The notes beneath the pieces were generated by a model, which was not told the DNA's origin, did not search any database, and saw only the letters and a list, made by a program, of their open reading frames with translations. Below are positions 1-64,000 of a stretch of 64,000 nt of DNA, in pieces. The translations under genes were made by a program, and so were the position numbers. Origin of the DNA: Cytophagales bacterium. GTDB lineage: Bacteria > Bacteroidota > Bacteroidia > Cytophagales > 172606-1. Within the stretch, counting starts at the first letter, position 1, and each line of letters opens with the position of its first letter. The DNA is taken from assembly GCA_030446715.1 (NCBI GenBank), contig JAUJMU010000009.1, positions 124,001 through 188,000 of the forward strand, given 5' to 3'.

Positions 1-109
1 CCATACCCACCGCGACGACATGAGCATCATTGACCGCAACGTACTCAAAGCTGTCGGCCAGACCGTGCTCCAGGTAGTCTACGATGAAGACGCCCCGGTG
101 GTGCAGTAG
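1..109 (+). CDS. C-terminal end of an M28-like metallopeptidase or glutaminyl cyclotransferase (partial)
   Basis: An open frame runs in from before the window and stops at a TAG at 107-109, giving about 35 residues. The fragment starts HTHRDDMSIIDRNVLKAVG and ends in DEDAPVVQ. A His-Thr-x-x-D-x-M-x-x-ID pattern followed by a helix with AVGQTVLQVVY resembles the last metal-binding segment of M28 family zinc peptidases and the related glutaminyl-peptide cyclotransferases. This is recognition from a short tail only, so the family is tentative and nothing can be said about the substrate. Confidence 0.45.
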   Translation, partial: HTHRDDMSIIDRNVLKAVGQTVLQVVYDEDAPVVQ

Positions 110-175
110 GGTTGTGGGGTTATCAGGCGGAATAGGGTTTATTTGCTTGTTAGCCTCAATAGAACAAAACAGACG

Positions 176-604
176 ATGCTTGATTTGAACGATCCAAGGT
201 GGAAGACATTTAAAGGAGGGTATCAGATACCCTGCGATGCTTCGATTCCCCTGAAAGTGCTTGAGAAAACGGATGATCCGGCCCGGGTGGAGAAGATTCT
301 GAAAGAGTTCTGGCAGGAATTGCATCATCAGGGCGATGTGAATATAGCATCATACATGACTTTGCCCCATCTGATTCGAATTGCCAAAGAAAAGAAACTG
401 CCCCAAGCTGATATACCTGCTTTAGTGGCCGTAATTGAAGTGCAAAGGCATATCAACAGTGAGCCTATCCCAGCAGAATTTGAAGCGGAGTATGAACAGG
501 AGATTAAACAAATCATTGATGTGATCCAGCTTAATCAGACCAGAAAGTTGGATAAAGACTACACTACCTATGCCGCTAGACTACTACAGCATCCGGATCA
601 ATGA
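176..604 (+). CDS. Hypothetical protein with a chimeric C-terminus
   Basis: A soluble, charged protein of about 142 residues, read from the ATG at 176; an in-frame TTG at 143 is possible but less likely. It contains the conserved-looking stretches DPRWKTFKGGY and HHQGDVNIASY, but I do not recognise a domain of known function. There is no signal peptide or membrane segment. Its last eight or so codons overlap, in another frame, DNA that encodes the end of a HigB toxin. The natural C-terminus was therefore probably lost when two loci were joined near 575-585. It lies directly before HigBA remnants, which suggests a recombined toxin-antitoxin or defence neighbourhood (inference). Confidence 0.55.
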   Translation: MLDLNDPRWKTFKGGYQIPCDASIPLKVLEKTDDPARVEKILKEFWQELHHQGDVNIASYMTLPHLIRIAKEKKLPQADIPALVAVIEVQRHINSEPIPAEFEAEYEQEIKQIIDVIQLNQTRKLDKDYTTYAARLLQHPDQ

Positions 605-674
605 CCAGTGGCGGATCATTTTCAAGTGGGAAACCGGCCAGGCCTTTAACGTAGAAATCACCGATTATCACTAA
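582..674 (+). pseudogene. higB: HigB-type toxin, C-terminal remnant
   Basis: In the frame ending with the TAA at 672-674 the DNA encodes YYSIRINDQWRIIFKW and then ETGQAFNVEITDYH. This matches the last strand and C-terminal tail of the RelE/HigB toxin family (typically SIRINDQWRICF...V.I.DYH). Only about 30 of the usual 90 to 100 residues are left and there is no start codon; upstream DNA belongs to another ORF. It sits 8 bp before a HigA-like gene, the usual toxin-first order of HigBA modules. HigB toxins cut mRNA on the ribosome; this fragment cannot be active. Confidence 0.75.
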
Positions 675-682
675 TTCAGACT

Positions 683-981
683 ATGGAAAGACTAGCCAAT
701 ATTCACCCCGGAGAAGTATTACTGGAGGAATTTCTCAAGCCCTGGAAGTTTCAGCCTATAAACTTTCCAAAGACATTGGCATCCCTCAGACTCGCATCAG
801 CGAAATTCTGAAAGGCCGCCGCCGAATTACTGCCGATACAGCTTTGCGGCTCAGCTACTACTTTGGCACTACGCCTAAGTTTTGGCTGGGCCTTCAGGAT
901 GATTATGATCTTGAAGAAGAGGAAAGAGCCAAAAAGAGCGAGTTTGAAAACATTAAGAGATTGGAAAATAACGCAGCATAA
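683..981 (+). pseudogene. higA: HigA-type antitoxin with a one-base deletion
   Basis: The ATG at 683 opens MERLANIHPGEVLLEEFLKP, the standard N-terminus of HigA antitoxins, but the frame breaks after the codon at 740-742. If one base is restored there (CCCTGG read as CCCATGG), translation continues as MEVSAYKLSKDIGIPQTRIS and then EILKGRRRITADTALRLSYYF up to the TAA at 979-981. That is a complete XRE-type helix-turn-helix protein of about 100 residues. HigA binds its own promoter and neutralises HigB. With the toxin also truncated, the module is dead or the deletion is a base-calling error. Confidence 0.82.
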
Positions 982-1091
982 CCCCAAGGGTTACGGTCAG
1001 CAGGCCCCCTCACCGCATAGTCTGAGACAATGCCGTCATGTGCTTTCGAGCCGTTATACGGCAATAATACTGAAACCATTCTACCCTCCAC

Positions 1092-2009
1092 CTAAGGCAC
1101 ATCCTGCCCGGCGGAGGCTTTCAGGATACTGAACCACTGGTCGCGGGTGAGTTGCAGGTCTGCGGCTTTGGCGGCTTCCTGCAGACGTTCCGGCTGGCCG
1201 GTTCCCAGCACCGGCATTACCCCCGCCGGATGCTTCATGATCCACGCAACCGCTACCTGCTCCACACTGGCCCCGCCCAACGCTGCCCCAACCTCCTGCA
1301 AAGCCAGCCCCACCCGGGTAGATGGTTCGTCGGTGTTGGTAAACAACTTACCGCCGGCCAGCGGCGACCAGGCCATGGGCGGTACGCGTAACTGCTGGCA
1401 TTGGTCCAGGGTGCCATCGTACAGCGGCGGCAGGTGCACCACCGAAAACTCAATCTGATTGGTCACCAGCGGAAAATCGAGCCGCGACTGCAGCAGCGCA
1501 AACTGGTGCGTGGTGAAATTGGACACCCCGAAGTGTTTCACCTTTCCTGCTTCTTTCAGTTGCCCGCAAGCCCCGGCTACTTCGTCAGCGTTCATCAGCG
1601 GATCGGGCCGGTGCAGGAGCAGCACGTCGAGGTAATCCGTGTGAAGATTGCGCAGCGACGTATCGACCGAGTTTACAATGTGATCTTTACTGGTATCGTA
1701 AGTCTTCAGGCGGTGCTCCGGCCGGTTCTCCGAAACCAGCCGGATGCCGCATTTGGTCACCAGTTCCAGCCGCTGCCGTAGGGAAGATTGCCGGCCTAGG
1801 GCCCGTCCGAAGATTTCTTCTACCGTATAATTGCCGTAAATGTCAGCGTGGTCAATGGTAGTAATGCCTTCCTGCAGGGCAGTCTCCACGAGCCGGATCA
1901 CTGCTTCGGGCCGGGTACGGTCCGGGTCACCGGAAAGCCTCCATACGCCAAGGATGATGCGCGATAAGGTATCCGGAGAGCCGGGCAGGAGAGTGCGGGA
2001 TACAGGCAT
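1092..2009 (-). CDS. Aldo/keto reductase family oxidoreductase
   Basis: A 305-residue protein of normal length for an NAD(P)H-dependent aldo/keto reductase, a TIM-barrel enzyme reducing carbonyls to alcohols. The catalytic set is visible: Asp and Tyr in DHADIYGNY (around residues 53-61), Lys in LVTKCGIR and His in LLHRPDP. The cofactor-side motifs GKVKHFGVSNF and LGTGQPERL are also present. It resembles the YdhF-like subgroup found widely in Bacteroidota; the substrate cannot be read from sequence. The gene stands alone, divergent from the GH30-like gene downstream of its start. Confidence 0.9.
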   Translation of the reverse strand: MPVSRTLLPGSPDTLSRIILGVWRLSGDPDRTRPEAVIRLVETALQEGITTIDHADIYGNYTVEEIFGRALGRQSSLRQRLELVTKCGIRLVSENRPEHRLKTYDTSKDHIVNSVDTSLRNLHTDYLDVLLLHRPDPLMNADEVAGACGQLKEAGKVKHFGVSNFTTHQFALLQSRLDFPLVTNQIEFSVVHLPPLYDGTLDQCQQLRVPPMAWSPLAGGKLFTNTDEPSTRVGLALQEVGAALGGASVEQVAVAWIMKHPAGVMPVLGTGQPERLQEAAKAADLQLTRDQWFSILKASAGQDVP

Positions 2010-2218
2010 GGGTCTGTTGTTTTTACTTTTGAAAAATCAATGTCGGGGTTCAATACGTACTTCAGGCAACGAAAGCCGTATCCGGATGAAAACTATTCAT
2101 GGGAATATTTACTGCCGGTCCAGTCACATTCTGGTCAACGCGCTGATTATCAATCCAGGCTGTCTGGAGATTTTGTATTCGTTTCTGCTCCGGTACCTAA
2201 ACTAAGGAATCCTTTTTA

Positions 2219-3565
2219 ATGAAATTACTCTTTCCGGCAATATGCCTCTTTTTACTGTTCATCCGCACTGCTCCCGTGGCAGGAGCCGGAGTTGCACCCC
2301 CTGATTCTACCAAAGCTTCCGTGAAGATCAATCCACGGGTGACTTATCAAACCATTACCAGCCTGAGCGGCAATTATTGCCAGGCACTTTACACGCCCTA
2401 TGCCCAAGACGAGGTGGGCCGCTTTACCCTCACTACCCTTAAACCTACCCACGTTCGTTTCCCGATCCCGGTCAAGAAATGGGAGCCGGAAAATGACAAC
2501 TCCAATCCAGCTGAAACCCGGCCCGAAGCTTACGTGATGGAGGGCGTGATGGGCGATTTGTTCAATTTCCTGCGTGAGATGAAAACCACCCCTGGCGTGC
2601 AGAACCTGACCGCTTCCGTGTGGGACGTGCCCGAGTGGCTGGTGAGCAACCCGCAGGAGAACCAGAAGCGCCGCATTCCCCGCAATCTGTACCCGGAGTT
2701 CGTGGAATCAGTGGTCCGCTTCCTGCAGGTTGCCAAAGGGCAGTACGGCGTAGAAATCGATTATTTTTCGGTAAATGAAGCCGACGGAGGCTACCAGTTA
2801 CTCTTCACGGCCCCGGAAATGATCGAACTCATCCGCGTAGCGGGGCCGGTGTTTGAAAGAGCCGGGCTGAAAACGAAATTTCTGACCGGCGATGTCCACA
2901 AAACGGCGGCTATTGTTCCATACGCCACCCCAATCCTTCAGGAGACATCCATCCGGAAGTACCTGGGCCCGATATCGTACCACTCATGGTGGTCTGACAG
3001 TGTGTCGGATAAGGAGTTCCGGGCCATTGCTGCCCTCGGCAAGCAGTACGGACTTCCGGTCTGGTGCGCCGAATTAGGTTACGATGCCTTTCTCTACAAG
3101 CAGAAGGAAGCCCATCAGACGTGGAGCAATGCCTGGAACACTGCTAAAATTTACCACCGCGTGCTCACGCTCAGCGGTGCTACGGTGACCCAGTACTGGA
3201 CGTTACAGAACAATTTTCCGATTGCTTCTGCCGATGGAAAGCCTTACCCGGCATGGTACGTGCACAAGCAACTCGCCGACAATTTACCCGCCGGTACGCA
3301 GATCGTTGAGGCTGTTTCGTCGGACGATAAACTTTGGGCACTGGCGGCAAGGGGAGAGGGCAGACATTTTATGACGCAACTGCTCAATACCTCCACCGTG
3401 GAAAAGGAAGTCACCCTCAGCGGTTTGCCCAAAGACGCCCTGCAGCAAGTGCTGATGCACGACGGCGAAAAGGGAAAGGAAATGGGAAGCCACAAGCCAA
3501 AAGCCGGGAAACTGACGCTGAAGCTGCCGCCGCAAAGCATTACGCTGCTGACCACGCGGAGGTGA
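2219..3565 (+). CDS. GH30-like secreted glycoside hydrolase
   Basis: 448 residues with an N-terminal signal peptide (hydrophobic core in the first 22 residues, ending VAGAG). The body has the layout of clan GH-A (beta/alpha)8 enzymes of the GH30 type. The proton donor is probably E187 in YFSVNEAD and the nucleophile E285 in VWCAELGYD. A C-terminal beta-domain ends LPPQSITLLTT, as is typical of GH30 proteins. Such enzymes cleave beta-1,6 or beta-1,4 linked sugars outside the cytoplasm; the specificity is unknown here. The ATG at 2219 follows a 209-bp gap and gives a clean signal peptide. Confidence 0.75.
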   Translation: MKLLFPAICLFLLFIRTAPVAGAGVAPPDSTKASVKINPRVTYQTITSLSGNYCQALYTPYAQDEVGRFTLTTLKPTHVRFPIPVKKWEPENDNSNPAETRPEAYVMEGVMGDLFNFLREMKTTPGVQNLTASVWDVPEWLVSNPQENQKRRIPRNLYPEFVESVVRFLQVAKGQYGVEIDYFSVNEADGGYQLLFTAPEMIELIRVAGPVFERAGLKTKFLTGDVHKTAAIVPYATPILQETSIRKYLGPISYHSWWSDSVSDKEFRAIAALGKQYGLPVWCAELGYDAFLYKQKEAHQTWSNAWNTAKIYHRVLTLSGATVTQYWTLQNNFPIASADGKPYPAWYVHKQLADNLPAGTQIVEAVSSDDKLWALAARGEGRHFMTQLLNTSTVEKEVTLSGLPKDALQQVLMHDGEKGKEMGSHKPKAGKLTLKLPPQSITLLTTRR

Positions 3566-3659
3566 GTTGCGGGAGTTTGAGAGTTTAGGGGTTTAAGAGT
3601 AGGGTAACGTGCTGATATGCTTTTCAAAAAAATATACTTACCACTTACCACTTTTTCCC

Positions 3660-4625
3660 CTAATAATACTTCCTCTCCAGCAGGTATCCTTTCACGTAGT
3701 CCTCAATGCCTTCCTCCAGCGTGTGGAAAGGCTTCGTATAGCCAATGGAACGAAGCTTGTTCATGTTGGCCTGGGTGAAATACTGGTATTTATCGCGGAT
3801 GTCGGCGGGGGTGTCCATAAACTCGACGTGCCGGGGACGGCCCATTGACCAGAAGGTACTCTTGGCCAGGTCCATGAACGTGCGGGCCTTGCCGCTGCCC
3901 AGGTTGTAGATGCCCGAGTTGCGCCGGTGATACATCAGAAACATGCACACTTCCACCAGGTCTTTCACGTACACAAAATCCCGCATCTGCTCGCCGTCGC
4001 GGTAGTCGGGGTGGTGCGACCGGAACAGTTTCATCCTGCCGGTTTCGTTGATCTGGTTGAAGGCGTGAAAAATCACGGAAGCCATGCGGCTCTTGTGGTA
4101 TTCGTTGGGTCCGTAAACGTTGAAAAACTTGAGTCCCGCCCAGAAAAAAGGCTTTTTTTCCTGCGCCAGTGCCCACTTGTCGAATTCATTTTTCGATTCG
4201 CCGTAAGGGTTAAGGGGTTTCAGCTGCGGAATCAGGCTTTCATTGTCGTCGTATCCCTGCTCGCCCAGGCCGTAGGTAGCCGCCGAAGAAGCGTAAATCA
4301 GCGGAATCTGGTAATCATGGCACTTCTCCCAGATGCTTTTGGAATAGCTTACGTTCAGCTTCTCAAAGATGGAGTAATCAAACTCAGTGGTGTCGGTGCG
4401 GGCTCCGATGTGGAATATGCACTCCGCATCATCGTGATTTTTGTCCAGCCAGGCAAAGAACTGTTCCCGGTCCACGTATTCCTTTATCGTTTTATTCTTC
4501 AGGTTACGGCTCTTATCTTCAGAGGAAAAGTCATCTACGGCAATAATTGCATTAAATTTGTCGGCGTTCAGGCGGCCAATCAGACAGCTTCCTATAAAAC
4601 CAGCAGCTCCCGTAACTATAATCAT
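3660..4625 (-). CDS. hldD: ADP-L-glycero-D-manno-heptose 6-epimerase
   Basis: 321 residues, the usual size. It is an extended short-chain dehydrogenase with the NAD-binding motif TGAAGFIGS at the very N-terminus, the central FHIGARTDTTE, and the catalytic pair in YASSAATYG and YGESK. FFNVYGPNEYHK and the DFVYVKD segment are hallmarks of HldD (RfaD), which inverts C6 of ADP-D-glycero-D-manno-heptose to make the heptose donor for the lipopolysaccharide inner core. The gene is monocistronic here and converges with the GH30-like gene. Confidence 0.9.
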   Translation of the reverse strand: MIIVTGAAGFIGSCLIGRLNADKFNAIIAVDDFSSEDKSRNLKNKTIKEYVDREQFFAWLDKNHDDAECIFHIGARTDTTEFDYSIFEKLNVSYSKSIWEKCHDYQIPLIYASSAATYGLGEQGYDDNESLIPQLKPLNPYGESKNEFDKWALAQEKKPFFWAGLKFFNVYGPNEYHKSRMASVIFHAFNQINETGRMKLFRSHHPDYRDGEQMRDFVYVKDLVEVCMFLMYHRRNSGIYNLGSGKARTFMDLAKSTFWSMGRPRHVEFMDTPADIRDKYQYFTQANMNKLRSIGYTKPFHTLEEGIEDYVKGYLLERKYY

Positions 4626-4788
4626 ATCAAGACAGGGTTGTAGACAATATGTGCGATGAAATGTCCAAAATTACCGGGAATCACCCGCAAAATTTGGAAT
4701 ATGAACCTGAAAAAGCAGAAAAACGGCAGGAAAAATATCTGGTAGATAACGTTTTATCGCTTTGAAGCCTCGAATTTAGACAATCTTT

Positions 4789-5724
4789 ATGTGCAAATCC
4801 TTACATAAAACAAGTAATAAATTTGATTTTTTTAAGCAGCTCTTTCCCGGCGTAATTCTTCTTTTATCCTTTACCGGGTGCGGCGGATATTCCGACAAGC
4901 GCGGGCTGGCAGAAGGAGATACGCTGCTGGATGCCCTGGGCCGTGAAGTAAGGCTGGTGAGAAAGCCCGGCAGGGTAATGGCCCTTGCACCGTCCATGAC
5001 CGAAATGCTTTTCTTCGTGTGCGATACGGGTCAGATTGCCGCCGTTACCCAAAACTGCGACTACCCGGCAGCTGCCAGACGAAAGCCCATAGTAAATAAT
5101 TACCCGATGGATTTTGAAGCACTTCTGCGCGTCAGGCCGGATCTGGTTTTTGCCGTAGAGGGTATCACGCCGCTGGCTGATGCCCGGCGCATGGAGGAAC
5201 TGGGCATTCCGGTCTATTACCAGCAATACCATACGGTGGAGGATATTTTCACCGGCATAGAGACCGTTGGCCGGCTCACTGGCAACGCTGCCCGCGCCGT
5301 GCACCTCACCGATTCCCTGCGACGGGTTAAAAAAGAGATACAGACGCAGACCGCCGGTCTTCAGAAGCCTTCAGTATTGGCGATTACATGGCAGGATCCC
5401 ATTTATGTGTACGGCAGAAACACCGTTTTTACGGATAAACTTGCCATTGCCGGCGGTCGCAATGCGGTGGATACCGTATTTGAGGCGCAGTATCCGGCGC
5501 TTACCCGTGAGTACGTACTGAAAATCAATCCCGACATCATCATCGGCGGCGGTTTCGGGAAGATGGACAGTACATTTTTCCGGCAGTATCCCGAACTGCG
5601 CCGGATCAATGCCTACCGCAACCGCCGCATTTACGACCTCACCGACGACCTTATGGCCCGGCCCGGTCCGCGGGTGGTGGAGTCAATTCTGGAATTGAAA
5701 GAAGTCATTCACGGCAAAAAATGA
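4789..5724 (+). CDS. Substrate-binding lipoprotein of a cobalamin/iron-chelate ABC transporter (BtuF-like)
   Basis: 311 residues. A hydrophobic stretch followed by LLSFTGCGG marks a lipoprotein signal with Cys near residue 33. The mature part is a periplasmic-binding fold of the BtuF/FhuD class: VMALAPSMTEMLFFV opens the first lobe, LRVRPDLVFAVEGI closes it, and a long bridging helix leads to the second lobe with KINPDIIIGG. This class delivers corrinoids, haem or ferric siderophores to a FecCD permease, and such a permease follows at 5948. The two are separated by a 112-bp inverted-repeat element. No cobalamin riboswitch was recognised upstream. Confidence 0.85.
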   Translation: MCKSLHKTSNKFDFFKQLFPGVILLLSFTGCGGYSDKRGLAEGDTLLDALGREVRLVRKPGRVMALAPSMTEMLFFVCDTGQIAAVTQNCDYPAAARRKPIVNNYPMDFEALLRVRPDLVFAVEGITPLADARRMEELGIPVYYQQYHTVEDIFTGIETVGRLTGNAARAVHLTDSLRRVKKEIQTQTAGLQKPSVLAITWQDPIYVYGRNTVFTDKLAIAGGRNAVDTVFEAQYPALTREYVLKINPDIIIGGGFGKMDSTFFRQYPELRRINAYRNRRIYDLTDDLMARPGPRVVESILELKEVIHGKK

Positions 5725-5777
5725 TAAATGCTGAGTTTTACATGTGCAAGGGTAGATTATTCACCAATCATTCAGCA

Positions 5778-5889
5778 CAGGACTTTCTTAAAAGTGGTCA
5801 GTGTGACACTGACCACGGTCACGTATAGGGTATGGACCGCCGTTTGTGTCTCACAAACGGCAACCCGGAAGCGTTTTGAGAAAGTCCAG
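5778..5889. mobile_element. MITE-like element sharing terminal repeats with the IS at 44693
   Basis: The 112-bp segment begins CAGGACTTTCTTAAAA and ends with TTTTGAGAAAGTCCAG, a 16-bp imperfect terminal inverted repeat (two mismatches). Inside are two perfect palindromes: 5794-5816 (11-bp arms around one base) and 5840-5860 (9-bp arms, 3-base loop). There is no coding capacity. The ends match those of the transposase-bearing element at 44693-45761 (CAGGACTTTCTCAAA). It is therefore probably a non-autonomous derivative. It separates the binding protein from its permease. Confidence 0.75.
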
Positions 5890-5947
5890 TAGCATTTAAA
5901 ACTCAGCATTCAGCATTCAAAATTGAGTATCCCCTGACCCCTGCCTT

Positions 5948-6952
5948 TTGAAAACTGCCCACTTGTGTCTGATCCTGCTGCTGCTGACGGTAACCGTGCT
6001 GCTGGCGGGGCTGTTTGTCGGTAGTTTCCAGACGGACTTCAGGACACTTCAGGGGGCTGTTTTCTCCTATAATCCGGATGATCCGGCGCACTTTGCCATT
6101 ATTCACCTGAGGTTGCCACGTTTGTTGCTGGCCTTTATAGTAGGAGGGGGGCTGGCCTTCAGTGGCTACCTGATTCAGGCAATGGTCAATAATCCATTGG
6201 CCGACCCGTACATACTCGGCACGGCTTCCGGCGCGGCGCTGGGTGCCAATATTGCGTTTTTTGGCTGGCTGCCTGCCGTGGCGCTGGGATTTTACCTGCC
6301 GCCGCTTTTTGCCTTTGCCGGTGCCCTCGGCGTCACGCTTGCGGTGGTGGCGATGGCCTGGCGGAAAGGCTACATTGTGCCCACGCAACTGCTGCTCGGC
6401 GGGGTGGCTGTTTCTTCCCTGATTACGGCTACCAACGGATTACTGGCTTTTTTATCGGACACGGAAGGCAAACTGAAAACCATTATATTCTGGATTCTGG
6501 GCAGCTTTGAACGGGCACAGTGGTCAGATATTCCGGTGCCGCTCTCTGCACTGGTGCTGTCAAGCCTGCTGTTCCTGTTTCTGCACAAGCAACTTGCCCT
6601 GCTGCTGCTCGGTGAAAGCCGGGCCCGGCACCTCGGTCTGAACGTAAGCCGCCTCCGCTGGCTGGTGCTGATTACAGCTTCCCTGGTGACCGGCGTGGCG
6701 GTGGCTACTTCCGGCGCTATCGGGTTTGTGGGCCTGATGATGCCGCACCTGATCCGCGGACTGCTGGGCACCGGTGGCCGGTGGAACACGCTGCTGACGG
6801 CCTGGGCGGGGGGCGTATTCATCGTGGCCTGCGATCTGCTGGCGCGCCTCATTTACCCGCCGGCGGGGCTGCCTATCGGCATCCTCACTTCTTTTATCGG
6901 CGTGCCCTTTTTCCTGTACCTCTTGATCAAAAGAGATTACCGGTTTGAGTAG
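5948..6952 (+). CDS. FecCD family ABC transporter permease
   Basis: 334 residues with about ten hydrophobic segments, the size and pattern of BtuC/FecD/FhuB permeases. Family landmarks are FSGYLIQAMVNNPLADPYILG near residue 75, LLGGVAVSSLI in the middle, and GAIGFVGLMMPHLIRGLLG, the coupling-helix region that contacts the ATPase. The annotated start is a TTG at 5948 just before a hydrophobic helix; I found no better ATG. It pairs with the BtuF-like lipoprotein upstream. No ATP-binding subunit lies next to it in the window, so the transporter must borrow one encoded elsewhere or the operon has been split. Confidence 0.88.
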   Translation: MKTAHLCLILLLLTVTVLLAGLFVGSFQTDFRTLQGAVFSYNPDDPAHFAIIHLRLPRLLLAFIVGGGLAFSGYLIQAMVNNPLADPYILGTASGAALGANIAFFGWLPAVALGFYLPPLFAFAGALGVTLAVVAMAWRKGYIVPTQLLLGGVAVSSLITATNGLLAFLSDTEGKLKTIIFWILGSFERAQWSDIPVPLSALVLSSLLFLFLHKQLALLLLGESRARHLGLNVSRLRWLVLITASLVTGVAVATSGAIGFVGLMMPHLIRGLLGTGGRWNTLLTAWAGGVFIVACDLLARLIYPPAGLPIGILTSFIGVPFFLYLLIKRDYRFE

Positions 6953-7299
6953 GTGGGGGTTGTTGATTCTTCATGTAAAGAATATGCTGACCCGGATAAA
7001 CTGATTGGACCGGATTTCAGTTTTACCTGATGAGAAGCACAGACAAAAAGTTTCTCTGGTAAGTTGATTAATTCCTGACCCATTCAAGTACACGGGCAGA
7101 AGTAATTTGGTATTTTTGATGTTAGACCCAAAACCACTGACCGCCAACGTGTTGCCTTAGACATTTATTCATCTGACCAGCAGGCAGGAATCCACAATTT
7201 AAAATTGCGCAGCTACTTAATTACAACTGAACGGAAAATCATTAATCTGAAAACAAAGTCCGGGGAGTTATCCCGTGCATTGTTCAAAATAAAATCGTG
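6953..7299. other. Intergenic stretch with a dispersed 28-bp repeat
   Basis: 347 bp without a convincing gene. The only structure noticed is the copy of a dispersed repeat at 7193-7220, described separately. Confidence 0.6.
7193..7220. repeat. Dispersed 28-bp repeat, copy 1
   Basis: The 28 bases here match 59942-59969 in inverted orientation at 27 of 28 positions; the shared core is AAAATTGCGCAGCTACTTAA. Both copies are intergenic. Confidence 0.75.
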
Positions 7300-7887
7300 A
7301 TGGCCACTATTCTGCAAATACCGCTTGCACTCCTCAGAGAAGAAATCAATGGACAGCCTTATTACTATAAAGGTTACCAGCAAGTGCTTTCCGGAGAAAA
7401 ACAACCGGAAGAAATCATGGGCAGCAGTGAGTTGCAATCATACCTGGTAGCCCTGATGCTGCGGCGTCTGTTTATCTTTTTGCCTGAGTCTGACTACCTG
7501 ATCCAGACCGGGGAGCCCGGACTGAATATAGCTCCCGATGATAATCTTGCCAATAATATCACGATTCGCCGTACCCGGGAACACGTGATAGACCGGGGGT
7601 CTACGGGGTACGCTAAAAACCCTCCGGTAGTAGTACTTGAAGTGGATATAAAAGTAGATACAGCTAGCGGATCTGACCTGGACTACGTTCTGACGAAAAC
7701 TGAAAAGTTATTTACTTTCGGCGTTGAGCGGGTAATATGGATTCTCACCGCCAGCCGGAAGGTAGTAGTAGCTACTCAGCATAATCCTTCCCTTACTCCT
7801 TATGACTGGAAACACAGCGTTCCTGTTATTGATGACTGCCAGATGAATCTGGAGGAATGGGTACAAAGAGGCGTATTTCTGGTTTAG
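7300..7887 (+). CDS. Uma2 family (DUF820) putative nuclease
   Basis: 195 residues from the ATG at 7300 (a GTG three bases earlier is possible). The pattern G-Q-PYYYKGY, the helix with MGSSELQSYLVALMLRRL, and the core PPVVVLEVDIKVDT fit the Uma2 family, which adopts a PD-(D/E)xK restriction-endonuclease-like fold. These proteins are abundant in cyanobacteria and filamentous Bacteroidota and their biological role is not established. The canonical E-(V/I)-x-S segment reads EVDIKVD here, slightly off consensus. It stands alone. Confidence 0.7.
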   Translation: MATILQIPLALLREEINGQPYYYKGYQQVLSGEKQPEEIMGSSELQSYLVALMLRRLFIFLPESDYLIQTGEPGLNIAPDDNLANNITIRRTREHVIDRGSTGYAKNPPVVVLEVDIKVDTASGSDLDYVLTKTEKLFTFGVERVIWILTASRKVVVATQHNPSLTPYDWKHSVPVIDDCQMNLEEWVQRGVFLV

Positions 7888-7976
7888 AAAAGAGCCTTTC
7901 ATTTTCACCAAACGCCTGATTGTTTGCCTGTTGCTGCCCGAACAACGAATAATCAGCCACCAGCAACTTCAAAGCA

Positions 7977-8546
7977 CTACTCCGCCAGCCAGTTGCGGAT
8001 CATTTCCTTGCCGTGCTCCGTCAGGATGGATTCCGGGTGGAACTGCAGGCCCTTCACGTCGTACTGCCGGTGGCGGATGGCCATTACCTTCCCGTTCTCA
8101 TCTTCGGCTGTCACTTCCAGCACGTCGGGTACGGATTCGGGCACTACCGTCCAGGAGTGGTAGCGGCAGGTCTTGAATTCGCCCGGCAGGTTGTGGAACA
8201 GATTTTCGTCCGGACTGGTCACTACCGCCCTGGTTGCCACACCATGGAGCACATCCGACATATTTTCGAGCTGCGCCCCGAACACTTCCGATATGCCCTG
8301 GTGCCCAAGGCATATGCCGAGGATGCTCTTGGTAGCTGCATACTGCCGGATCAGGTGAGGCATTATGCCCGCTTCGGAAGGCAGGCCGGGGCCGGGGGAA
8401 AGCAGGATTTTGTCAAATTTCTCCACTTCTTCCAGCGTAATCTTGTCGTTGCGGTGTACTTCCAGTCCGCTGACGCCCAGTTCGCGGAGCAGGTGCACCA
8501 GGTTATAGGTAAACGAATCGTAATTGTCGAGAACGAGAATTTTCAT
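7977..8546 (-). CDS. trpG: Anthranilate synthase component II (glutamine amidotransferase)
   Basis: 189 residues counted from the ATG at 8544-8546, which gives the family start MKILVLDNYDSFTYNLVHLL; a longer reading upstream lacks support. The class I glutaminase triad is visible: Cys in GICLGHQG, and His and Glu in FHPESILTEHG. It supplies ammonia from glutamine to TrpE for anthranilate synthesis; in many bacteria the same subunit also serves PabB. It is the last gene of the trp operon on this strand, 37 bp after trpB2. Confidence 0.92.
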   Translation of the reverse strand: MKILVLDNYDSFTYNLVHLLRELGVSGLEVHRNDKITLEEVEKFDKILLSPGPGLPSEAGIMPHLIRQYAATKSILGICLGHQGISEVFGAQLENMSDVLHGVATRAVVTSPDENLFHNLPGEFKTCRYHSWTVVPESVPDVLEVTAEDENGKVMAIRHRQYDVKGLQFHPESILTEHGKEMIRNWLAE

Positions 8547-8583
8547 GGACTTAAAAAATAGAAAAGGTACGGATAGCGTAAGG

Positions 8584-9957
8584 TTATTCTGCGGTGAATG
8601 GCACTTGTAAATTATCAATTTCGGCCAGAGAACGTTCAATGTCGGCGGTAGTCACTTCTTCATCCACCAGCTTGCCCGACAGATAAGCTTCGTACGCCGC
8701 CATATCAAAATTACCGTGTCCGCACAGGTTAAACAAAATTGTTTTGGCCTTGCCTTCTTCTCTGGCCCGGTTTGCCTCCTGAATCACCGTGGTCAGGGCG
8801 TGATTGGCCTCGGGAGCCGGCACAATGCCCTCCGTACGGGCAAATAACAAACCCGCCTCAAAACATTCCCGCTGGTAATGAGACCGGGCCTCGATCAGGT
8901 TGTCTTTCAGCAACTGGCTCACAATGGCACCGGCACCGTGGTACCTGAGCCCACCGGCATGGATCGGGGAGGGCACAAAGTTATGCCCCAGCGTGTACAT
9001 CGGAATCAGCGGCGTCATGCCGATCGTGTCGCCGAAATCATAGCGGAATACGCCGCGGGTCAGCTTGGGGCAGGAGGCCGGCTCGCTGGCAATGCAGCGG
9101 ACTGATTTGCCTTCTTCAAAGTTGAGGCGCAGGAAGGGAAATGCAATGCCGGCAAAATTGGAGCCACCACCAAACGGGGCCACCACGATTTCGGGCATGT
9201 CGCCGGCCTTTTCCATCTGTTTGACAGCCTCCAGTCCGATGACCGTCTGGTGCATCAGGACGTGGTTGAGTACGCTGCCCAGCGCATATTTGGTCTGCGG
9301 ATCGCCGGCGGCTTTCTCCACTGCCTCCGAAATGGCAATGCCCAGGCTGCCCGGTGAGTCGGGGTTTTGGGAAAGAATCTGTTTGCCGGCTTCGGTCAGA
9401 CCCGAAGGCGAAGCATGCACTGTAGCCCCGTAAGTATTCATCACAATCCTCCGGTAGGGCTTCTGGTTGTAGCTTACCTTCACCATAAACACTTCGCACT
9501 CGATGCCAAACAACTGGCAGGCAAAGCTCAGGGCGGTGCCCCACTGCCCCGCACCGGTTTCGGTGGTGATCTTCCGGACGCCTTCCATCTTGTTGTAATA
9601 CGCCTGCGGTACGGCCGTATTTGGCTTGTGGGAGCCCGCCGGGCTCACGCCCTCGTACTTGTAGTAGATTTTGGCCGGGGTGTCCAAAGCCTTCTCCAAA
9701 CCATACGCCCGGTACAGGGGAGTTGGCCGCCAGAGGGTGTAAATATCCCGCACTTCTTCAGGTATGGTGACCCATTTTTCGGCCGTTACTTCCTGTTTGA
9801 TCAGTTCCATCGGAAACAGCGGTGCCAGCGCCTCGGGACCAATGGGCTGCTTTGTGCCGGGATGCAGCGGCGGCAGGGGTTTGTCAGGCATGTCGGCCAC
9901 GATGTTGTACCAGTGCGTAGGGATTTCTTTTTCGGTTAGCAGAATTTTGCGTTCCAT
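8584..9957 (-). CDS. trpB: TrpB2-type tryptophan synthase beta chain
   Basis: 457 residues, longer than the roughly 400 of classical TrpB and typical of the TrpB2 branch. The N-terminal extension carries IPTHWYNIVADMPDKPLPP, a TrpB2 hallmark. The PLP lysine lies in SPAGSHKPNTA, the phosphate-binding glycine loop is APFGGGSNF, and GLRYHGAG and NLCGHGNFD are conserved. TrpB2 condenses indole with serine to form tryptophan and often works without a tight TrpA partner. No trpA, trpC, trpD or trpF is seen in the window, so the remaining pathway genes lie elsewhere. It is cotranscribed with trpG. Confidence 0.92.
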   Translation of the reverse strand: MERKILLTEKEIPTHWYNIVADMPDKPLPPLHPGTKQPIGPEALAPLFPMELIKQEVTAEKWVTIPEEVRDIYTLWRPTPLYRAYGLEKALDTPAKIYYKYEGVSPAGSHKPNTAVPQAYYNKMEGVRKITTETGAGQWGTALSFACQLFGIECEVFMVKVSYNQKPYRRIVMNTYGATVHASPSGLTEAGKQILSQNPDSPGSLGIAISEAVEKAAGDPQTKYALGSVLNHVLMHQTVIGLEAVKQMEKAGDMPEIVVAPFGGGSNFAGIAFPFLRLNFEEGKSVRCIASEPASCPKLTRGVFRYDFGDTIGMTPLIPMYTLGHNFVPSPIHAGGLRYHGAGAIVSQLLKDNLIEARSHYQRECFEAGLLFARTEGIVPAPEANHALTTVIQEANRAREEGKAKTILFNLCGHGNFDMAAYEAYLSGKLVDEEVTTADIERSLAEIDNLQVPFTAE

Positions 9958-10024
9958 ACAGGAGAAGAATTTAGTAATATTTAGTTCTTGAATGCTTCAG
10001 GCAAAATCAAAGTAATTGGGTTGC

Positions 10025-10129
10025 GGTATAAAATGTATGATGGATACAGGGCTTATTATTGAAGTTTAACTGATTTTTTCAGACCGCCTGCAAAAGCTTC
10101 TGCCCATTTTTCATCATACATTTTATACC
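10025..10129. repeat. Inverted-repeat element inside the trp operon
   Basis: A 105-bp segment bounded by perfect 18-bp inverted repeats, GGTATAAAATGTATGATG at 10025-10042 and its complement at 10112-10129. It has no coding content. It fills most of the 249-bp gap between the methyltransferase gene and trpB2. In the transcript it would fold as a long stem, so it could affect processing or readthrough (inference). The shape is that of a small MITE. Confidence 0.7.
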
Positions 10130-10206
10130 ACGAACAGTATTAAATGGAGTAATTTCGTTATGCCCATCACGAAGAGGTTGTGTCAAAGGAGCGCAGCCGC
10201 TTACGA

Positions 10207-10887
10207 TTAACTTTTACTGATTCTCAACATCTTGTTTCCGTTGCGCTGAAACTCGTAAGCCACCGGTTCAATCCCAATCTGATACGCGCTGCCAAAGAAT
10301 TCAATAGTTTCTCCCAAAACACTTGATTCCTCGGCATTCAGGTCCAGAAGGGGAAAAATCCTTATCTCTCTGCATATTCTCATCATCTCTGTTATAGATT
10401 GCAGGTGAAAATCAAGACCAAGTTGTGCATAGAGCAGTAAAAAGTGAGAGCTAAGCCCTAGTTCAAACTCATCATCTTGGTAAATGGTCCTGTTGGGTAA
10501 GGCGTGAGCCAAGTATCTGCCTTCTTGCCTGCCAGGTTCGTAATCGGCCAGAAAGGTCTGCATGGCTTGCATCCGTACCTTCTCGAGTTCGTCGATATCT
10601 TTGATGAGTTTCCAAACGAAGTTCTGTTGGTTCCTTCGCGTTTGAGTGAGTACTTCTTGCCTGGTTTCCCGTATTCGTTGCGCTAAGTCCTCTTTGGAAA
10701 ATTCGTAAATAGGGTCTAGCGAAATTACTTTATGCCCCAGGCTTTTCATCTGCGCATTAAAACTGGCCGGGCCATCCCCTGCGCTAATGATCTTTTTAGC
10801 TAAATCTGCTTCGGTCAGGTTAAACATCAGCCGGTATTCTTTCAGGTTTCTGCCCCAGGGTACTACGCTCTTAAGTTCAAATGCCAT
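10207..10887 (-). CDS. SAM-dependent methyltransferase-like protein in the trp operon
   Basis: 226 residues. IISAGDGPASFNAQMKSLGH followed by SLDPIYEF has the form of motif I and the acidic end of strand 2 in class I methyltransferases, so it probably binds S-adenosylmethionine. The rest is helical and ends VAYEFQRNGNKMLRI. The substrate is unknown. The gene starts 36 bp after the trpE stop and runs the same way, so it should be co-transcribed with trpE under the attenuator. A link to tryptophan metabolism is only suggested by position. Confidence 0.65.
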   Translation of the reverse strand: MAFELKSVVPWGRNLKEYRLMFNLTEADLAKKIISAGDGPASFNAQMKSLGHKVISLDPIYEFSKEDLAQRIRETRQEVLTQTRRNQQNFVWKLIKDIDELEKVRMQAMQTFLADYEPGRQEGRYLAHALPNRTIYQDDEFELGLSSHFLLLYAQLGLDFHLQSITEMMRICREIRIFPLLDLNAEESSVLGETIEFFGSAYQIGIEPVAYEFQRNGNKMLRISKS

Positions 10888-10923
10888 TCCGGGTATGCGT
10901 TTTATATTGTGTGAAGATCAATC

Positions 10924-12343
10924 TTACTGGATTCCTTGTGCCAATTCCAGCGCCTTGCGTAAAGCCCCTAACTTATTATTTACTTCCTGTAGTTCGCTTT
11001 CGATTTTAGACTTCGCCACCACGCCGGCACCCGCTTGGTAATATAAGACGTTGTTTTTACTCAGGAAGGAGCGGATCATGATGGCGTGGTTGAAGTCGCC
11101 GTTGAAGCCCATGAAGCCGATGCATCCGCCGTAGTATCCGCGGGAGGTCGGCTCGTAGGTATCAATCAGTTGCATGGCGCGGTGCTTGGGGGCCCCCGAC
11201 AGCGTACCCGCCGGGAACGTATCGGCTACCATCTGTACCGTCGCCACCCCGTCGTCCATGCGGCTGGTTACTTTGGATACCAGGTGAATCACGTGGGAAT
11301 AATATTGGATTTCCTTGAAAGTTTCCACGGTCACGTGGGTGCCGTTGCGGCTGAGGTCGTTGCGGGCTAAGTCCACCAGCATCACGTGTTCGGCGTTTTC
11401 CTTGGGGTCGTCGTATAGTTCCTGGGCGAGTTGGGCGTCGGCCTGGTCGTTACCGGTGCGGCGGAAGGTGCCGGCAATCGGGTAAATGGTGGCCTGGCCC
11501 TTTTTGATGGTGATCTGCGCTTCGGGCGAGGAGCCGAATATTTTAAAAGAGCCAAAGTCGAAGTAGAACAGGTAAGGCGAGGGATTGATGGAACGCAGGG
11601 CCCGGTACACGTTGAACTCGTCGCCGGTTGAAGGACTGCGTAAACCGCCGGGAAAGTACGATCTGAAACACATCACCCAGCTTGCAGTGCCGCTGGCCTT
11701 GGGCCAGTATTTCCAGAAAGGCCTCATCGGTAAGGTTGGAGGATTCATCTCCTCTGGTTTGGAAATGATAAGAGGGAAAATTCTTGTTTTGAATGAGCGA
11801 AACAATATAGGACAGATCCTGCTGACTGTCACCTGAAAAGCCCTCCGGCTGGTGCTCAAACACGTACAGGTCGTCTTTGAAATGATTGATGGCAATCACA
11901 TACCGGAACACCTGGTAAATCATCTCCGGAATCCGGTTTTCCTGCGTGTCACGTTTCCGCAGTCCGATCTCTTCAAAGTGCTGCACGGAATCATAGGCCA
12001 TATAGCCGAACAGTCCATTGTGAATGAAGGGAAACTGGTTGCTGTCGGTGCTGAACTGCTGCCGGAACCGGTCTAAGGCATCTGCCACCTCGCGATGGTG
12101 CGAAACGGTGCGCTTCTCTTCACGGCCGTCGGGAAACTGCTGCAGCAAAGTATCGCCGCTCAGTTCAAATTTGGCAATGGGTTGGCAGCAGATGTAGGAA
12201 AAGGAGTTTTCGTTGCCGTGGTAATCGGAACTCTCCAGCAGAATGGTGTTCACGAACCGGTCACGGAGTTTCAGGTAAATGCTCACCGGCGTTACAGTAT
12301 CGGCAAGCATCTGACGGAAGGTGGTAGTCAGTTTGTATTTCAT
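10924..12343 (-). pseudogene. trpE: Anthranilate synthase component I, interrupted by a frameshift
   Basis: Two overlapping frames together encode a complete TrpE of about 472 residues. The first part starts at the ATG at 12341-12343 (MKYKLTTTFRQ) and includes the tryptophan-binding motif LLES and FPFIHNGLFGYMAYD, then GDVFQIVLSRRF. The frame is lost at about 11629-11636, and the other frame resumes with GDEFNVYRALRSINPSPYLF. It continues with PIAGTFRRTG, MLVDLARNDLS and GTLSGAPKHRAMQLID, the chorismate-binding core. Adding or removing one base restores the gene. Because it heads an otherwise intact, attenuated trp operon, a sequencing error is a real possibility; a true mutation would make the strain a tryptophan auxotroph. 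Confidence 0.9.
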
Positions 12344-12382
12344 AAGCAGGGGGGAGGTGCAAAAATGAATGGGGACTAAAAC

Positions 12383-12415
12383 AAAAAAGGCCTGCGATAA
12401 GAACCGCAAGCCTTT
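12383..12415 (-). terminator. Attenuator terminator of the trp operon
   Basis: On the minus strand an 11-bp stem (AAAGGCTTGCG pairing with CGCAGGCCTTT, one G-T wobble) with an 8-base loop is followed by a T run. It lies between the Trp-rich leader peptide and the trpE start, where a transcription attenuator is expected. An alternative upstream pairing is visible between CGCAATA in the leader reading frame (12488-12494) and TATTGCG at 12440-12446. I could not resolve a convincing antiterminator by eye. Confidence 0.8.
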
Positions 12416-12461
12416 CCGGATAAAATATGCTTTTATTCACGCAATAGCCTTTGGTCCGTAC

Positions 12462-12509
12462 TTAAGAAGTACGCCACCACCAGGAGATATTGCGGAAAGA
12501 GTTGTTCAT
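12462..12509 (-). CDS. trpL: trp operon leader peptide with three consecutive Trp codons
   Basis: A 15-codon ORF reads MNNSFRNISWWWRTS and stops at TAA (12462-12464). Three adjacent TGG codons in a 15-residue peptide, placed 45 bp upstream of a terminator hairpin and about 120 bp upstream of trpE, are the signature of ribosome-mediated attenuation. When charged tRNA-Trp is scarce, the ribosome stalls at the Trp codons and the terminator fails to form. The ORF starts only 13 bases after the -7 box, so the leader mRNA probably has a very short 5' end. A 7-bp palindrome, CGTACTT-CTT-AAGTACG, overlaps the end of the ORF. Confidence 0.85.
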   Translation of the reverse strand: MNNSFRNISWWWRTS

Positions 12510-12523
12510 AAACTGATTTTTGA

Positions 12524-12554
12524 CAAATATAGAATCTGCTTCAGATAAAGCAAA
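12524..12554 (-). promoter_or_regulatory. Bacteroidota-type promoter of the trp operon
   Basis: On the minus strand TTTG (12551-12554) and TATATTTG (12524-12531) are separated by exactly 19 bases. This fits the Bacteroidota primary sigma consensus TTTG-N19-TAnnTTTG. It lies immediately upstream of trpL. Confidence 0.8.
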
Positions 12555-12599
12555 TTATTCGCGTCAATTCAGAATTTAAAATTGGGCATTTAAACTTTC

Positions 12600-15500
12600 C
12601 TAACTGGTTTTCTTCAGCGTCATCAGGTACTCAACGAGGTCGGCCAGTTGCTGATCGGTCATGTTTTCGTGCAAACCAGTCGGCATCATGGAGTTATCCA
12701 TCTTCTTCATGCTGGCTACGTCCTTGCGCTTCAGCTTAAGGGCTGAGCCGCCGGGCATCTTCAGATCAATATCATTTTCAGTCTGGCTGGCAATAATGCC
12801 CATATTCACTGAGCCATCTTTCATTTTGATTTCGTAACCTTCGTATCCGACGGCGTCGGGGTGGAGGATAGAAGCATACTGCGCTTCCTTGGGAAGTTTG
12901 CTGCCGATCTCCGACAGTTTGGGTCCGAAGTCAGCGCCCTGGCCGTTTACCTGGTGGCATACGGAGCAGTTGCTCTGGAATACTGTCATGCCATTCTGCG
13001 GATTGCCTTTCATTGCCAGCAGGTCGCTGATAGCCGGCATCTTTTTACCGGTTCCCGCGGCGGCACCCAGATAGGTGGAGGCTTCCTGCCGTACCGCCCG
13101 GCGCCAGGCGTTCATCAGCCCGCTGGCGGCGGAGGCTTTCAGTTCTTCGGGAAACTTATTCTCGCGAAGCATCGCCAGCACGTGATTTTCACCGCCGCCG
13201 CTGCCACCCATGGCCCGGGCGGCTTCCCGGCGCAGGTTCAGCGGATATTTGGCATTAAAAGCCGTTTCCTGCAGGATAGCCAGCGATTCTTTGCTGCCTA
13301 CGCCCCTTAATGCTGCGATGACATCAAATGCAGCTTTTTCATCTTTTCCGCCAATGGTGCCTGTTACCAGCTGCGAACCTCCCTGCCTGAGCAGCGCATT
13401 AACTGCATTCTTACCGGTTCTGCTGTTGCTCTGCGACAGGGCCAGCTGCAGCAGGCGTGTATTTTCCTCCTTCAACTCATAGCGGGTTACCAGTTCCACA
13501 AACTCCTGGGTTCCTTCTACTGCATTCAGTACATCTTTCAGGGCTTTGGTGGCTACCGGTGAGGAGCGGATGTGGCCCGGATCAAGGTGCGTAAGCGCCA
13601 GTTTGTTGATCTGCGTCTGCTCATTGCCGGTGCCTTCCATCATTTTGACCAGTGCAGCCGATTTGGCGGCCTTGTCAGGGTTAAAATCAAAAGCCCGGAA
13701 GTAACGCAGGCGGCTCTGCAGCGGCTCTTTGGAGTCGGAAGCAAGGCTGGCCAGCAAGGGTACAGCAGCTCCGGTACGGGCCCGCCATACAATGCCGCGG
13801 CCGGCGGCGTTGCTCAGGGGATTGCTGCCGGCGTCTTTCAGCCACGCGGCAAAAAAGCGGTCCCACTGCTTGTCGGCGCCAATGCCCAGCGCCTCCAGGT
13901 ACCAGCGGTCCTGTCCGTCGTAGGCTTTGGCCAGCTGGGTCCAGATGGCGGGGGCTTCCGGAGTATTGTTATGCCGCAGGGCAATGGCCACTTCGCGGCG
14001 TACCTGCGCATCAGGGTCACCCGCCAGTTGCTGCAGGTAGGGAACCATGTTCAGATCCAGTTGCCGGGCGGCTCTCAGGCCGGTAATGCGGATGTCGGGG
14101 TTGGCGTCTTTGAGGGCCATCTCCACGTATTTCCGACCCTTGCCTTCTATTTTGGTCAGCATCCATAAAGCCCGGGCCTTCATCCGCGGATCGTTGCCTT
14201 TGTAAAGTTTTACCAGGCCCTTTTCGGCTTTGGTGCCCATGCCCTTCAGCTTTTGATAGGCTTGGTAGCGCACCGAAAGGTTGGGGTTCTGCAAGGCAGC
14301 TACGGCACCTTTGGCCGAGTTCAGGTCAACTTTGGGCTGCTTGTAAGGCGTATTGGGCGGGGCTATGCGGAAGACGCGGCCGCGGTTCAGGTCGCCGGCC
14401 TGGTGGCCGCCCACGCCGGGGTCGTACCAGTCGGCTACCATCAGGGAGCCATCCGGAGCCACGCATACGTCAGATGGCCGGAACCACTGGTCGCGCACGC
14501 CTTCCATGATGTTGACAATGGAACCCTTATAGCCGGCACCATCCTTCTGTACCGGATAAGCACGTACCACGTTGGGGCCGGCATCAGAGTGGATCATCTG
14601 CCCGCGGAAGGGGTCGGGCAAGAGGGTTCCTTCATAAATGAGCATGCCGGTAGGGGAGCCGGCACCCGTCTGCAGCAGGTTGGGTACTACACCGGGGTCA
14701 TTGAGGTGCCAGTGGCGGCGGGGAATTTCCGGTTCAATGTTGGTGCGGTTGGCCTGCCAGCCGGCGCCGGTCATTTCGTCGGTGTAGCCGTAGTTGCCGT
14801 ATTCCATCACGTAGTTGATGCGCACGCCCTTGTTGCCGTCGTCGTCGTTGTCGGATTGCCACATGGTGCCGTAGGAGTCAACGGCCACTTCGTAGTTGTT
14901 GCGGAAGTTATGGCCCAGTACCTCAATCTGCGTAAAATCAGGGTTGGAACGAAATACCATGCCCTGCTTGTAGTTTTTCAGCGAAATTTCGTTGCCGGCC
15001 ATGTCTTTTACCGGATTGCCTTTGGCGTCCAGCAACTGTTCGCCGGCGTTGCCGAAGTTGAAGTAAAACTTGCCATCCGGACCAAAGGTAAAGGCGTGCA
15101 TGCCGTGGTCGTGCTGTTCGCCTTCAATGCCCTGAAAGATCACCTCTTTTTTGTCGGCCTTGTCGTCGCCGTCCGTGTCGGTAAACAGCCACACGTAGGG
15201 GCTTTGCGACACAATGGCCCGGTTGCCCATTACCCAGATGCCCAGCGGAGCATTGAGTTCTGGTCCCTGGTAGAAGACGGTGTTTTTGTCACTCCTGCCG
15301 TCTCCGTCAGTGTCTTCCAGGATCATGATCCGGTCGCCTTCCCTTTTGGTCGGGTTTCCGGTGATGTCAGGACGGTAGTTGAAGGCTTCACACACCCATA
15401 CGCGGCCCCGGTGGTCTACGTCAAGGTTGGTCGGGTTGGTGATGACCGGTTCGGAGGCAAACAATCTGGCTTCGAGTCCATCGGCAATTTTTATTCCCCT

Positions 15501-15728
15501 GAGGGCATTTTCCGGCAGGCGCTTCTGCCCGTCGGTCAGGTTGCTGTACAGGGTGTCCAGGTACTGCTCCCTGACGGCCGGATCATTTGAAGTCTGGTAC
15601 CAGGCACTGGCAACCAGCATCAGGGTACCCAGTGTTACCGGCGCGGCCCGCCGGAGGGAACGCAGGAAGGTGTTCTGCCCGGCGGCAGACGGAGCATCAG
15701 GGGTAATCCGTGGCATAGGAGATGACAT
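12600..15728 (-). CDS. PVC-type membrane-bound dehydrogenase with HEAT repeats and cytochrome c domain
   Basis: 1042 residues in three parts. After an N-terminal hydrophobic segment (VTLGTLMLVASAWYQ, likely membrane anchor or signal) comes a beta-propeller with EARLFASEPVITNPTNLDVD and repeated DTDGDGRSDK / DTDGDDKADK calcium-binding-like loops; this is the putative membrane-bound dehydrogenase domain. A middle region of alpha-helical HEAT-like repeats follows (roughly residues 480-880). The C-terminus has one haem c site, CSVCH, followed by GADFGPKLSEIGSKL and a distal Met candidate. Such proteins are thought to oxidise sugars or alcohols in the periplasm and pass electrons through the haem; the substrate is unknown. 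Transcription stands alone, upstream of the trp promoter. Confidence 0.82.
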   Translation of the reverse strand: MSSPMPRITPDAPSAAGQNTFLRSLRRAAPVTLGTLMLVASAWYQTSNDPAVREQYLDTLYSNLTDGQKRLPENALRGIKIADGLEARLFASEPVITNPTNLDVDHRGRVWVCEAFNYRPDITGNPTKREGDRIMILEDTDGDGRSDKNTVFYQGPELNAPLGIWVMGNRAIVSQSPYVWLFTDTDGDDKADKKEVIFQGIEGEQHDHGMHAFTFGPDGKFYFNFGNAGEQLLDAKGNPVKDMAGNEISLKNYKQGMVFRSNPDFTQIEVLGHNFRNNYEVAVDSYGTMWQSDNDDDGNKGVRINYVMEYGNYGYTDEMTGAGWQANRTNIEPEIPRRHWHLNDPGVVPNLLQTGAGSPTGMLIYEGTLLPDPFRGQMIHSDAGPNVVRAYPVQKDGAGYKGSIVNIMEGVRDQWFRPSDVCVAPDGSLMVADWYDPGVGGHQAGDLNRGRVFRIAPPNTPYKQPKVDLNSAKGAVAALQNPNLSVRYQAYQKLKGMGTKAEKGLVKLYKGNDPRMKARALWMLTKIEGKGRKYVEMALKDANPDIRITGLRAARQLDLNMVPYLQQLAGDPDAQVRREVAIALRHNNTPEAPAIWTQLAKAYDGQDRWYLEALGIGADKQWDRFFAAWLKDAGSNPLSNAAGRGIVWRARTGAAVPLLASLASDSKEPLQSRLRYFRAFDFNPDKAAKSAALVKMMEGTGNEQTQINKLALTHLDPGHIRSSPVATKALKDVLNAVEGTQEFVELVTRYELKEENTRLLQLALSQSNSRTGKNAVNALLRQGGSQLVTGTIGGKDEKAAFDVIAALRGVGSKESLAILQETAFNAKYPLNLRREAARAMGGSGGGENHVLAMLRENKFPEELKASAASGLMNAWRRAVRQEASTYLGAAAGTGKKMPAISDLLAMKGNPQNGMTVFQSNCSVCHQVNGQGADFGPKLSEIGSKLPKEAQYASILHPDAVGYEGYEIKMKDGSVNMGIIASQTENDIDLKMPGGSALKLKRKDVASMKKMDNSMMPTGLHENMTDQQLADLVEYLMTLKKTS

Positions 15729-16429
15729 ATTCAGTTAGGTGGAGTTTAAATTTAGCACGAAATGAATAAAGGATGGTAGAAAAGGGGGAGAAATTTGCCG
15801 TTGACGGACCGGAGGACCTCCCTTTCCGGAAGTTGATGCCGCAGTCTGTAGTTGAGGCAACGCTCAACTTTTCCCGCTGTCATCCCTGCCGGGTATCCTG
15901 GTAGTATCAGACCATCTCCCTGTTTGCGGTGTGGCTCCCGCTGATGGCGCGAAGCCGCGCTTCGGTATGTGAAGGCGTTAAACAGCCCACGGTTTGGATC
16001 GTGGGTGGGAGATTCCCTTTTTGAGAAAACCGTTTAAACGGTTTTCCCGCCTGACACCCTATAACTGTCTGATTCAAGCGTGGACGCTTGAATCAGACAG
16101 GGCTCAAACCGTGGGCTGTTGATGCTGTCCATCAGGTTACAGGATGGGTAATGTTGAACGCCCTTCACATACCGAAGACTACGCTGAACAGGAGGTTAGC
16201 AGTCAGAATCAGTCTACCCTGTCAACCATTCCGGAGAGATGGCTACGATTAAAAACGTTGACACCCGGCAGCGCGTAGCCTCCGCTGATGGCGCGAGGGT
16301 GTGCTTCGTGATTATCCTTCTTCCCGCCTCTGGCTGAATTTGTGTCAAATGGGCCGCAGATGGAACGAAGCACAAAATAGCAACCAGAGGTCGTAAAGTA
16401 TAAAGCACCGCTTCGCGTTAGCGGAGCAG
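15729..16429. other. Long intergenic region made of palindromic repeats
   Basis: About 700 bp without a supportable gene. A nested palindrome lies at 15960-16176 and a dispersed repeat at 16262-16430, both described separately. The fragment GAAGACTACGCTGAAC at 16173-16188 recurs with changes near 17361 and 18303. Confidence 0.65.
15960..16176. repeat. Nested palindromic element
   Basis: Four inverted repeats sit inside one another or side by side. The outer arms are 15960-15979 and about 16156-16176 (one extra base). Perfect 15-bp arms AACAGCCCACGGTTT lie at 15981-15995 and 16106-16120. A 22-bp perfect palindrome lies at 16025-16046. A hairpin at 16065-16100 has 17-bp arms (CTGTCTGATTCAAGCGT) and a 2-base loop. 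Its core TTCAAGCGTGGACGCTTGAA occurs again at 25544-25563. No coding potential was seen. Confidence 0.8.
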
Positions 16430-16430
16430 T
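16262..16430. repeat. Dispersed repeat containing the GCTGATGGCGCG motif, copy A
   Basis: The segment opens with GCTGATGGCGCGAG, continues with TTATCCTTCTTCCCGCCTCTGG, and ends with GCAACCAGAGG and a GCTTCGCG tail. The same order of motifs, with substitutions, is at 22056-22190, and the opening motif alone is at 15939-15955. The two halves are partly complementary (CCTCTGG with CCAGAGG). It runs into the 3' end of the restored toxin frame at 16430. Confidence 0.6.
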
Positions 16431-16769
16431 CAGTCCGGAAAAATCCGGGTAACGTTCTGGAAATTGCCGCCCGCAAGTCTTTCCAGCAATTCAGGAATGA
16501 GTGCCTGCAAGGTATCCAGGCGGTTATTGGCGGTTATTGTACGCGCAAAGCACGAAAACCGCTATAGGTAGCTTCTCAAGGTTCTGCTGGTAAGGCAGAT
16601 TGCGGTCGACGGTGACAAATACCTCAAATCCGTTATCAGCCATGAGCCGCAAGAGGGCACCGTTTTTCTGGCCCAGCCAGTTCATCTCCCGAACCGTAAA
16701 AACCTCGTGATCCGGCCCGAAGTCACGCGATAGTTTACGCGGCAGGCTTTCGTCCGGCAAAATTTTCAT
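16430..16769 (-). pseudogene. DUF5615 (PIN-like) toxin, frameshifted by a 10-bp tandem duplication
   Basis: From the ATG at 16767-16769 the protein starts MKILPDESLPRKLSRDF and has VFTVREMNWLGQKNGALLRL and EVFVTVDRNLPYQQN, the pattern of DUF5615 PIN-like nucleases. After VLCAYNNR the frame ends early. The cause is visible: the 10-bp unit GGCGGTTATT (plus strand) occurs twice in tandem at 16519-16538. Removing one copy restores LDTLQALIPELLERL up to the TGA at 16430-16432, a normal length of about 109 residues. It overlaps the DUF433 antitoxin-like gene by 35 bp, the standard arrangement of this pair. Confidence 0.82.
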
Positions 16770-16983
16770 GGAGCATTTTGGGCGAGGTAAGGGAAGTCTT
16801 TGCCATTTCCAGAACCGCTACGGCAGCCTCTCTGGTGACGGAAGGATAATCATCCAGAAAGTCGGCAAGGGAGTCGCCGCCTTCCATATAGTCAAAAAGA
16901 GTCTGTACGGGTACCCGTGTCCCGGCGAATACGGGAGTTCCGCTCATAACGTCCGGGTCAATACTGATCTGTCCGTACAACAT
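16735..16983 (-). CDS. DUF433 domain antitoxin-like protein
   Basis: 82 residues. ISIDPDVMSGTPVFAGTRVP, then VQTLFDYMEGGDSLADFLDD and YPSVTREAAVAVLEMA match the DUF433 family end to end, a small winged or homeodomain-like DNA-binding protein. DUF433 genes are commonly paired with a DUF5615 PIN-like gene and are regarded as antitoxins that bind both the toxin and the operator. Here the partner follows with a 35-bp overlap but carries a frameshift, so only the antitoxin is intact. Confidence 0.85.
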   Translation of the reverse strand: MLYGQISIDPDVMSGTPVFAGTRVPVQTLFDYMEGGDSLADFLDDYPSVTREAAVAVLEMAKTSLTSPKMLHENFAGRKPAA

Positions 16984-17443
16984 AAAGAATGATTTTGCTG
17001 ATGCAAAGATATAAATTACCGGGTTTACGGATCAGAGTCAGGGAATGGAGCCTGCGCTGGCTGTTACTGCCCGCCCGGGAAGATCGGTAACTACAGCATG
17101 GATTTGATTCAAGAAGCTAAAGGAAAGGGGCTGCCGTTGGGGGGGCTCCGTACAGCCGCTCTGGTAAAATAAAATCCGGCTTCGGGTTTGCTAAGTTTCA
17201 CCGCTTCCTGAGTTGAGGGTAGGCTTCTGATGGCATTTTTCTTTACGCATAATTCTGTTTTGCCTGTGTAAAGCGAAAATGGGCCGCTGGTAAACCTTGC
17301 TGGCAGAAACTGACCTGTACCGGTAACGGCAGGAGAAAGTTCGGCGGGTAAGACAGCGTGGTCAGAAGACTACGCCGAACGGGGGAATCAAGGCTCGTCA
17401 GCTTAGCCCTTTTTCCCGCCTGATTGAAAATTTTATTGACCAT
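16984..17443. other. Intergenic region without a recognised gene
   Basis: 460 bp. A 66-codon frame on the minus strand (17243-17443) shows no family resemblance and is not called. GAAGACTACGCCGAACGGG near 17361 repeats a motif found near 16173 and 18303. Nothing else was seen. Confidence 0.5.
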
Positions 17444-17638
17444 TCAATTCTCAGCCCCGCTTTTGGCAATACCATGTTGGCGGCTGGCTTGTTGGCGTTT
17501 TGCAATAAAGTCAGCCATTGTTTGCTTCAGCTCGTCATGAAAGCGTTCTGGGTCTGTCTGAATTAACTTTGACAGGTCATCACGAACCTGCCGCATATAG
17601 GCTACTGCTTTGAAATTACTTTTAGTCTTCGTTTTCAT
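17444..17638 (-). CDS. Small protein paired with a PIN-domain gene
   Basis: 64 residues, basic and helical (MKTKTKSNFKAVAYMRQVRD), with no membrane segment. It overlaps the end of the PIN-domain gene by 17 bp and is read in the same direction, so the two are translated from one transcript. Small partners of PIN toxins are usually antitoxins, though they more often come first; here it comes second. No domain is recognised, and the antitoxin role is inferred from position only. Confidence 0.6.
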   Translation of the reverse strand: MKTKTKSNFKAVAYMRQVRDDLSKLIQTDPERFHDELKQTMADFIAKRQQASRQHGIAKSGAEN

Positions 17639-18080
17639 ACCTTACTTCTTTAGGTGTCCTGATGTCAGTAGTCTGATACCCAAATTTAAGATTTATTGAG
17701 TTGTACTGCCTGATACGGAAGAAATTTACCATGTGCTTGAAATTCCAGCTTACTAGACTGTCCACCTTCAAAATAGTTGACATGGCAATATGTTGCGCAT
17801 CACTTTCAAATTTTGGGGTCAAAACGCCTTCAGTTATGTAACATCTTGCAAGCTGCTCAGCTTCCATAGTTAGCGTAACAAGTTCTAAAAACGAGTCTGG
17901 AATGGTTTCGGTCAGTCGCCTGATCCGTTCAGGTGCTGGTGCAAGTTCACGAAGTGTCAAGTCGGAAAGTACAATAATGAATTTCCCTGCTCTTGCCTGT
18001 TCAAAAAAGGGAGTTGTCCATTCTTCAAATTCTTCATCTTCGTGACCGCCCCATACCGATGTGTCAACGTAAAATTTCAT
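17622..18080 (-). CDS. PIN-domain protein (probable toxin)
   Basis: 152 residues. The N-terminal MKFYVDTSVWGG gives the first PIN acidic residue, ESDAQHIAMSTILKVD supplies the second and third, and SLVSWNFKHMVN closes the fold. PIN proteins of this type are metal-dependent ribonucleases, the toxin of VapBC-like modules. The start at 18080 is only 8 bp from the edge of an inverted-repeat element (18088-18243), so its promoter probably lies in or beyond that element. Base composition is richer in A and T than in the flanking housekeeping genes. Confidence 0.8.
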   Translation of the reverse strand: MKFYVDTSVWGGHEDEEFEEWTTPFFEQARAGKFIIVLSDLTLRELAPAPERIRRLTETIPDSFLELVTLTMEAEQLARCYITEGVLTPKFESDAQHIAMSTILKVDSLVSWNFKHMVNFFRIRQYNSINLKFGYQTTDIRTPKEVRYENED

Positions 18081-18087
18081 GTCGCTG

Positions 18088-18243
18088 AGTACACTGTTAA
18101 GTAAATGAGTTTATATTTTTTTCTGTCATTCCCGAAGGGAATCTTTGTTGTGTAACTCGTTGATTGTCTTGCACTACGAAGATCCCCTCCGGGGATGACA
18201 AACGGGGCCGGGAAGTATAAACATATTTAATTAACAGTGTACT
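18088..18243. mobile_element. 156-bp MITE-like element with 28-bp terminal inverted repeats
   Basis: Both ends read AGTACACTGTTAA-x-TAAAT-xx-GTTTATA going inwards, matching at 25 of 28 positions. A second pair of complementary segments follows inside: TGTCATTCCCGAAGGGAATC near 18124 and its near-complement ending at 18210. The whole element can thus fold into one long hairpin. It has no ORF of its own. I saw no clear target-site duplication. Confidence 0.78.
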
Positions 18244-18400
18244 AAGTTTCGATGTCATGTTTTTAACGGCCGGAGGAAGTCCGGCGCGTAAGATAATGTA
18301 GTGAAAGGACGACGCTGAACGGAAGGCCAGCAAAGCAACCAAAGCGTTTGGTTGAATATATTCTTTACTAATGGTAGTTTCTGTTTTCCCTTTTGCCGAT

Positions 18401-19827
18401 TTATAAATTCAATAATATTTCTTCAATTTCTTCACTCGCTTTTTTCAATAGTTCTTTTGTCTTGTCTTTAAGTTGTTGGGCTTGTTGCCTGATGCCTGTT
18501 ATGTGTTCGGCTATTTTCCTTTGTGTGTCAAGTGGTGGGACTGGAATTGGTAAATGTGAAATATCTTCTGGTGCTAAATGTCCATTAGTCGCTCCTGTAA
18601 TGTTTCTTTTGATTTCGATCTGCATTAAACTGCATCTTAGAAAATGATAAACAAAAGCATTGTCAGATAATGAGTTCGTTTGAAACCTTACAATGTCACC
18701 GCCCAAAAAATAATCTCCTTCATAATTCCAAAATGCAATCTTTCCTATCGTTGCCCCCGTTATTACTACCAAAACGTCACCAACTGTTAATTTCTGTTGC
18801 TTACCAAAAATATTTTTGGCTGTTAGTAAGTCATCAACTGTGATAGTTCCATCTGCATTAATTGAATTAATCTGAACTACTGAACATTCACCGTCCTTTT
18901 CATCTTGCTTTGGCAAACTTCCTTTTATCAAATTTCCTGATATACTTTCACGAAGTTGTTTAACAGGGTATTTCCCGTATGAAATTGCAGTTAGATTGTT
19001 TATGAATTTGTCTTGATGAAAAAACGGGTCAATCCTTTTATTTACAATGTCGGATAAAGTCCTTGTAAACATTCTATTCTTTAAAGTATTCTCAGGCGGT
19101 TCGGGTAATTGTATCCCCAACTCACTCAATAAATAATCGTCAATGCTTGAAAGTAGTTTTTGGGCTTCTGCCTCGTTTTGTTGCTTTTGGGAAATTACTT
19201 TGCCGGTAATCTGCAAAATGCGTTTGTCTTCTATAACCGGGATTGAAAGCAATGCTGGATAATCTAATGCCGGGCGTGTTCCGCCTGTGCTTCTCCGGCT
19301 TGCCAATTTTTCGCCAATGTCGGAATTCAGAAATGCTGCAAGCGTTTCGCTGATTTCTTTGCTTCCTGTTTTTATTACGCAAACGTGTTGGTTGATATTC
19401 CTTCAAAACCTTGGGGTGCTACTGATGCAACTGCCATCCGCCCGACGCCTGTGATTTTTACCAACAAATCGCCTGCTGAAACCTGGCTTCTTTTCAGCAT
19501 TCCGTTGTGGGTTTCTTCATTGATGTATTTGCAATCGTCAAACTCTAAAATGCCTGTTGGCGAAAGGTTTTGCACTCTTAAAAACGGTATTCCGTTCTCT
19601 TTTTCTGCATAATATTTTTCGCTTTCAGTTGTCTTCGGTGTTGCTCCGCTTGCCATACCTTTTACATAATCCCTTAGCTTTTCCGGTTTTTTGGCTAATA
19701 CTTTTTTTTCAAGTTCCAAAAGTTCAGGAACATAAAAGAAAGGATCAAAGCGTTTTTCCAATTCGCTTTTCTGCAAAATGAAAACCCGGTCTTTGTTGAG
19801 TGTGGGTGAAATTGTATAACTGCTCAT
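18401..19827 (-). pseudogene. hsdS: Type I restriction-modification specificity subunit HsdS, frameshifted
   Basis: Two frames together make a protein of about 475 residues with two target-recognition domains. The first has IPFLRVQNLSPTGILEF and AGDLLVKITGVGRMAVASV. The second has VQINSINADGTITVDDLL and VGDVLVVITGATIGKIAFW, and each is followed by a conserved helix (second: RQQAQQLKDKTKELLKKASE). The break is at about 19400-19405: restoring one G in GAAGGAATATC joins GFEG to NINQHVCVIKTGSK. The start overlaps the hsdM stop by one base (TAATG). HsdS decides which DNA sequence is methylated. The region is AT-rich relative to neighbours, suggesting transfer. Confidence 0.85.
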
Positions 19828-21973
19828 TACTTCTCTGTCTTGTTAATGTGAGCAATAAATTTTGAAAGCTCTTTGGCTATTTCAATCAACTCATTGTTGT
19901 TGGTGCTTCTGCCTGTGGCATCATAGCCGATGTCTTCGGCTATTGCCAAAAATAGGGTAGTCGTCCAACGCGGTTTGTTTTGCCAAAAGTATTTTTCGGT
20001 CAATTCCTCTTTCAGCAAATTCACTTTGTCGGTAAAGGCAGACTGAACAGCCGATTTATCGGCTTGTATCATTTCTGTAATCTCTTTTTTGCTGGCTTTC
20101 GGGTTTTTGGCTTTGGCGTCAGCTTCTGATTTCTTTATCGCTGCTGCTTTTTCTTTTTCCCATTTCTCAACGGTAGCAATATAATTATTGTCGGTTTTAA
20201 CCTGCTCTTTCAGTTGTGCTTTTTGGTTGCTGATTTTTTCGGTTTGCTTGTCTTTGTGTTTACGCAAAAACAAAACAGAACTTTTACGCCTGCACCTGTG
20301 GCACTGAAAGCGGTTTGAGGCATAGAAACAACGGCAACAATGCGGTACATTTCTTCAATGTTGTCACGCACATATTGCAAACTGCTGTTGGTGAGAATAC
20401 CGTCAGGAATTACCACTGCCAAATAACCGTGTTCAACCAAAAACTTGTGGCACTGCTCCAAAAACAACACTTCGGTACTTTGGCTGTCACGCAAAGCGAC
20501 TTTGCCGCTTGCGGTTGTATTCAGCCAATCCACTTCTTTAATTGCTAAATTGTATTGGTGCATATACGCCTTTTCGGTTTGCTTAATGCTGCTGCCGAAA
20601 GGTGGATTGGTTACGATGAAGTCAAAGGAATTGTATTTAAACATTTTGTTGCCCGATCTGGCTTGCATTTCGGTATCGCTCAAAAGTCCGTCCGATGCAA
20701 TTACGTTGGTGTGTCCGTCATCGTGAATAATCATATTCATCTTGGCAGTCCGGGCTATCTGGTCGTTTATCTCAATGCCAAAAGGTTTTTCTCTGCGAAG
20801 TCGTGCCAGTATTTGTAATGGTCTTTCTCGTCTTTGATAGGGTCGTAAAACCCGTTGGCTTGTTCCTTACCTTGTCGAGGGCGTAAAGCAAGAAACCACC
20901 GCTTCCGCAACTGGTGTCAAGCACTCTTGATTTATGCGTAATCGGCAAACTGTCCACAATGAATTTTACAATTGGTCTTGGCGTAAAATATTGCCCGAAG
21001 TCGCCCCTGAAATAACTGCCCATAAACGTTTCAAAGGCTTTGCCTTTGCTGTCAATGTCAGTTTTATTGAGGTTGATACGCTGAAAGTATTTTACAATCG
21101 TCAGCGTTTCTTGTGCCGAAAGAGTTATGCCGTCTTTGAAAACTTCGGGTGCTTCCTTTTCGCCAACTGCATAAATGTTCTTGATGCGTTTTAGTAAATC
21201 TTCCGGGTCTTCATCACGGAAAATCTGAAAGTCATAAGGTTCGCCTGTTTTTCTTGGGTGTTTTTCGTCCCAGATTTTGCAGAATATGAGTTTATCCAGT
21301 TCGTCAAACGCTACACTCGGGTTTCGTTGCCCGCCGCCCCAGAGTGCCTGATGCGATTGAATGAAAATTTTTGTCAATTCGCTTTCGCTTACAACCTGAA
21401 GTTCAAAAAATTTCTGTTTTGCATTCAGGTCGGGTTCGGCAACAATGTTTGTTTCGTCTGTGTCGGTTTGCGAAATACCACCTTTCACATATTTGTAAGG
21501 AGCAAGTTTGTTGATACCAAATTGAGGAATATCGGGAATTTCAATTCTGCTTTTCGGCTTCTTGTCGGGGACTTCGTAATACTGGTTTTTAATTCGTGAA
21601 GTAGTCCAAACGTATTTTGCCCCTTCGGCAACAGCGTAGCTGTATGCCTGGTCAACGGCAACGTTAAACTGCTGGTCGGTTAAATCTTCTTTTTGCACTC
21701 AACTAAAATGTAAGTCTCTTCACATTTATCATCTGAATAAACGACAATGTCGGCTTCCTTGGTCTCGGAGCCCATTTGCACAGGAATAAACTGTTTAATT
21801 CTGTTTTCAGGATAGCCATAAATTAAAATTAAAGTCAGGAAAGTCTCGACTTGCACTTTCTCTTCCGGATTGTTGTAATTCCGCTTTTTGTTTTGATGTA
21901 TGTAGGTTATAAAGTTTTTGTCTTCGTTAAATCGAATAAGTCCTTTTTCTATTCCCGTATCTATCAAATTCAT
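19827..21973 (-). pseudogene. hsdM: Type I N6-adenine methylase HsdM with an HsdR-N-like domain, four frameshifts
   Basis: Four successive frames cover one protein of roughly 715 residues. The N-terminal part (VQMGSETKEADIVVY and TYILVECKK) is the nuclease-like HsdR-N fold. Next come GQYFTPRPIVKFIVD and DTSCGSGGFLLYALDKV (SAM-binding motif I), then FDFIVTNPPFGSS, the NPPF catalytic motif of N6-adenine methylases. Breaks lie in short runs at 21690-21694 (T5), 20865-20866 (CC), 20780-20783 (A4) and 20282-20285 (T4); adding one base to each rejoins the protein. All look like shortened homopolymers, so base-calling error is likely. No HsdR helicase gene is present nearby. Confidence 0.85.
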
Positions 21974-22304
21974 GTTTCGTTCTTATGCTTTTAATTATGT
22001 CGTAAAGTAAATTTCAAACCTCTGTTTCTGTCATTGATGCCTTACAAGCTGCTTATGGCGCGAAGCTCTGCTTTGTGCTTATCCTTCTTACCGCCTCTGG
22101 CGGAACTGCCTGCGGCAGGAAATGCCGCTGGCAGGATCTGCATGCAACCAGAGGTTGCAAAATAAAAAGCACGAAGCAAAGCTTCGCGCTATCACTACAC
22201 GTACCGGCGCGGGGGAAGGTATCAATGCCACAACCATAAAAATAAAAACCGCTCCTTACTCCCCGCTTCCCACTCCCAACCTCTAACTCCCAACTCCTTT
22301 CCCC
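21974..22304. repeat. Intergenic region with dispersed repeat, copy B
   Basis: 331 bp without a gene. 22056-22190 repeats the order of motifs seen at 16262-16430: GCTTATGGCGCGAAGC, TTATCCTTCTTACCGCCTCTGG, GCAACCAGAGG, GCTTCGCGC. The last 50 bp (near 22260-22305) are a pyrimidine-rich run of ACTCCCAAC-like words. Similar words in reverse complement occur near 3570-3600. Confidence 0.6.
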
Positions 22305-25292
22305 CTACCTCATGCTCTGCGCGGTCACGGCCTGACTCTCCTTCATGGCGTCGTAAATCGCCTGGTGGATGTTAGTGCGGACGTTCATGCTCGACAGGCG
22401 GGGATTGTTGCGGGTGGGGTATACGCGGTTGGAGAGGAAAATGTAGAGCAGGTTGGTTTGGGGGTCCATCCAGACGAAGGTGCCCGTAAAGCCGGAGTGG
22501 CCGAAGCTGGCCGGACTGGCGTCGCGGGCGGAGCTGCCGCCGGCCGTCGGCTGGATCATCGGTTTGTCGAAGCCGATGCCGCGGCGGTTGCCGGATTCGC
22601 AGAACTGACAGCGGGCAAATTCGCGTAGCGTGGCTTCGCTGATGAATCTTTCGCCGCCGTAATTGCCGCCGTTGAGGTACATCTGCGCCAGCTTGGCAAG
22701 GTCGCCGGCCGTGCCGAAAAGCCCGGCGTGGCCCGACAGACCATTGAGCATGGCCGCGCCCTCATCGTGCACGGTGCCGTGGATCTGCGTTTTGCGGAAA
22801 AGCGAATCAAACTCCGTGGGTACGATGCGGTCATTGGGAAAAAACCGCGTCGGGCTGAAAGTAAGTGTACTGGCACCCAGCGGCCCGTAAAACGTTTCCT
22901 TCAGGTACGTCTGAAAGGGCTTGCCAATGAGCTTTTCCACAATGACCGGGTAGAGATAAAAAGACAGGTCGCTGTACACGTACTTCTTCTCCGCGTTCAG
23001 CGGGGAGTGGTGAATCTGCCTGTATATCCGGTGGCAGTAGCGGCGGTGCAGGTACATGCCGTCGGCCACCCTGACCGGAAAGCGGGCCGAAGAATCGGCC
23101 TTAAAGGTATGCCACTTCCATTTGCCGTTTTTTTTATACGTGCCTTTCCAGAAGGGTATCCAGTCCTTGAGCCGGCCCTGGTGGGTCAGTATGTCCCGAA
23201 AGGGGATGCCGGCTTTGTTTGAACGGCGGTACTCGGGCAGGTAACCGGCCAGCGTATTGTCCACGTTAAACTTTCCTTCGTCGGTGAGCCGCATCAGCGC
23301 GGCCAGCGACGTGCTGATCTTGGTGACGGAGGCCAAGTCGTAGATGTCGGTGGTCTCTACGGGCTGGCGGTTTTCGTAGGTGTGGTAACCGTACGCCTTC
23401 TCCAGAATCACTTTGCCGTCTTTGGCTACGAGTACCACGCAGCCCGGCGTGGCTTTCTGCCGCACGGCATTCTCTGCCAGCGAATCAATTTTGGCGTACA
23501 GAATTTCCGACCTGATGCCAACCTCCTCGGGCATGGTATACTTGAGGCGGTTTACCGAACTCAGCGGCTGGCCCATTCCCTCCCGGAAAGCGTTGACGGT
23601 AACCGGCAGCTTGCCGTTTGCCTTTACCGCGCCAAACAGCAACTGGGCAGCCATTTCCTGCGTGTCCTTGTTGTCCTGGTAGGCCAGCACCAAGGTCCGG
23701 GCTTCTTTCAGGCCGGGAAATTTGTTGAGCGTGTACGGGTTGCCGAGCAGCACGGCCACTGTTTTGCCGCCCTCCACCAGTTCGCGTACGGCGGAAGTCA
23801 TGCCTTCGGTGATGCCGTAGTTGCGCGGCGGACGGATGCTGGGCACGTGGATGCTCACCACCACCAGGTTGTATTTGCTCAGTTGCGCCTTTACCCGGTT
23901 TACGTCGGCGGCAGTACTGTTTACGGGCAGCGTAAAATTATCGGCTTTGGCGTAGTTGCTCACCATCCGGCTGAAGTCGCTGCGGCCGTTGACGCCCACC
24001 GAAACAGTGGCAATCCGCAGGGTATCAAGTTGCCGGAGCGGAATGAGGTTGTGCTTATTTTCCAGTACGGTCAAAGCGGCTTCCGACAACTGGCGGTTCA
24101 GCAGTTGGGCTTCGTAGGTATTCAGATCCTGCACCAGGTTGGTCAGTTCTACCGGCTTGTAATTGTTAAGACCCACCCACGCCTTGGCCGCCAGCACCTT
24201 CCGGCAGCGGGCATCAATTTCAGCTTGGGTAATCAGACCGTTTTTAATCGCTTTTTTGATCTCCGAAATGGCGCGGGGAATGTCGGCGGTATACTCCAGC
24301 ACGTCGTTGCCGGCCAGAATGGCCCGCATGTCGGCCACGCCGGGCGGGAAATATTTGGTAACACCCTGCATGTTCATGGCATCGGTGAAGGCGAGACCCT
24401 GAAAGCCGAGCTCGTTTTTGAGCAGACCGGTCACAATTGGTTTGGAAAGGGTGGAGGGCAGATTTTTGGTGCTGTCGAGGCTCGGGATGCTCAGGTGCGC
24501 CACCATGACGCCGCCCACGCCGGCTTCGATTATTTTCCGGAACGGATACAACTCCAGCGTATCCAGCCGCTGACGGCCGTGCCGGATCAGGGGCAGGGCG
24601 TAGTGCGAATCCGCGTCGGTGTCACCGTGACCGGGAAAGTGCTTGGCCGTGGTCATGATGCCGGCGTCCTGCATGCCGCGCATGTAGGCAATGCTTTTGC
24701 GGGCTACATTGTCTTTGTTTTCGCCGAAAGAGCGGAAGTTGATCACCGGATTGTTGGCGTTGTTGTTGACATCCACCACCGGCGCGAAGTTGATGTGAAT
24801 GCCGATCCGCCGACACTGGCGACCCACTTCGAGGCCCATGCGGTAGAGGAGCGTATCGTTCTGGACGGCGCCCAGCGTCATCTGGTACGGGAACCGGATG
24901 GTACTGTCGAGGCGCATACCAAGTCCCCATTCGCCGTCAATGGCAATCCACAGCGGCACTTTGGCAAGGGACTGGTAGCGGTTGTAGAGGGAAGCCTGCC
25001 GGACCGGACCACCCTGGAAGAACACCAGACCCCCGATCTTGTATTGCTGCACGTACTTGCTGATGGTATCGAAGTGGGCCTTGTCGCGGTTGGAGTACGC
25101 CGCTACCATGATCAGCTGGGCAATCCGTTCGTCGGGCGTCATGGTCGTGAATACTGAATCCACCCATTGCTGGTGGGCATTCAGGAAGGGAGGCTGACCG
25201 GGAAGAGTAAAACTGGCAGAAGCGGGTATTGTCTGGCCCCTGGCAACCAGTGCGGCAAGGCAAAGCACGCCGGTAAAAAAGATGCGTCTCAA
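22305..25292 (-). CDS. GH3 beta-N-acetylhexosaminidase fused to a beta-lactamase-like serine hydrolase
   Basis: About 995 residues from a TTG at 25290-25292, chosen because it begins a clean signal peptide (RRIFFTGVLCLAALVARGQ); an in-frame start further upstream gives an unlikely leader. Residues 50-400 are GH3/NagZ-like: KHFPGHGDTDADSH holds the general acid/base and GLAFTDAMNMQGV the Asp nucleophile. A GH3 C-terminal domain follows. The last 370 residues are a class C beta-lactamase fold with S-x-x-K in LASVTK, YSD in place of YxN, and HSGFTGT. Such fusions are found in Bacteroidota and are thought to act on peptidoglycan or muropeptides in the periplasm. Confidence 0.88.
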   Translation of the reverse strand: MRRIFFTGVLCLAALVARGQTIPASASFTLPGQPPFLNAHQQWVDSVFTTMTPDERIAQLIMVAAYSNRDKAHFDTISKYVQQYKIGGLVFFQGGPVRQASLYNRYQSLAKVPLWIAIDGEWGLGMRLDSTIRFPYQMTLGAVQNDTLLYRMGLEVGRQCRRIGIHINFAPVVDVNNNANNPVINFRSFGENKDNVARKSIAYMRGMQDAGIMTTAKHFPGHGDTDADSHYALPLIRHGRQRLDTLELYPFRKIIEAGVGGVMVAHLSIPSLDSTKNLPSTLSKPIVTGLLKNELGFQGLAFTDAMNMQGVTKYFPPGVADMRAILAGNDVLEYTADIPRAISEIKKAIKNGLITQAEIDARCRKVLAAKAWVGLNNYKPVELTNLVQDLNTYEAQLLNRQLSEAALTVLENKHNLIPLRQLDTLRIATVSVGVNGRSDFSRMVSNYAKADNFTLPVNSTAADVNRVKAQLSKYNLVVVSIHVPSIRPPRNYGITEGMTSAVRELVEGGKTVAVLLGNPYTLNKFPGLKEARTLVLAYQDNKDTQEMAAQLLFGAVKANGKLPVTVNAFREGMGQPLSSVNRLKYTMPEEVGIRSEILYAKIDSLAENAVRQKATPGCVVLVAKDGKVILEKAYGYHTYENRQPVETTDIYDLASVTKISTSLAALMRLTDEGKFNVDNTLAGYLPEYRRSNKAGIPFRDILTHQGRLKDWIPFWKGTYKKNGKWKWHTFKADSSARFPVRVADGMYLHRRYCHRIYRQIHHSPLNAEKKYVYSDLSFYLYPVIVEKLIGKPFQTYLKETFYGPLGASTLTFSPTRFFPNDRIVPTEFDSLFRKTQIHGTVHDEGAAMLNGLSGHAGLFGTAGDLAKLAQMYLNGGNYGGERFISEATLREFARCQFCESGNRRGIGFDKPMIQPTAGGSSARDASPASFGHSGFTGTFVWMDPQTNLLYIFLSNRVYPTRNNPRLSSMNVRTNIHQAIYDAMKESQAVTAQSMR

Positions 25293-25582
25293 GGTGTGGG
25301 CAATTAGGGAGTGAAAAGTTAAAGTTGCGCAAAGATGGCCGGTAAACAAAACCGCAGATGGGTTACCAGCGGGCAAAGGCTGCATTAGCGGATTCGTGGT
25401 TTGGCTGCCCGGGTTGATTTCGGCAGTCAACGGAGAGCAGAAACCCATGCCCATCATCGGGGAGGAAGCGCAGAAGCTTTTCCATAATCTTTAAGCATAC
25501 CAGCAGAGGTTAAAATGGGTGTTGTCTGAAAGATCAGATAAAGTTCAAGCGTGGACGCTTGAACCAGCAGTCATAAAACCAA

Positions 25583-25610
25583 CCCGGCTCCCGCAGAGTC
25601 GGGTTTTTTT
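25583..25610 (+). terminator. Rho-independent terminator
   Basis: CCCGGCTC, loop CCGCA, GAGTCGGG and seven or more T residues. It would stop plus-strand transcripts entering from upstream before the gntP promoter region. Confidence 0.7.
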
Positions 25611-25662
25611 ATTGCATTTTTCGATACGGCAGGAAAAATATATATCTTTTCGGGTTGAAAAA

Positions 25663-25700
25663 GTCGTAAGTGGAGAGACGCAATGCATTGCGTCTGTACC
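25663..25700. repeat. GACGC-palindrome repeat, copy 1
   Basis: The core is GACGCAATGCATTGCGTC, flanked by GTCGTAAGTGGAGA on one side and TGTACC on the other. The 38-bp unit recurs inverted at 25837-25874 with paired changes that keep the palindrome. Confidence 0.8.
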
Positions 25701-25836
25701 AGTCGTAAGGGGTTTGGCGTATTTGAACGTCGGCGTCATTCATATGCTGACTGTTACTGCCGGCTACCATTTTTGCGCTTACTACTTTCCGGGCAGGCAA
25801 TTGGGCAGGCCAGCGTGCCTGCCCCTACGAATCACT

Positions 25837-25874
25837 GGTACAGACGCCATGCATGGCGTCTCTCCACTTACGAC
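25837..25874. repeat. GACGC-palindrome repeat, copy 2 (inverted)
   Basis: The core is GACGCCATGCATGGCGTC. Read on the minus strand, the flanks are identical to copy 1. The only core changes are A to C and T to G at symmetric positions. Confidence 0.8.
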
Positions 25875-25897
25875 TCTGGACTTGCGACTTTTAAATA

Positions 25898-25923
25898 GTA
25901 CAGACGCCATGCATGGCGTCTCT
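25898..25923. repeat. GACGC-palindrome repeat, copy 3
   Basis: GTACA followed by the same core as copy 2 and TCT. It ends 15 bp before the gntP start codon, so it lies in the 5' untranslated region or promoter. Confidence 0.75.
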
Positions 25924-25938
25924 AACCAAACTCCCTCC

Positions 25939-27255
25939 ATGCCCCTGCTGATTGTCCTGTTCGGAATTCTGCTGCTGCTTGTACTGATTCTCGGCCTCCG
26001 GCTGAATGCTTTTCTGGCGCTGGTGCTGGCGGCGCTGGTGATCGGCGTGATGGAAGGAATGCCATTTGCCGCGGCCGTAAGGTCTATCGAGAAGGGAGTA
26101 GGGGATACGCTGGGCTCCCTTACGCTGATCATCGGCTTCGGGGCCATGCTCGGCAGCCTGATCGTGGAGAGTGGCGCGGCCCAGCGGATTACCTTCCGGC
26201 TGCTCAACGTATTCGGGGAGAAACGCCTGCCGTGGGCCATGGTGCTGACGGGCTTTATTGTGGGCGTACCGTTGTTTTACAACGCCGCTTTTGTGTTGCT
26301 GGTGCCGGTGGCATTTGCCATTATCACTGCTACCCGGCTGCCTTCCCTGTATGTGGGCATTCCGATGGCGGCGGCCCTGTCAGTTACGCATGGCTACCTG
26401 CCGCCGCACCCGGGGCCGTCGGCCATAGCCGTGATCTACAAAGCTGATTTCGGCCTTACGCTGTTGTACGGCATCATTGTAGCCATTCCGGCCATTATCA
26501 TTGCCGGGCCGGTGTTCGGCGGCTTGTTGAAGAACTACAAAGTGCCGCCGCCCAAAGACCTGTTTGGTTTTAAGGAACGGACGGAAGCCGAAATGCCCGG
26601 CTTCAGCGCAAGCCTGTTTACGGCCCTGGTGCCGGTGCTGCTGATGGCTTTTTCCGCCGTGATGAACCTGACGCTGCCGGAAGAATCAGCCTTCAGGAAG
26701 TTTTTTGATCTGATCGGTAACCCGGTAGTGGCGCTGTTGCTGTCGGTGTTGTTTGCCATCTGGCTGCTGGGAATACGCCGGGGCAAATCCATGGGCGAAA
26801 TCAATACTACTCTGGTGGGTGCTGTTACCGGCACCGCCATGGTCCTCTTCACCATTGGTGGCGGCGGGGCGCTGAAAGGGGTCATTGTGGACAGCGGCGT
26901 GGGCAAATACATCGAAGGGCTGGTCAGCGGCTACGCTATTTCGCCCCTGTGGATGGCTTGGGGCGTAGCTGCGTTGATCCGGGTCAGCTTAGGCTCGGCT
27001 ACGGTGGCGGCCCTCACCGCGGGGGGCATCGTGCTGCCGCTGATTGATCCGGCTACCACGAGTCCGGAACTGATGGTGCTGGCCACCGGGGCCGGCAGCC
27101 TCATGTTTTCGCACGTAAATGACCCCGGTTTCTGGATGTTCAAGGAGTATTTTAATCTGAGCATTCTGCAGACCATCGCCTCGTGGTCGGTGATGGAAAC
27201 GCTGGTGTCGGTGCTGGGGCTGGTAGGCGTGCTGGTGCTGGATACTTTCGTGTAA
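25939..27255 (+). CDS. gntP: GntP family gluconate:H+ symporter-type permease
   Basis: 438 residues from the ATG at 25939; a longer in-frame reading to 25519 would translate palindromic repeats and is rejected. The protein is almost entirely hydrophobic with about 12 helices. TLIIGFGAMLGSLIVESGAA, then THGYLPPHPGPSAIA and FTIGGGGALKGVIVDSGVG are GntP family signatures, and ATGAGSLMFSHVNDPGFWM is the conserved C-terminal loop. The family imports gluconate and related sugar acids with protons. No gluconate kinase or dehydratase is adjacent, so the substrate is not fixed. Confidence 0.9.
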   Translation: MPLLIVLFGILLLLVLILGLRLNAFLALVLAALVIGVMEGMPFAAAVRSIEKGVGDTLGSLTLIIGFGAMLGSLIVESGAAQRITFRLLNVFGEKRLPWAMVLTGFIVGVPLFYNAAFVLLVPVAFAIITATRLPSLYVGIPMAAALSVTHGYLPPHPGPSAIAVIYKADFGLTLLYGIIVAIPAIIIAGPVFGGLLKNYKVPPPKDLFGFKERTEAEMPGFSASLFTALVPVLLMAFSAVMNLTLPEESAFRKFFDLIGNPVVALLLSVLFAIWLLGIRRGKSMGEINTTLVGAVTGTAMVLFTIGGGGALKGVIVDSGVGKYIEGLVSGYAISPLWMAWGVAALIRVSLGSATVAALTAGGIVLPLIDPATTSPELMVLATGAGSLMFSHVNDPGFWMFKEYFNLSILQTIASWSVMETLVSVLGLVGVLVLDTFV

Positions 27256-27259
27256 ATGT

Positions 27260-27356
27260 TGTATGGTTGTATGTTAAATTGCTTAATTGTCGGAGGCTCG
27301 GGAAATGACTGTTCTGCCTGCCAACAATTTAACAATGCAACAATGTAACCATCCAT
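27260..27356. repeat. AT-rich intergenic inverted repeat (TTAAATTG family), copy 1
   Basis: ATGGTTGTATGTTAAATTGC on the left pairs imperfectly with CAATTTAACAATGCAAC... on the right, between two convergent genes, so it may act as a two-way terminator. Related words occur at 42972-43035 and 46938-46986. Confidence 0.55.
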
Positions 27357-27361
27357 TATTT

Positions 27362-29209
27362 CTACAGTTCCTTGCCCGAGGCCAGGTCAATCATCATGCT
27401 CAGTTCCTCTACCAGGACATCGTTGCCGCCGGGGCTGAAGCCAACACTCCTGAACCGGATATTGCCCTGTGGATCAATGATGAATTTAGTGGGGATTCCC
27501 TCTACCTTGTAGGCGCTGATTACCTTATCCTCCACATCCAGAGGCACGGTGAAATCATAGTTTTTCTTTTCCAGGAACCCACCGGCTACTTTCTGTTTGT
27601 CGGCTTCCTTCTGCCAGGAATTGATGAACAGGAACTTCACATCGGGGTTCTCTTTGTACTTATTCACTGCCTGCTGCATGCCCGGCATGGAGGAGACGCA
27701 CGGACCACACCAGGTGGCCCAGAAATCCAGCACTACCGTTTTGCCCTTCAGGTCCGCCATAGACACGGTTTTGCCGTTCAGGTCCAGCAGCGTAAACGCC
27801 GGTGCCGGTTCCGATATCATCTTTGTCCGCAGTTCTTTCTTCCTATTCTCACGGGCCGTAGTTTCCAAAGACGCCAGGTGGTGGCTGAATCCTTTTTCGT
27901 TCCCGTTTACAGCCAGGTAAGCCAGCCGGAGGTTTTCCTTCATCGGGGCAGTGCCTTTGCCATCAGCAATGAAAGTGCCTGCTTCATTCAGGGCCTCCTG
28001 GTGGCGACCCGTTTTCACCATGGCCGCAACGTACCGTTCGTTTACTTCGGCATTTTTTCCTTTCGTCAGGGAAACGGATTCTTTCAGATGCGTATGCGCT
28101 TCTTCGGGCTTGCCGTTCTTCGCCAGAATGGCTCCGTACGTATTCAATGCCGTTGCCAGTAACCCTTCAGCCTCCTGCGCCTTTTCCAATTGAAGCCGGG
28201 CTTTGCGGACCGCGGTAGCCGCAATGGTTTCGGCCAGCTCCAGCTCCTGATCTGACTCATTCAAGGCGCGGGCAAGAAAGTTATGATCGTCTGCTCCAAA
28301 GTACGCGTCATTTTCCTGAACAAACTTTCTCAGATCCGCGAAGCGTCCATTCTGCCGGTAAGCGTTGGCCATTGCAAGGTGCAGGAAATTTATTCTGCCA
28401 TTGGCCGGAAAGTCCTTTTTGAACTGATTGAACAAGACTGCTTTCTTCTCTGCATCCTGCTCATCGTAGAACTGCCTGATCCTTTCCTCCTGCACCAGAC
28501 TGCCCCTCGGGTCCTTCTGGCGGAGCATTGCCTTGTATTTTCCGGCCTCCCCGGGTTTTTTCAGTTCTTCATACCCGGCAACCAGTTGCTTCAGTTGTTT
28601 GACGGTAAGGTTTTTGGAGGCGGCCATGCTTTCAAGCAGCGCCGAAGCTTTGGCCTCGTACTGGCCGGGCCTTTCTTTTTTTAGAACAGTCAGGTAATAA
28701 GCCAGAAAATCGGCCTTGCTTCCCGGATAAGCTTTAAACTCTTCCTCAAACAAAGAGACAGCCTTTCCGGCATCCTCACTGACAGCTTCAGTCTTTTCCA
28801 ATCCGTAGTAAAAGCCCAGCCACCCCCGGGCACCGGCCACAGGCTTGCCTTGTGGCGTATAGGTATACAAAGCATATCCCTTCCCGTTGTTGTTATCCTG
28901 ACCCTTGCCCTCCCCGAAGGTAAACAGCATCAGACTGGTGCTGTCGTGGGGAGTAAGTTCTCCTGTCCATACAGTGCCTTGCCGCTTCAGCGAAAGGGGA
29001 AAAGGCCTGCCACCCGGTTTAATCATATACACCAGTCCCTGCAGGTCACCGGCATCTGCCGGCAGCGTCCCTTGCGGGTCGTATGTCAGCTTTATCAATT
29101 CTCCGGGCTTTGGCCGGGCGGGCTGGAAAGTAAGTTTAGCCGTCATTTGCCGGGCAAGGCCGGGCGAAATCAGACAACACCAGACCAGCAGGGTGAGCAG
29201 TCTTTTCAT
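27362..29209 (-). CDS. TlpA-like thioredoxin-domain protein with helical repeat region
   Basis: 615 residues from the ATG at 29209, which starts a signal peptide (MKRLLTLLVWCCLISPGLARQ). An N-terminal beta domain (KLTFQPARPKPGELIKLTY) is followed by about 350 residues of TPR-like helices and a C-terminal thioredoxin fold. That fold has the AhpC/TSA-TlpA motif TVVLDFWATWCGPCVSSMPG, giving the CGPC redox pair, and the cis-Pro in VEGIPTKFIID. Proteins like this are periplasmic thiol-disulfide oxidoreductases in Bacteroidota; the partner is unknown. It is divergent from bshC with 122 bp between starts. Confidence 0.85.
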   Translation of the reverse strand: MKRLLTLLVWCCLISPGLARQMTAKLTFQPARPKPGELIKLTYDPQGTLPADAGDLQGLVYMIKPGGRPFPLSLKRQGTVWTGELTPHDSTSLMLFTFGEGKGQDNNNGKGYALYTYTPQGKPVAGARGWLGFYYGLEKTEAVSEDAGKAVSLFEEEFKAYPGSKADFLAYYLTVLKKERPGQYEAKASALLESMAASKNLTVKQLKQLVAGYEELKKPGEAGKYKAMLRQKDPRGSLVQEERIRQFYDEQDAEKKAVLFNQFKKDFPANGRINFLHLAMANAYRQNGRFADLRKFVQENDAYFGADDHNFLARALNESDQELELAETIAATAVRKARLQLEKAQEAEGLLATALNTYGAILAKNGKPEEAHTHLKESVSLTKGKNAEVNERYVAAMVKTGRHQEALNEAGTFIADGKGTAPMKENLRLAYLAVNGNEKGFSHHLASLETTARENRKKELRTKMISEPAPAFTLLDLNGKTVSMADLKGKTVVLDFWATWCGPCVSSMPGMQQAVNKYKENPDVKFLFINSWQKEADKQKVAGGFLEKKNYDFTVPLDVEDKVISAYKVEGIPTKFIIDPQGNIRFRSVGFSPGGNDVLVEELSMMIDLASGKEL

Positions 29210-29296
29210 ACAAGCAAGTGGTTGAATGGATAAGGAGGTAAGGTACAAACGGTTACAGGCATTTTCAAGCATGACGGGCCACTGAATTTATCGGGT

Positions 29297-29304
29297 TATA
29301 TTTG
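29297..29304 (+). promoter_or_regulatory. Possible -7 box for bshC
   Basis: TATATTTG fits TAnnTTTG and lies 28 bp before the likely bshC start. No matching TTTG is found 19 to 20 bases upstream, so this is tentative. Confidence 0.35.
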
Positions 29305-29331
29305 CTCCGCTACGCAAGCGCCCTTACAACC

Positions 29332-30888
29332 ATGCACGTTCAACACCTTCCGCTCTCCCGGACCGGTCAGTTTTCGGAGTTATTTCTGGATTACATCGGG
29401 CAGAAAGATAGCCTGAAGCCTTTTTACCGGGTTTTCCCGTCGGTGAAGAATATGGAAGTACTGATCAGAAACCGAACCTTCGGTGCGGAGAAGCGCGAAA
29501 CGCTGCGGAACGTGCTGCGGGAGCAATATGCCCCTTACCCGCCCCTGGTGCATACGCAGATTGACAGTCTGCAGCACGAAAATACTTTTACCGTTACCAC
29601 CGGGCATCAGCTCAATATTTTCGGTGGTCCGCTGTACCTGATCTACAAGCTGGTGACGGTAATCAACCTGGCAAAGCAGTTGAAAGCAGCGTATCCGCAC
29701 TACCACTTTGTGCCGGTGTACTGGATGGCCACTGAGGACCACGATTTTGAGGAAATCAGCTACTTTCATCTCTACGGGCAAAAACACGCCTGGCAGACGG
29801 AGCAGGCAGGCGCCGTAGGCCGGATGAATCCTAAAGAATTACAGACAGTCTTCGGGAAGATCGCCGAAAAGCTTCCCCTCTTTGAGAAGGCGTATCTGGA
29901 GCACGATACCCTTGCCGACGCCACCCGGTGTTGGGTGCATTCACTCTTTGGCGAACAGGGCCTTCTGTGCATGGATGCCGATGCTCCCACTCTGAAAGCC
30001 CACTTCAGAGACATCATGCGGGAGGATATATTCCGGCAGACTACCCTGCGGGAAGTAGCACAAGTCAACAGCCAGCTGGCAGAACTTGGCTACAAAACGC
30101 AGGTGAACCCGCGGGAGATCAACTTTTTCTATTTACACGAAAGCATCCGGGAACGCATAGTCCCGCAGGGCGACCGGTTTGCCGTGCTGAATACCGCCCT
30201 TTCCTTTTCCGCAACGGAAATGGAAACGCTGATTGAACGACACCCGGAGCGGTTCAGCCCCAACGTAATGCTGAGGCCGGTATACCAGGAGGTCATTCTG
30301 CCCAATCTGGCTTACATCGGCGGACCAGCGGAGGTAGTTTACTGGCTACAGCTCAAAGGGATTTTTGATGCGTGTCAGGTGTCTTTTCCGGCGCTGGTGC
30401 CGCGCAACTTCGCCCTGGTGATAAATAAGGCTTCCGCCCGCAAAGCAGAAAAACTAGGCCTGCCCGTTGCGGATTATTTTCTGGACGAAGCGCAGCTGAA
30501 GCGCAAGTACGTTGAGCATGCCGTAGCCCAGCCGGTGCAGATTGCCGGTGAAAAGGAAATGTTGCTGCAAACTTTCGCAAGCCTGCGGGAAAAGGCGGCC
30601 GCACTTGATCAGACACTGGAAGGTTTCGTGGGTGCCCAGCGCCAACGGGTAGTCCACATTCTGGAACATATAGAAAAGCGGCTCCGGCGGGCCGAGGAGC
30701 AAAACCAGACCGTGGGCATCAGTCAGCTGCTGAATATAAAGGAAAAACTTTTCCCGGGAGGTTCCCTTCAGGAGCGGGTAGATAACTTCCTCAACTTCTA
30801 CCTGAGTGACCCGCAGTTTCTGGAAAAATTACTTTCCATTTTCGATCCGTTTGAGTTCTGTTTTTATGTGATGACAGAAAAGGAATAA
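29332..30888 (+). CDS. bshC: Bacillithiol biosynthesis cysteine-adding enzyme BshC
   Basis: 518 residues from the ATG at 29332 (MHVQHLPLSRTGQFS); ten codons of upstream frame are ignored. The Rossmann-like core shows TTGHQLNIFGGPLYLIYK, VPVYWMATEDHDFEEI and PNVMLRPVYQEVILPNLAYI, all typical of BshC. The enzyme is believed to add cysteine to glucosamine-malate in the last step of bacillithiol synthesis. A coiled coil near residues 415-470 (HILEHIEKRLRRAEEQNQ) is a family feature. The stop codon overlaps the next start by one base (TAATG), so translation is coupled to the cyclo-ligase gene. Confidence 0.92.
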   Translation: MHVQHLPLSRTGQFSELFLDYIGQKDSLKPFYRVFPSVKNMEVLIRNRTFGAEKRETLRNVLREQYAPYPPLVHTQIDSLQHENTFTVTTGHQLNIFGGPLYLIYKLVTVINLAKQLKAAYPHYHFVPVYWMATEDHDFEEISYFHLYGQKHAWQTEQAGAVGRMNPKELQTVFGKIAEKLPLFEKAYLEHDTLADATRCWVHSLFGEQGLLCMDADAPTLKAHFRDIMREDIFRQTTLREVAQVNSQLAELGYKTQVNPREINFFYLHESIRERIVPQGDRFAVLNTALSFSATEMETLIERHPERFSPNVMLRPVYQEVILPNLAYIGGPAEVVYWLQLKGIFDACQVSFPALVPRNFALVINKASARKAEKLGLPVADYFLDEAQLKRKYVEHAVAQPVQIAGEKEMLLQTFASLREKAAALDQTLEGFVGAQRQRVVHILEHIEKRLRRAEEQNQTVGISQLLNIKEKLFPGGSLQERVDNFLNFYLSDPQFLEKLLSIFDPFEFCFYVMTEKE

Positions 30889-31469
30889 TGACCAAAACGG
30901 AACTGCGTAAGGAGTTTTTGGCAAAACGACGCAATTTGTCTGACGAAGAAGCCGTCCGCCTGAGCAGCCGGATTGCCGCAAATTTTATCAGGTCATTTGA
31001 TCTGAGCCCGGTGAGGTACCTGCACGTATACCTGCCATTGTTGCGGCAACGCGAAATAGATACTTTTCTGCTCATCAGGCGAATACAAGCCCTTTATCCG
31101 CAGGCTGATATTCTGGTTCCGAAAGTGGAGCCAGCCTCTCTTACCCTTGAAAGTTATCCTCTGCCTGACGATCATAAGCTGATTGTCAGTCCGTGGGGCA
31201 TTCCGGAGCCGGAAGGCGGTATCCCGGCTGATCCCTCTGTCATTGACCTGATCATCCTGCCGCTGCTTGCCTTTGACCACCGCGGATACCGTGTCGGGTA
31301 CGGCAAAGGGTTTTATGACCGCTACCTGTCCCGGTGCCGGCCCGGCGCACTGAAGATCGGCCTCTCTTACTTCGGCCCGGTGGATGCAACTGACGACACT
31401 GATCCGTTCGATGTGCCCTTGGATTTCTGTGTTACGCCGGAAGGGTTATGGAGCTTTAACGGGCTTTGA
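30888..31469 (+). CDS. 5-formyltetrahydrofolate cyclo-ligase
   Basis: 193 residues, the usual size. The N-terminal KTELRKEFLAKRRNLSDEEA and the C-terminal ATP-binding loop GYRVGYGKGFYDRYL are diagnostic. The enzyme converts 5-formyl-THF to 5,10-methenyl-THF with ATP, returning the folate to the one-carbon pool. It overlaps the bshC stop by one base and is probably in the same transcript; no functional tie between the two is evident. Confidence 0.92.
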   Translation: MTKTELRKEFLAKRRNLSDEEAVRLSSRIAANFIRSFDLSPVRYLHVYLPLLRQREIDTFLLIRRIQALYPQADILVPKVEPASLTLESYPLPDDHKLIVSPWGIPEPEGGIPADPSVIDLIILPLLAFDHRGYRVGYGKGFYDRYLSRCRPGALKIGLSYFGPVDATDDTDPFDVPLDFCVTPEGLWSFNGL

Positions 31470-31924
31470 ATACGGAGAATGGTATTGAAACCGGGCAACA
31501 ATCAGATTGGGTTGCCAACCAATTACCGGCTTGTCTGATGTATTATTACACGCGTCAGCAGTTGCACCTGTATGACGGAAAAACGGATAGTTATTCTGCA
31601 TGCAGGCACCCGGGCTGCATAGGTGGGTTCATTTCCAGCTGTCCGTTGTCTTTATTTCCCCCTGAATTAATCTGGTAGCCGCTGTCTATCAGACTGATAA
31701 TGCCATTGGAAGTACCCATGGCAGGGCGCAGGTGCTGCTAAGGAATTCTAAAACTCAGCTACCGGAGAAAAGACCGGTAACCGCACCGGGTGTCCCGCTA
31801 AAATATCATTTTCCTCTCTCTTTCTTTCCTCACTGTAAAGAATCTTTTCCTGCCGCTGCTTGCACCGTGAATCAATAAAACTAAATTTGAAAAATATTAT
31901 TTACAATATCCATTTAAGTCATTT
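31470..31924. other. Intergenic region without a recognised gene
   Basis: 455 bp. A TTG-started 70-codon frame at 31466-31678 has no family resemblance. Apart from the promoter-like sequence at 31860-31889 nothing was seen. Confidence 0.5.
31860..31889 (+). promoter_or_regulatory. Possible Bacteroidota promoter
   Basis: TTG at 31860-31862, a 19-base spacer and TAAATTTG at 31882-31889 fit the Bacteroidota consensus. It ends 35 bp before the next start codon. Confidence 0.55.
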
Positions 31925-32986
31925 ATGAGGAAAGTTCTACTGCTTATTTTTCTGGCAGCGTATTGCAGTTGCCATTCATTTGGTCAGAACATCAAGGGGG
32001 ATGACCAGAAGTTTACCTACGTACGGCTGCCCCTTAAGCCCCTGCCTGCCAGCATTAAAACCTACAAGCTGGAGACACTCGTGCCGAATTTTCCATTCAA
32101 TTCCTATTCCTTCAACCGGACAAGCGCGATAGCTCAGCTGAACAAGTCCCTTAAACTGGATGGGTACGAAAGCAGTACCGGAGCCGCTGATCTGGAGATG
32201 TACGTGAAAGTAGAGCCTTTCTATTATTCAAACCCCGGCATGAGATCGCGCACCGTGGAAGAGACCCGCGATAAGGCAACAATCAAGGTTACTTACTACT
32301 GGCTGGAAGTTCAGCACAATCTGCCGGTGCACTTCCGCATGACCAATAAGATTGATAATGCAGCAATATTTGACAGCTATGTAGCCGGTAGCCGCGAGTA
32401 TGCAACCTTCCGTACCCCCGAATTCCGCACTTCAGGCGAAGCCTCCAATTATTACGAAAGCCAGAAAAGCGGGCACCTTCAGAAGCTGATTGAAAATTCA
32501 TTCAATGAAGTGGCCAGCTGGATCAGTGACTACGTCAAGAGTAATCACGATTTTGCTCAGGTTGCCGTAAAGCAGGAAGTACTCACCGCACGTCATAAAA
32601 AGGAAGATTACTCCGATCTGGACACTGCCCAGGCCATTGCTTTGAGAGCCTATGCGCTGATCAAGCCTGACCGGAACAGCGGCTTTGCTGAGTTTGCCGC
32701 TGCCATTCAGCCCGCTCTCGACACTTGGGTAAAGGTTCTTCAGGAGGCTGATGTAAACAACAAGAAGGCCCGGATAGACGCCAAAGTGGCCAACGCAATC
32801 ATACACAACCTGTCTGATGCTTATATCTGGCTGAATGAATTTGACAAAGCCAACGAAATGATCACCAAAGCCGACGAGAACGGCAAGAGAGACTACTGGG
32901 TGGCCGAGGCGCGGAAAAACGTCGCCGACCGGAATAACCGGAAAACCGCCAACCAGCAGAGCAGCTTATCCAGCACCCAAAAATAA
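31925..32986 (+). CDS. Secreted hypothetical protein with C-terminal helical repeats
   Basis: 353 residues with a signal peptide (MRKVLLLIFLAAYCSCHSFGQ). The middle, from YVRLPLKPLP to YESQKSGHLQKLIENSFNEV, looks like a beta-rich domain. The C-terminal third (AQAIALRAYALIKPD, IIHNLSDAYIWLNEFDKANEM) is TPR-like. I do not recognise the family. A good promoter lies directly upstream, and a small lipoprotein gene follows 48 bp later in the same direction, so the two may be co-transcribed and act at the cell surface. Confidence 0.7.
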   Translation: MRKVLLLIFLAAYCSCHSFGQNIKGDDQKFTYVRLPLKPLPASIKTYKLETLVPNFPFNSYSFNRTSAIAQLNKSLKLDGYESSTGAADLEMYVKVEPFYYSNPGMRSRTVEETRDKATIKVTYYWLEVQHNLPVHFRMTNKIDNAAIFDSYVAGSREYATFRTPEFRTSGEASNYYESQKSGHLQKLIENSFNEVASWISDYVKSNHDFAQVAVKQEVLTARHKKEDYSDLDTAQAIALRAYALIKPDRNSGFAEFAAAIQPALDTWVKVLQEADVNNKKARIDAKVANAIIHNLSDAYIWLNEFDKANEMITKADENGKRDYWVAEARKNVADRNNRKTANQQSSLSSTQK

Positions 32987-33034
32987 TTTTTATATTTTTC
33001 ATCCTTTATCAACTCCTAATTATCCCTGATTGCC

Positions 33035-33517
33035 ATGAAACGTATTTTTACCCACCTTTTTTCTCTTGTTGCGCTTAGTGTACTCCTGTTTTCCTGCGGT
33101 AAAGAAAAAGTTGATCCGCAGAATATTATCGAAGATCCCCAAGGCGTAAAGCTTTACCTTACATGGACTGTTGATGGTGGTCGGTTAAGTGCAACCAGTG
33201 TGGACATAGAACTGGAACTGCTGAAAGCTACCTCAACAAATAGTTTATCTTACGTTGATGGCAGTTATAGTACTTCAGCTTCAGAAACCGTCATATTGAA
33301 TAACCAAAACTCTGATGGTTCATATGTTGGACAGGTTGAATATGGAAGCGGTTCAAGCCGGGTAGATTATACCTTACAGGTTAGCGGTGTGTCAACAAAT
33401 AAGACGCAAACCTTTAACAGCTATTTCACAGCAAATGATGAAGGCTTAGAAGCCAACCTCGTGAAGATAGTAAAGACCGGAAATTCCTACCGCGTGGAAC
33501 GGTATTCTGCAAACTAA
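33035..33517 (+). CDS. Hypothetical lipoprotein
   Basis: 160 residues. MKRIFTHLFSLVALSVLLFSCGKEK ends in a lipoprotein signal with Cys at residue 21. The mature part is rich in Ser, Thr and short beta-strands (GVKLYLTWTVDGGRLSATSV; VDYTLQVSGVSTNKTQ), as in small surface beta-sandwich proteins of Bacteroidota. No family is recognised. The gene is followed within 22 bp by a strong terminator. Confidence 0.7.
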   Translation: MKRIFTHLFSLVALSVLLFSCGKEKVDPQNIIEDPQGVKLYLTWTVDGGRLSATSVDIELELLKATSTNSLSYVDGSYSTSASETVILNNQNSDGSYVGQVEYGSGSSRVDYTLQVSGVSTNKTQTFNSYFTANDEGLEANLVKIVKTGNSYRVERYSAN

Positions 33518-33538
33518 TTTATAAATTTTTCCAGGACG

Positions 33539-33570
33539 AAAAAGCCGGCAATGGGTGTGCCGGCTTTTTC
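33539..33570 (+). terminator. Rho-independent terminator
   Basis: AAAAGCCGGC, a 9-base loop, GCCGGCTTTTTC. It lies between convergent genes. The A and T runs on both sides make it likely to work in both directions. Confidence 0.85.
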
Positions 33571-33604
33571 GTTTGTTACCGTGTCGTTTGGGTAGCCTTA
33601 TGGC

Positions 33605-34663
33605 TCATTGATTTTGGGTAAATGCCACCAGGTGCTGTGCCAATACCTCTATATCTCCCGGCTCGTGCAGGCTGCTGAGAATCACCCGGGTAATGTGGTC
33701 ACTGTCAGGAGTGGGGTAGGGAAAGCAGGAAATCAATATTTTCCGTTCGCACAGGAAATCATGTAGCCCCGTAGCCGGCGTGTAGAATACCGGATAGTGC
33801 GGAATGTGCCGGAAAAGCCCAGATTGCCCTGCCTCGTGGGAAAACTGTTGAATATTGGCCAGCAGCTGCTCTCTTGCTTCTTCGTACAGCGGACCGGCTT
33901 GTAAAAAAGCGTACAGATACGCAGGCGGTACCGGCGATGCCCCGCCGAAAAATGCCTGTTTCCGGATATCGCCGATCAGGCTGGCATCTGCCAGAACCGC
34001 GCCGCCCGGCAGACCAAGCGCCTTGCCAAGGGAGGCCACCACTACTACCTGCACGTTTGGAAAGACCGCCAGCCGCCCGTAAATACCCCCGCCGTTCCGG
34101 CCGGTAACGCCAAGGCCGTGCGAATCGTCCACAATCAGCATGATCTGCTTGCCCTCCGGTAGTTTTCCCACCCAGTCAAAATGGTAACTCTCCGCCCGGA
34201 GCGGGTCAAGGGCATTGGTGAGGATAATGATCTGCTCAGCCGCCGTCTGCGCCACCTGCTGCGGCAACCCGTCGGCCCATGCCTGCCAGGGAGATTCGTA
34301 ACCATCAGCAGGGCTGCGCCAGAGGGCCGGGTGTGTACGGGGACCGTACAGGAATTCAGCCTTTTCCGGTAGACTTTTCAGGACCAGCTGGCCGGCCAGC
34401 ATCCCCGACGACACCGTAAGGACAGCCGGAGCTCCCGTGAGTCGGGCAAGTTGTGCTTCTGCCTCTTCGTAAACGGAGAGCTGCAGGTTGCCGCCCCGGG
34501 AGCTGGAATAGTTGGCTCCGTAGCGGTTCATGCCTTCGCGGAGCAGGTCCAGAAACGCCGGATTGCGGGCCATGCCCAGGTAAGAGGTACCGCCCAGATA
34601 GAGGAATTCCTCACCATCGAGATAGACGGTGCGGCCGGGCAGGTGATCAGCGTACCGGGTCAC
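33605..34663 (-). CDS. PLP-dependent aminotransferase (8-amino-7-oxononanoate synthase/KBL-like)
   Basis: 352 residues, shorter than the 380-400 of BioF or KBL because the N-terminal helix is brief. Fold type I landmarks are YLGGTSYLGMA, NYSSSRGGNLQ, IVDDSHGLGVTG (the Asp that contacts the PLP ring nitrogen) and VVASLGKALGLPGGAVL with the Schiff-base Lys. The alpha-oxoamine synthase subgroup fits best, but the acyl and amino-acid substrates are unknown. Its start overlaps the end of the dipeptide epimerase gene by 17 bp. A role in handling recycled cell-wall amino acids is inferred from this pairing. Confidence 0.8.
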   Translation of the reverse strand: MTRYADHLPGRTVYLDGEEFLYLGGTSYLGMARNPAFLDLLREGMNRYGANYSSSRGGNLQLSVYEEAEAQLARLTGAPAVLTVSSGMLAGQLVLKSLPEKAEFLYGPRTHPALWRSPADGYESPWQAWADGLPQQVAQTAAEQIIILTNALDPLRAESYHFDWVGKLPEGKQIMLIVDDSHGLGVTGRNGGGIYGRLAVFPNVQVVVVASLGKALGLPGGAVLADASLIGDIRKQAFFGGASPVPPAYLYAFLQAGPLYEEAREQLLANIQQFSHEAGQSGLFRHIPHYPVFYTPATGLHDFLCERKILISCFPYPTPDSDHITRVILSSLHEPGDIEVLAQHLVAFTQNQ

Positions 34664-35687
34664 GTCGGGGAGCAGTGGCGGTTAAAGTGGCGCCGGTACC
34701 GGGCACGTCCGGATAATATACTTTGCCGCATTCAATCGTGACGCCGGTGGCAATGTCCTGGCGGAGCAGCAGGGCCCCATCCATGTCCACGTAGTCGAGG
34801 AGAGGCAGAAGCTGGGAAATGGCGGATATGCCCACGCTGGACTCGGTCATGCAGCCCACCATCAGTTTCAGGCCCAGCTGCCGGCCTTCGGCAATCATCC
34901 GCCGGGCCGGCGTAAGGCCGCCGCACTTGACGAGCTTGATGTTGATGCCGTGAAAATGACCGGCGCAGCGGGACACGTCGCTTTCCACCACGCAGCTTTC
35001 GTCGGCTACCAGCGGCAGCACGGAGTGCCGGTATACTTCTTTCATGCCGTCCCAGTTGCCGGCTTCGAGTGGCTGTTCAATAAACTCTACCCCCAGTTCT
35101 TTCAGGGCAACCGCATTTTTTATGGTTTCTCCGGCTGTCCAGGCGCAGTTGGCATCCACCCGGAAGATGGCGTCGGTATGCCGGCGCAGTTCGCGCACAA
35201 TGGCTACATCGTCGGGAGTGCCGAGTTTGATCTTATATAAAGGCCAGGGCATTTCTTTCAGCTTCAGCACCATCTTTTCCACGCTGTCAATGCCGATGGT
35301 ATAATTGGTAAGCGGAACGTGGCTGGTACTCAGGCCCCAGAGCCGGTGGAGCGGCATTCCTTTCACCTTTCCATACAAGTCATGAGCCGCCATATCAAGG
35401 GCGCACCGGGCAAAGGAATTATCCTTCAGATAAGGATTCAGCCGGTCCCACAACTCCTCCGGTGTGCCGAAAGAATAGCCTTCGATTTTATCCCGGTGCA
35501 GCTCCAGCAAACCGGTTATTTCTTCGATGGTAGCGCCGTAGTAGGGGTTGGAGGTGGCTTCGCCGTAGCCCCGGTACCCTCCGTCGGACAGTTCAGCAAT
35601 CAGGGTTTCCTGTACGTCGCGGGAGTCGTAGGCGATGGTAAAGGTGTGCCGCAGGGGCAGATCAAAGGCGTGCAGGGTGAGTTTCAT
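34647..35687 (-). CDS. L-Ala-D/L-Glu type dipeptide epimerase (enolase superfamily)
   Basis: 346 residues from the ATG at 35685-35687 (MKLTLHAFDLPLRHTFTI). The enolase-superfamily catalytic set is clear: KIKLGT (K-x-K), RVDANCAW and EQPLE and ADES (the three metal ligands), and IKLVKCGG (second catalytic Lys). The C-terminal DMDGALLLRQD matches dipeptide epimerases of the YkfB/YcjG group, which convert L-Ala-D-Glu from murein to L-Ala-L-Glu. It is translationally coupled to the aminotransferase that follows and divergent from the SusC gene. Confidence 0.88.
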   Translation of the reverse strand: MKLTLHAFDLPLRHTFTIAYDSRDVQETLIAELSDGGYRGYGEATSNPYYGATIEEITGLLELHRDKIEGYSFGTPEELWDRLNPYLKDNSFARCALDMAAHDLYGKVKGMPLHRLWGLSTSHVPLTNYTIGIDSVEKMVLKLKEMPWPLYKIKLGTPDDVAIVRELRRHTDAIFRVDANCAWTAGETIKNAVALKELGVEFIEQPLEAGNWDGMKEVYRHSVLPLVADESCVVESDVSRCAGHFHGINIKLVKCGGLTPARRMIAEGRQLGLKLMVGCMTESSVGISAISQLLPLLDYVDMDGALLLRQDIATGVTIECGKVYYPDVPGTGATLTATAPRRDPVR

Positions 35688-35950
35688 GGGTGCGGAAAAA
35701 TATCCGGGCAATTTAAAATAAATATGTAATTCTCCGGTGTAACAAATAATAGCAAATACTATGTCAGCAGCATACTTACGGGTTAGATAAAATTAATTCC
35801 AGACTTTTTAAAAAAAATTAAAATTGGCAATTGTCTGAAATAGAAATATTTATTGTATAAATGTCGCTTTTTGGCCATAAAATTTTTGGTCGTTTGATAA
35901 ATCGTCTCAAAAACTTTTTAATTTTAAAGCTTGTATTTAAATAATAAATC

Positions 35951-38900
35951 ATGAGAAAAATTTTAGCGATTCTTCTTTTGTTAGTTGGAATTCTGACATC
36001 TCCGGCTTTTGCCCAAGCCCGGCTGGTTTCAGGACGTGTCACCTCAACAGAAGACAATACCCCGCTGCCTGGGGTAAACGTGGTGGTGAAAGGATCATCC
36101 ACCGGAACTGTAACCGATGCTGACGGCCGCTTCAGCATACAAGTAACCACTGACAATATTATTGTATTCAGCTACATCGGCTTTACGCCCAAAGAAGTAC
36201 CGGTAGGTGAGTCAACAAATTTGAACGTTACCCTTGTTCCCGATGTCCAGCAACTGGGTGAGGTAGTAGTAACTACGGCTTTAGGCATCAAGCAGGAGAA
36301 AAGAGCCTTGGGTTACACAGTAACAGAAGTGAAAGGCGAAGAAATTGCGCAGACGCAGCGTGAAAACTTCCTGGTGTCTCTGCAGGGCCGCGTACCTGGC
36401 CTTACCATGACCACTACCGGCGGACAGCCCGGCGCTTCGGCCGCCATTAACCTGCGCGGTGCAAGCTCCATCGGCGGAAATAACCAGCCGCTGTTTGTGA
36501 TTGACGGTCTGCCAATCGATAACCGGACTTTCAGCCAGGGAGCATTGGTATCAGATCAGCCCAACCGGACCAATGATTACCTGAACCGGGCTGCCGATAT
36601 CAACCCATCTGATTTTGAGTCAGTTACAGTCCTGAAAGGACCCGAAGCCTCTGCGCTTTACGGCATTGATGCCTCTGGTGGGGCAATTGTGATTACCACC
36701 AAAAAAGGCCGGCAGGGCAGAGGCTCAATCGTATACGACAATGCTTTCCGGGTAGAAGAAGTATTCCGTTTTCCGGAGACACAAACTACTTTTGGCCGGG
36801 GCCTCACTGGCATTAATAGCCCAAACCAAGCATATTATTTTGGGGAGCAGTATGGTGAAAATGAGCCCCGTTACAACAACATTGAAAACTTCTTTCAGCA
36901 AGGCTTTACCCAGCGGCACAACCTGTCGTTTGAAGGAGGCAACGATAAGCTGACCTACCGTCTTTCCAATTCCTACACCGATCAGAGCGGTACCATTCCG
37001 ACCAGCAGTTTCAAACGCCTCTCCATCCGCCTGTCGGCTACCGCCAAAATTACGCCCAAGCTGGAAGCCACCAGTTCTTTCAACTACGTGAATACGGGAG
37101 TTGTAAAGCCGGTAAGAGGCGAACTGGGCTTTCTGACCGGACTTCTGCTCTGGCCCTCAAACGACGATGTGCGGAACTACCTGAACCCGGACGGAACCCG
37201 CCGCCGGCTGGCCGGTGACGATACCCGTGAAATTGACAACCCGTTTTTCAGCATTTACAAAAACCACAACGAAGACCGCACCAACCGCAGCATTGGCAAT
37301 CTTTCATTTTCCTACGATCCCATCCCGTGGCTGAACCTCACCGCCCGGGTTGGCGCCGATATTTACTCTACCCTCGGCAACTACTTCCAGCACCCCGAAA
37401 CCAACGCTGGCCAGGGGCCAGGTGGATTCGTCGAAAACTTTACGGAAAACAGTCAGTTGCTCAACGGTAACCTGCTGGCTACGGTAAAGAAAAACTTCGG
37501 AAGATTCAAATCCTCGCTGCTGCTGGGCACTACCTTTGACGACCGCCGTTACGAAGTAAATGCCATCCGTGGAGAGAGACTGTACATTGCCGACTTCAAC
37601 AGTATCAACAACACTGATCCTACCTCGCAGCGCAACAAATCTACCCTTACGCGCCAGCGGCTGGTGAGTGTGCTGGGCAGCTTTGATGTCAGCTACGATG
37701 ATATGGTTTACCTCAGCGTCAGAGGCCGTAACGACTGGTCGAGTACACTGCCGGTGCAGAACAATGCTTTCTTCTACCCCTCGGCAAGTTTGTCTTTTGT
37801 ATTTACTGAACTGGCCCCGCTGCGTAACCTTGGCCTGCTTTCGTTTGGTAAGCTGAGAGCTTCCTACGCCCAGACGGGTAAAGATGCGCCGCCTTACAAC
37901 GTGCAGGCCCGCCTCGTGCCACAGACCACTACCGGCGGTGGTTTTGCGTACGGCTTTTTCGGCGGTAACCCTGATCTGAAGCCCGAACGTACCAGCGGCT
38001 TTGAAGTTGGAACCGAATTGAAGTTCTTTGACAACCGTATCGGGCTGGATTTTGCGTTTTACAACAACACCCGCTCCAAGCAGATTGTCAGCCAGCGGCT
38101 CAGCTACGGCACCGGCTACATCTTTGGCCTCATCAATGGCGGAAGTTTCACCAACCAGGGTATAGAAGTGCAGCTTACCGGTTCGCCGCTGCGCCGGAGT
38201 GACCTCAACTGGGACATTACTGCCAACTTTACTACGTTTACCACCAGCGTAAATAATCTGCCGGCAGAGGTAGCAGAGTACTATAATTCGGATACCTGGC
38301 TGCTGGCCAATGCCCGGGCCAGTGCCTTTCCGTCCAATCTGCAGGACTTTTACCCGAACCTGAACCTGAGCCCCTACCAGCGTGGTCTGGGTAGTGCTAC
38401 GGCCATCGGCGGGTGGAGCTATCTGCGCAACGACCGCGGCAATATCCTGATCAACCCGATTTCCGGTCTGCCGGTCATCAATACCAACTTCCTGCCTATC
38501 GGCGACCGTAATCCCGACTTTACCCTCGGCTTGCTGAACAGCTTCACCTTTAAAGAATTCAGCCTTTCTTTCCTGCTGGATTTCCGCAAAGGCGGAGATG
38601 TATATAATGGCAATGAACTTTTCCTGTTCCGTCGTGGTCTAAGCACCAGGACCCTGGACCGCGAAGCGCCGGTGGTATTTACCGGAGTGCTGCGCGATGG
38701 ACAGGAGAACTCCGAAAACCCGACCGTCAACACGATTCAGGTTACGCCAAATACCCGTCTGGATTATTACAGCGCCTTGCCGGAAGAGCAGTTTATTGAG
38801 CGGGATATCAACTGGATGCGTCTGCGCGATATTACGCTGCAGTACCGCCTGCCCACCAACCTGCTCAGCCGCCAGAAACTGGTACAGTCTGCCAGCGTAT

Positions 38901-39064
38901 TCGTGACCGGCACGGATCTGTTTTTGATTACCAACTACACCGGTGCTGATCCGAATGTGAACGGTAACACTGCTGGTACACTGGGTGTTGGCGCTGCCGG
39001 ATTTGATTTCGGCACACTGGCCGTACCGCGCGGTATTGCGATGGGCTTAAGAATTTCTTTATAA
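35951..39064 (+). CDS. SusC/RagA family TonB-linked outer membrane protein
   Basis: 1037 residues with a signal peptide ending AFAQA. A carboxypeptidase-like beta-sandwich (VSGRVTSTEDNTPLPGVNVV to VTLVPDVQQL, residues 25-105) precedes the TonB-dependent receptor plug, whose QGRVPGLTMTT, INLRGASSI and KGPEASALYG (KGPxAxxLYG) are the SusC signatures. The rest is a 22-strand barrel ending in LRISL with an aromatic-poor terminus. It forms the pore of a nutrient importer with the SusD-like lipoprotein that follows 20 bp later. The substrate is unknown; no carbohydrate enzyme is linked in the operon. Confidence 0.94.
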   Translation: MRKILAILLLLVGILTSPAFAQARLVSGRVTSTEDNTPLPGVNVVVKGSSTGTVTDADGRFSIQVTTDNIIVFSYIGFTPKEVPVGESTNLNVTLVPDVQQLGEVVVTTALGIKQEKRALGYTVTEVKGEEIAQTQRENFLVSLQGRVPGLTMTTTGGQPGASAAINLRGASSIGGNNQPLFVIDGLPIDNRTFSQGALVSDQPNRTNDYLNRAADINPSDFESVTVLKGPEASALYGIDASGGAIVITTKKGRQGRGSIVYDNAFRVEEVFRFPETQTTFGRGLTGINSPNQAYYFGEQYGENEPRYNNIENFFQQGFTQRHNLSFEGGNDKLTYRLSNSYTDQSGTIPTSSFKRLSIRLSATAKITPKLEATSSFNYVNTGVVKPVRGELGFLTGLLLWPSNDDVRNYLNPDGTRRRLAGDDTREIDNPFFSIYKNHNEDRTNRSIGNLSFSYDPIPWLNLTARVGADIYSTLGNYFQHPETNAGQGPGGFVENFTENSQLLNGNLLATVKKNFGRFKSSLLLGTTFDDRRYEVNAIRGERLYIADFNSINNTDPTSQRNKSTLTRQRLVSVLGSFDVSYDDMVYLSVRGRNDWSSTLPVQNNAFFYPSASLSFVFTELAPLRNLGLLSFGKLRASYAQTGKDAPPYNVQARLVPQTTTGGGFAYGFFGGNPDLKPERTSGFEVGTELKFFDNRIGLDFAFYNNTRSKQIVSQRLSYGTGYIFGLINGGSFTNQGIEVQLTGSPLRRSDLNWDITANFTTFTTSVNNLPAEVAEYYNSDTWLLANARASAFPSNLQDFYPNLNLSPYQRGLGSATAIGGWSYLRNDRGNILINPISGLPVINTNFLPIGDRNPDFTLGLLNSFTFKEFSLSFLLDFRKGGDVYNGNELFLFRRGLSTRTLDREAPVVFTGVLRDGQENSENPTVNTIQVTPNTRLDYYSALPEEQFIERDINWMRLRDITLQYRLPTNLLSRQKLVQSASVFVTGTDLFLITNYTGADPNVNGNTAGTLGVGAAGFDFGTLAVPRGIAMGLRISL

Positions 39065-39084
39065 TAAATCTATTACGAGTGAAT

Positions 39085-40626
39085 ATGAAAAAATCAAGTT
39101 ATATCCTCCTTATGCTGGCCACTTTGGTTGGGGCGGTGAGCTGCAAGGAGTATCTGGACATAAATGAAGACCCCCGCAACCCGCAGCTGGCCGAGGGGCA
39201 CGTATTGCTGCCACCGATATTCGCCCAGATGGCGCTGAGTGAACAGTTTGACACCCGTTACATCGGTAAGTACGTACAGAACTTTCACCAGGCCACTGCA
39301 AATGACACATGGGACCGGCACGGATACATCCCCGGCAGTGATGCCAGCGGTGAAAAGTGGCGGGCACACTACTGGTCCATCGGCAGAAACATTGATCTGA
39401 TCATTGAAGATGGCCGGGAAACCGGTAAATGGGACTATGTAGGAGCGGCCAAGGCGATAAGGGCATGGAGCTGGCTGACTACCACTGATTACCATGGTGA
39501 TATCATCCTGAGACAGGCGTGGGAGCCTAACCGGTATGTATTCCAGTTTGATCCGCAGGAGGCCGTGTACGCAGAAGCTGAACGCCTTGCCAATGAAGCC
39601 ATTACTGACCTGAGCCGCACCGACGGCCGGGTGTCGCAGGCTTCCCTGGGCCGGGGTGACCTCGTATACAAAGGAGACCGGGAGAAGTGGATCAAATTTA
39701 CCTATGGTACGCTGGCCCGGCTCGAAAACCATAAGAGCAATAAGGCAGATTACAACCCTGACAGGGTCATTGAGTACGTAAATAAATCAATGACCGGCAG
39801 CGCCGACAATTTCGCCGTACCCTTTGCCGGCACCAGCACGGCTGACGGCAATTTCTTCGGCCCCCGCCGGGACAACCTGACACTGTTCAGGCAATCGGCC
39901 TTTGCGGTCAGCCTGCTCGATGGCAGTGTGTTTGGCGGAGTAGAAGATCCCCGCCTGCCCATCATGCTTACCGCTTCTCCCGATGGTGTCTACCGCGGGG
40001 TAGTGGCCGCTCAAGGTGACCCAAACAATACCACCGGTAATGTACGCCTTATCCCTACACCCTACGGAACTCTGCCGGGTGTACCGCTCAGCACGGCCAC
40101 CGGCAAGTACATCTTCCGGAACGATGCGCCAATGCCGCTGATGACCTATTTTGAGCTGCAGTTTGTAAAAGCAGAAGCAGCTTTCCGGAAGGGAGACCGG
40201 GCAATGGCTCTGACTGCTTATCAGGAAGGCATAAGGGCACATATGGAATTCGCCGGCGTAGCTGCAGCCGCCAGAAGTACCTTTCTGAATAGTGCCGCAG
40301 TAGCCCAGAATGCAGCCCAACTCACCCTGAGCGACATCATGCTGCAGAAGTACATTGCCATGTACGGACATGGGGCGCTGGAAACCTGGGTAGATATGCG
40401 CCGGTACCAGTACAGCCCGGAGGTGTATACCGGCTTTACGCTGCCCACTAACCTGTTCCCGGACAACAATGGCAAACCAGCTTACCGGGTGCGGCCCCGT
40501 TTCAATTCTGAGTACGTCTGGAACCGCCAGTCGCTGGAAACAGTAGGGGGCAACAATCCTGATTATCATACTTACGAAGTGTGGTTCAGTTTGCCCAGTA
40601 GATTGTTCGTCCGAAACTCTATTTAA
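39085..40626 (+). CDS. SusD/RagB family nutrient-binding lipoprotein (SusD-like 2)
   Basis: 513 residues from the ATG at 39085. MKKSSYILLMLATLVGAVSC gives a lipoprotein signal, and KEYLDINEDPRNPQ is the typical first segment of the SusD-2 subfamily. TPR-type helices such as AAKAIRAWSWLTTTDYHGDI and AVYAEAERLANEAI are followed by the C-terminal MLQKYIAMYGHGALETWVDMRR. It is the lid and substrate-binding partner of the SusC channel just upstream and anchors in the outer membrane facing outwards. Confidence 0.93.
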   Translation: MKKSSYILLMLATLVGAVSCKEYLDINEDPRNPQLAEGHVLLPPIFAQMALSEQFDTRYIGKYVQNFHQATANDTWDRHGYIPGSDASGEKWRAHYWSIGRNIDLIIEDGRETGKWDYVGAAKAIRAWSWLTTTDYHGDIILRQAWEPNRYVFQFDPQEAVYAEAERLANEAITDLSRTDGRVSQASLGRGDLVYKGDREKWIKFTYGTLARLENHKSNKADYNPDRVIEYVNKSMTGSADNFAVPFAGTSTADGNFFGPRRDNLTLFRQSAFAVSLLDGSVFGGVEDPRLPIMLTASPDGVYRGVVAAQGDPNNTTGNVRLIPTPYGTLPGVPLSTATGKYIFRNDAPMPLMTYFELQFVKAEAAFRKGDRAMALTAYQEGIRAHMEFAGVAAAARSTFLNSAAVAQNAAQLTLSDIMLQKYIAMYGHGALETWVDMRRYQYSPEVYTGFTLPTNLFPDNNGKPAYRVRPRFNSEYVWNRQSLETVGGNNPDYHTYEVWFSLPSRLFVRNSI

Positions 40627-40642
40627 GAAATATAAAATTTCC

Positions 40643-41396
40643 ATGCTCAAAAAACTAATTCAGCTTACATTCCTTGCTGTGCTGAGCAGCCAGCTGGTTG
40701 CCTGCGGCGACGAACACGATGTGTTGCAGAACCTGACCCCGGCCACGGGGGCAAGGAAGTTTATCCATGCCTCTCCCGGATGCGCCACAGGTAAATTTAT
40801 TCATCAACAATGTGAAGGTATCGGGCGTACTTACCATTCCTCCGGCTACTCCGGGCGCTTTGGCTTATCCCGGTCTGTTTCCCGGCAGTGAGTATGTAAC
40901 CGTTACACCGGGAACTGCCTCCATCAGTGCGGTAGTGCCGGCGACCGGAGCGACGACTCTTTCGTTGGATGTACCCGTAGCAGATGGGCGGTATTATTCC
41001 GTATTTGCCGTGGACAGTGCGAAGAAAATAACCTCTCTGGTGGTGGAAGATATGGTGGATAATTCAATAGCTGCCGACATGGCCTACATCCGCTTTATCC
41101 ATCTGATCCCCAACGGACCTAGTGTGGATCTGGCGTTTTCATCCGGAACTACCTTTGCGACGGCATCAGCTCAAACTTTGTTTACCAACTCGGCATTCAA
41201 GCAGGTGTCGGATTACGTTCCGGTTGAGCCGGGCACTTATTCCTTTCAGCTCAGGCGAAATGGCCTGACTACGGCGGTGGCTACGTTGACCAATCAGACA
41301 TTTGAGGCCAACCGCACCTACACTATTTACGCAAGAGGTTTTATCGGAGGTACTTCCGCATTGGTACCGGCACTAACCCGGTATATTAATAAGTAG
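40643..41396 (+). pseudogene. DUF4397 domain lipoprotein, frameshifted
   Basis: The first frame begins MLKKLIQLTFLAVLSSQLVACGDE, a lipoprotein signal, and runs through GARKFIHASP. The second frame carries PDAPQVNLFINNVKVSGVL, then LAYPGLFPGSEYVTVTPG and IRFIHLIPNGPSVDLAFSS, two DUF4397 beta-sandwich repeats. Removing one base in the run at about 40774-40779 joins HASP to DAPQVNLFINN and gives one protein of about 250 residues. DUF4397 proteins often accompany SusC/D pairs. It is the third gene of that operon and probably a surface lipoprotein. Confidence 0.85.
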
Positions 41397-41414
41397 ACAG
41401 TACAGACAGAATGT

Positions 41415-41453
41415 AAAGCTGAGGATCAGAGTTTTCTGGTCCTCAGCTTTTTT
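41415..41453 (+). terminator. Terminator of the SusCD operon
   Basis: AAGCTGAGGATCAGA, a short loop, TCTGGTCCTCAGCTTTTTT. It begins 19 bp after the third gene and ends at the last codon of the convergent gene. Confidence 0.85.
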
Positions 41454-42327
41454 ATTCCCGTACCTTCAGCAGAATCACGTTACTCACGGGTCTTTCGCCG
41501 TAGTTGTCAAACTGTTTGTTGTCGCTGGGGCGGTTTACCACGCCGTTGTCCGACTGACCGCCAATCCACATCGTGGTGGAGCCGCCGCCGTCCAGATTAA
41601 TGGCGTTGCGGCAGCCGAGTTGCCGGAGCAGGTAGGTAAGTTCCGGCAGGCTCATACCCTGCGCCTGCGCATTGCGGCCGTCCACCGTCATCAGAATCAG
41701 TTCGTTGCTGCTGGTGATGCAGGCGCAGGTGCGGGGGTGACGGTTGTCATTGAAGGCATTCCGCGCCAGTGGTTGGGTTTCGCCGCGGTAAAGCAGCAGT
41801 GGTCCGGTTACCATTACATTGCGGGCCTTCAGCCGCCGGTCCCAGCCGGGAGAGCCGTCGCCTTTCACGATCCGGACTTTGCGCCGCCTAATGGCAATGG
41901 CGGCTTTCTGGTGTTCGGCCCGCGGCTTGCCGGGCGTGAACCGCGTTGTATCCAGCACCACGCCATCTATTTTGATCAGATCCACCGAACCGCCGTTTCT
42001 GGTGTCGAAGAAGGTGCCGTTTACGGCGGCCACCGCCCCGGTCTCTGCCGCCAGGTCGCTGGTAAGCCGCAGCGCTTTGCCGGCTGAGGCAAAGGCGACC
42101 CATATCTTTTTGTTGTGGAGTTTTGTCCGCAGCAGGTTGATGTTCTGCCGGGAGTTGAACAGGCTGTCGAATGACCCCTGCTGCCAGGTGATGTGATGAT
42201 CCGGCTGAATTATTTTCCATTGGTGCGCCGCGATCCGTACAGCGTCGTCCGGAGTCTGAGCCTGAATGGAATAGATCACGAGAAAGAGAAAAAAGAATGG
42301 GAGTTTACGGAGGAAAGCAGGTTGCAT
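41452..42327 (-). CDS. Phosphodiester glycosidase family (NAGPA/DUF2233) secreted protein
   Basis: 291 residues from the ATG at 42325-42327, which starts the signal MQPAFLRKLPFFFLFLVIYS. The core has AAVNGTFFDTRNGG, RNVMVTGPLLLYRG, TCACITSSNELILMTVDGR and NAINLDGGGSTTMW. These are the conserved segments of the family that includes the mammalian enzyme removing GlcNAc from phosphodiesters. In bacteria these proteins are periplasmic or surface exposed with largely unknown substrates. It is convergent with the SusCD operon and shares the terminator region. Confidence 0.85.
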   Translation of the reverse strand: MQPAFLRKLPFFFLFLVIYSIQAQTPDDAVRIAAHQWKIIQPDHHITWQQGSFDSLFNSRQNINLLRTKLHNKKIWVAFASAGKALRLTSDLAAETGAVAAVNGTFFDTRNGGSVDLIKIDGVVLDTTRFTPGKPRAEHQKAAIAIRRRKVRIVKGDGSPGWDRRLKARNVMVTGPLLLYRGETQPLARNAFNDNRHPRTCACITSSNELILMTVDGRNAQAQGMSLPELTYLLRQLGCRNAINLDGGGSTTMWIGGQSDNGVVNRPSDNKQFDNYGERPVSNVILLKVRE

Positions 42328-42417
42328 GAGGATAAGTGGAAGCGGATGGCCGGGGACAATTTTACAAACCGGCACGGGTTTTGAAAAGCCGGCTATCTAT
42401 ACATTACCAGTACAATG

Positions 42418-42843
42418 ATGAAAAACCTGTTCAAAAGTTCTCTTCTCCTGGTCAGCCTGATGGCGCTTTTTACCGCCTGCGAAAATTCCGCTGACCCGGC
42501 TCCCCAGTCTCAGTTGCTCTCCGGCGGCAGTTCCAGAACGTGGAAGGTGGTCAGTATCAGGAAAGACGGTTCGGACCGTTTCCAGAGCAGTTGCGAGGCA
42601 GACAACCTGTATACTTTTTACGCCGGCAGCACTTTTGAACTCGACGAAGGCGGCAAAAAGTGCCGGCCCACCGATCCCCAGAAGCAACTCGGCACCTGGA
42701 GCCTTATTAATTCAGCCATCACCATCAAACAGGGCAACCGTTCCTTTATGCAGATGGAAATCAGATCCCTGAATTCGTCCCGGATGGTAGTGACGAATGA
42801 ATTGGGAGGCGAGACCGTAGAAACTACGTTTCAGGCGCAATAA
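42418..42843 (+). CDS. Lipocalin-like lipoprotein
   Basis: 141 residues (ATG at 42418; another Met codon directly before). The signal MKNLFKSSLLLVSLMALFTACEN ends in a lipoprotein Cys. LLSGGSSRTWKVVSIRKDG and KQLGTWSLINSAITI are the first and middle strands of the small lipocalin-like family common in Bacteroidota (W-x-V near the start, GTW in the middle). Ligand and role are unknown. It is followed 17 bp later by an inverted-repeat element. Confidence 0.75.
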   Translation: MKNLFKSSLLLVSLMALFTACENSADPAPQSQLLSGGSSRTWKVVSIRKDGSDRFQSSCEADNLYTFYAGSTFELDEGGKKCRPTDPQKQLGTWSLINSAITIKQGNRSFMQMEIRSLNSSRMVVTNELGGETVETTFQAQ

Positions 42844-42860
42844 GTAGTGATTGGCTGTAT

Positions 42861-42961
42861 TGACAAATAAGGTTGTTTCTATGATTTGAGCAGTAAAACA
42901 GACTTCCTTACATCTGATGCGACAATTTTGGCTCTACCGGTAGAAACAACCTTTATTGTCA
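42861..42961. mobile_element. 101-bp MITE-like inverted-repeat element
   Basis: The 21-bp ends, TGACAAATAAGGTTGTTTCT(A) at 42861-42881 and the complement at 42941-42961, match at 19 of 21 positions. The interior has no ORF. No target duplication was evident. Confidence 0.65.
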
Positions 42962-42971
42962 GTACAGGGTT

Positions 42972-43035
42972 ACGGGTGGATGGTTATATTGTTTAACTGC
43001 TAAATTGTTATATGGCCGGATGGTTAAATTGTCAG
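42972..43035. repeat. AT-rich intergenic repeat (TTAAATTG family), copy 2
   Basis: GGATGGTTATATTGTTTAAC, then TGCTAAATTGTTATATGGCC and a second GGATGGTTAAATTG. It resembles 27260-27356 and, inverted, 46938-46986, and again lies between convergent genes. Confidence 0.55.
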
Positions 43036-43062
43036 GGAATCGAAAAACGCTGATCACTCATC

Positions 43063-44103
43063 TCAGCTGCCCGCTTTGCGCTGTTCTTCCTGCCGCAAAG
43101 AAGCCTGCTGCCTCAGAAACGCTTCGTGGGCAGCGATCCTTTCACGTTCCAGCGTGTCTTCGGGCTCCAGGTGGTGCTCCCACGGGAAAGTCCGCCGTTC
43201 CCAGCTCAGGTTGTCACCTTTTACGCTGAACACGGTGTAGCCGGGTTCAAAGCCCTTCCAGTTGCCTCCCCACCAGGCGGCACTCACCGACTGGCTGGTT
43301 ATGTACCAGATGCCGTTGTAGGAATAATCTTCGGGCACGTGGCTGTGGCCCTGCAGTACGGCCTTTACCCGGTAGCGTTCCAGAATGTGCCGGAACGCCT
43401 TGTTGTCGGCTACTACCATGTGGCTCATAGCCTTTGCATCCGGATTGCCTTCCTGCTGTCCGATGTGGCAAAAGGCGGCAATGTGTGTCATGACCACTAC
43501 GGGCATGCCCGCGTGGGCACCAAGGTCATGCCGGAGCCAGTCCAGTTGTTCTTCGCCAAACTTGCCCGCGTACGATGGGCCGGAGTCGGTGGAAACGGGA
43601 TGGATAGAGTCCATCACCACGAAATGCCAGCCTTTGTGGTTGAAGCTGTAGTAGCTTTTGGGCATGCCCAGCCGCTCCATGATCATTTTTTTGCCGAGGT
43701 CCGGATCGGTAGCCTCCACCTTGCGGCGGGGGTGCCAGCCAAGCACGTCGTGATTGCCGATGCAGTGGTAGTAAGGCACCTTGAGTCTGGCCGACACGGA
43801 GGTGTACAGGTCAAGCTGGTCCATGTATTCCTCCTTGGCCGTGTAGTTGCCGTCAAATACCATGTCGCCGCCCATCAGAATCAGGTCCGGAGCTGGTTTC
43901 AGGCGGTTTACGGCCTCCACGCACCGGGCATACCCTTCATGACCCTTCCGTTTCCGCCGCACGTGCATATCGGTCAGGTGCAGAAAATGAAAGCCGGCTT
44001 TGGGCAACCGGTCAGATAAAACTTCCGGTGCCGGGCTGAGCAGGCTCAGCCCGGCACCGGAAGCGGTCACTTTCTTCAGAAAACCTCGCCGTGAAGAAGA
44101 CAT
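43063..44103 (-). CDS. Calcineurin-like metallophosphoesterase with Tat signal
   Basis: 346 residues. MSSSRRGFLKKVTASGAGLS is a twin-arginine signal (SRRGFLKK). The binuclear metal site of the calcineurin family is complete: HLTDMHV, GGDMVFDGN, CIGNHDVLG, VVMTHIAAF and LQGHSHVPED. Exported enzymes of this type hydrolyse phosphomono- or diesters; the substrate is not known. The C-terminus is a charged helix (LERERIAAHEAFLRQQASLR). A dispersed repeat lies just upstream of the start. Confidence 0.88.
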   Translation of the reverse strand: MSSSRRGFLKKVTASGAGLSLLSPAPEVLSDRLPKAGFHFLHLTDMHVRRKRKGHEGYARCVEAVNRLKPAPDLILMGGDMVFDGNYTAKEEYMDQLDLYTSVSARLKVPYYHCIGNHDVLGWHPRRKVEATDPDLGKKMIMERLGMPKSYYSFNHKGWHFVVMDSIHPVSTDSGPSYAGKFGEEQLDWLRHDLGAHAGMPVVVMTHIAAFCHIGQQEGNPDAKAMSHMVVADNKAFRHILERYRVKAVLQGHSHVPEDYSYNGIWYITSQSVSAAWWGGNWKGFEPGYTVFSVKGDNLSWERRTFPWEHHLEPEDTLERERIAAHEAFLRQQASLRQEEQRKAGS

Positions 44104-44108
44104 AAGAT

Positions 44109-44172
44109 GAATTACGAATTACTTTTTCCCTGAATGCTTTTCATTGACTATCAACCAATAACGACTAACGAA
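44109..44172. repeat. GAATTACGAATTAC repeat, copy 1
   Basis: GAATTACGAATTAC, CTGAATGC, TTCATTGACTATCA and CCAATAACGA occur in this order here and at 49409-49470, before different genes. Confidence 0.65.
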
Positions 44173-44193
44173 TATCGAATCAGCTGAGCGGGA

Positions 44194-44673
44194 TCAGGGG
44201 TTCACGACCAGTTCCACGGCAGCCGTACGCGGATGATCGGGCAGGCCCACATTCACGACCGTAGCTTCCATCCGGATGCGCGTACCGGCGGCCACATTTG
44301 CAGGAACCGTGTAGTTCACCCGCAGGGAATCAGTGCGCGTAACGCGGCTGTACGCCGGGCTGTAGTTCTGGTCGTAGATAAAAACCGGTGTGTCGGTTGT
44401 GCCCTGGCGGGAAGAAAGCCGCACGCGGTCAATCTGCCCTTCCGACCAGTACCGGAGGTCTAAGGTAACAGTGGCACCTGCTCTTACCGGAGTCGGATTG
44501 TTGCCGGTAGCCTGCGTAGGGCTGACTATTGTGAATGTGGAAATAACCGGCAGGTAACCAAGGTCCTGTTTGATGATGTCCTTCAGTGCCTGGTCGACGT
44601 CCTGGTCACAGGCGCCCAGCGCACCCGCCAGCAGGGCAATCACCAGCAACGAATATATTTTTATCTTTTTCAT
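44194..44673 (-). CDS. Hypothetical lipoprotein
   Basis: 159 residues from the ATG at 44671-44673 (MKKIKIYSLLVIALLAGALGAC), a clear lipoprotein signal. The mature part is beta-rich (VISTFTIVSPTQATGNNPTP; IRMEATVVNVGLPDHPRTAA) and looks like one immunoglobulin-like or cadherin-like sandwich. No family is recognised. An IS element inserted 20 bp upstream of the start must have separated it from its original promoter or operon. Confidence 0.65.
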   Translation of the reverse strand: MKKIKIYSLLVIALLAGALGACDQDVDQALKDIIKQDLGYLPVISTFTIVSPTQATGNNPTPVRAGATVTLDLRYWSEGQIDRVRLSSRQGTTDTPVFIYDQNYSPAYSRVTRTDSLRVNYTVPANVAAGTRIRMEATVVNVGLPDHPRTAAVELVVNP

Positions 44674-44692
44674 GGGGATCAACAGTTAAGTA

Positions 44693-45761
44693 CAGGACTT
44701 TCTCAAAAGGGTAAATTGGGCTGGAAAGGGTAAAATTAAGTCATGAAAACGACCCGAGAGCTATACTGTCAGTACTTGCTTAGTTCGCAGATCAACTACA
44801 CTTGTACCAATCTGGCTGATCACGTGGAAGAGTTGGATCACAACTCAGTATACCGGTATCTGAAGTTTGACAAACTCACCCCTCGTCTGGTGTGGGAAAA
44901 GGTCAGGCCCCTGTTGGTGTACTCCCCTGAAGGCTGCCTGATATTTGATGATGTAGTGCTGGAGAAGGAACATAGTTTCGCCATCGAAGGGGTCAGAAAG
45001 CAGTATTCAGGTAACAGGCATAAGGTAATCAAAGGCATTGGCGTGGTAAACTGCGTGTACTGCAATCCTGACACGGAACAGTTCTGGGTCATCGGCTTTC
45101 GTCTCTTTGACCCGGACCGGGATGGGAAAAGCAAACATGATCATGTAGCTGATATGCTCAAGTCAGCCGGGCACCGGGGCATTGTCTGCCAAACGGCTCT
45201 GATAGACTCCTGGTAGGCAACAGCCCAGCTGATGGTCTGCTTTATTGGACAGGGAAAGCTGTTCTGCTGCCCGCTCAAATCGAACCGAAAGGTGGATGAG
45301 AGTGGAGGAAAACAGCCTTATCAATCCGTTTCCAGCCTGCAATGGAACCCAACTGAAGAACAAACCGGTAAAACCATCAAGATTCATAAGTTTCCTCTTG
45401 ACACGAAAGTGAAGCTGTTCCGGGTACCTTTCTCTACCGAAAGGACGGACTATATCGTCACTAACGATATGACTCAATCTACCCTTGAGGGCATTCAACA
45501 AGCGAATGGCCGGCGTTGGAAAATTGAGCAGCTTCACCGGGAAGAAAAGCAAATCACCGGGATTGCCAGGTGCCAGTGCCGCCTCAATAGGAGTCAGAGA
45601 AACCATATCTGTTGTTCGGTCTTGGTTTGGGTTTGTTTCAAAACGTAGCTTACCATCTTGCCCGTACCGTCTATCAACTCAAGCACCAATTGTTGAAAGA
45701 CTACCTGAAGACCCAAATGGCTATGCTTTACCTTAAATTCATTTAATTTGAGAAAGTCCTG
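44693..45761 (+). mobile_element. Insertion sequence, IS4/IS701-like, with decayed transposase
   Basis: A 1069-bp element with perfect 15-bp terminal inverted repeats CAGGACTTTCTCAAA (44693-44707 and 45747-45761). GTA flanks both ends and may be a 3-bp target duplication. It holds one transposase reading frame broken twice. The same ends border the 112-bp element at 5778-5889. It sits directly upstream of a lipoprotein gene. Confidence 0.85.
44743..45746 (+). pseudogene. DDE transposase with an amber codon and a frameshift
   Basis: MKTTRELYCQYLLSSQINYT starts the protein. The first catalytic Asp is in LIFDDVVLEKEHS, the second in ALIDSW, and the Glu in RRWKIEQLHREEKQITG, an IS4/IS701-like DDE set. 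The frame is stopped by TAG at 45214-45216 exactly where a Tyr codon is expected (DSWY). It resumes in the same frame, then is shifted at about 45636-45638 (one T missing). After that AYHLARTVYQLKHQLLKDYL continues to the TAA at 45744-45746. About 334 residues if restored. It cannot be active as written. Confidence 0.82.
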
Positions 45762-46093
45762 GTAGTGTAAAATTTTTATCCAGGAATTCTCCACTCCTGC
45801 GTATAGCCAGGCCGCGTTTCCGGCATTGAGACGCAGAGGCATTTGCCGGCTCATCCGGGAAGGATAATCGAAGTTAGAGGATTTTACTTTTTTGGAAAAA
45901 GAGGAATGGGCGTTTAACCATAAACGGGTCCTGTGAAGCCACCGGGCCGGATGTGGGAATAGCATTTACCAATGCCCCTTCCTCAGCCGCACGGAACAAC
46001 CCTATAAAAGGGAGAATGCCGTACTGAAGAGGTACGGCATTCTCTTTTTGTATGCAGCGCAGTTGAAACAGCCCGGTCAGGCCCCGCTGCTTT
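45762..46093. other. Intergenic region with a strong terminator
   Basis: 332 bp; no gene is supported. The terminator at 46013-46049 is the only clear signal. Confidence 0.5.
46013..46049 (+). terminator. Rho-independent terminator
   Basis: AGAATGCCGTAC, 7-base loop, GTACGGCATTCTCTTTTT. A perfect 12-bp stem with a T run on the plus strand; no complete plus-strand gene is seen just upstream except the IS. Confidence 0.85.
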
Positions 46094-46642
46094 TTATCTC
46101 TGGATCAGGTTGCGGTTGCCGCCTTTGTGGAGCAGGTAGTAACCAGCGTGTTCATCGCCGAGCTGCACGGCTTTTTCCAGATCCAGCCGGGCTTTGTCGT
46201 GCATGCCCAGTTCTGTCCGGAGTACGCCGCGCCAGCGGTAAGCCTCGGCGTTGTCTCTGGTGTACCACACGGCTTTGTCTATTTCGAGGTAGGATTCCGT
46301 GTACTGTTTCAGCCGGAAAAGCGCAATTCCCTTGTCAAGGTAAGCTTCCGCTAAGCAGTGGTCAAAGCTGGCGGCGCGGTTGCAATCTACAATTGCCTCA
46401 AACAATTCACCCTGAGCCAGCCGGCATTTGCCCCGCACGGCGTAGGCAAGGGCACAGTTTTTATCCTTTTGCAGTACCTTATCAAAGTAGGCAATGGCCT
46501 CGTCATACTTCTTCTGCCGCACCAGTTCCAGTCCCTGAAGGTGCCGGGTCCGGTCGTCAGCGGTTTTATCTTTAAGCTTTCCGAAGGCCACCCTGAAAAA
46601 TACGTAGACAAGCATCAACAGAAATATTACGAAGCTTTCCAT
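46094..46642 (-). CDS. Membrane-anchored TPR protein
   Basis: 182 residues. One N-terminal membrane helix (MESFVIFLLMLVYVFFRVAF) is followed by about four tetratricopeptide repeats, for example GLELVRQKKYDEAIAYFDKV and AEAYLDKGIALFRLKQYTES. TPR proteins mediate protein contacts; no partner is suggested by the neighbours. It stands alone between an IS and rpoN. Confidence 0.75.
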   Translation of the reverse strand: MESFVIFLLMLVYVFFRVAFGKLKDKTADDRTRHLQGLELVRQKKYDEAIAYFDKVLQKDKNCALAYAVRGKCRLAQGELFEAIVDCNRAASFDHCLAEAYLDKGIALFRLKQYTESYLEIDKAVWYTRDNAEAYRWRGVLRTELGMHDKARLDLEKAVQLGDEHAGYYLLHKGGNRNLIQR

Positions 46643-47138
46643 AGGAATCTGGCAGTTTACTGAAATGAATTACTCCGGCCAGGCCGGTTTTTAAGGGGAA
46701 CAGGCGCTGATGCAGCAGCCACATGAACCAACCGGGGCTGAACCTGCAAGGCAATCAGCGGCTGACCGCCGGCATGCCACAACCGAATGTGTCAGGGGAC
46801 TGTTTACTATCAACGTAAAAGTACGGTCCGAATGTTTAACAAAAGATAAAAATAAATGCTTGCATTGCTTAGATACCGGGGGTACAGTTGGAAGAGTTTT
46901 TGTGCGGGAAATGTACCTGAACAAAGGCAATCGGACAATGCAGCAGTTAAATAATCAACCCATTCAGCCATACAGCCATTATACATAATCGACCCTGCCT
47001 CCCTCATGTCCATTCAGCCACCGCAACTATTCACCAATATAACCGTGCAACCAACAATCAAACCCTGTACCCCGGTTTTCGTCCGAAAAAGTGGTAATTT
47101 TGACTTGATTGGATTAGCTGGAACTAAACCAGAACGAT
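46643..47138. other. Intergenic region upstream of rpoN
   Basis: 496 bp. 46938-46986 contains an inverted copy of the TTAAATTG-family repeat (GCAGTTAAATAATCAACCC). TAATTTTG at 47095-47102 is a possible -7 box for rpoN, 37 bp before its start, but no good -33 box was found. No gene is supported. Confidence 0.5.
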
Positions 47139-48608
47139 ATGCAGAAGCTTGGATTACAACAAAGCCTGTCGCAGAAACTGTCGCCGCAGCAGATACAGTT
47201 TATCAAGCTGCTGCAGATTCCCACGGCTGAACTCGAAGCAAGGGTTGAGGAAGAACTCGAACTGAACCCCGTGCTGGAGGAAGGCCGTGAGGAGGCCGAA
47301 ACGGATGAGTATGATGCGGATGAAAAGGAAGATTATGATGACGATGATACCGAAGACAGCTTTGACGACGGAATGAAAGATGACCTCAACGTGGATGATT
47401 ACCTCCGCGACGAGGACCTGAACGGCTATAAGATGCAGGGTGACGGTGGGGGCGGCGACGAAGAAGACCGCGAGATGCCTATTGCCACGCTCAATACCCT
47501 TACGGATTCCCTGCTATCCCAGCTAGGCTTCGAGAAACTGACTGAAAAACAGCAGATCATCGGCCGGCAACTGATCGGCAGCATTGACAGCGACGGGTAC
47601 ATCCGCCGCGACCTTGAAGCCATTGTCAATGACCTTGCCTTTACCCAGAACGTAGATACTTCCCTGGAAGAAGTGGAGGAGGTGCTGCATGTGATCCAGG
47701 GATTTGATCCGCCCGGCATCGCCGCCCGTACGCTGCAGGAATGCCTGCTGCTGCAACTCGACCGCAAAGACCACGGCAGCCCGGCCATCGTCAATGCCAT
47801 CCGGATTCTGGACGATAACTTTGAGGAGTTTACCAAAAAGCACTACGATAAGATTCAGAAGCGCCTCAACCTGAGCGACGAACAGATGAAGGAGGCCGTG
47901 AATCAGATTACCCGCCTCACGCCCAAGCCGGGCGGATCTTCCGGCGACGTACGGACGCAGTACCTGATTCCGGATTTCATGCTTACCAACAACAACGGCA
48001 AGCTGGAGCTTTCGCTCAATTCGCGCAACGCGCCGGAGCTGAAGATCAGCCGGTCGTACGCCGAAATGCTCGATACCTACGACAAGAGCAACAAGAAGGA
48101 CAAGGCCATGCGCGAAACGGTTACTTTCGTGAAGCAGAAGCTGGACGCCGCCAAGTGGTTTATCGACGCCATCCGGCAGCGGCAGCAGACCCTGCTCCGG
48201 ACCATGAACGCCATTGTGCAGTACCAGTATGACTTCTTTCTCACCGGCGACGAAAGCAAGCTCAAGCCGATGATTCTGAAGGATATTGCCAACATGATCA
48301 GCATGGATATATCCACCGTGTCGCGGGTGGCCAACAGCAAGGCCGTGCAGACCGAGTTTGGGATCTATCCGCTCAAATACTTCTTCTCCGAAGGCATCAC
48401 CACCGAATCGGGTGAAGATGCCAGCAGCCGCGAGGTAAAGCATATTCTGAAGGAATTCATTGACGGCGAAGACAAGCGGTCACCACTTTCGGACGATAAG
48501 CTGGAAAAAATGCTCAACGACCGGGGTTACAACATTGCCCGCCGTACCGTGGCCAAGTACCGGGAACAGCTGAATATCCCCGTTGCCCGCCTGCGGAAAG
48601 AATTGTAA
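47139..48608 (+). CDS. rpoN: RNA polymerase sigma-54 factor
   Basis: 489 residues, normal length. Region I is the Gln/Leu-rich start MQKLGLQQSLSQKLSPQQIQ with FIKLLQIPTAELE. Region II is the acidic linker (YDADEKEDYDDDDTEDSF). The core-binding region follows, and the C-terminus has a helix-turn-helix (ISMDISTVSRVANSK) and the RpoN box ARRTVAKYRE. Sigma-54 directs transcription from -24/-12 promoters with the help of enhancer-binding ATPases. It is followed 73 bp later by a membrane-protein gene across an AT-rich inverted repeat. Confidence 0.95.
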   Translation: MQKLGLQQSLSQKLSPQQIQFIKLLQIPTAELEARVEEELELNPVLEEGREEAETDEYDADEKEDYDDDDTEDSFDDGMKDDLNVDDYLRDEDLNGYKMQGDGGGGDEEDREMPIATLNTLTDSLLSQLGFEKLTEKQQIIGRQLIGSIDSDGYIRRDLEAIVNDLAFTQNVDTSLEEVEEVLHVIQGFDPPGIAARTLQECLLLQLDRKDHGSPAIVNAIRILDDNFEEFTKKHYDKIQKRLNLSDEQMKEAVNQITRLTPKPGGSSGDVRTQYLIPDFMLTNNNGKLELSLNSRNAPELKISRSYAEMLDTYDKSNKKDKAMRETVTFVKQKLDAAKWFIDAIRQRQQTLLRTMNAIVQYQYDFFLTGDESKLKPMILKDIANMISMDISTVSRVANSKAVQTEFGIYPLKYFFSEGITTESGEDASSREVKHILKEFIDGEDKRSPLSDDKLEKMLNDRGYNIARRTVAKYREQLNIPVARLRKEL

Positions 48609-48611
48609 AGC

Positions 48612-48680
48612 AATTGACAATGGAAAATTGACAATGGCCCCTTTCCGTTTTTGATTGTCAATTTTCAATTATCAATTAAT
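48612..48680. repeat. CAATTGACAAT inverted repeat after rpoN
   Basis: CAATTGACAATGGAAAATTG on the left is imperfectly complementary to TTTCAATTATCAATTAATTG on the right, around a short GC-containing loop. It could act as a terminator for rpoN; it also abuts the start of the next gene. Confidence 0.55.
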
Positions 48681-48681
48681 T

Positions 48682-49404
48682 GTGCTCATCAGGTCCTCCA
48701 CCGCTCATCTTCTGGCTCAGGTACTTTCGGGCGTGCTCCATCCGTTGCTGATGCCGACGATGTTGCACGCGGTGCTGTTCGCGTTTACCCCTACCGTGCT
48801 CGGCCGGGTGGATGAGGCTACGCAGTGGCGCCTGCTGCTCGTGATTTTTATCCTGACTTTTCTGGTGCCGCTCTTCTTTACCTTTTTTCTGCTGCAATAC
48901 GGCCTTGCCGGTACCTGGAGCTGGCCTGAAAGCACCCCTGGCGAAGAAATTTCTCTTCCGGCAGCAGCTGATGCAGAGCAAACGTCGCTGTTCGGCAGAT
49001 TGCAGATGCAGGACCGTTCCCGGCGGTTCATGCCGTTTCTGTTCACCACCTTTATTTACGGGGCCGATACCTTTCTGTTTACCCGTAACCTCAGTGCCCT
49101 GCACCTGTCCGTAGTGATTCTGGGGGCCATGTCGGTCTGCATCGGGCTGGTGACCGTGATTACGCTGTTCTGGAAGATCAGTGCCCACGGGGTTGGCATC
49201 GGCGGCATGATCGGTTTTCTGTTTGGCATCGGGTACAAATTTACGGCCGTTGAGCTGCTGTATCCGGTTCTGATCACGATTCTGATAGCCGGAATGCTGC
49301 TCAGTGCCCGCCTCTACCTTAACTCCCATACCCCCGGCGAAACCGGGAGCGGTTTCCTGCTTGGCCTTTCCATTTGTTTCACCGCCGTTATAATCTGGGG
49401 ATAG
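48682..49404 (+). CDS. Integral membrane protein of unknown function
   Basis: 240 residues from a GTG at 48682 (VLIRSSTAHLLAQVLSGVLH); an in-frame start at 48655 lies inside the repeat and is less likely. About six membrane helices are visible, including LLLVIFILTFLVPLFFTFF and LYPVLITILIAGMLLSARL. GIGGMIGFLFGIGYKF and HPLLMPTM look conserved, somewhat like PAP2-related membrane proteins of Bacteroidota, but catalytic residues are not clear. Placed between rpoN and lysS in the same direction. Confidence 0.65.
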   Translation: MLIRSSTAHLLAQVLSGVLHPLLMPTMLHAVLFAFTPTVLGRVDEATQWRLLLVIFILTFLVPLFFTFFLLQYGLAGTWSWPESTPGEEISLPAAADAEQTSLFGRLQMQDRSRRFMPFLFTTFIYGADTFLFTRNLSALHLSVVILGAMSVCIGLVTVITLFWKISAHGVGIGGMIGFLFGIGYKFTAVELLYPVLITILIAGMLLSARLYLNSHTPGETGSGFLLGLSICFTAVIIWG

Positions 49405-49408
49405 AGTT

Positions 49409-49470
49409 TAATTACGAATTACCTGAATGCCTTTCATTGACTATCAGTCAATAACCAATAACGAACAACG
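49409..49470. repeat. GAATTACGAATTAC repeat, copy 2
   Basis: Shares ATTACGAATTAC, CTGAATGC, TCATTGACTATCA and CCAATAACGA in order with 44109-44172. It lies in the region before lysS. Confidence 0.65.
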
Positions 49471-49506
49471 TTTGGAGGCTACGGGGCAAAATCCAAAATC
49501 TCCCGT

Positions 49507-49514
49507 TAGTTTTG
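49507..49514 (+). promoter_or_regulatory. Possible -7 box for lysS
   Basis: TAGTTTTG fits TAnnTTTG, 20 bp before the chosen ATG; no convincing -33 box at 19-base spacing. Confidence 0.3.
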
Positions 49515-49534
49515 CACCTTACTATCAGCCCTAT

Positions 49535-51274
49535 ATGCAGCTAAGTGAACAGGAACAGAACCGGCGCAGGAAACTGGCCGAACTCCAGCAACTCGGCATT
49601 GAGCCTTTTCCCGCCGAGCCTTTTGATGTCAACGTAACCATTGAAGACATTGGGCGGAACTACGAGAAGCACAAAACCGACTACAAAAATATTTCGCTGG
49701 CCGGCCGGATCATGTTATTCCGGATCATGGGCAGCGCCTCCTTTGCCGAAATTCAGGACGCTACCGGCCGCATGCAGATTTACATCCGCCGCGATGACAT
49801 CTGCCCTGGCGAAGACAAAACCCTGTACAATACCGTTTTTAAGAAACTGCTGGACATCGGCGATATCATCGGCGTAAAGGGGTATGTTTTTACCACCCAG
49901 ACTGGTGAGCTTTCCATTCACGTTACAGATTTCAAACTGCTCACCAAATCCCTGCGACCCTTGCCGATTGTCCGCCGGGAAGTAGATGAACAAGGAAACG
50001 AAAAGACGTACGATGCCTTTACCGATCCGGAGCAGCGGTACCGGCAGCGGTACGTGGACCTGGTCGTGAACCCGCAGGTGCGCGAAACCTTCCGGAAGCG
50101 GACGCAGCTGGTCAGCTCCATGCGGAATTTTCTCAACAACAAAGGCTATATGGAGGTAGAAACGCCCATCCTGCAGCCTCTGTACGGCGGCGCGGCGGCA
50201 AGGCCTTTCAAAACGCACCACAATACGCTGGACATGACGCTTTACCTGCGCATTGCCAACGAACTTTACCTGAAGCGGCTCATTGTGGGCGGCTACGACG
50301 GCGTGTACGAGTTTGCCAAGGATTTCCGCAATGAAGGCATGGACCGCACGCACAACCCGGAGTTTACGCAGGTGGAGCTGTACGTAGCTTACAAGGACTA
50401 CAACTGGATGATGGACCTGGTGGAGGAAATGGTGGAACGCGTAGCCTTGGACCTGCACGGCACCACGGAGGTACAGGTAGGCCCCAATGTGATCAACTTT
50501 GCCCGTCCCTGGAAACGGTTTACCATGTTTGAGGCGATACAGCACTTTACCGGCATTGATATTTCGGAAATGGATGAAGCTGGCCTGCGCGACGTGTGCC
50601 GGCAACTGGACATTGAAGCCGACGCAACAATGGGCAAGGGCAAGCTGATTGATGAGATCTTCGGCACCACCTGTGAAGCCGAATTGATTCAGCCGACTTT
50701 CATCACCGATTACCCGGTAGAAATGTCGCCGCTGGCCAAAAAGCACCGCACCAAGCCGGGTCTGGTGGAACGCTTCGAAGCCATCTGCAACGGTAAGGAG
50801 ATGTGTAACGCCTTCTCCGAACTCAACGACCCCATTGACCAGCGGAAACGCTTCGAGGAACAACTGGAACTGGGCAAACGGGGCGACGTGGAGGCTATGG
50901 TGCTGGACGAAGACTTCCTGCGGTCACTGGAATACGGCATGCCCCCCACGGCCGGCCTCGGCATCGGCATCGACCGCCTCACGATGATCATGACCAATCA
51001 GCCTTCCATTCAGGATGTGCTGTTCTTCCCGCAGATGCGTCCCGAGAAGCGCAGCGCCGCTCCGACTGATGAAGAATACTTAGGGGCTGGCGTACCGGCA
51101 GAGTGGATTCCAGCCCTGAAGACGATGAATTTTGCCACGTTTGCTGATTTCAAGGCGGCCAGCCCCAATAAGATTTTCAACGACCTGGGCGGCATGCGGA
51201 AGAAGCTGAAGCTGGAAGCAAAAATGCCGGCTCTGGATGAGGTAAAAGGCTGGCTGGAGAAGCTGGAGTACTGA
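49535..51274 (+). CDS. lysS: Lysyl-tRNA synthetase (class II)
   Basis: 579 residues from the ATG at 49535 ([20 protein letters not shown]). The open frame to 49427 is rejected because it reads through a repeat. The N-terminal OB fold ([20 protein letters not shown]) binds the anticodon. The class II core shows motif 1 in [20 protein letters not shown], motif 2 in [18 protein letters not shown], and motif 3 in [11 protein letters not shown]. The C-terminal extension of about 70 residues after motif 3 is seen in some Bacteroidota enzymes. It charges tRNA-Lys in the cytoplasm. Confidence 0.94.
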
Positions 51275-51501
51275 TTGTCTGAACCTTGATTTTCAGAATT
51301 AAATGATTAGCGGGATTTTCTTTCATGAATTTTGTAATCCTGGCCCTCCTTTCATCCTGTGACTCCCTGACCGTATCAGGTTGTCTGAAGCTTGATCCTC
51401 ATGATGAAAGGATGGACAGGATTTTTCCAAGAGGCCGTAATCCCGTTGATCATTTAATCAGGAAAATCAAGGTTCAGATATTCTGCTTCTGACCAACAAA
51501 A

Positions 51502-51524
51502 TAGCCCCGCTTCCGGCGGGGCTA
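51502..51524 (-). terminator. Terminator of the cold-shock gene
   Basis: TAGCCCCGC, 5-base loop, GCGGGGCTA; on the minus strand it is followed by TTTTGTT. It lies 35 bp after the csp stop. Confidence 0.75.
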
Positions 51525-51558
51525 TCAGTTACGGGTGTCGTTGGGAGAAGGGTTTGTT

Positions 51559-51750
51559 TCAGGACTTCTTCACATTCACAGCATTAACACCTTTCTTGCC
51601 TTCCACTTTTTCAAACGTAACTTTGTCATTTTCGCGTACTTTGTCCACCAGGCCGGTTACGTGAACAAAAATCTCCTGATTGGATTCATCCTCCTTAATA
51701 AAGCCGTAGCCTTTGCTCTCAAGGAAGAACTTGACGGTACCTGTTTGCAT
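51559..51750 (-). CDS. Cold-shock domain protein (CspA family)
   Basis: 63 residues, a single cold-shock OB fold. GTVKFFLESKGYGFIKED is RNP1-like and IFVHVTGLV is RNP2-like (usual form VFVH). It binds single-stranded RNA and acts as an RNA chaperone. The 5' region is AT-rich, and TATATTTG near 51785-51792 on the minus strand could be the -7 box. A terminator follows the gene. Confidence 0.92.
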   Translation of the reverse strand: MQTGTVKFFLESKGYGFIKEDESNQEIFVHVTGLVDKVRENDKVTFEKVEGKKGVNAVNVKKS

Positions 51751-51976
51751 AGTAATAAAGGGGTAATAAATTGGAAATTAACCAAATATAAAAATCGGTT
51801 TAAATAAACGCTATTGTTTGCAAGAAAAAAATACCGGTTTGCCAAACATTTTACCTCAAAAAAAAGTCTTTATAAGATTTTCTCCTGTACATCACCCGAT
51901 TCGCCCGCATTTACCGCCCCCAAATGGTATTTTTAGGGGTTTTTAATTGCGGAAAACATTGGTGCGGAAGACGGTT

Positions 51977-52534
51977 TCATCCGTATATCCACCTGCGGGG
52001 CAGGCCCGATTCCCGGGCATAAATGGCCGGAGCAGTACTGTGCAGCCGCTCAAGCAGCTTGTTTACATCATCCTCAAATTCTATGTAGTAATCCGGGTGC
52101 AGCCGCTCCAGCTTCTCCATGATGAACCGGGCCCGTTTGGCTACGTAGCCCGCCAGTTTTTCGGAGCGCCGGTTGTGGAAAGCAAGGTGATTGATCTGCT
52201 CGTCGTACACGCGGTTGAGCATGTACAGTGTCAGACTGACCTCACCAAGTTTGTCTTTGGTGGTTTTTACGTGCGCGGTAATCATGCCATTGATGGTGCG
52301 CATGTCCATCATCAGCCAGCCGGGGCTGTAGTGCTCAGCCCCGGCCAGCCGGTCAATGGCCTCACGGATATCGGCGTGGCGGTCATCCAGGGTAGTGCCT
52401 TCCTCCAGCAGTTCATAGGCCAGCTTGCGGCATAATTTTTCATCTTTGGCTACCAGCCGGAGCAGCAGTTTGTCCTTTTCGGCCGCAGGCATCAGCAGGA
52501 TAGCGTCTTTGAGTTCAGGAGAGAGTTTTGGCAT
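51977..52534 (-). CDS. Conserved hypothetical protein
   Basis: 185 residues, mostly helical and charged, with no signal or membrane segment. MPKLSPELKDAILLMPAAEK opens the protein, and HYSPGWLMMDMRTINGMIT and YIEFEDDVNKLLERLHSTAP are distinctive. I believe similar proteins exist in other Cytophagales but know no function. It stands alone between csp and the IS630-type element. Confidence 0.65.
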   Translation of the reverse strand: MPKLSPELKDAILLMPAAEKDKLLLRLVAKDEKLCRKLAYELLEEGTTLDDRHADIREAIDRLAGAEHYSPGWLMMDMRTINGMITAHVKTTKDKLGEVSLTLYMLNRVYDEQINHLAFHNRRSEKLAGYVAKRARFIMEKLERLHPDYYIEFEDDVNKLLERLHSTAPAIYARESGLPRRWIYG

Positions 52535-52630
52535 GGGTTCGGCTTTTGCTACGGGAAAAACTTGTAAATCCCTTTCCGGTGAAGCACTCTTCCGGGGGTC
52601 AACTCATCCTTCTCTACCATGCTTACACTA

Positions 52631-54013
52631 GTGCATCAAGAACGAAAAGATCGGTAGTTTTTTTACCTTTAGCCTATCATCATAACAGTAGCAATATGGG
52701 CAGAGGCAAACCACCAGCAGCGGCAATTGCAATGAGTGAGAGGCAGCAGCGGCTGCTGGAGACAGAGAGCCGTAAACGTACAACGCTTCGCCAGTATGAG
52801 CAACGAATTGCCATCCTGCTCAGGGCCAGTAAGGGGCAAAGCAATGCCGAGATCAAACGTGCACTGGGCTTGTCACTGGAGACGGTAAAGACTTGGCGCA
52901 AGCGTTGGAATGACAATTATGGCCGTCTGATCGCTTTTGAGCAGGGTCAACAGGGACAGGGGGTAAGTGATAGTGAGTTGCTCAGGCACATGTTACTGAC
53001 TTTGAAGGATTCTCCCCGCAGTGGTAGCCCTCACACCATCAGCCTTGCCCAAAAGCAGCAGATCGTAGCTTTAGCGTGCCGAAAGCCAAGCGATTTTAAT
53101 TTGCCCTTTACTGCCTGGAGTCACCCGTATTGGCCTCCAGGTAGCCATTCATGAAGGCATTGTTCCCCGCATTTCGTCGCGTTACATCGGGACGATTTTA
53201 AAAAAGGCAGCCCCTGCAACCGCATAAAAATGAGTACTGGCTTTTCCCCAGAATCACTGATTGGCCGGCTTTTCTGCTAAGGGTAGCCCTGATTTGCCGA
53301 CTTATTCTCCAGACGCTCAAAGGCGCTACACCCAAGTGTTACCTGATTAGTGTTGATGAGAAAACCGGCATTCAGGCTTTGGAGCGATTCGAGCAAAGAG
53401 CGCCTCTGAGTAAAGGTCACTTTCAACGAGTGGAGTTTGAATACATCCGCCACGGCACGACTACCTTGATGGCAGCAGTAAACGTTGCCGATGGAAAACT
53501 AATCCACCATCAACTTAACCCTACCCGCACCGAGGAAGACTTTTGTGAATTCATCCAGCTAGCCTGCCAGCCCTTGCTAGCCGACCCGGAGGCAGAAGTG
53601 ATTCTGCTGGCCGATCAACTCAATACCCATCTCTCAGAAAGCTTAGTCAAGTGGGTTGCTCAGATGAGCGGATTTGCTGGCGATTTAGGTAAAAAAGGCC
53701 ACAGGGGCATATTGCAAAATCAACTTACCCGAATGGCTTTTCTGGAAGATGAGTCGCATCGCATTCGTTTTGTCTATACTCCTAAACACTGCTCCTGGCT
53801 TAACCCAATTGAAAACTACTTTGCCAAACTACAACGACACGTAATTGCCAAAGCCAGCTTTACCTCTATTGAGCAACTCGAATCCAAAATTGCTCAATAC
53901 ATCCAGTACGCTAATGCTTGCTTGGTAAAACCACTTAAGTGGAAGTTTGTTGGCTTTGTCAAAGACAAACCCCTGCACAATTTAAACTACCGATCTTTTC
54001 GTTCTTGATGCAC
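52631..54013 (+). mobile_element. IS630-type insertion sequence
   Basis: A 1383-bp element with perfect 30-bp terminal inverted repeats starting GTGCATCAAGAACGAAAAG (52631-52660 and 53984-54013). It is flanked by TA at 52629-52630 and 54014-54015, the dinucleotide duplicated by IS630/Tc1 elements. It carries one transposase gene with two frameshifts. On its right it abuts the N-terminal fragment of a tyrosine recombinase. Confidence 0.9.
52696..54008 (+). pseudogene. IS630 family transposase, frameshifted twice
   Basis: The ATG at 52696 starts MGRGKPPAAAIAMSERQQR. An N-terminal helix-turn-helix (EIKRALGLSLETVKTWRKRW) is followed by the DDE_3 catalytic domain: LISVDEKTGIQALERF (first Asp), LADQLNTHLS (second), HCSWLNPIENYFAKL (the Glu). 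The frame breaks near 53125-53140 and again at 53205-53212, where CCCC read as CCC restores KKAALQPHKNEYWLFPRI. A full protein would have about 435 residues. Not functional as written. Confidence 0.85.
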
Positions 54014-54199
54014 TAGTTTCCTGGTTTCCTTATTGTGCTGTTTATCAAATTCATTGGCAGGCTTATCAAACAGGTACAAATCCAGAAACTCCCTACGGGT
54101 AGGCTTGCCGGTTCCGGGGTTTGGCAAAGGTGGGTAGAAGTCGAGGTACAAACGGCTCCTGTTTTTGGATAACTGCTTCTTTCTCAGTGTAATACTCAT
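54014..54199 (-). pseudogene. N-terminal fragment of a tyrosine recombinase/integrase
   Basis: From the ATG at 54197-54199 the fragment reads MSITLRKKQLSKNRSRLYLD, FYPPLPNPGTGKPTRREFLD and LYLFDKPANEFDKQHNKETR. This is the Arm-type DNA-binding N-terminus of Bacteroidota integrases. It is cut after about 60 residues at the right end of the IS630-type element. DNA on the far side of the IS does not continue the integrase, so a deletion accompanied or followed the insertion. It marks a former integrative element. Confidence 0.75.
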
Positions 54200-54313
54200 G
54201 ATTTTTGACTGATTTTGTACCTGACTTTTTGAAAATACCTCGTTAGGTACAAACAAGGTACAAATAAAGCCATAGTAACCATAAATAAATATCAATTAGA
54301 GAGAATAAAGAAG

Positions 54314-54341
54314 CCTCTTACGGGCTGGTAAGAGGATTTTT
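54314..54341. terminator. Terminator between integrase fragment and msrA
   Basis: CCTCTTAC, 6-base loop, GTAAGAGG, with T-rich sequence on both strands; it lies 19 bp beyond the msrA stop and probably terminates it on the minus strand. Confidence 0.75.
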
Positions 54342-54359
54342 GTTATAGTTGTTATCTTC

Positions 54360-55043
54360 TTAATTGGCTGCTTTCTGTTTATCCCCAAAAAATTTTTTAA
54401 TCTTCTCCAGCTTGGGCGTGATCACGAAAGAACAGTAAGGCTGTGAACTGTTCAGATTATAATAATTCTGGTGATAGTCTTCAGCCTTGTAAAACTTGCC
54501 GATGGGAGTGATCTCCGTGACGATAGGATTGTTGAATGCCCCGGAAGCGTCCAGTTCCCTCTTGTACTTCTCGGCCAGTTCCTTCTGCCCGGGCGTGTGG
54601 TAAAAAATAGCAGACCGGTATTGAGTGCCCACATCTGCTCCCTGGCGGTTAAGCGTAGTGGGGTCATGCGTCTGCCAGAATACTTCGAGCAATTCCGGGA
54701 AAGTAACCACCTGCGGATCGTAGGTGATCTGAATAACCTCGGCATGACCCGTATTTCCGGTGCATATCTGCTTATAGGTCGGGTTCTCAGTTTTGCCGCC
54801 GGTATAACCGGAAGCCACGGTTTTTACCCCGTCCAGTTGCTGAAATACAGCTTCCACGCACCAGAAACATCCTGCCCCGAAAGTGGCAGTCTGAATTTCG
54901 TTTTCAGTGGATGCGGTTTGTACTACGGGAATGTTTTCCTGTGTTTGCATAGTTTTCCTCTCTTTTGATTTGGTTTGTCCGCACGACGCCAGGGTATACA
55001 AGGCAAGTACGGAAGTGAAGGCAAGGGATGATAGGAGATTCAT
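54360..55043 (-). CDS. msrA: Peptide methionine sulfoxide reductase A, lipoprotein form
   Basis: 227 residues from the ATG at 55041-55043. MNLLSSLAFTSVLALYTLASC is a lipoprotein signal, so the enzyme acts outside the cytoplasm. The catalytic Cys is in GAGCFWCVEAVF; GYTGGKTENPTYKQICTGNTGHAEV and YHQNYYNLN are MsrA hallmarks. It reduces S-methionine sulfoxide in oxidised proteins, using a thioredoxin-like donor. No msrB is adjacent. It is downstream of the mlaD-like gene in the same direction. Confidence 0.93.
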   Translation of the reverse strand: MNLLSSLAFTSVLALYTLASCGQTKSKERKTMQTQENIPVVQTASTENEIQTATFGAGCFWCVEAVFQQLDGVKTVASGYTGGKTENPTYKQICTGNTGHAEVIQITYDPQVVTFPELLEVFWQTHDPTTLNRQGADVGTQYRSAIFYHTPGQKELAEKYKRELDASGAFNNPIVTEITPIGKFYKAEDYHQNYYNLNSSQPYCSFVITPKLEKIKKFFGDKQKAAN

Positions 55044-55122
55044 AGGATGGCTGTTAAAGCAATGCCATAACCCCAAACCAGAGAAGAAAGTTTACTGCTT
55101 GTCTGATGGTGCCCGAAGGTGT

Positions 55123-56112
55123 TTATTTCCGGCTTACTTCCTGCCGGTCGGTTTTTTCTTGCTTTTCTTCCCGCGGCTTACTGTCTTTTTTTTCCCGGCG
55201 TCCAAACACGGATAGCGTAACGTAGCGTTTTGGATTTGCCTTCAGATCAACTACCAGCGCATCCAGGTCAGAAGCAAACTGGTTCAGGTTGTTGTAAAGG
55301 GAATCGTTTTTTGTGAGTTTCCCGATGGTGCCTTCACCCTGATTGATTCTGGTGAGCATCTGGTTCAGGTTGTTGATTGACTGGTTTGTCCGCTCCACCG
55401 TCTGGGCCAGTTGCATGTTGCTGAGCGTGTCGGCAAACGAATTGAATTTGCCCAGCATTGGTCTTACGCCGGTCTGTGGATCGTTCAGAGAAGCAGACAA
55501 CGTCCGGAGATTGGAAGAAATACCGGCAATTGCGTTCTGATTCTGCTCCAGAGTGGTATTGAGGGTAGAAGAAGTGTTTCGTAAGTTAACCAGCGTGGCA
55601 TCAATTGAGTTGCTCATGGACTGGAACTTGCGGATCAGAATATTCAGGTTTACCAGCGCGGTGTCTACATTTTCAGTAATGGGTGTGATTTTCTGGTTAA
55701 TCAGTTCACTCAGGTTCTGCTCCACTGCCGCAATCAGGGTATCACCGCTTTGCAGCACCCGGTTGCCGGTACCTATCTTCAGTTCAATGGCCTTGCCCCC
55801 CAAGACACTGCTGCTGGCCAGAACGGCCGCGGTAGAGTCAGACAGGATCACGTTTTTGTCAATGTCAAGCTCCACCAGCAATTTGTTGCCCTGGTTCTGC
55901 AGCAAATAGATTTTCTTGACACGTCCTACGGAAAGCCCGTTCAGCATCACGGTGTTAGACTCTGTCAGTCCACCGATGTTGTTATAGACAACAAAGTAGT
56001 TATGATTAGGAGAAAGAAAATCACTGCCTTTCAGGAAGTTGAAACCAACATAAAGAATCACTCCGGAGACCAGGGCCAGCAGTCCTACTTTTACTTCTTT
56101 GGAGATATTCAC
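55123..56112 (-). CDS. MlaD/MCE family protein
   Basis: 329 residues. One N-terminal helix (VGLLALVSGVILYVGFNFL) anchors it in the inner membrane facing the periplasm. The MCE domain follows: FVVYNNIGGLTESNTVMLNG, then LSVGRVKKIYL and VLGGKAIELKIGTG. A long coiled coil (VDTALVNLNILIRKFQSMSN onward) and a charged tail complete it. MCE proteins form rings that move lipids between the membranes with an MlaFE-type ABC transporter, which is not in the window. It follows the amidase gene by 71 bp. Confidence 0.9.
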   Translation of the reverse strand: MNISKEVKVGLLALVSGVILYVGFNFLKGSDFLSPNHNYFVVYNNIGGLTESNTVMLNGLSVGRVKKIYLLQNQGNKLLVELDIDKNVILSDSTAAVLASSSVLGGKAIELKIGTGNRVLQSGDTLIAAVEQNLSELINQKITPITENVDTALVNLNILIRKFQSMSNSIDATLVNLRNTSSTLNTTLEQNQNAIAGISSNLRTLSASLNDPQTGVRPMLGKFNSFADTLSNMQLAQTVERTNQSINNLNQMLTRINQGEGTIGKLTKNDSLYNNLNQFASDLDALVVDLKANPKRYVTLSVFGRREKKDSKPREEKQEKTDRQEVSRK

Positions 56113-56183
56113 AGGTGAAAATTGTTACTTGATGAAAAGATGAGTGTTGCAGGATAAGTTATTTGTGAAGTGGATGGAATCTT

Positions 56184-56973
56184 TCAATCATTCATAGCCT
56201 CCATTTCTTCCTTGTACTCGCGGAAGGCCCGGTAGATACCAGAAGCGATCTTCGTCTGGCCGGCGTTTCCCATCAGGTACTTTTCTTCCTGAGGATTGGA
56301 CAGAAAGCCAATTTCGACCAGCACGCTTGGCATAGCCGACTTCCAGAGAACCACAAAACCAGCCTGTTTTACTCCCCGACTTTTGCGACTGGCGTGCTGC
56401 TCAAACTGCTTTTCGATCTTTGCAGCAAAACGGAGGCTATTGTCCAGATAAGCCCTTTGATAATTAGCCATCAGAATGTGAGCCATGGGAGAGGTGGGGT
56501 CAAAACCGCCATAATTTTCTTCATGGTCTTCCTCCAGATAAATAACTGAATTTTCGCGCTTGGCTACGTCCAGGTTACCCTCCGAAGTGTGCAACCCCAT
56601 TGCATAGGTTTCAGTTCCGTAAATGATTTTTGAAGGATTGGCATTGCAGTGGATGGAAATGGTAAAGGTCGGCATGGTTTCTGTTAGCTATACTTGCCCG
56701 GTCATGCAATTCCACGAACTTATCTGACATGCGTGTATAGTAGATCTTCACACCCGGATAGTGCTCTTTAATGGTTTTCCCGAGGAGAAGAGCTACTTTC
56801 AGGGTGATGTCTTTCTCTTTTACATACTTACCGTGGGTGCCGGGGTCTCTTCCTCCGTGGCCGGCATCTATAATTACCGTGCGGACAGAATAAAAACTGC
56901 GCTTATCCAGGCGGGTGAACGAGCAAAGAATAAGAACTGACGCGAGAATGGTGACTCTGACAATATTTTTCAC
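56184..56973 (-). pseudogene. N-acetylmuramoyl-L-alanine amidase, frameshifted
   Basis: Two frames make one protein of about 263 residues starting at a GTG at 56971-56973 before a signal peptide (VRVTILASVLILCSFTRLD). TVIIDAGHGGRDPG holds the first zinc His, and ISIHCNAN after the break holds another; LVEIGFLSNPQEE contains the catalytic Glu. This is the Amidase_3 fold that cuts the bond between MurNAc and L-Ala in peptidoglycan. The frame is lost at about 56660-56665, where removing one base joins NHADL to the ISIHCNAN strand. It is next to lptD, divergently, with 46 bp between starts. A base-calling error is plausible. Confidence 0.87.
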
Positions 56974-57019
56974 ATTACTTCGCCTGATTAAGGGGTTTAC
57001 CCTAAATTTGTGTAAAAAT

Positions 57020-59837
57020 GTGGATTTTTTGGGAAAACTGAAATACCGACTCATTTGCTGGCTGCTGTTTTGCGTGGTGTGGTGCATTTTCCATGCCATT
57101 CCCGGGCAGGCACAAATACGCCGCGATAGTCTGCGGATTTCCCCCCGTGAAACCCTGCGCAACCCGGCCGATACTTCTGCCCAGGCTGCCCAGACGGATT
57201 CTACCCGGAAAAAACGAGAAATTGATACCACCATTAAATATACGGCCAAAGACTCCATTGTGCTGGACGTAAACGGTAAAATCGCACGTTTGTACGATGA
57301 AGCTAAAATTGATTATGGTCAGATCAGTCTGGAGGCCGATCACGTAGAAATCAACTGGCAGAACAGCCTCATCAGCGCCCGGGGTGGCACCGACAGTACG
57401 GGCAAGGCAGTGGGGAATCCGGTGTTCAAGGATGCCGGTCAGACCTACACTACGCAGAACATGCGTTATAACATCAAAACGAGGAAAGCCACTATTTCGG
57501 GGATAGTTACGCAGCAGGGAGAAGGATACGTGCACGGAAACCGCGTATTCAAGGACGCCGAAGATAACCTCTACATCCGCAATGCCCTCTATACCACCTG
57601 TAACCTTGAGCATCCGCACTTTCACATTTCAGCCAATAAGATCAAGGTTGTAAAAGACAAGCAGATCGTGACCGGACCGTTCAACCTGGTGATTAACGAT
57701 ATTCCTACCCCCCTTGGTTTTGCCTTCGGGATGTTTCCCTACTCCCGCACCCGCAAATCGGGCATAGTCGTGCCAACTTACGGCGAAGAGGCCCGCGACC
57801 GGGGGTTTTTCCTGCGCAACGGTGGCTACTATTGGGCCATGAACGACAACATCAGTCTTACTTTCCTCGGCGAAATCTACTCCCGTGGTGGTTACGGGCT
57901 CAACCTGAGGTCACAATATCTGAAGAGATACTCTTTCAACGGCAATTTCGATGTTCGGTTTAACCGGCGGAAAGTCGGCGATGAAGGCTTTAAAAATATT
58001 GCCGACGACTTCTGGGTTACGTGGTCACACGTGCCGTTCAGCAAGGGGACGGGCCGGTTTGCCGCCAGTGTGAATGCCGGTACTTCTAAATTCAACCTCC
58101 GGAACGCCTTCAACTACGGCAGTCAGTACGAAGACGTCAGCCGCCGGATTTCCAACACATTCAGCTCCAACGTTTCGTATTCCAACTCCGTGCGCGGGCT
58201 TCCCATCACGTACGGATTCAACGCCCGGCACGACATGAATGCCACCACCGGAGTCATGAACCTGACCCTGCCGGATGTGAATATGTCGGTGAACCGCCTT
58301 TATCCTTTCAAAACCCTGGGCAGCGCGTCCACCGGCGGCTTCTGGAAAACATTTAACATGGCTTACAACTTCAACGCCAGCAACCGGCTCACCAACTCTC
58401 CGCAGGTAACGCAGACTACCTTTCAGGGGCTGACCATTGCCAATGCTTCACCGCTGGCCGCCGATACGGTAGAATTCAATTTTGCCAATATCCACGAGCT
58501 GCTGCGCCGGGCCCAGATCGGGGCGCAGCACAGCATTCCGATGTCTATGTCCATGAAGCTGTTCAAGCACTTCAGCCTGAACTACAGCTTCAACTATAAC
58601 GAAACCTGGTACCCGCAGAAACTGGATTTTGACTACGCGGGCGGTAACCGGATCAGGATTGATACAATCGGAGGCTTTTCCCGGTCCTATTCCTATAATG
58701 CCGGGGCCGGACTTACCACCAATATTTACGGTACGTTTTTCGTGAACAAGGGCCGGTGGGTAGCGCTGCGCCACCGGATGGTGCCTACTGTGGGTCTGAG
58801 TTATACACCTGACTTCTCCCGCGGCGAGTATGGCTTCTACGAAAACATCACCTACTACGACAGCCAGGGCCGGGTGCGGACGGAGGCTCTCTCCCGGTTT
58901 CAGAACACTTTGTACGGCATTCCGGGACGGGGTTCGTCGGGCAGCATCAGTTTTGGCTTAAACAACACGCTGGAGGCCAAGCTCAAAGCCAGGGAAGATA
59001 CATCCACCAAGGCAAAGTTTGAAAAAGTGTCGCTGCTGGATAATGTCAGCGTGTCGTCCAGCTACAACATGGCGGCTACCGAATTCAAACTACAGCCATT
59101 CAACATCAGTGCCCGTACCCGGCTGTTCCAGAAGGTAGACATCAACTTTACTTCTCAATTAGATCCGTACGCGACTGTTCAGTATTCGGACCGGAACGGA
59201 AACGTACAGCAACTTCGTTCGGGCAGGGTGTATGCGTGGGCGATACGCCCTGATACACTGTCGGCGCTTTATCCTGAACTGGAAGGTGCCACCATCCAGC
59301 GTTGGAGCGGGCGCAGTCTCGGGCAGCTTACTTTCGCCAACCTTAGTTTCAGCACAAACCTGAACCCGCAGGCAAACAAGAATAAAAATGCAAAACCGGC
59401 GAACCCGGTCGTGGACAATAACCCCAACGTGGCTACCGAAGACCAGCGGGAGCAGATTGCCCAGATTCAGGCAAACCCGGATGCGTACGTGGACTTCACC
59501 ATTCCTGAGTCTGAATATCTCCTACAACTTTGGCTATGCCAAACGTGGGTTTGACCGGGCTCAGGTGATTCAGGCACTTACTTTCAGCGGTGACCTGAAA
59601 ATGACCGATAAATGGAAAGTTGGTTTCACCTCGGGCTATGATTTTGAGCAGAAGAATCCATTGATATTACCTCACTGAGCATATTCAGGGACCTGCACTG
59701 CTGGAGCATGGCCATCAACTGGACACCGTTTGGCCGGTTCCAGTCCTACTCCTTTGACCTGAAGGTGAATGCTTCCATCCTGCAGGACCTCAAACTGAGC
59801 CGCCGCCGCACGTTACGACCGCGGCGTAGGGTTCTAA
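57020..59837 (+). pseudogene. lptD: LPS-assembly protein LptD, three frameshifts near the 3' end
   Basis: From the GTG at 57020 (or TTG at 57029) the signal peptide LKYRLICWLLFCVVWCIFH leads to an OstA-like beta-jellyroll (DEAKIDYGQISLEADHVEIN) and a large barrel (FGMFPYSRTRKSGIVVPTYG). The main frame stops at 59554. Other frames supply SLNISYNFGYAKRGFDRAQV, then TSLSIFRDLHCWSMAINWTP, and finally YDRGVGF with the stop at 59835-59837, a proper barrel end in Phe. Breaks are near 59515, 59665 and 59808. LptD inserts lipopolysaccharide into the outer leaflet and is normally essential. Confidence 0.85.
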
Positions 59838-59941
59838 TAACTGTGCTGTACCTGCAAAAGGGGGACCATGGTAAAAACTTTTTCCCCCTTATGAATTTTG
59901 GATTTTGAATGGGTATGATCACATACTGTCTGTGAGAGGTT

Positions 59942-59969
59942 TTAAGTAGCTGCGCAATTTTGAATTGTG
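59942..59969. repeat. Dispersed 28-bp repeat, copy 2 (inverted)
   Basis: TTAAGTAGCTGCGCAATTTT and eight more bases are the complement of 7193-7220 with one mismatch. Confidence 0.75.
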
Positions 59970-60080
59970 AATGTCAGATCAATCATCCAAATGTCAGACC
60001 TCCTTAGCCAAAAAGTTAAAATCCAAAATGCCCTGTAATTCTGCCCGGGCCTTGCCTTTTGCAGAGTAAGTAAAAAAGGA

Positions 60081-61343
60081 TCAGAATTTTCTTTCAATCA
60101 GATCAACGAAATCTTGGTACTCCTCTGATTCCCGGCTCCAGCCATAAGTAGTACCGTACCTGGATTGCAGCATCTGCACGGCGGAAGGAAAATCGGGACA
60201 TTGCTCAAGGTCGTTCAGTGCCTGGTGAAAGGCAGCACTGTCGCCGCGGAACAGACCTTTTACGAACAGGAAGCGTTGGTTGAGAGAAATGGCGCTGCGA
60301 AGGTTATCTACCCGCTGCTTCCGGTGCTTTTCAGCCAGCGTATCGGCCGTATTGCCACGAAACCGGTCATTCAGGGTTTCCTTTTCCTTCCTGAAATTTT
60401 CGTTTAGAATCACGTTCACCGGCGGCACCTTTACCGGTTCAGGGTTTACGGGAGCCGGATTGACAGGTTCGGGATTCAGCGGTTCCGGATTCAGGGGTTC
60501 CGGGTTGACTGGCATTGGGTGGGCTGGCTCGGGCGTAGGTAGCTCCGGCTGAGCCGGAGGGGGCCCGGTGGGCAGGGGCGTGATGCCCGACTGCGTATTG
60601 AGTACCGGAGTAGTAACCGGTGCAACTATCTGCTGGGGCTGATTAGCGGCTGAGGCAAACTGCTCAATGTCCACCCAGAAGGACTGCCTGGTCTGAGGTT
60701 TGGCCGGGGCAGCCTCCAGATCCGGCAGCTGCAGTGGGACGTAGCGGGAGAATGCCTCCACCAGAGTATCTGCCTTTTCCAGGTCCCCCTGGCGGGAGGC
60801 GTAGACGCCATCGAATACAATCATCAGGCTATCGGCGGAAACCTCCTCAATGCCTTCACTTTCCAGCCGCTGTACCGTTTCCTGGAGCAGAAACTTATTG
60901 ATCTGAAAAAATTTCAGACGGCTTTTGATCGTTTCGAGTGCCACCGGCTGAAGGGTCATCTGCCGGAAAGTATCCCGGAAGTAATCGTAAGGCTTCAGCG
61001 TCAGGCGCAGCGTCTGGGCGGCAGCACTGGCTACCAGCGGAGCAAAGTGCTCCCTGTCCACTTTGATGTACCGGGAAAGGGTGTTCATAAATTGTTCCAG
61101 CGCCTCAGTGACTTCAGCTGCCCCAAAGTCAAAATAAGGCGAACGGAGCCGGGAAGTTTCCTGTTGCCAGTTGGCGAAGAGGCCGTCCAGCACCAGTAGA
61201 TTCACCTGCATAATGTCGCAAAAACTGGTAATTTCTTTCCCCGTGATGTGGTCTTGCCGGCTGAAAAATGAATCAGTGGTCTGCCGGGCGAAATTTTGAC
61301 TGTAAGATTGCAGAAATGACGTATTTAGCTCTTTATCAAGCAT
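60081..61343 (-). CDS. Hypothetical protein with a proline-rich repeat linker
   Basis: 420 residues. A helical N-terminal domain (about 1-215; SFCDIMQVNLLVLDGLFANW, RLTLKPYDYFRDTFRQMTL) and a helical C-terminal domain (ISLNQRFLFVKGLFRGDSAA, FHQALNDLEQCPDFPSAVQM) are joined by a linker of NPEP-like repeats (about residues 265-305). No signal peptide is present. Homologous proteins seem common in Cytophagales but no function is known to me. At DNA level the linker is five 15-bp units at 60436-60510. It is divergent from the ferredoxin gene. Confidence 0.7.
   Translation of the reverse strand: MLDKELNTSFLQSYSQNFARQTTDSFFSRQDHITGKEITSFCDIMQVNLLVLDGLFANWQQETSRLRSPYFDFGAAEVTEALEQFMNTLSRYIKVDREHFAPLVASAAAQTLRLTLKPYDYFRDTFRQMTLQPVALETIKSRLKFFQINKFLLQETVQRLESEGIEEVSADSLMIVFDGVYASRQGDLEKADTLVEAFSRYVPLQLPDLEAAPAKPQTRQSFWVDIEQFASAANQPQQIVAPVTTPVLNTQSGITPLPTGPPPAQPELPTPEPAHPMPVNPEPLNPEPLNPEPVNPAPVNPEPVKVPPVNVILNENFRKEKETLNDRFRGNTADTLAEKHRKQRVDNLRSAISLNQRFLFVKGLFRGDSAAFHQALNDLEQCPDFPSAVQMLQSRYGTTYGWSRESEEYQDFVDLIERKF
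60436..60510. repeat. Five tandem 15-bp units encoding Asn-Pro-(Glu/Ala)-Pro-x
   Basis: Consecutive units such as GGTTCGGGATTCAGC, GGTTCCGGATTCAGG and GGTTCCGGGTTGACT encode the proline-rich linker on the opposite strand. The in-frame unit means copy-number changes would keep the frame. Confidence 0.75.
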
Positions 61344-61440
61344 ATGAAAGTTCGTTTGAGCGTTGGGTCATGTCTGACCGGCTGGGTTGGGTTTGTAAAT
61401 GCAGGGTGGTTTGTCTTCCTTTGTAAATCTAGTAATTTTT

Positions 61441-61764
61441 ATGGCAAACCTGATTATCCGCAACCTGCAGGGAGTTCAGATTCCCGTCAACGGTGAAGGA
61501 AAGGCGGCGCTGCGGCTGATCGGTGAAGCGGGTATAGACTGGATGCACTCCTGCGGGGGCAAAGGCCGGTGTACGACCTGTAAAATGCGGGTACTTGCGG
61601 GTGCCGAAAACATCAGTGCCCGTTCGGCGGCCGAGCTCAAATACTTTGCCGCCGGGCGTCTGCGGAAGGATGAACGGCTAGCCTGCCAATGCCGGGTTAC
61701 GGGCGAAGTCACCGTAGAGGTACCGCCGGATACCCAGCTTCCGCACCTGAAATACAGTCATTAG
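61441..61764 (+). CDS. 2Fe-2S ferredoxin
   Basis: 107 residues from the ATG at 61441; the frame continues 14 codons upstream but MANLIIRNLQG is the natural start. The cluster ligands are the plant-type set: Cys in SCGGKGRCTTCKM (three Cys spaced 4 and 2 residues apart) and the fourth in RLACQCRVTG near residue 80. It transfers electrons in the cytoplasm; its partners are not indicated by neighbours. Confidence 0.88.
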   Translation: MANLIIRNLQGVQIPVNGEGKAALRLIGEAGIDWMHSCGGKGRCTTCKMRVLAGAENISARSAAELKYFAAGRLRKDERLACQCRVTGEVTVEVPPDTQLPHLKYSH

Positions 61765-62231
61765 CGGTCAGCAATCAGATTAGTATCAGTAGCTTCCAGT
61801 TTCGTACACCAGAAAGAGTAATGCGGATCAGGAGTTTCAACTGCCGGAGAAGACTCATGGAATGGATTGAACCTGGTTCTGATACGCCAACTCAGGATCC
61901 GCGTTACTAATGCGAATCAAGGGTTGAAAATATCGGAAATATCGGTCTTTTCTCTCCGTAGGATTGGGTTTAAACCCAATCCTACGGAGAGAAAAGACCC
62001 TGAAGTGCAATAATTGCGGTTTAGATATTCCAACTCCTGATCCGCGTTAGTGATTAATAATAAGCTTAGGCAGACAACTTTCCTCAGGTGCTTATCTGAA
62101 AATTAAAGAAATTGCAGTTTTGCTGACAATGCTGAATCATGACCCCGGCATAGCGTTTTTCTCTGAAAAGCCTTGCCAATTGCTTAGCCTTTCCATTCGC
62201 TTCTCACTGCCGGCTTTTCACCTCCGTAAGC
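61765..62231. other. Intergenic region with a large palindrome
   Basis: 467 bp. It holds a 56-bp perfect palindrome (61944-61999), and around it the motif GCGGATCAGGAGTT at 61821-61834 with its complement AACTCCTGATCCGC near 62030-62043. No gene is supported. Confidence 0.6.
61944..61999. repeat. 56-bp perfect palindrome
   Basis: Each 28-bp half begins GGTCTTTTCTCTCCGTAGGA and the centre is GGGTTTAAACCC, with no spacer. All 28 pairs match. Confidence 0.9.
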
Positions 62232-62819
62232 ATGTTTGTTGAACCAGACTTAGGCCGGAATACCCGCACCGGCTGGATTGAAGTGATATGCGGCTGCATG
62301 TTTTCCGGCAAAACCGAAGAGTTGATCCGGCGGCTGAAGCGGGCCCAGATAGCCCGCCAGAAAGTGGAAATTTTCAAGCCCGCCATTGATACCCGCTACC
62401 ACGAAGCCGACGTGGTTTCGCACAATGCCAATGCCATCCGTTCCACGCCCATCCACGCGGCCCACGAAATTTTCCTTTGGTCAGGCGACTGCGCCGTAGC
62501 AGGCATTGATGAGGCTCAGTTTTTTGACGAAAGCATCGTGGAAGTGTGCGTAAAACTGGCCAATGGGGGCAAGCGGGTCATCGTGGCCGGACTGGATATG
62601 GATTTTCAGGGAAAACCATTTGGCTGCATGCCGGCTCTGATGGCAGTGGCAGAATTTGTAACCAAGGTACACGCAGTTTGCGCGATCTGCGGCAGTGTGG
62701 CCAGCTATTCTTACCGGCTTACGCCGGCTAAGGAAAAAATCCTGCTCGGCGAAACGGAAAACTACGAGGCCCGGTGCCGCCGTTGTTTTAATCTGGGCGC
62801 AAAAGCAGTGGCGCTTTAG
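62232..62819 (+). CDS. tdk: Thymidine kinase
   Basis: 195 residues, normal for the bacterial TK1-like type. The P-loop is [12 protein letters not shown], the Walker B-like segment [22 protein letters not shown] the lasso region, and two Cys pairs (CAICG and CRRC) form the structural zinc site. It phosphorylates thymidine with ATP in the salvage pathway. The gene runs in the same direction as porZ but the 70-bp gap shows no promoter I can point to. Confidence 0.95.
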
Positions 62820-62889
62820 CGAGAAGGAGGCTCCTGCTTTTCCTCATATCCGGTGAATAATCCTTCCCGAAATTCGTTCTGTGTTGGCA

Positions 62890-64000
62890 TGCAGATTCTC
62901 TCCCGCTCCTTTTTCTGGTGCTGCCTGCTGGCGGGTTACCTGCTTCAGGCCCAGAATGTCCCGGTGGGTACCTGGCGCACCCATACATCCTTCCGCTCCC
63001 TGCAGTCGGTGGCAGTAGCGGGAACGCATATTTACGGCGGTACCAATGGCGGCTTGTTTTTTCTGGATCAGGGGTATGGCAATACGACCGTGCTTTCGCG
63101 GGTCGATGGGCTGGGGGGAACGAATGTAGGCCGCCTGAGCTACGCTGCGGAGCAAAGGACACTGATCATTGCGTACGCCGACGGAAAAGTGGACTTATGG
63201 CAGGACAACAGAATTACGCCGGTTACCGCTTTGGCGCAGGCCAACCTGCCGGAAAGCAAACGGATCAGCCACATCAGCGTAGCGGGCAGCATTGCATGGC
63301 TGTCGGGTGATTTTGGCGTACTCGTAATTGACCTGCTGAATAAAAATATCCGGGAAACGTACCGGAATATTGGTCCGGGTGGTACACAGGTTTCTGTGCG
63401 GGCAAGTGCTGCCACCGGTGGAATGCTGTATCTGGCTACGTCTCAGGGTATACGGAGGGGCCGCCTGGACGGCACCAACCTGCAGGATTTCCGGAACTGG
63501 TCAGCCGTAGAAGTTCCGGCCGGGGCCAGCCTTCAGGCATTGAGGGCCGTAACTGCGCAGGGAGGTAAACTTTTCGCCGCTTACGAAGACAATGGCCTAT
63601 TTGTGCTGGAAAATGACACTTGGCGCAAACTGCCACTTCCGGTAGTGAACAGCATCAATGCTCTGACTGCTTCGGGTGAACAGGTGATTCTTTGCCTGCC
63701 GGGTGAGTTGCAGATTATTGCTCCGGATGGATCAATCCGGCGGGTAACCAGTCCGGCTATCATCAATCCGCAGGAAGCCGCCTTTGACGGAGAAGGTAAG
63801 CTCTGGATTGCTGACGCCGTAAACGGGCTGGTGAGCAACTGGGAAGGGAGTTTCAGATCTTATTCGCCGGCCGGACCACCGGGGAACCGGATCAGCCGCG
63901 TTGGCTACGCAAATGAGCAGGTGGTTGCGCTGCCGGGACGTTTCCTGTCTGACTACCGGCCGGCCGGGGACACCACGGGCTTTGGGCTTTTCAACGCCAC
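62890..64000 (+). CDS. porZ: PorZ-like type IX secretion protein (partial, runs off the window)
   Basis: At least 370 residues from the ATG at 62890, open to the window end. A signal peptide (MQILSRSFFWCCLLAGYLLQ) is followed by VPVGTWRTHTSFRSLQSVA, the characteristic opening of PorZ, and by beta-propeller blades (IYGGTNGGLFFLDQ, GMLYLATSQGIRRG, KLFAAYEDNGLFVLE, GKLWIADAVNGLV). PorZ is part of the attachment complex of the Bacteroidota type IX secretion system, which links secreted proteins to A-LPS at the cell surface. The C-terminal domain is not in the window. Confidence 0.82.

Follow-up and report, generated by a model that had tools for sequence, protein, structure and literature searches.

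We found that trpE in the window, the whole 64,000-nucleotide stretch of DNA that was analyzed, is in all likelihood controlled by a ribosome-mediated transcription attenuator that works as in the trp operon of E. coli. A short ORF with adjacent Trp codons precedes the biosynthetic gene, and an intrinsic terminator lies between this ORF and trpE. For the group of related leaders, there is also an antiterminator that excludes the terminator, is covered by a terminating ribosome, and is left free by a stalled one, with only a modest contrast in the window itself. At the level of sequence, we could demonstrate the anatomy of the element, its recurrence in relatives, and the covariation of its alternative pairing.

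The elements claimed upstream of trpE in an initial sequence-only reading, namely a TTTG-N19-TATATTTG promoter, an ORF encoding three consecutive Trp residues, a 7-bp palindrome, and a terminator, were all read directly on the minus strand. The Bacteroidota-type promoter comprises TTTG at 12551-12554, taken as the −33 box, and the −7 box TATATTTG (TAnnTTTG) at 12524-12531, with a spacer of 19 nt between them. The leader peptide ORF, MNNSFRNISWWWRTS (12462-12509, minus strand), was delimited from the sequence, its translation, and its recurrence before trpE. It has 15 codons, with the three adjacent Trp codons at 12482-12474 and a TAA stop at 12464-12462, and its ATG lies 14 nt from the −7 box rather than the 13 bases first counted. 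The palindrome, CGTACTT-CTT-AAGTACG (12473-12457, minus strand), overlaps the stop codon. The terminator (12383-12416, minus strand), identified from sequence and folds, has arms AAAGGCTTGCG (12415-12405) and CGCAGGCCTTT (12396-12386) with one G·U pair and six T residues at 12388-12383. The terminator is strong and its T run is as first described, but the stem is 14 bp long in the fold (12416-12403 with 12398-12385) and not 11 bp. The trpE ATG follows at 12343, 39 nt past the T run. E. coli TrpL ends in the same five residues as this leader peptide, WWRTS, which is most likely convergence or chance.

When the untranslated leader was folded, it reached −47.9 kcal/mol compared to −30.2 ± 3.7 kcal/mol for dinucleotide shuffles (z −4.8, with 0 of 200 as good). 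This fold contains what we call the protector structure (12437-12496, minus strand), which is also supported by the exchange of partners between families. Its outer stem encloses the Trp codons and has as its core CGCAAUA (12494-12488) paired with UAUUGCG (12446-12440). Within it, the palindrome forms the inner hairpin CGUACUU-CUU-AAGUACG (12457-12473, minus strand), and ACCA (12455-12452) pairs with the Trp-codon sequence.

The WWW ORF alone is not strong evidence, since a short ORF containing two or more Trp codons also turned up in 163 of the 2900 mononucleotide shuffles (∼6%) made from 29 upstream regions. What we regard as decisive evidence that the leader exceeds chance is its conservation. 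Among 59 genomes chosen as relatives, that of the window included, 55 had a match to the TrpE piece, and 30 loci were retrieved. Of 29 upstream regions scanned (the window and 28 relatives), 22 contained a short ORF with two Trp codons or more, versus 2 on the opposite strand. Across the order, 129 upstream regions were compared: that of the window, and those of 128 genomes out of a further 151 that matched trpE. A leader ORF with adjacent Trp codons (WW) preceded trpE in 96 of these versus 3 of 129 on the opposite strand, and was not found in the remaining 33 regions; the 96 come from 16 of the 18 families and from 52 of the 72 genera. One genome (G083) was excluded from this set for lack of a recognizable trpE motif; another 40 regions in which the motif was likewise not found were counted untrimmed, and five short regions (183-559 bases) were counted as well. 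The leader ORFs in this count are uncurated, and a few (e.g., those in G024, G064, G110, and G123) are probably chance. A lack of conservation in relatives had been named as refuting the initial reading, and these counts do not refute it. A terminator was found behind 94 of the 96 WW leaders, and the two without one were excluded from the pairing and later analyses (n = 94). Among the best 80 of 582 named loci, 70 have a WW leader ORF versus 1 on the opposite strand. Nearly all are titled Bacteroidota, from several orders, and one is titled Chlorobiota; several genomes are shared with the set of 129 regions, and three loci have fewer than 310 bases upstream.

Folding the leader for competing structures gave the protector and terminator on one side and a proposed antiterminator on the other, a pairing that the sequence-only reading had left open. 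Since a fold of the whole freed transcript shows the terminator, nascent transcripts were folded instead. Based on their minimum free energy structures and on covariation, we propose that the antiterminator pairs the leader-stop region with the terminator 5′ arm and loop. In the window, the putative 5′ strand, GGACC (12457-12453) and AGGCU (12450-12446), occupies 12446-12457 on the minus strand directly behind the leader stop codon. Its 3′ strand, GGCUU (12412-12408) and GGUUC (12405-12401), spans 12401-12412 on the same strand and coincides with the terminator 5′ arm and the start of its loop. The partners are thus GGACC AA AGGCU and GGCUU GC GGUUC. Relatives carry, at the leader stop or immediately after it, a segment complementary to the terminator loop and 5′ arm. 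For instance, by eye, GUGUGAAC pairs with GUUCACAC in G006, and GGGAUGAGGU pairs with ACCGCAUCCC in G034 with one mismatch. A different antiterminator, formed by the repeat AAAGGCUAUUGCG and the terminator 3′ arm CGCAGGCCUUU, was considered on sequence grounds and dropped: the 3′ arm is the last part to be transcribed, and in relatives the leader-stop region finds its partner in the 5′ arm and loop.

The native antiterminator duplexes had a mean energy of −13.3 kcal/mol compared to −10.1 ± 0.27 kcal/mol for permuted partners, and 0 of 200 permutations were as good. Because related genomes are not independent, family-wise counts of partner exchange are fairer. By this measure, native antiterminator partners beat those of foreign families in 14 of the 16 families, the pairing being unsupported in two (f14 and f7), and native outer-stem partners did so in 13 of 16, with no support in three (f17, f20, and f7). 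Exchange between genera within families gave −10.8 versus −13.8 for native partners over 584 ordered pairs. For the family of the window, the difference was −4.6 kcal/mol in favor of the native antiterminator.

We then placed a ribosome on the nascent folds, with an assumed, approximate footprint that ends 12 nt past the first nucleotide of the codon in the A site. Averaged over the 94 leaders, the share of the terminator 5′ arm that paired upstream was 0.66 when the ribosome stood on the last Trp codon, 0.32 when it stood at the stop, and 0.48 for shuffled sequence; at least half of the arm was engaged upstream in 85 of 94 leaders when stalled versus 25 of 94 at the stop. In the window, the stalled state gave a nascent antiterminator hairpin of −18.1 to −18.4 kcal/mol while polymerase moved from 12400 to 12391, and the terminator took over (−23.6 to −26.8) when its 3′ arm had been transcribed. 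A ribosome at the stop codon likewise left the terminator to form, at −24.1. The corresponding 5′ arm pairing was 0.77 when stalled, 0.56 for shuffled sequence, and 0.54 at the stop, so the switch computed for the window is modest and less clean than average, since AGGCU and GGCUU stay free to pair when the ribosome is at the stop. Likewise, the stalled antiterminator fold of the window surpassed shuffles by only a modest margin (z −1.83; 9 of 200 folded equally well), and the 5′ arm measure showed little excess in its family (0.62 versus 0.57 shuffled).

The transcript start, ribosome footprint, kinetics, and tryptophan response are those that we infer in the following mechanism. RNA polymerase would start near 12519, and a ribosome would begin the 15-codon leader at once. 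When charged tRNA-Trp is plentiful, the ribosome would reach the UAA codon with its footprint over GGACC (12457-12453), and the terminator (12416-12385) would form and end transcription before trpE. When charged tRNA-Trp is scarce, the ribosome would stall on UGG UGG UGG and leave GGACC and AGGCU free to pair with the nascent GGUUC and GGCUU before the terminator 3′ arm is made. This antiterminator pairing would let polymerase continue into trpE. In the absence of translation, the outer stem and the Trp-codon pairing would sequester the antiterminator strand, giving the terminator by default. On this scheme, expression of trpE is most likely confined to tryptophan shortage.

The TAnnTTTG box is placed at −12 to −5 in PMC9723704, and from this we predict a transcript start at about 12519 and a 5′ UTR of about 10 nt for the window leader. 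The peptide had been described as almost leaderless; the predicted 5′ UTR is indeed short, but at this length the transcript would not be leaderless. Of the 94 leaders, 46 have a TAnnTTTG box no more than 60 nt before their ATG (5% in shuffles), 27 have one at most 20 nt before it (1.7% in shuffles), and 18 at most 14 nt before it; no exact box was found within 60 nt in the other 48. In some genera, the predicted 5′ UTR is 0-6 nt. Given published backgrounds of about 3.7% for Bacteroides 5′ UTRs below 10 nt (PMC7366714) and 5.5% for leaderless mRNAs (PMC9723704), short predicted 5′ UTRs look over-represented among the trp leaders of this order.

Three other explanations were weighed against attenuation. 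One is that the terminator serves only to end the transcript of the upstream gene (12600-15728), the WWW ORF having arisen by chance. In its favor, ∼6% of shuffled upstream regions (163 of 2900) yield a Trp-rich short ORF, and the upstream gene ends ∼180 nt before the terminator. However, the leader ORF, the terminator, and their mutual pairing recur in most families sampled, and a promoter box stands between the upstream gene and the leader, as it does for 46 of 94 leaders; we consider this explanation highly improbable. T-boxes and leader-binding proteins control trp genes in Firmicutes, and such a tryptophan or tRNA sensor could act on the terminator with the leader peptide being secondary. 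No Rfam family, T-box included, matched at its gathering score anywhere in the window, and of the weak matches in the leader, the best-scoring is to the Bacteroidota trp leader family (RF01692). Among 11 relatives chosen with RF01692, independently of Trp codons, neither the ATG nor the third Trp codon varies in the alignment, and a sensor of another kind seems no more credible to us than a chance ORF.

Leader peptides can also regulate translation, and the trpE start only 39 nt past the T run would suit a leader that acts on translation of trpE rather than on transcription. The intrinsic terminator behind 94 of 96 leaders argues against this, as do the untranslated tRNA-Trp genes that lie between terminator and trpE in four relatives, and we give translational control a very small chance, marginally above that of the other two. 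Attenuation of trpE by a leader peptide, as originally suggested, is thus supported by the recurring WW(W) ORF, the terminator, and the covarying antiterminator.

The gene behind the attenuator, trpE (anthranilate synthase I; 10924-12343, minus strand), had TIGR00564 as the best match on both of its pieces, each below the whole-protein cut-off. Analysis by tblastn indicated a single change of frame near 11629, with halves 62% and 88% identical to the TrpE of G006. Among the TrpE places listed, only two others (G047 and G122) have an internal stop. Since trpC of the same genome (G000:C8:244394-245102) is also split over two frames, two breaks fall in one pathway, which suggests that both are probably assembly indel errors; a real loss of the tryptophan pathway is less likely. 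Farther along the minus strand, the trpE-trpG unit contains a 226-aa ORF (10207-10887) for which neither NCBIfam nor Pfam gave a match at E 0.001, a TrpB-like PLP enzyme (8584-9957; NF009057 and TIGR01415 above cut-off), and a trpG-type glutamine amidotransferase (7977-8546, its start inferred; TIGR00566 above cut-off on 7977-8639). Elsewhere in the genome are trpD-trpC-trpF-trpB (contig C8) and trpA (contig C7). In a scan for WW leaders over the first 1600 bases of three trp loci of this genome, the sole ORF containing adjacent Trp codons was one situated ∼180 nt before trpA.

Outside the window, we observed extra tRNA-Trp genes between the attenuator terminator and trpE in 4 of 129 regions from two families. 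Three belong to one genus (L056:1400-1473 in G003, L057:2953-3026 in G005, and L015:3173-3247 in G007), in which tRNA-Trp(CCA) starts within ∼15 nt of the T run and ends before trpE. In the other family, G059 carries two such genes (L059:2924-2995 and 3024-3095) behind an apparent attenuator that, by eye, has a single Trp codon. All four genomes have a further tRNA-Trp elsewhere, which is 74% identical to the extra copy in G003, and the acceptor stems of the extra copies are still paired though both sides differ from the other copy. Since there is little room for a separate promoter, the extra genes are probably made only on readthrough. A literature search limited in its sources and wordings found, on tRNA-Trp genes behind a trp attenuator, one listed Corynebacterium paper and nothing else. 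A separate observation concerns six f10 genomes (G034, G049, G062, G100, G113, and G150), in which tRNA-Pro(CGG) lies on the same strand before the trp leader ORF, at 13-33 nt in four and about 130-160 nt in two; given this arrangement, the leader may be co-transcribed with the tRNA.

Leader-peptide attenuation is usually taught as a proteobacterial trait. In the loci sampled here, it is the usual arrangement before trpE (96 of 129 regions of the order; 70 of the best 80 of 582 named loci), and the element in the window is a well-formed, ordinary case of a control element known in the phylum. The antiterminator proposed here, the missing half of the mechanism, can be read from covariation and gives testable base pairs. 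Tentatively, and with more doubt than conviction, we suggest that the trp attenuator is often fast and nearly leaderless in this order and that tRNA-Trp is an additional output in some lineages, since the extra tRNA-Trp genes sit immediately behind the terminator. If so, the element would both sense the supply of charged tRNA-Trp and replenish the tRNA; the genes behind the attenuator, if confirmed, would tie tRNA supply to the sensor of tRNA charging.

The sequence-only reading held so clear an instance in a Bacteroidota-type promoter context to be worth documenting, but it is not the first: Rfam already holds RF01692, Bacteroid-trp, described as a Bacteroidete tryptophan peptide leader RNA and included in a table of PMC2864571, and PMC6414381 also describes such a leader, so the window attenuator is not new to the phylum. 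The window matched RF01692 from end to end, the AUG and the Trp codons falling into register, yet scored 22.2 bits and did not reach the gathering cut-off of 49; under stricter search filters, RF01692 had no match in its genome. Over the 59 genomes, 17 matched at E ≤1 with 19 matches, 11 of which lie just upstream of trpE. Among these trpE-linked relatives, two scored above the cut-off (65.5 and 50.8 bits), two of the window's family scored 48.4-48.5 bits, and three were weak (E 0.5-0.9); the other 8 matches lie elsewhere with E ≥0.169. A covariance model, R1, was built from the 11 trpE-linked matches with the window excluded. Its sole hit in the window up to E 10 was at 12529-12405 (39.3 bits, E 3.3e-4 in 97 kb), and since R1 has just 8 base pairs, this is mostly a sequence test. 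R1 found five of six other trpE loci, two of them weakly, missing the related leader L015, and found nothing in two unrelated loci. The alignment and R1 together point to homology with accepted members in position, leader ORF, and architecture. By the Rfam cut-off, the window is not a member of RF01692; by homology, as judged from sequence, it is a divergent one, and RF01692 is thereby extended to members below its cut-off.

RF01692 and the window leader share their phylum, their position before trp genes, and the register of AUG and Trp codons, whereas the alignment shows that the RF01692 model ends in the terminator 5′ arm, leaves it unpaired, and lacks the antiterminator pairing. In Flavobacterium psychrophilum, a Bacteroid-trp RNA lies upstream of the trp operon and has been likened to E. 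coli (PMC6414381), and strong clues for leader-peptide attenuation before amino-acid operons have been reported (PMC9723704). This species belongs to another order, and the antiterminator is absent from its description in the portions of PMC6414381 and PMC9723704 consulted. E. coli trpL resembles the window leader in its Trp codons and in an antiterminator that is open with a stalled ribosome, closed with a terminating one, and weaker than the terminator. The same computation on trpL gave textbook behavior, with 0.71 of the arm paired when stalled and 0 at the stop, and nascent energies of −15.6 kcal/mol, then −20.3 with the terminator complete. The two differ in that trpL has two Trp codons and the window three, and in the short predicted 5′ UTR of the window leader behind a TAnnTTTG promoter; the likeness may be one of design only.
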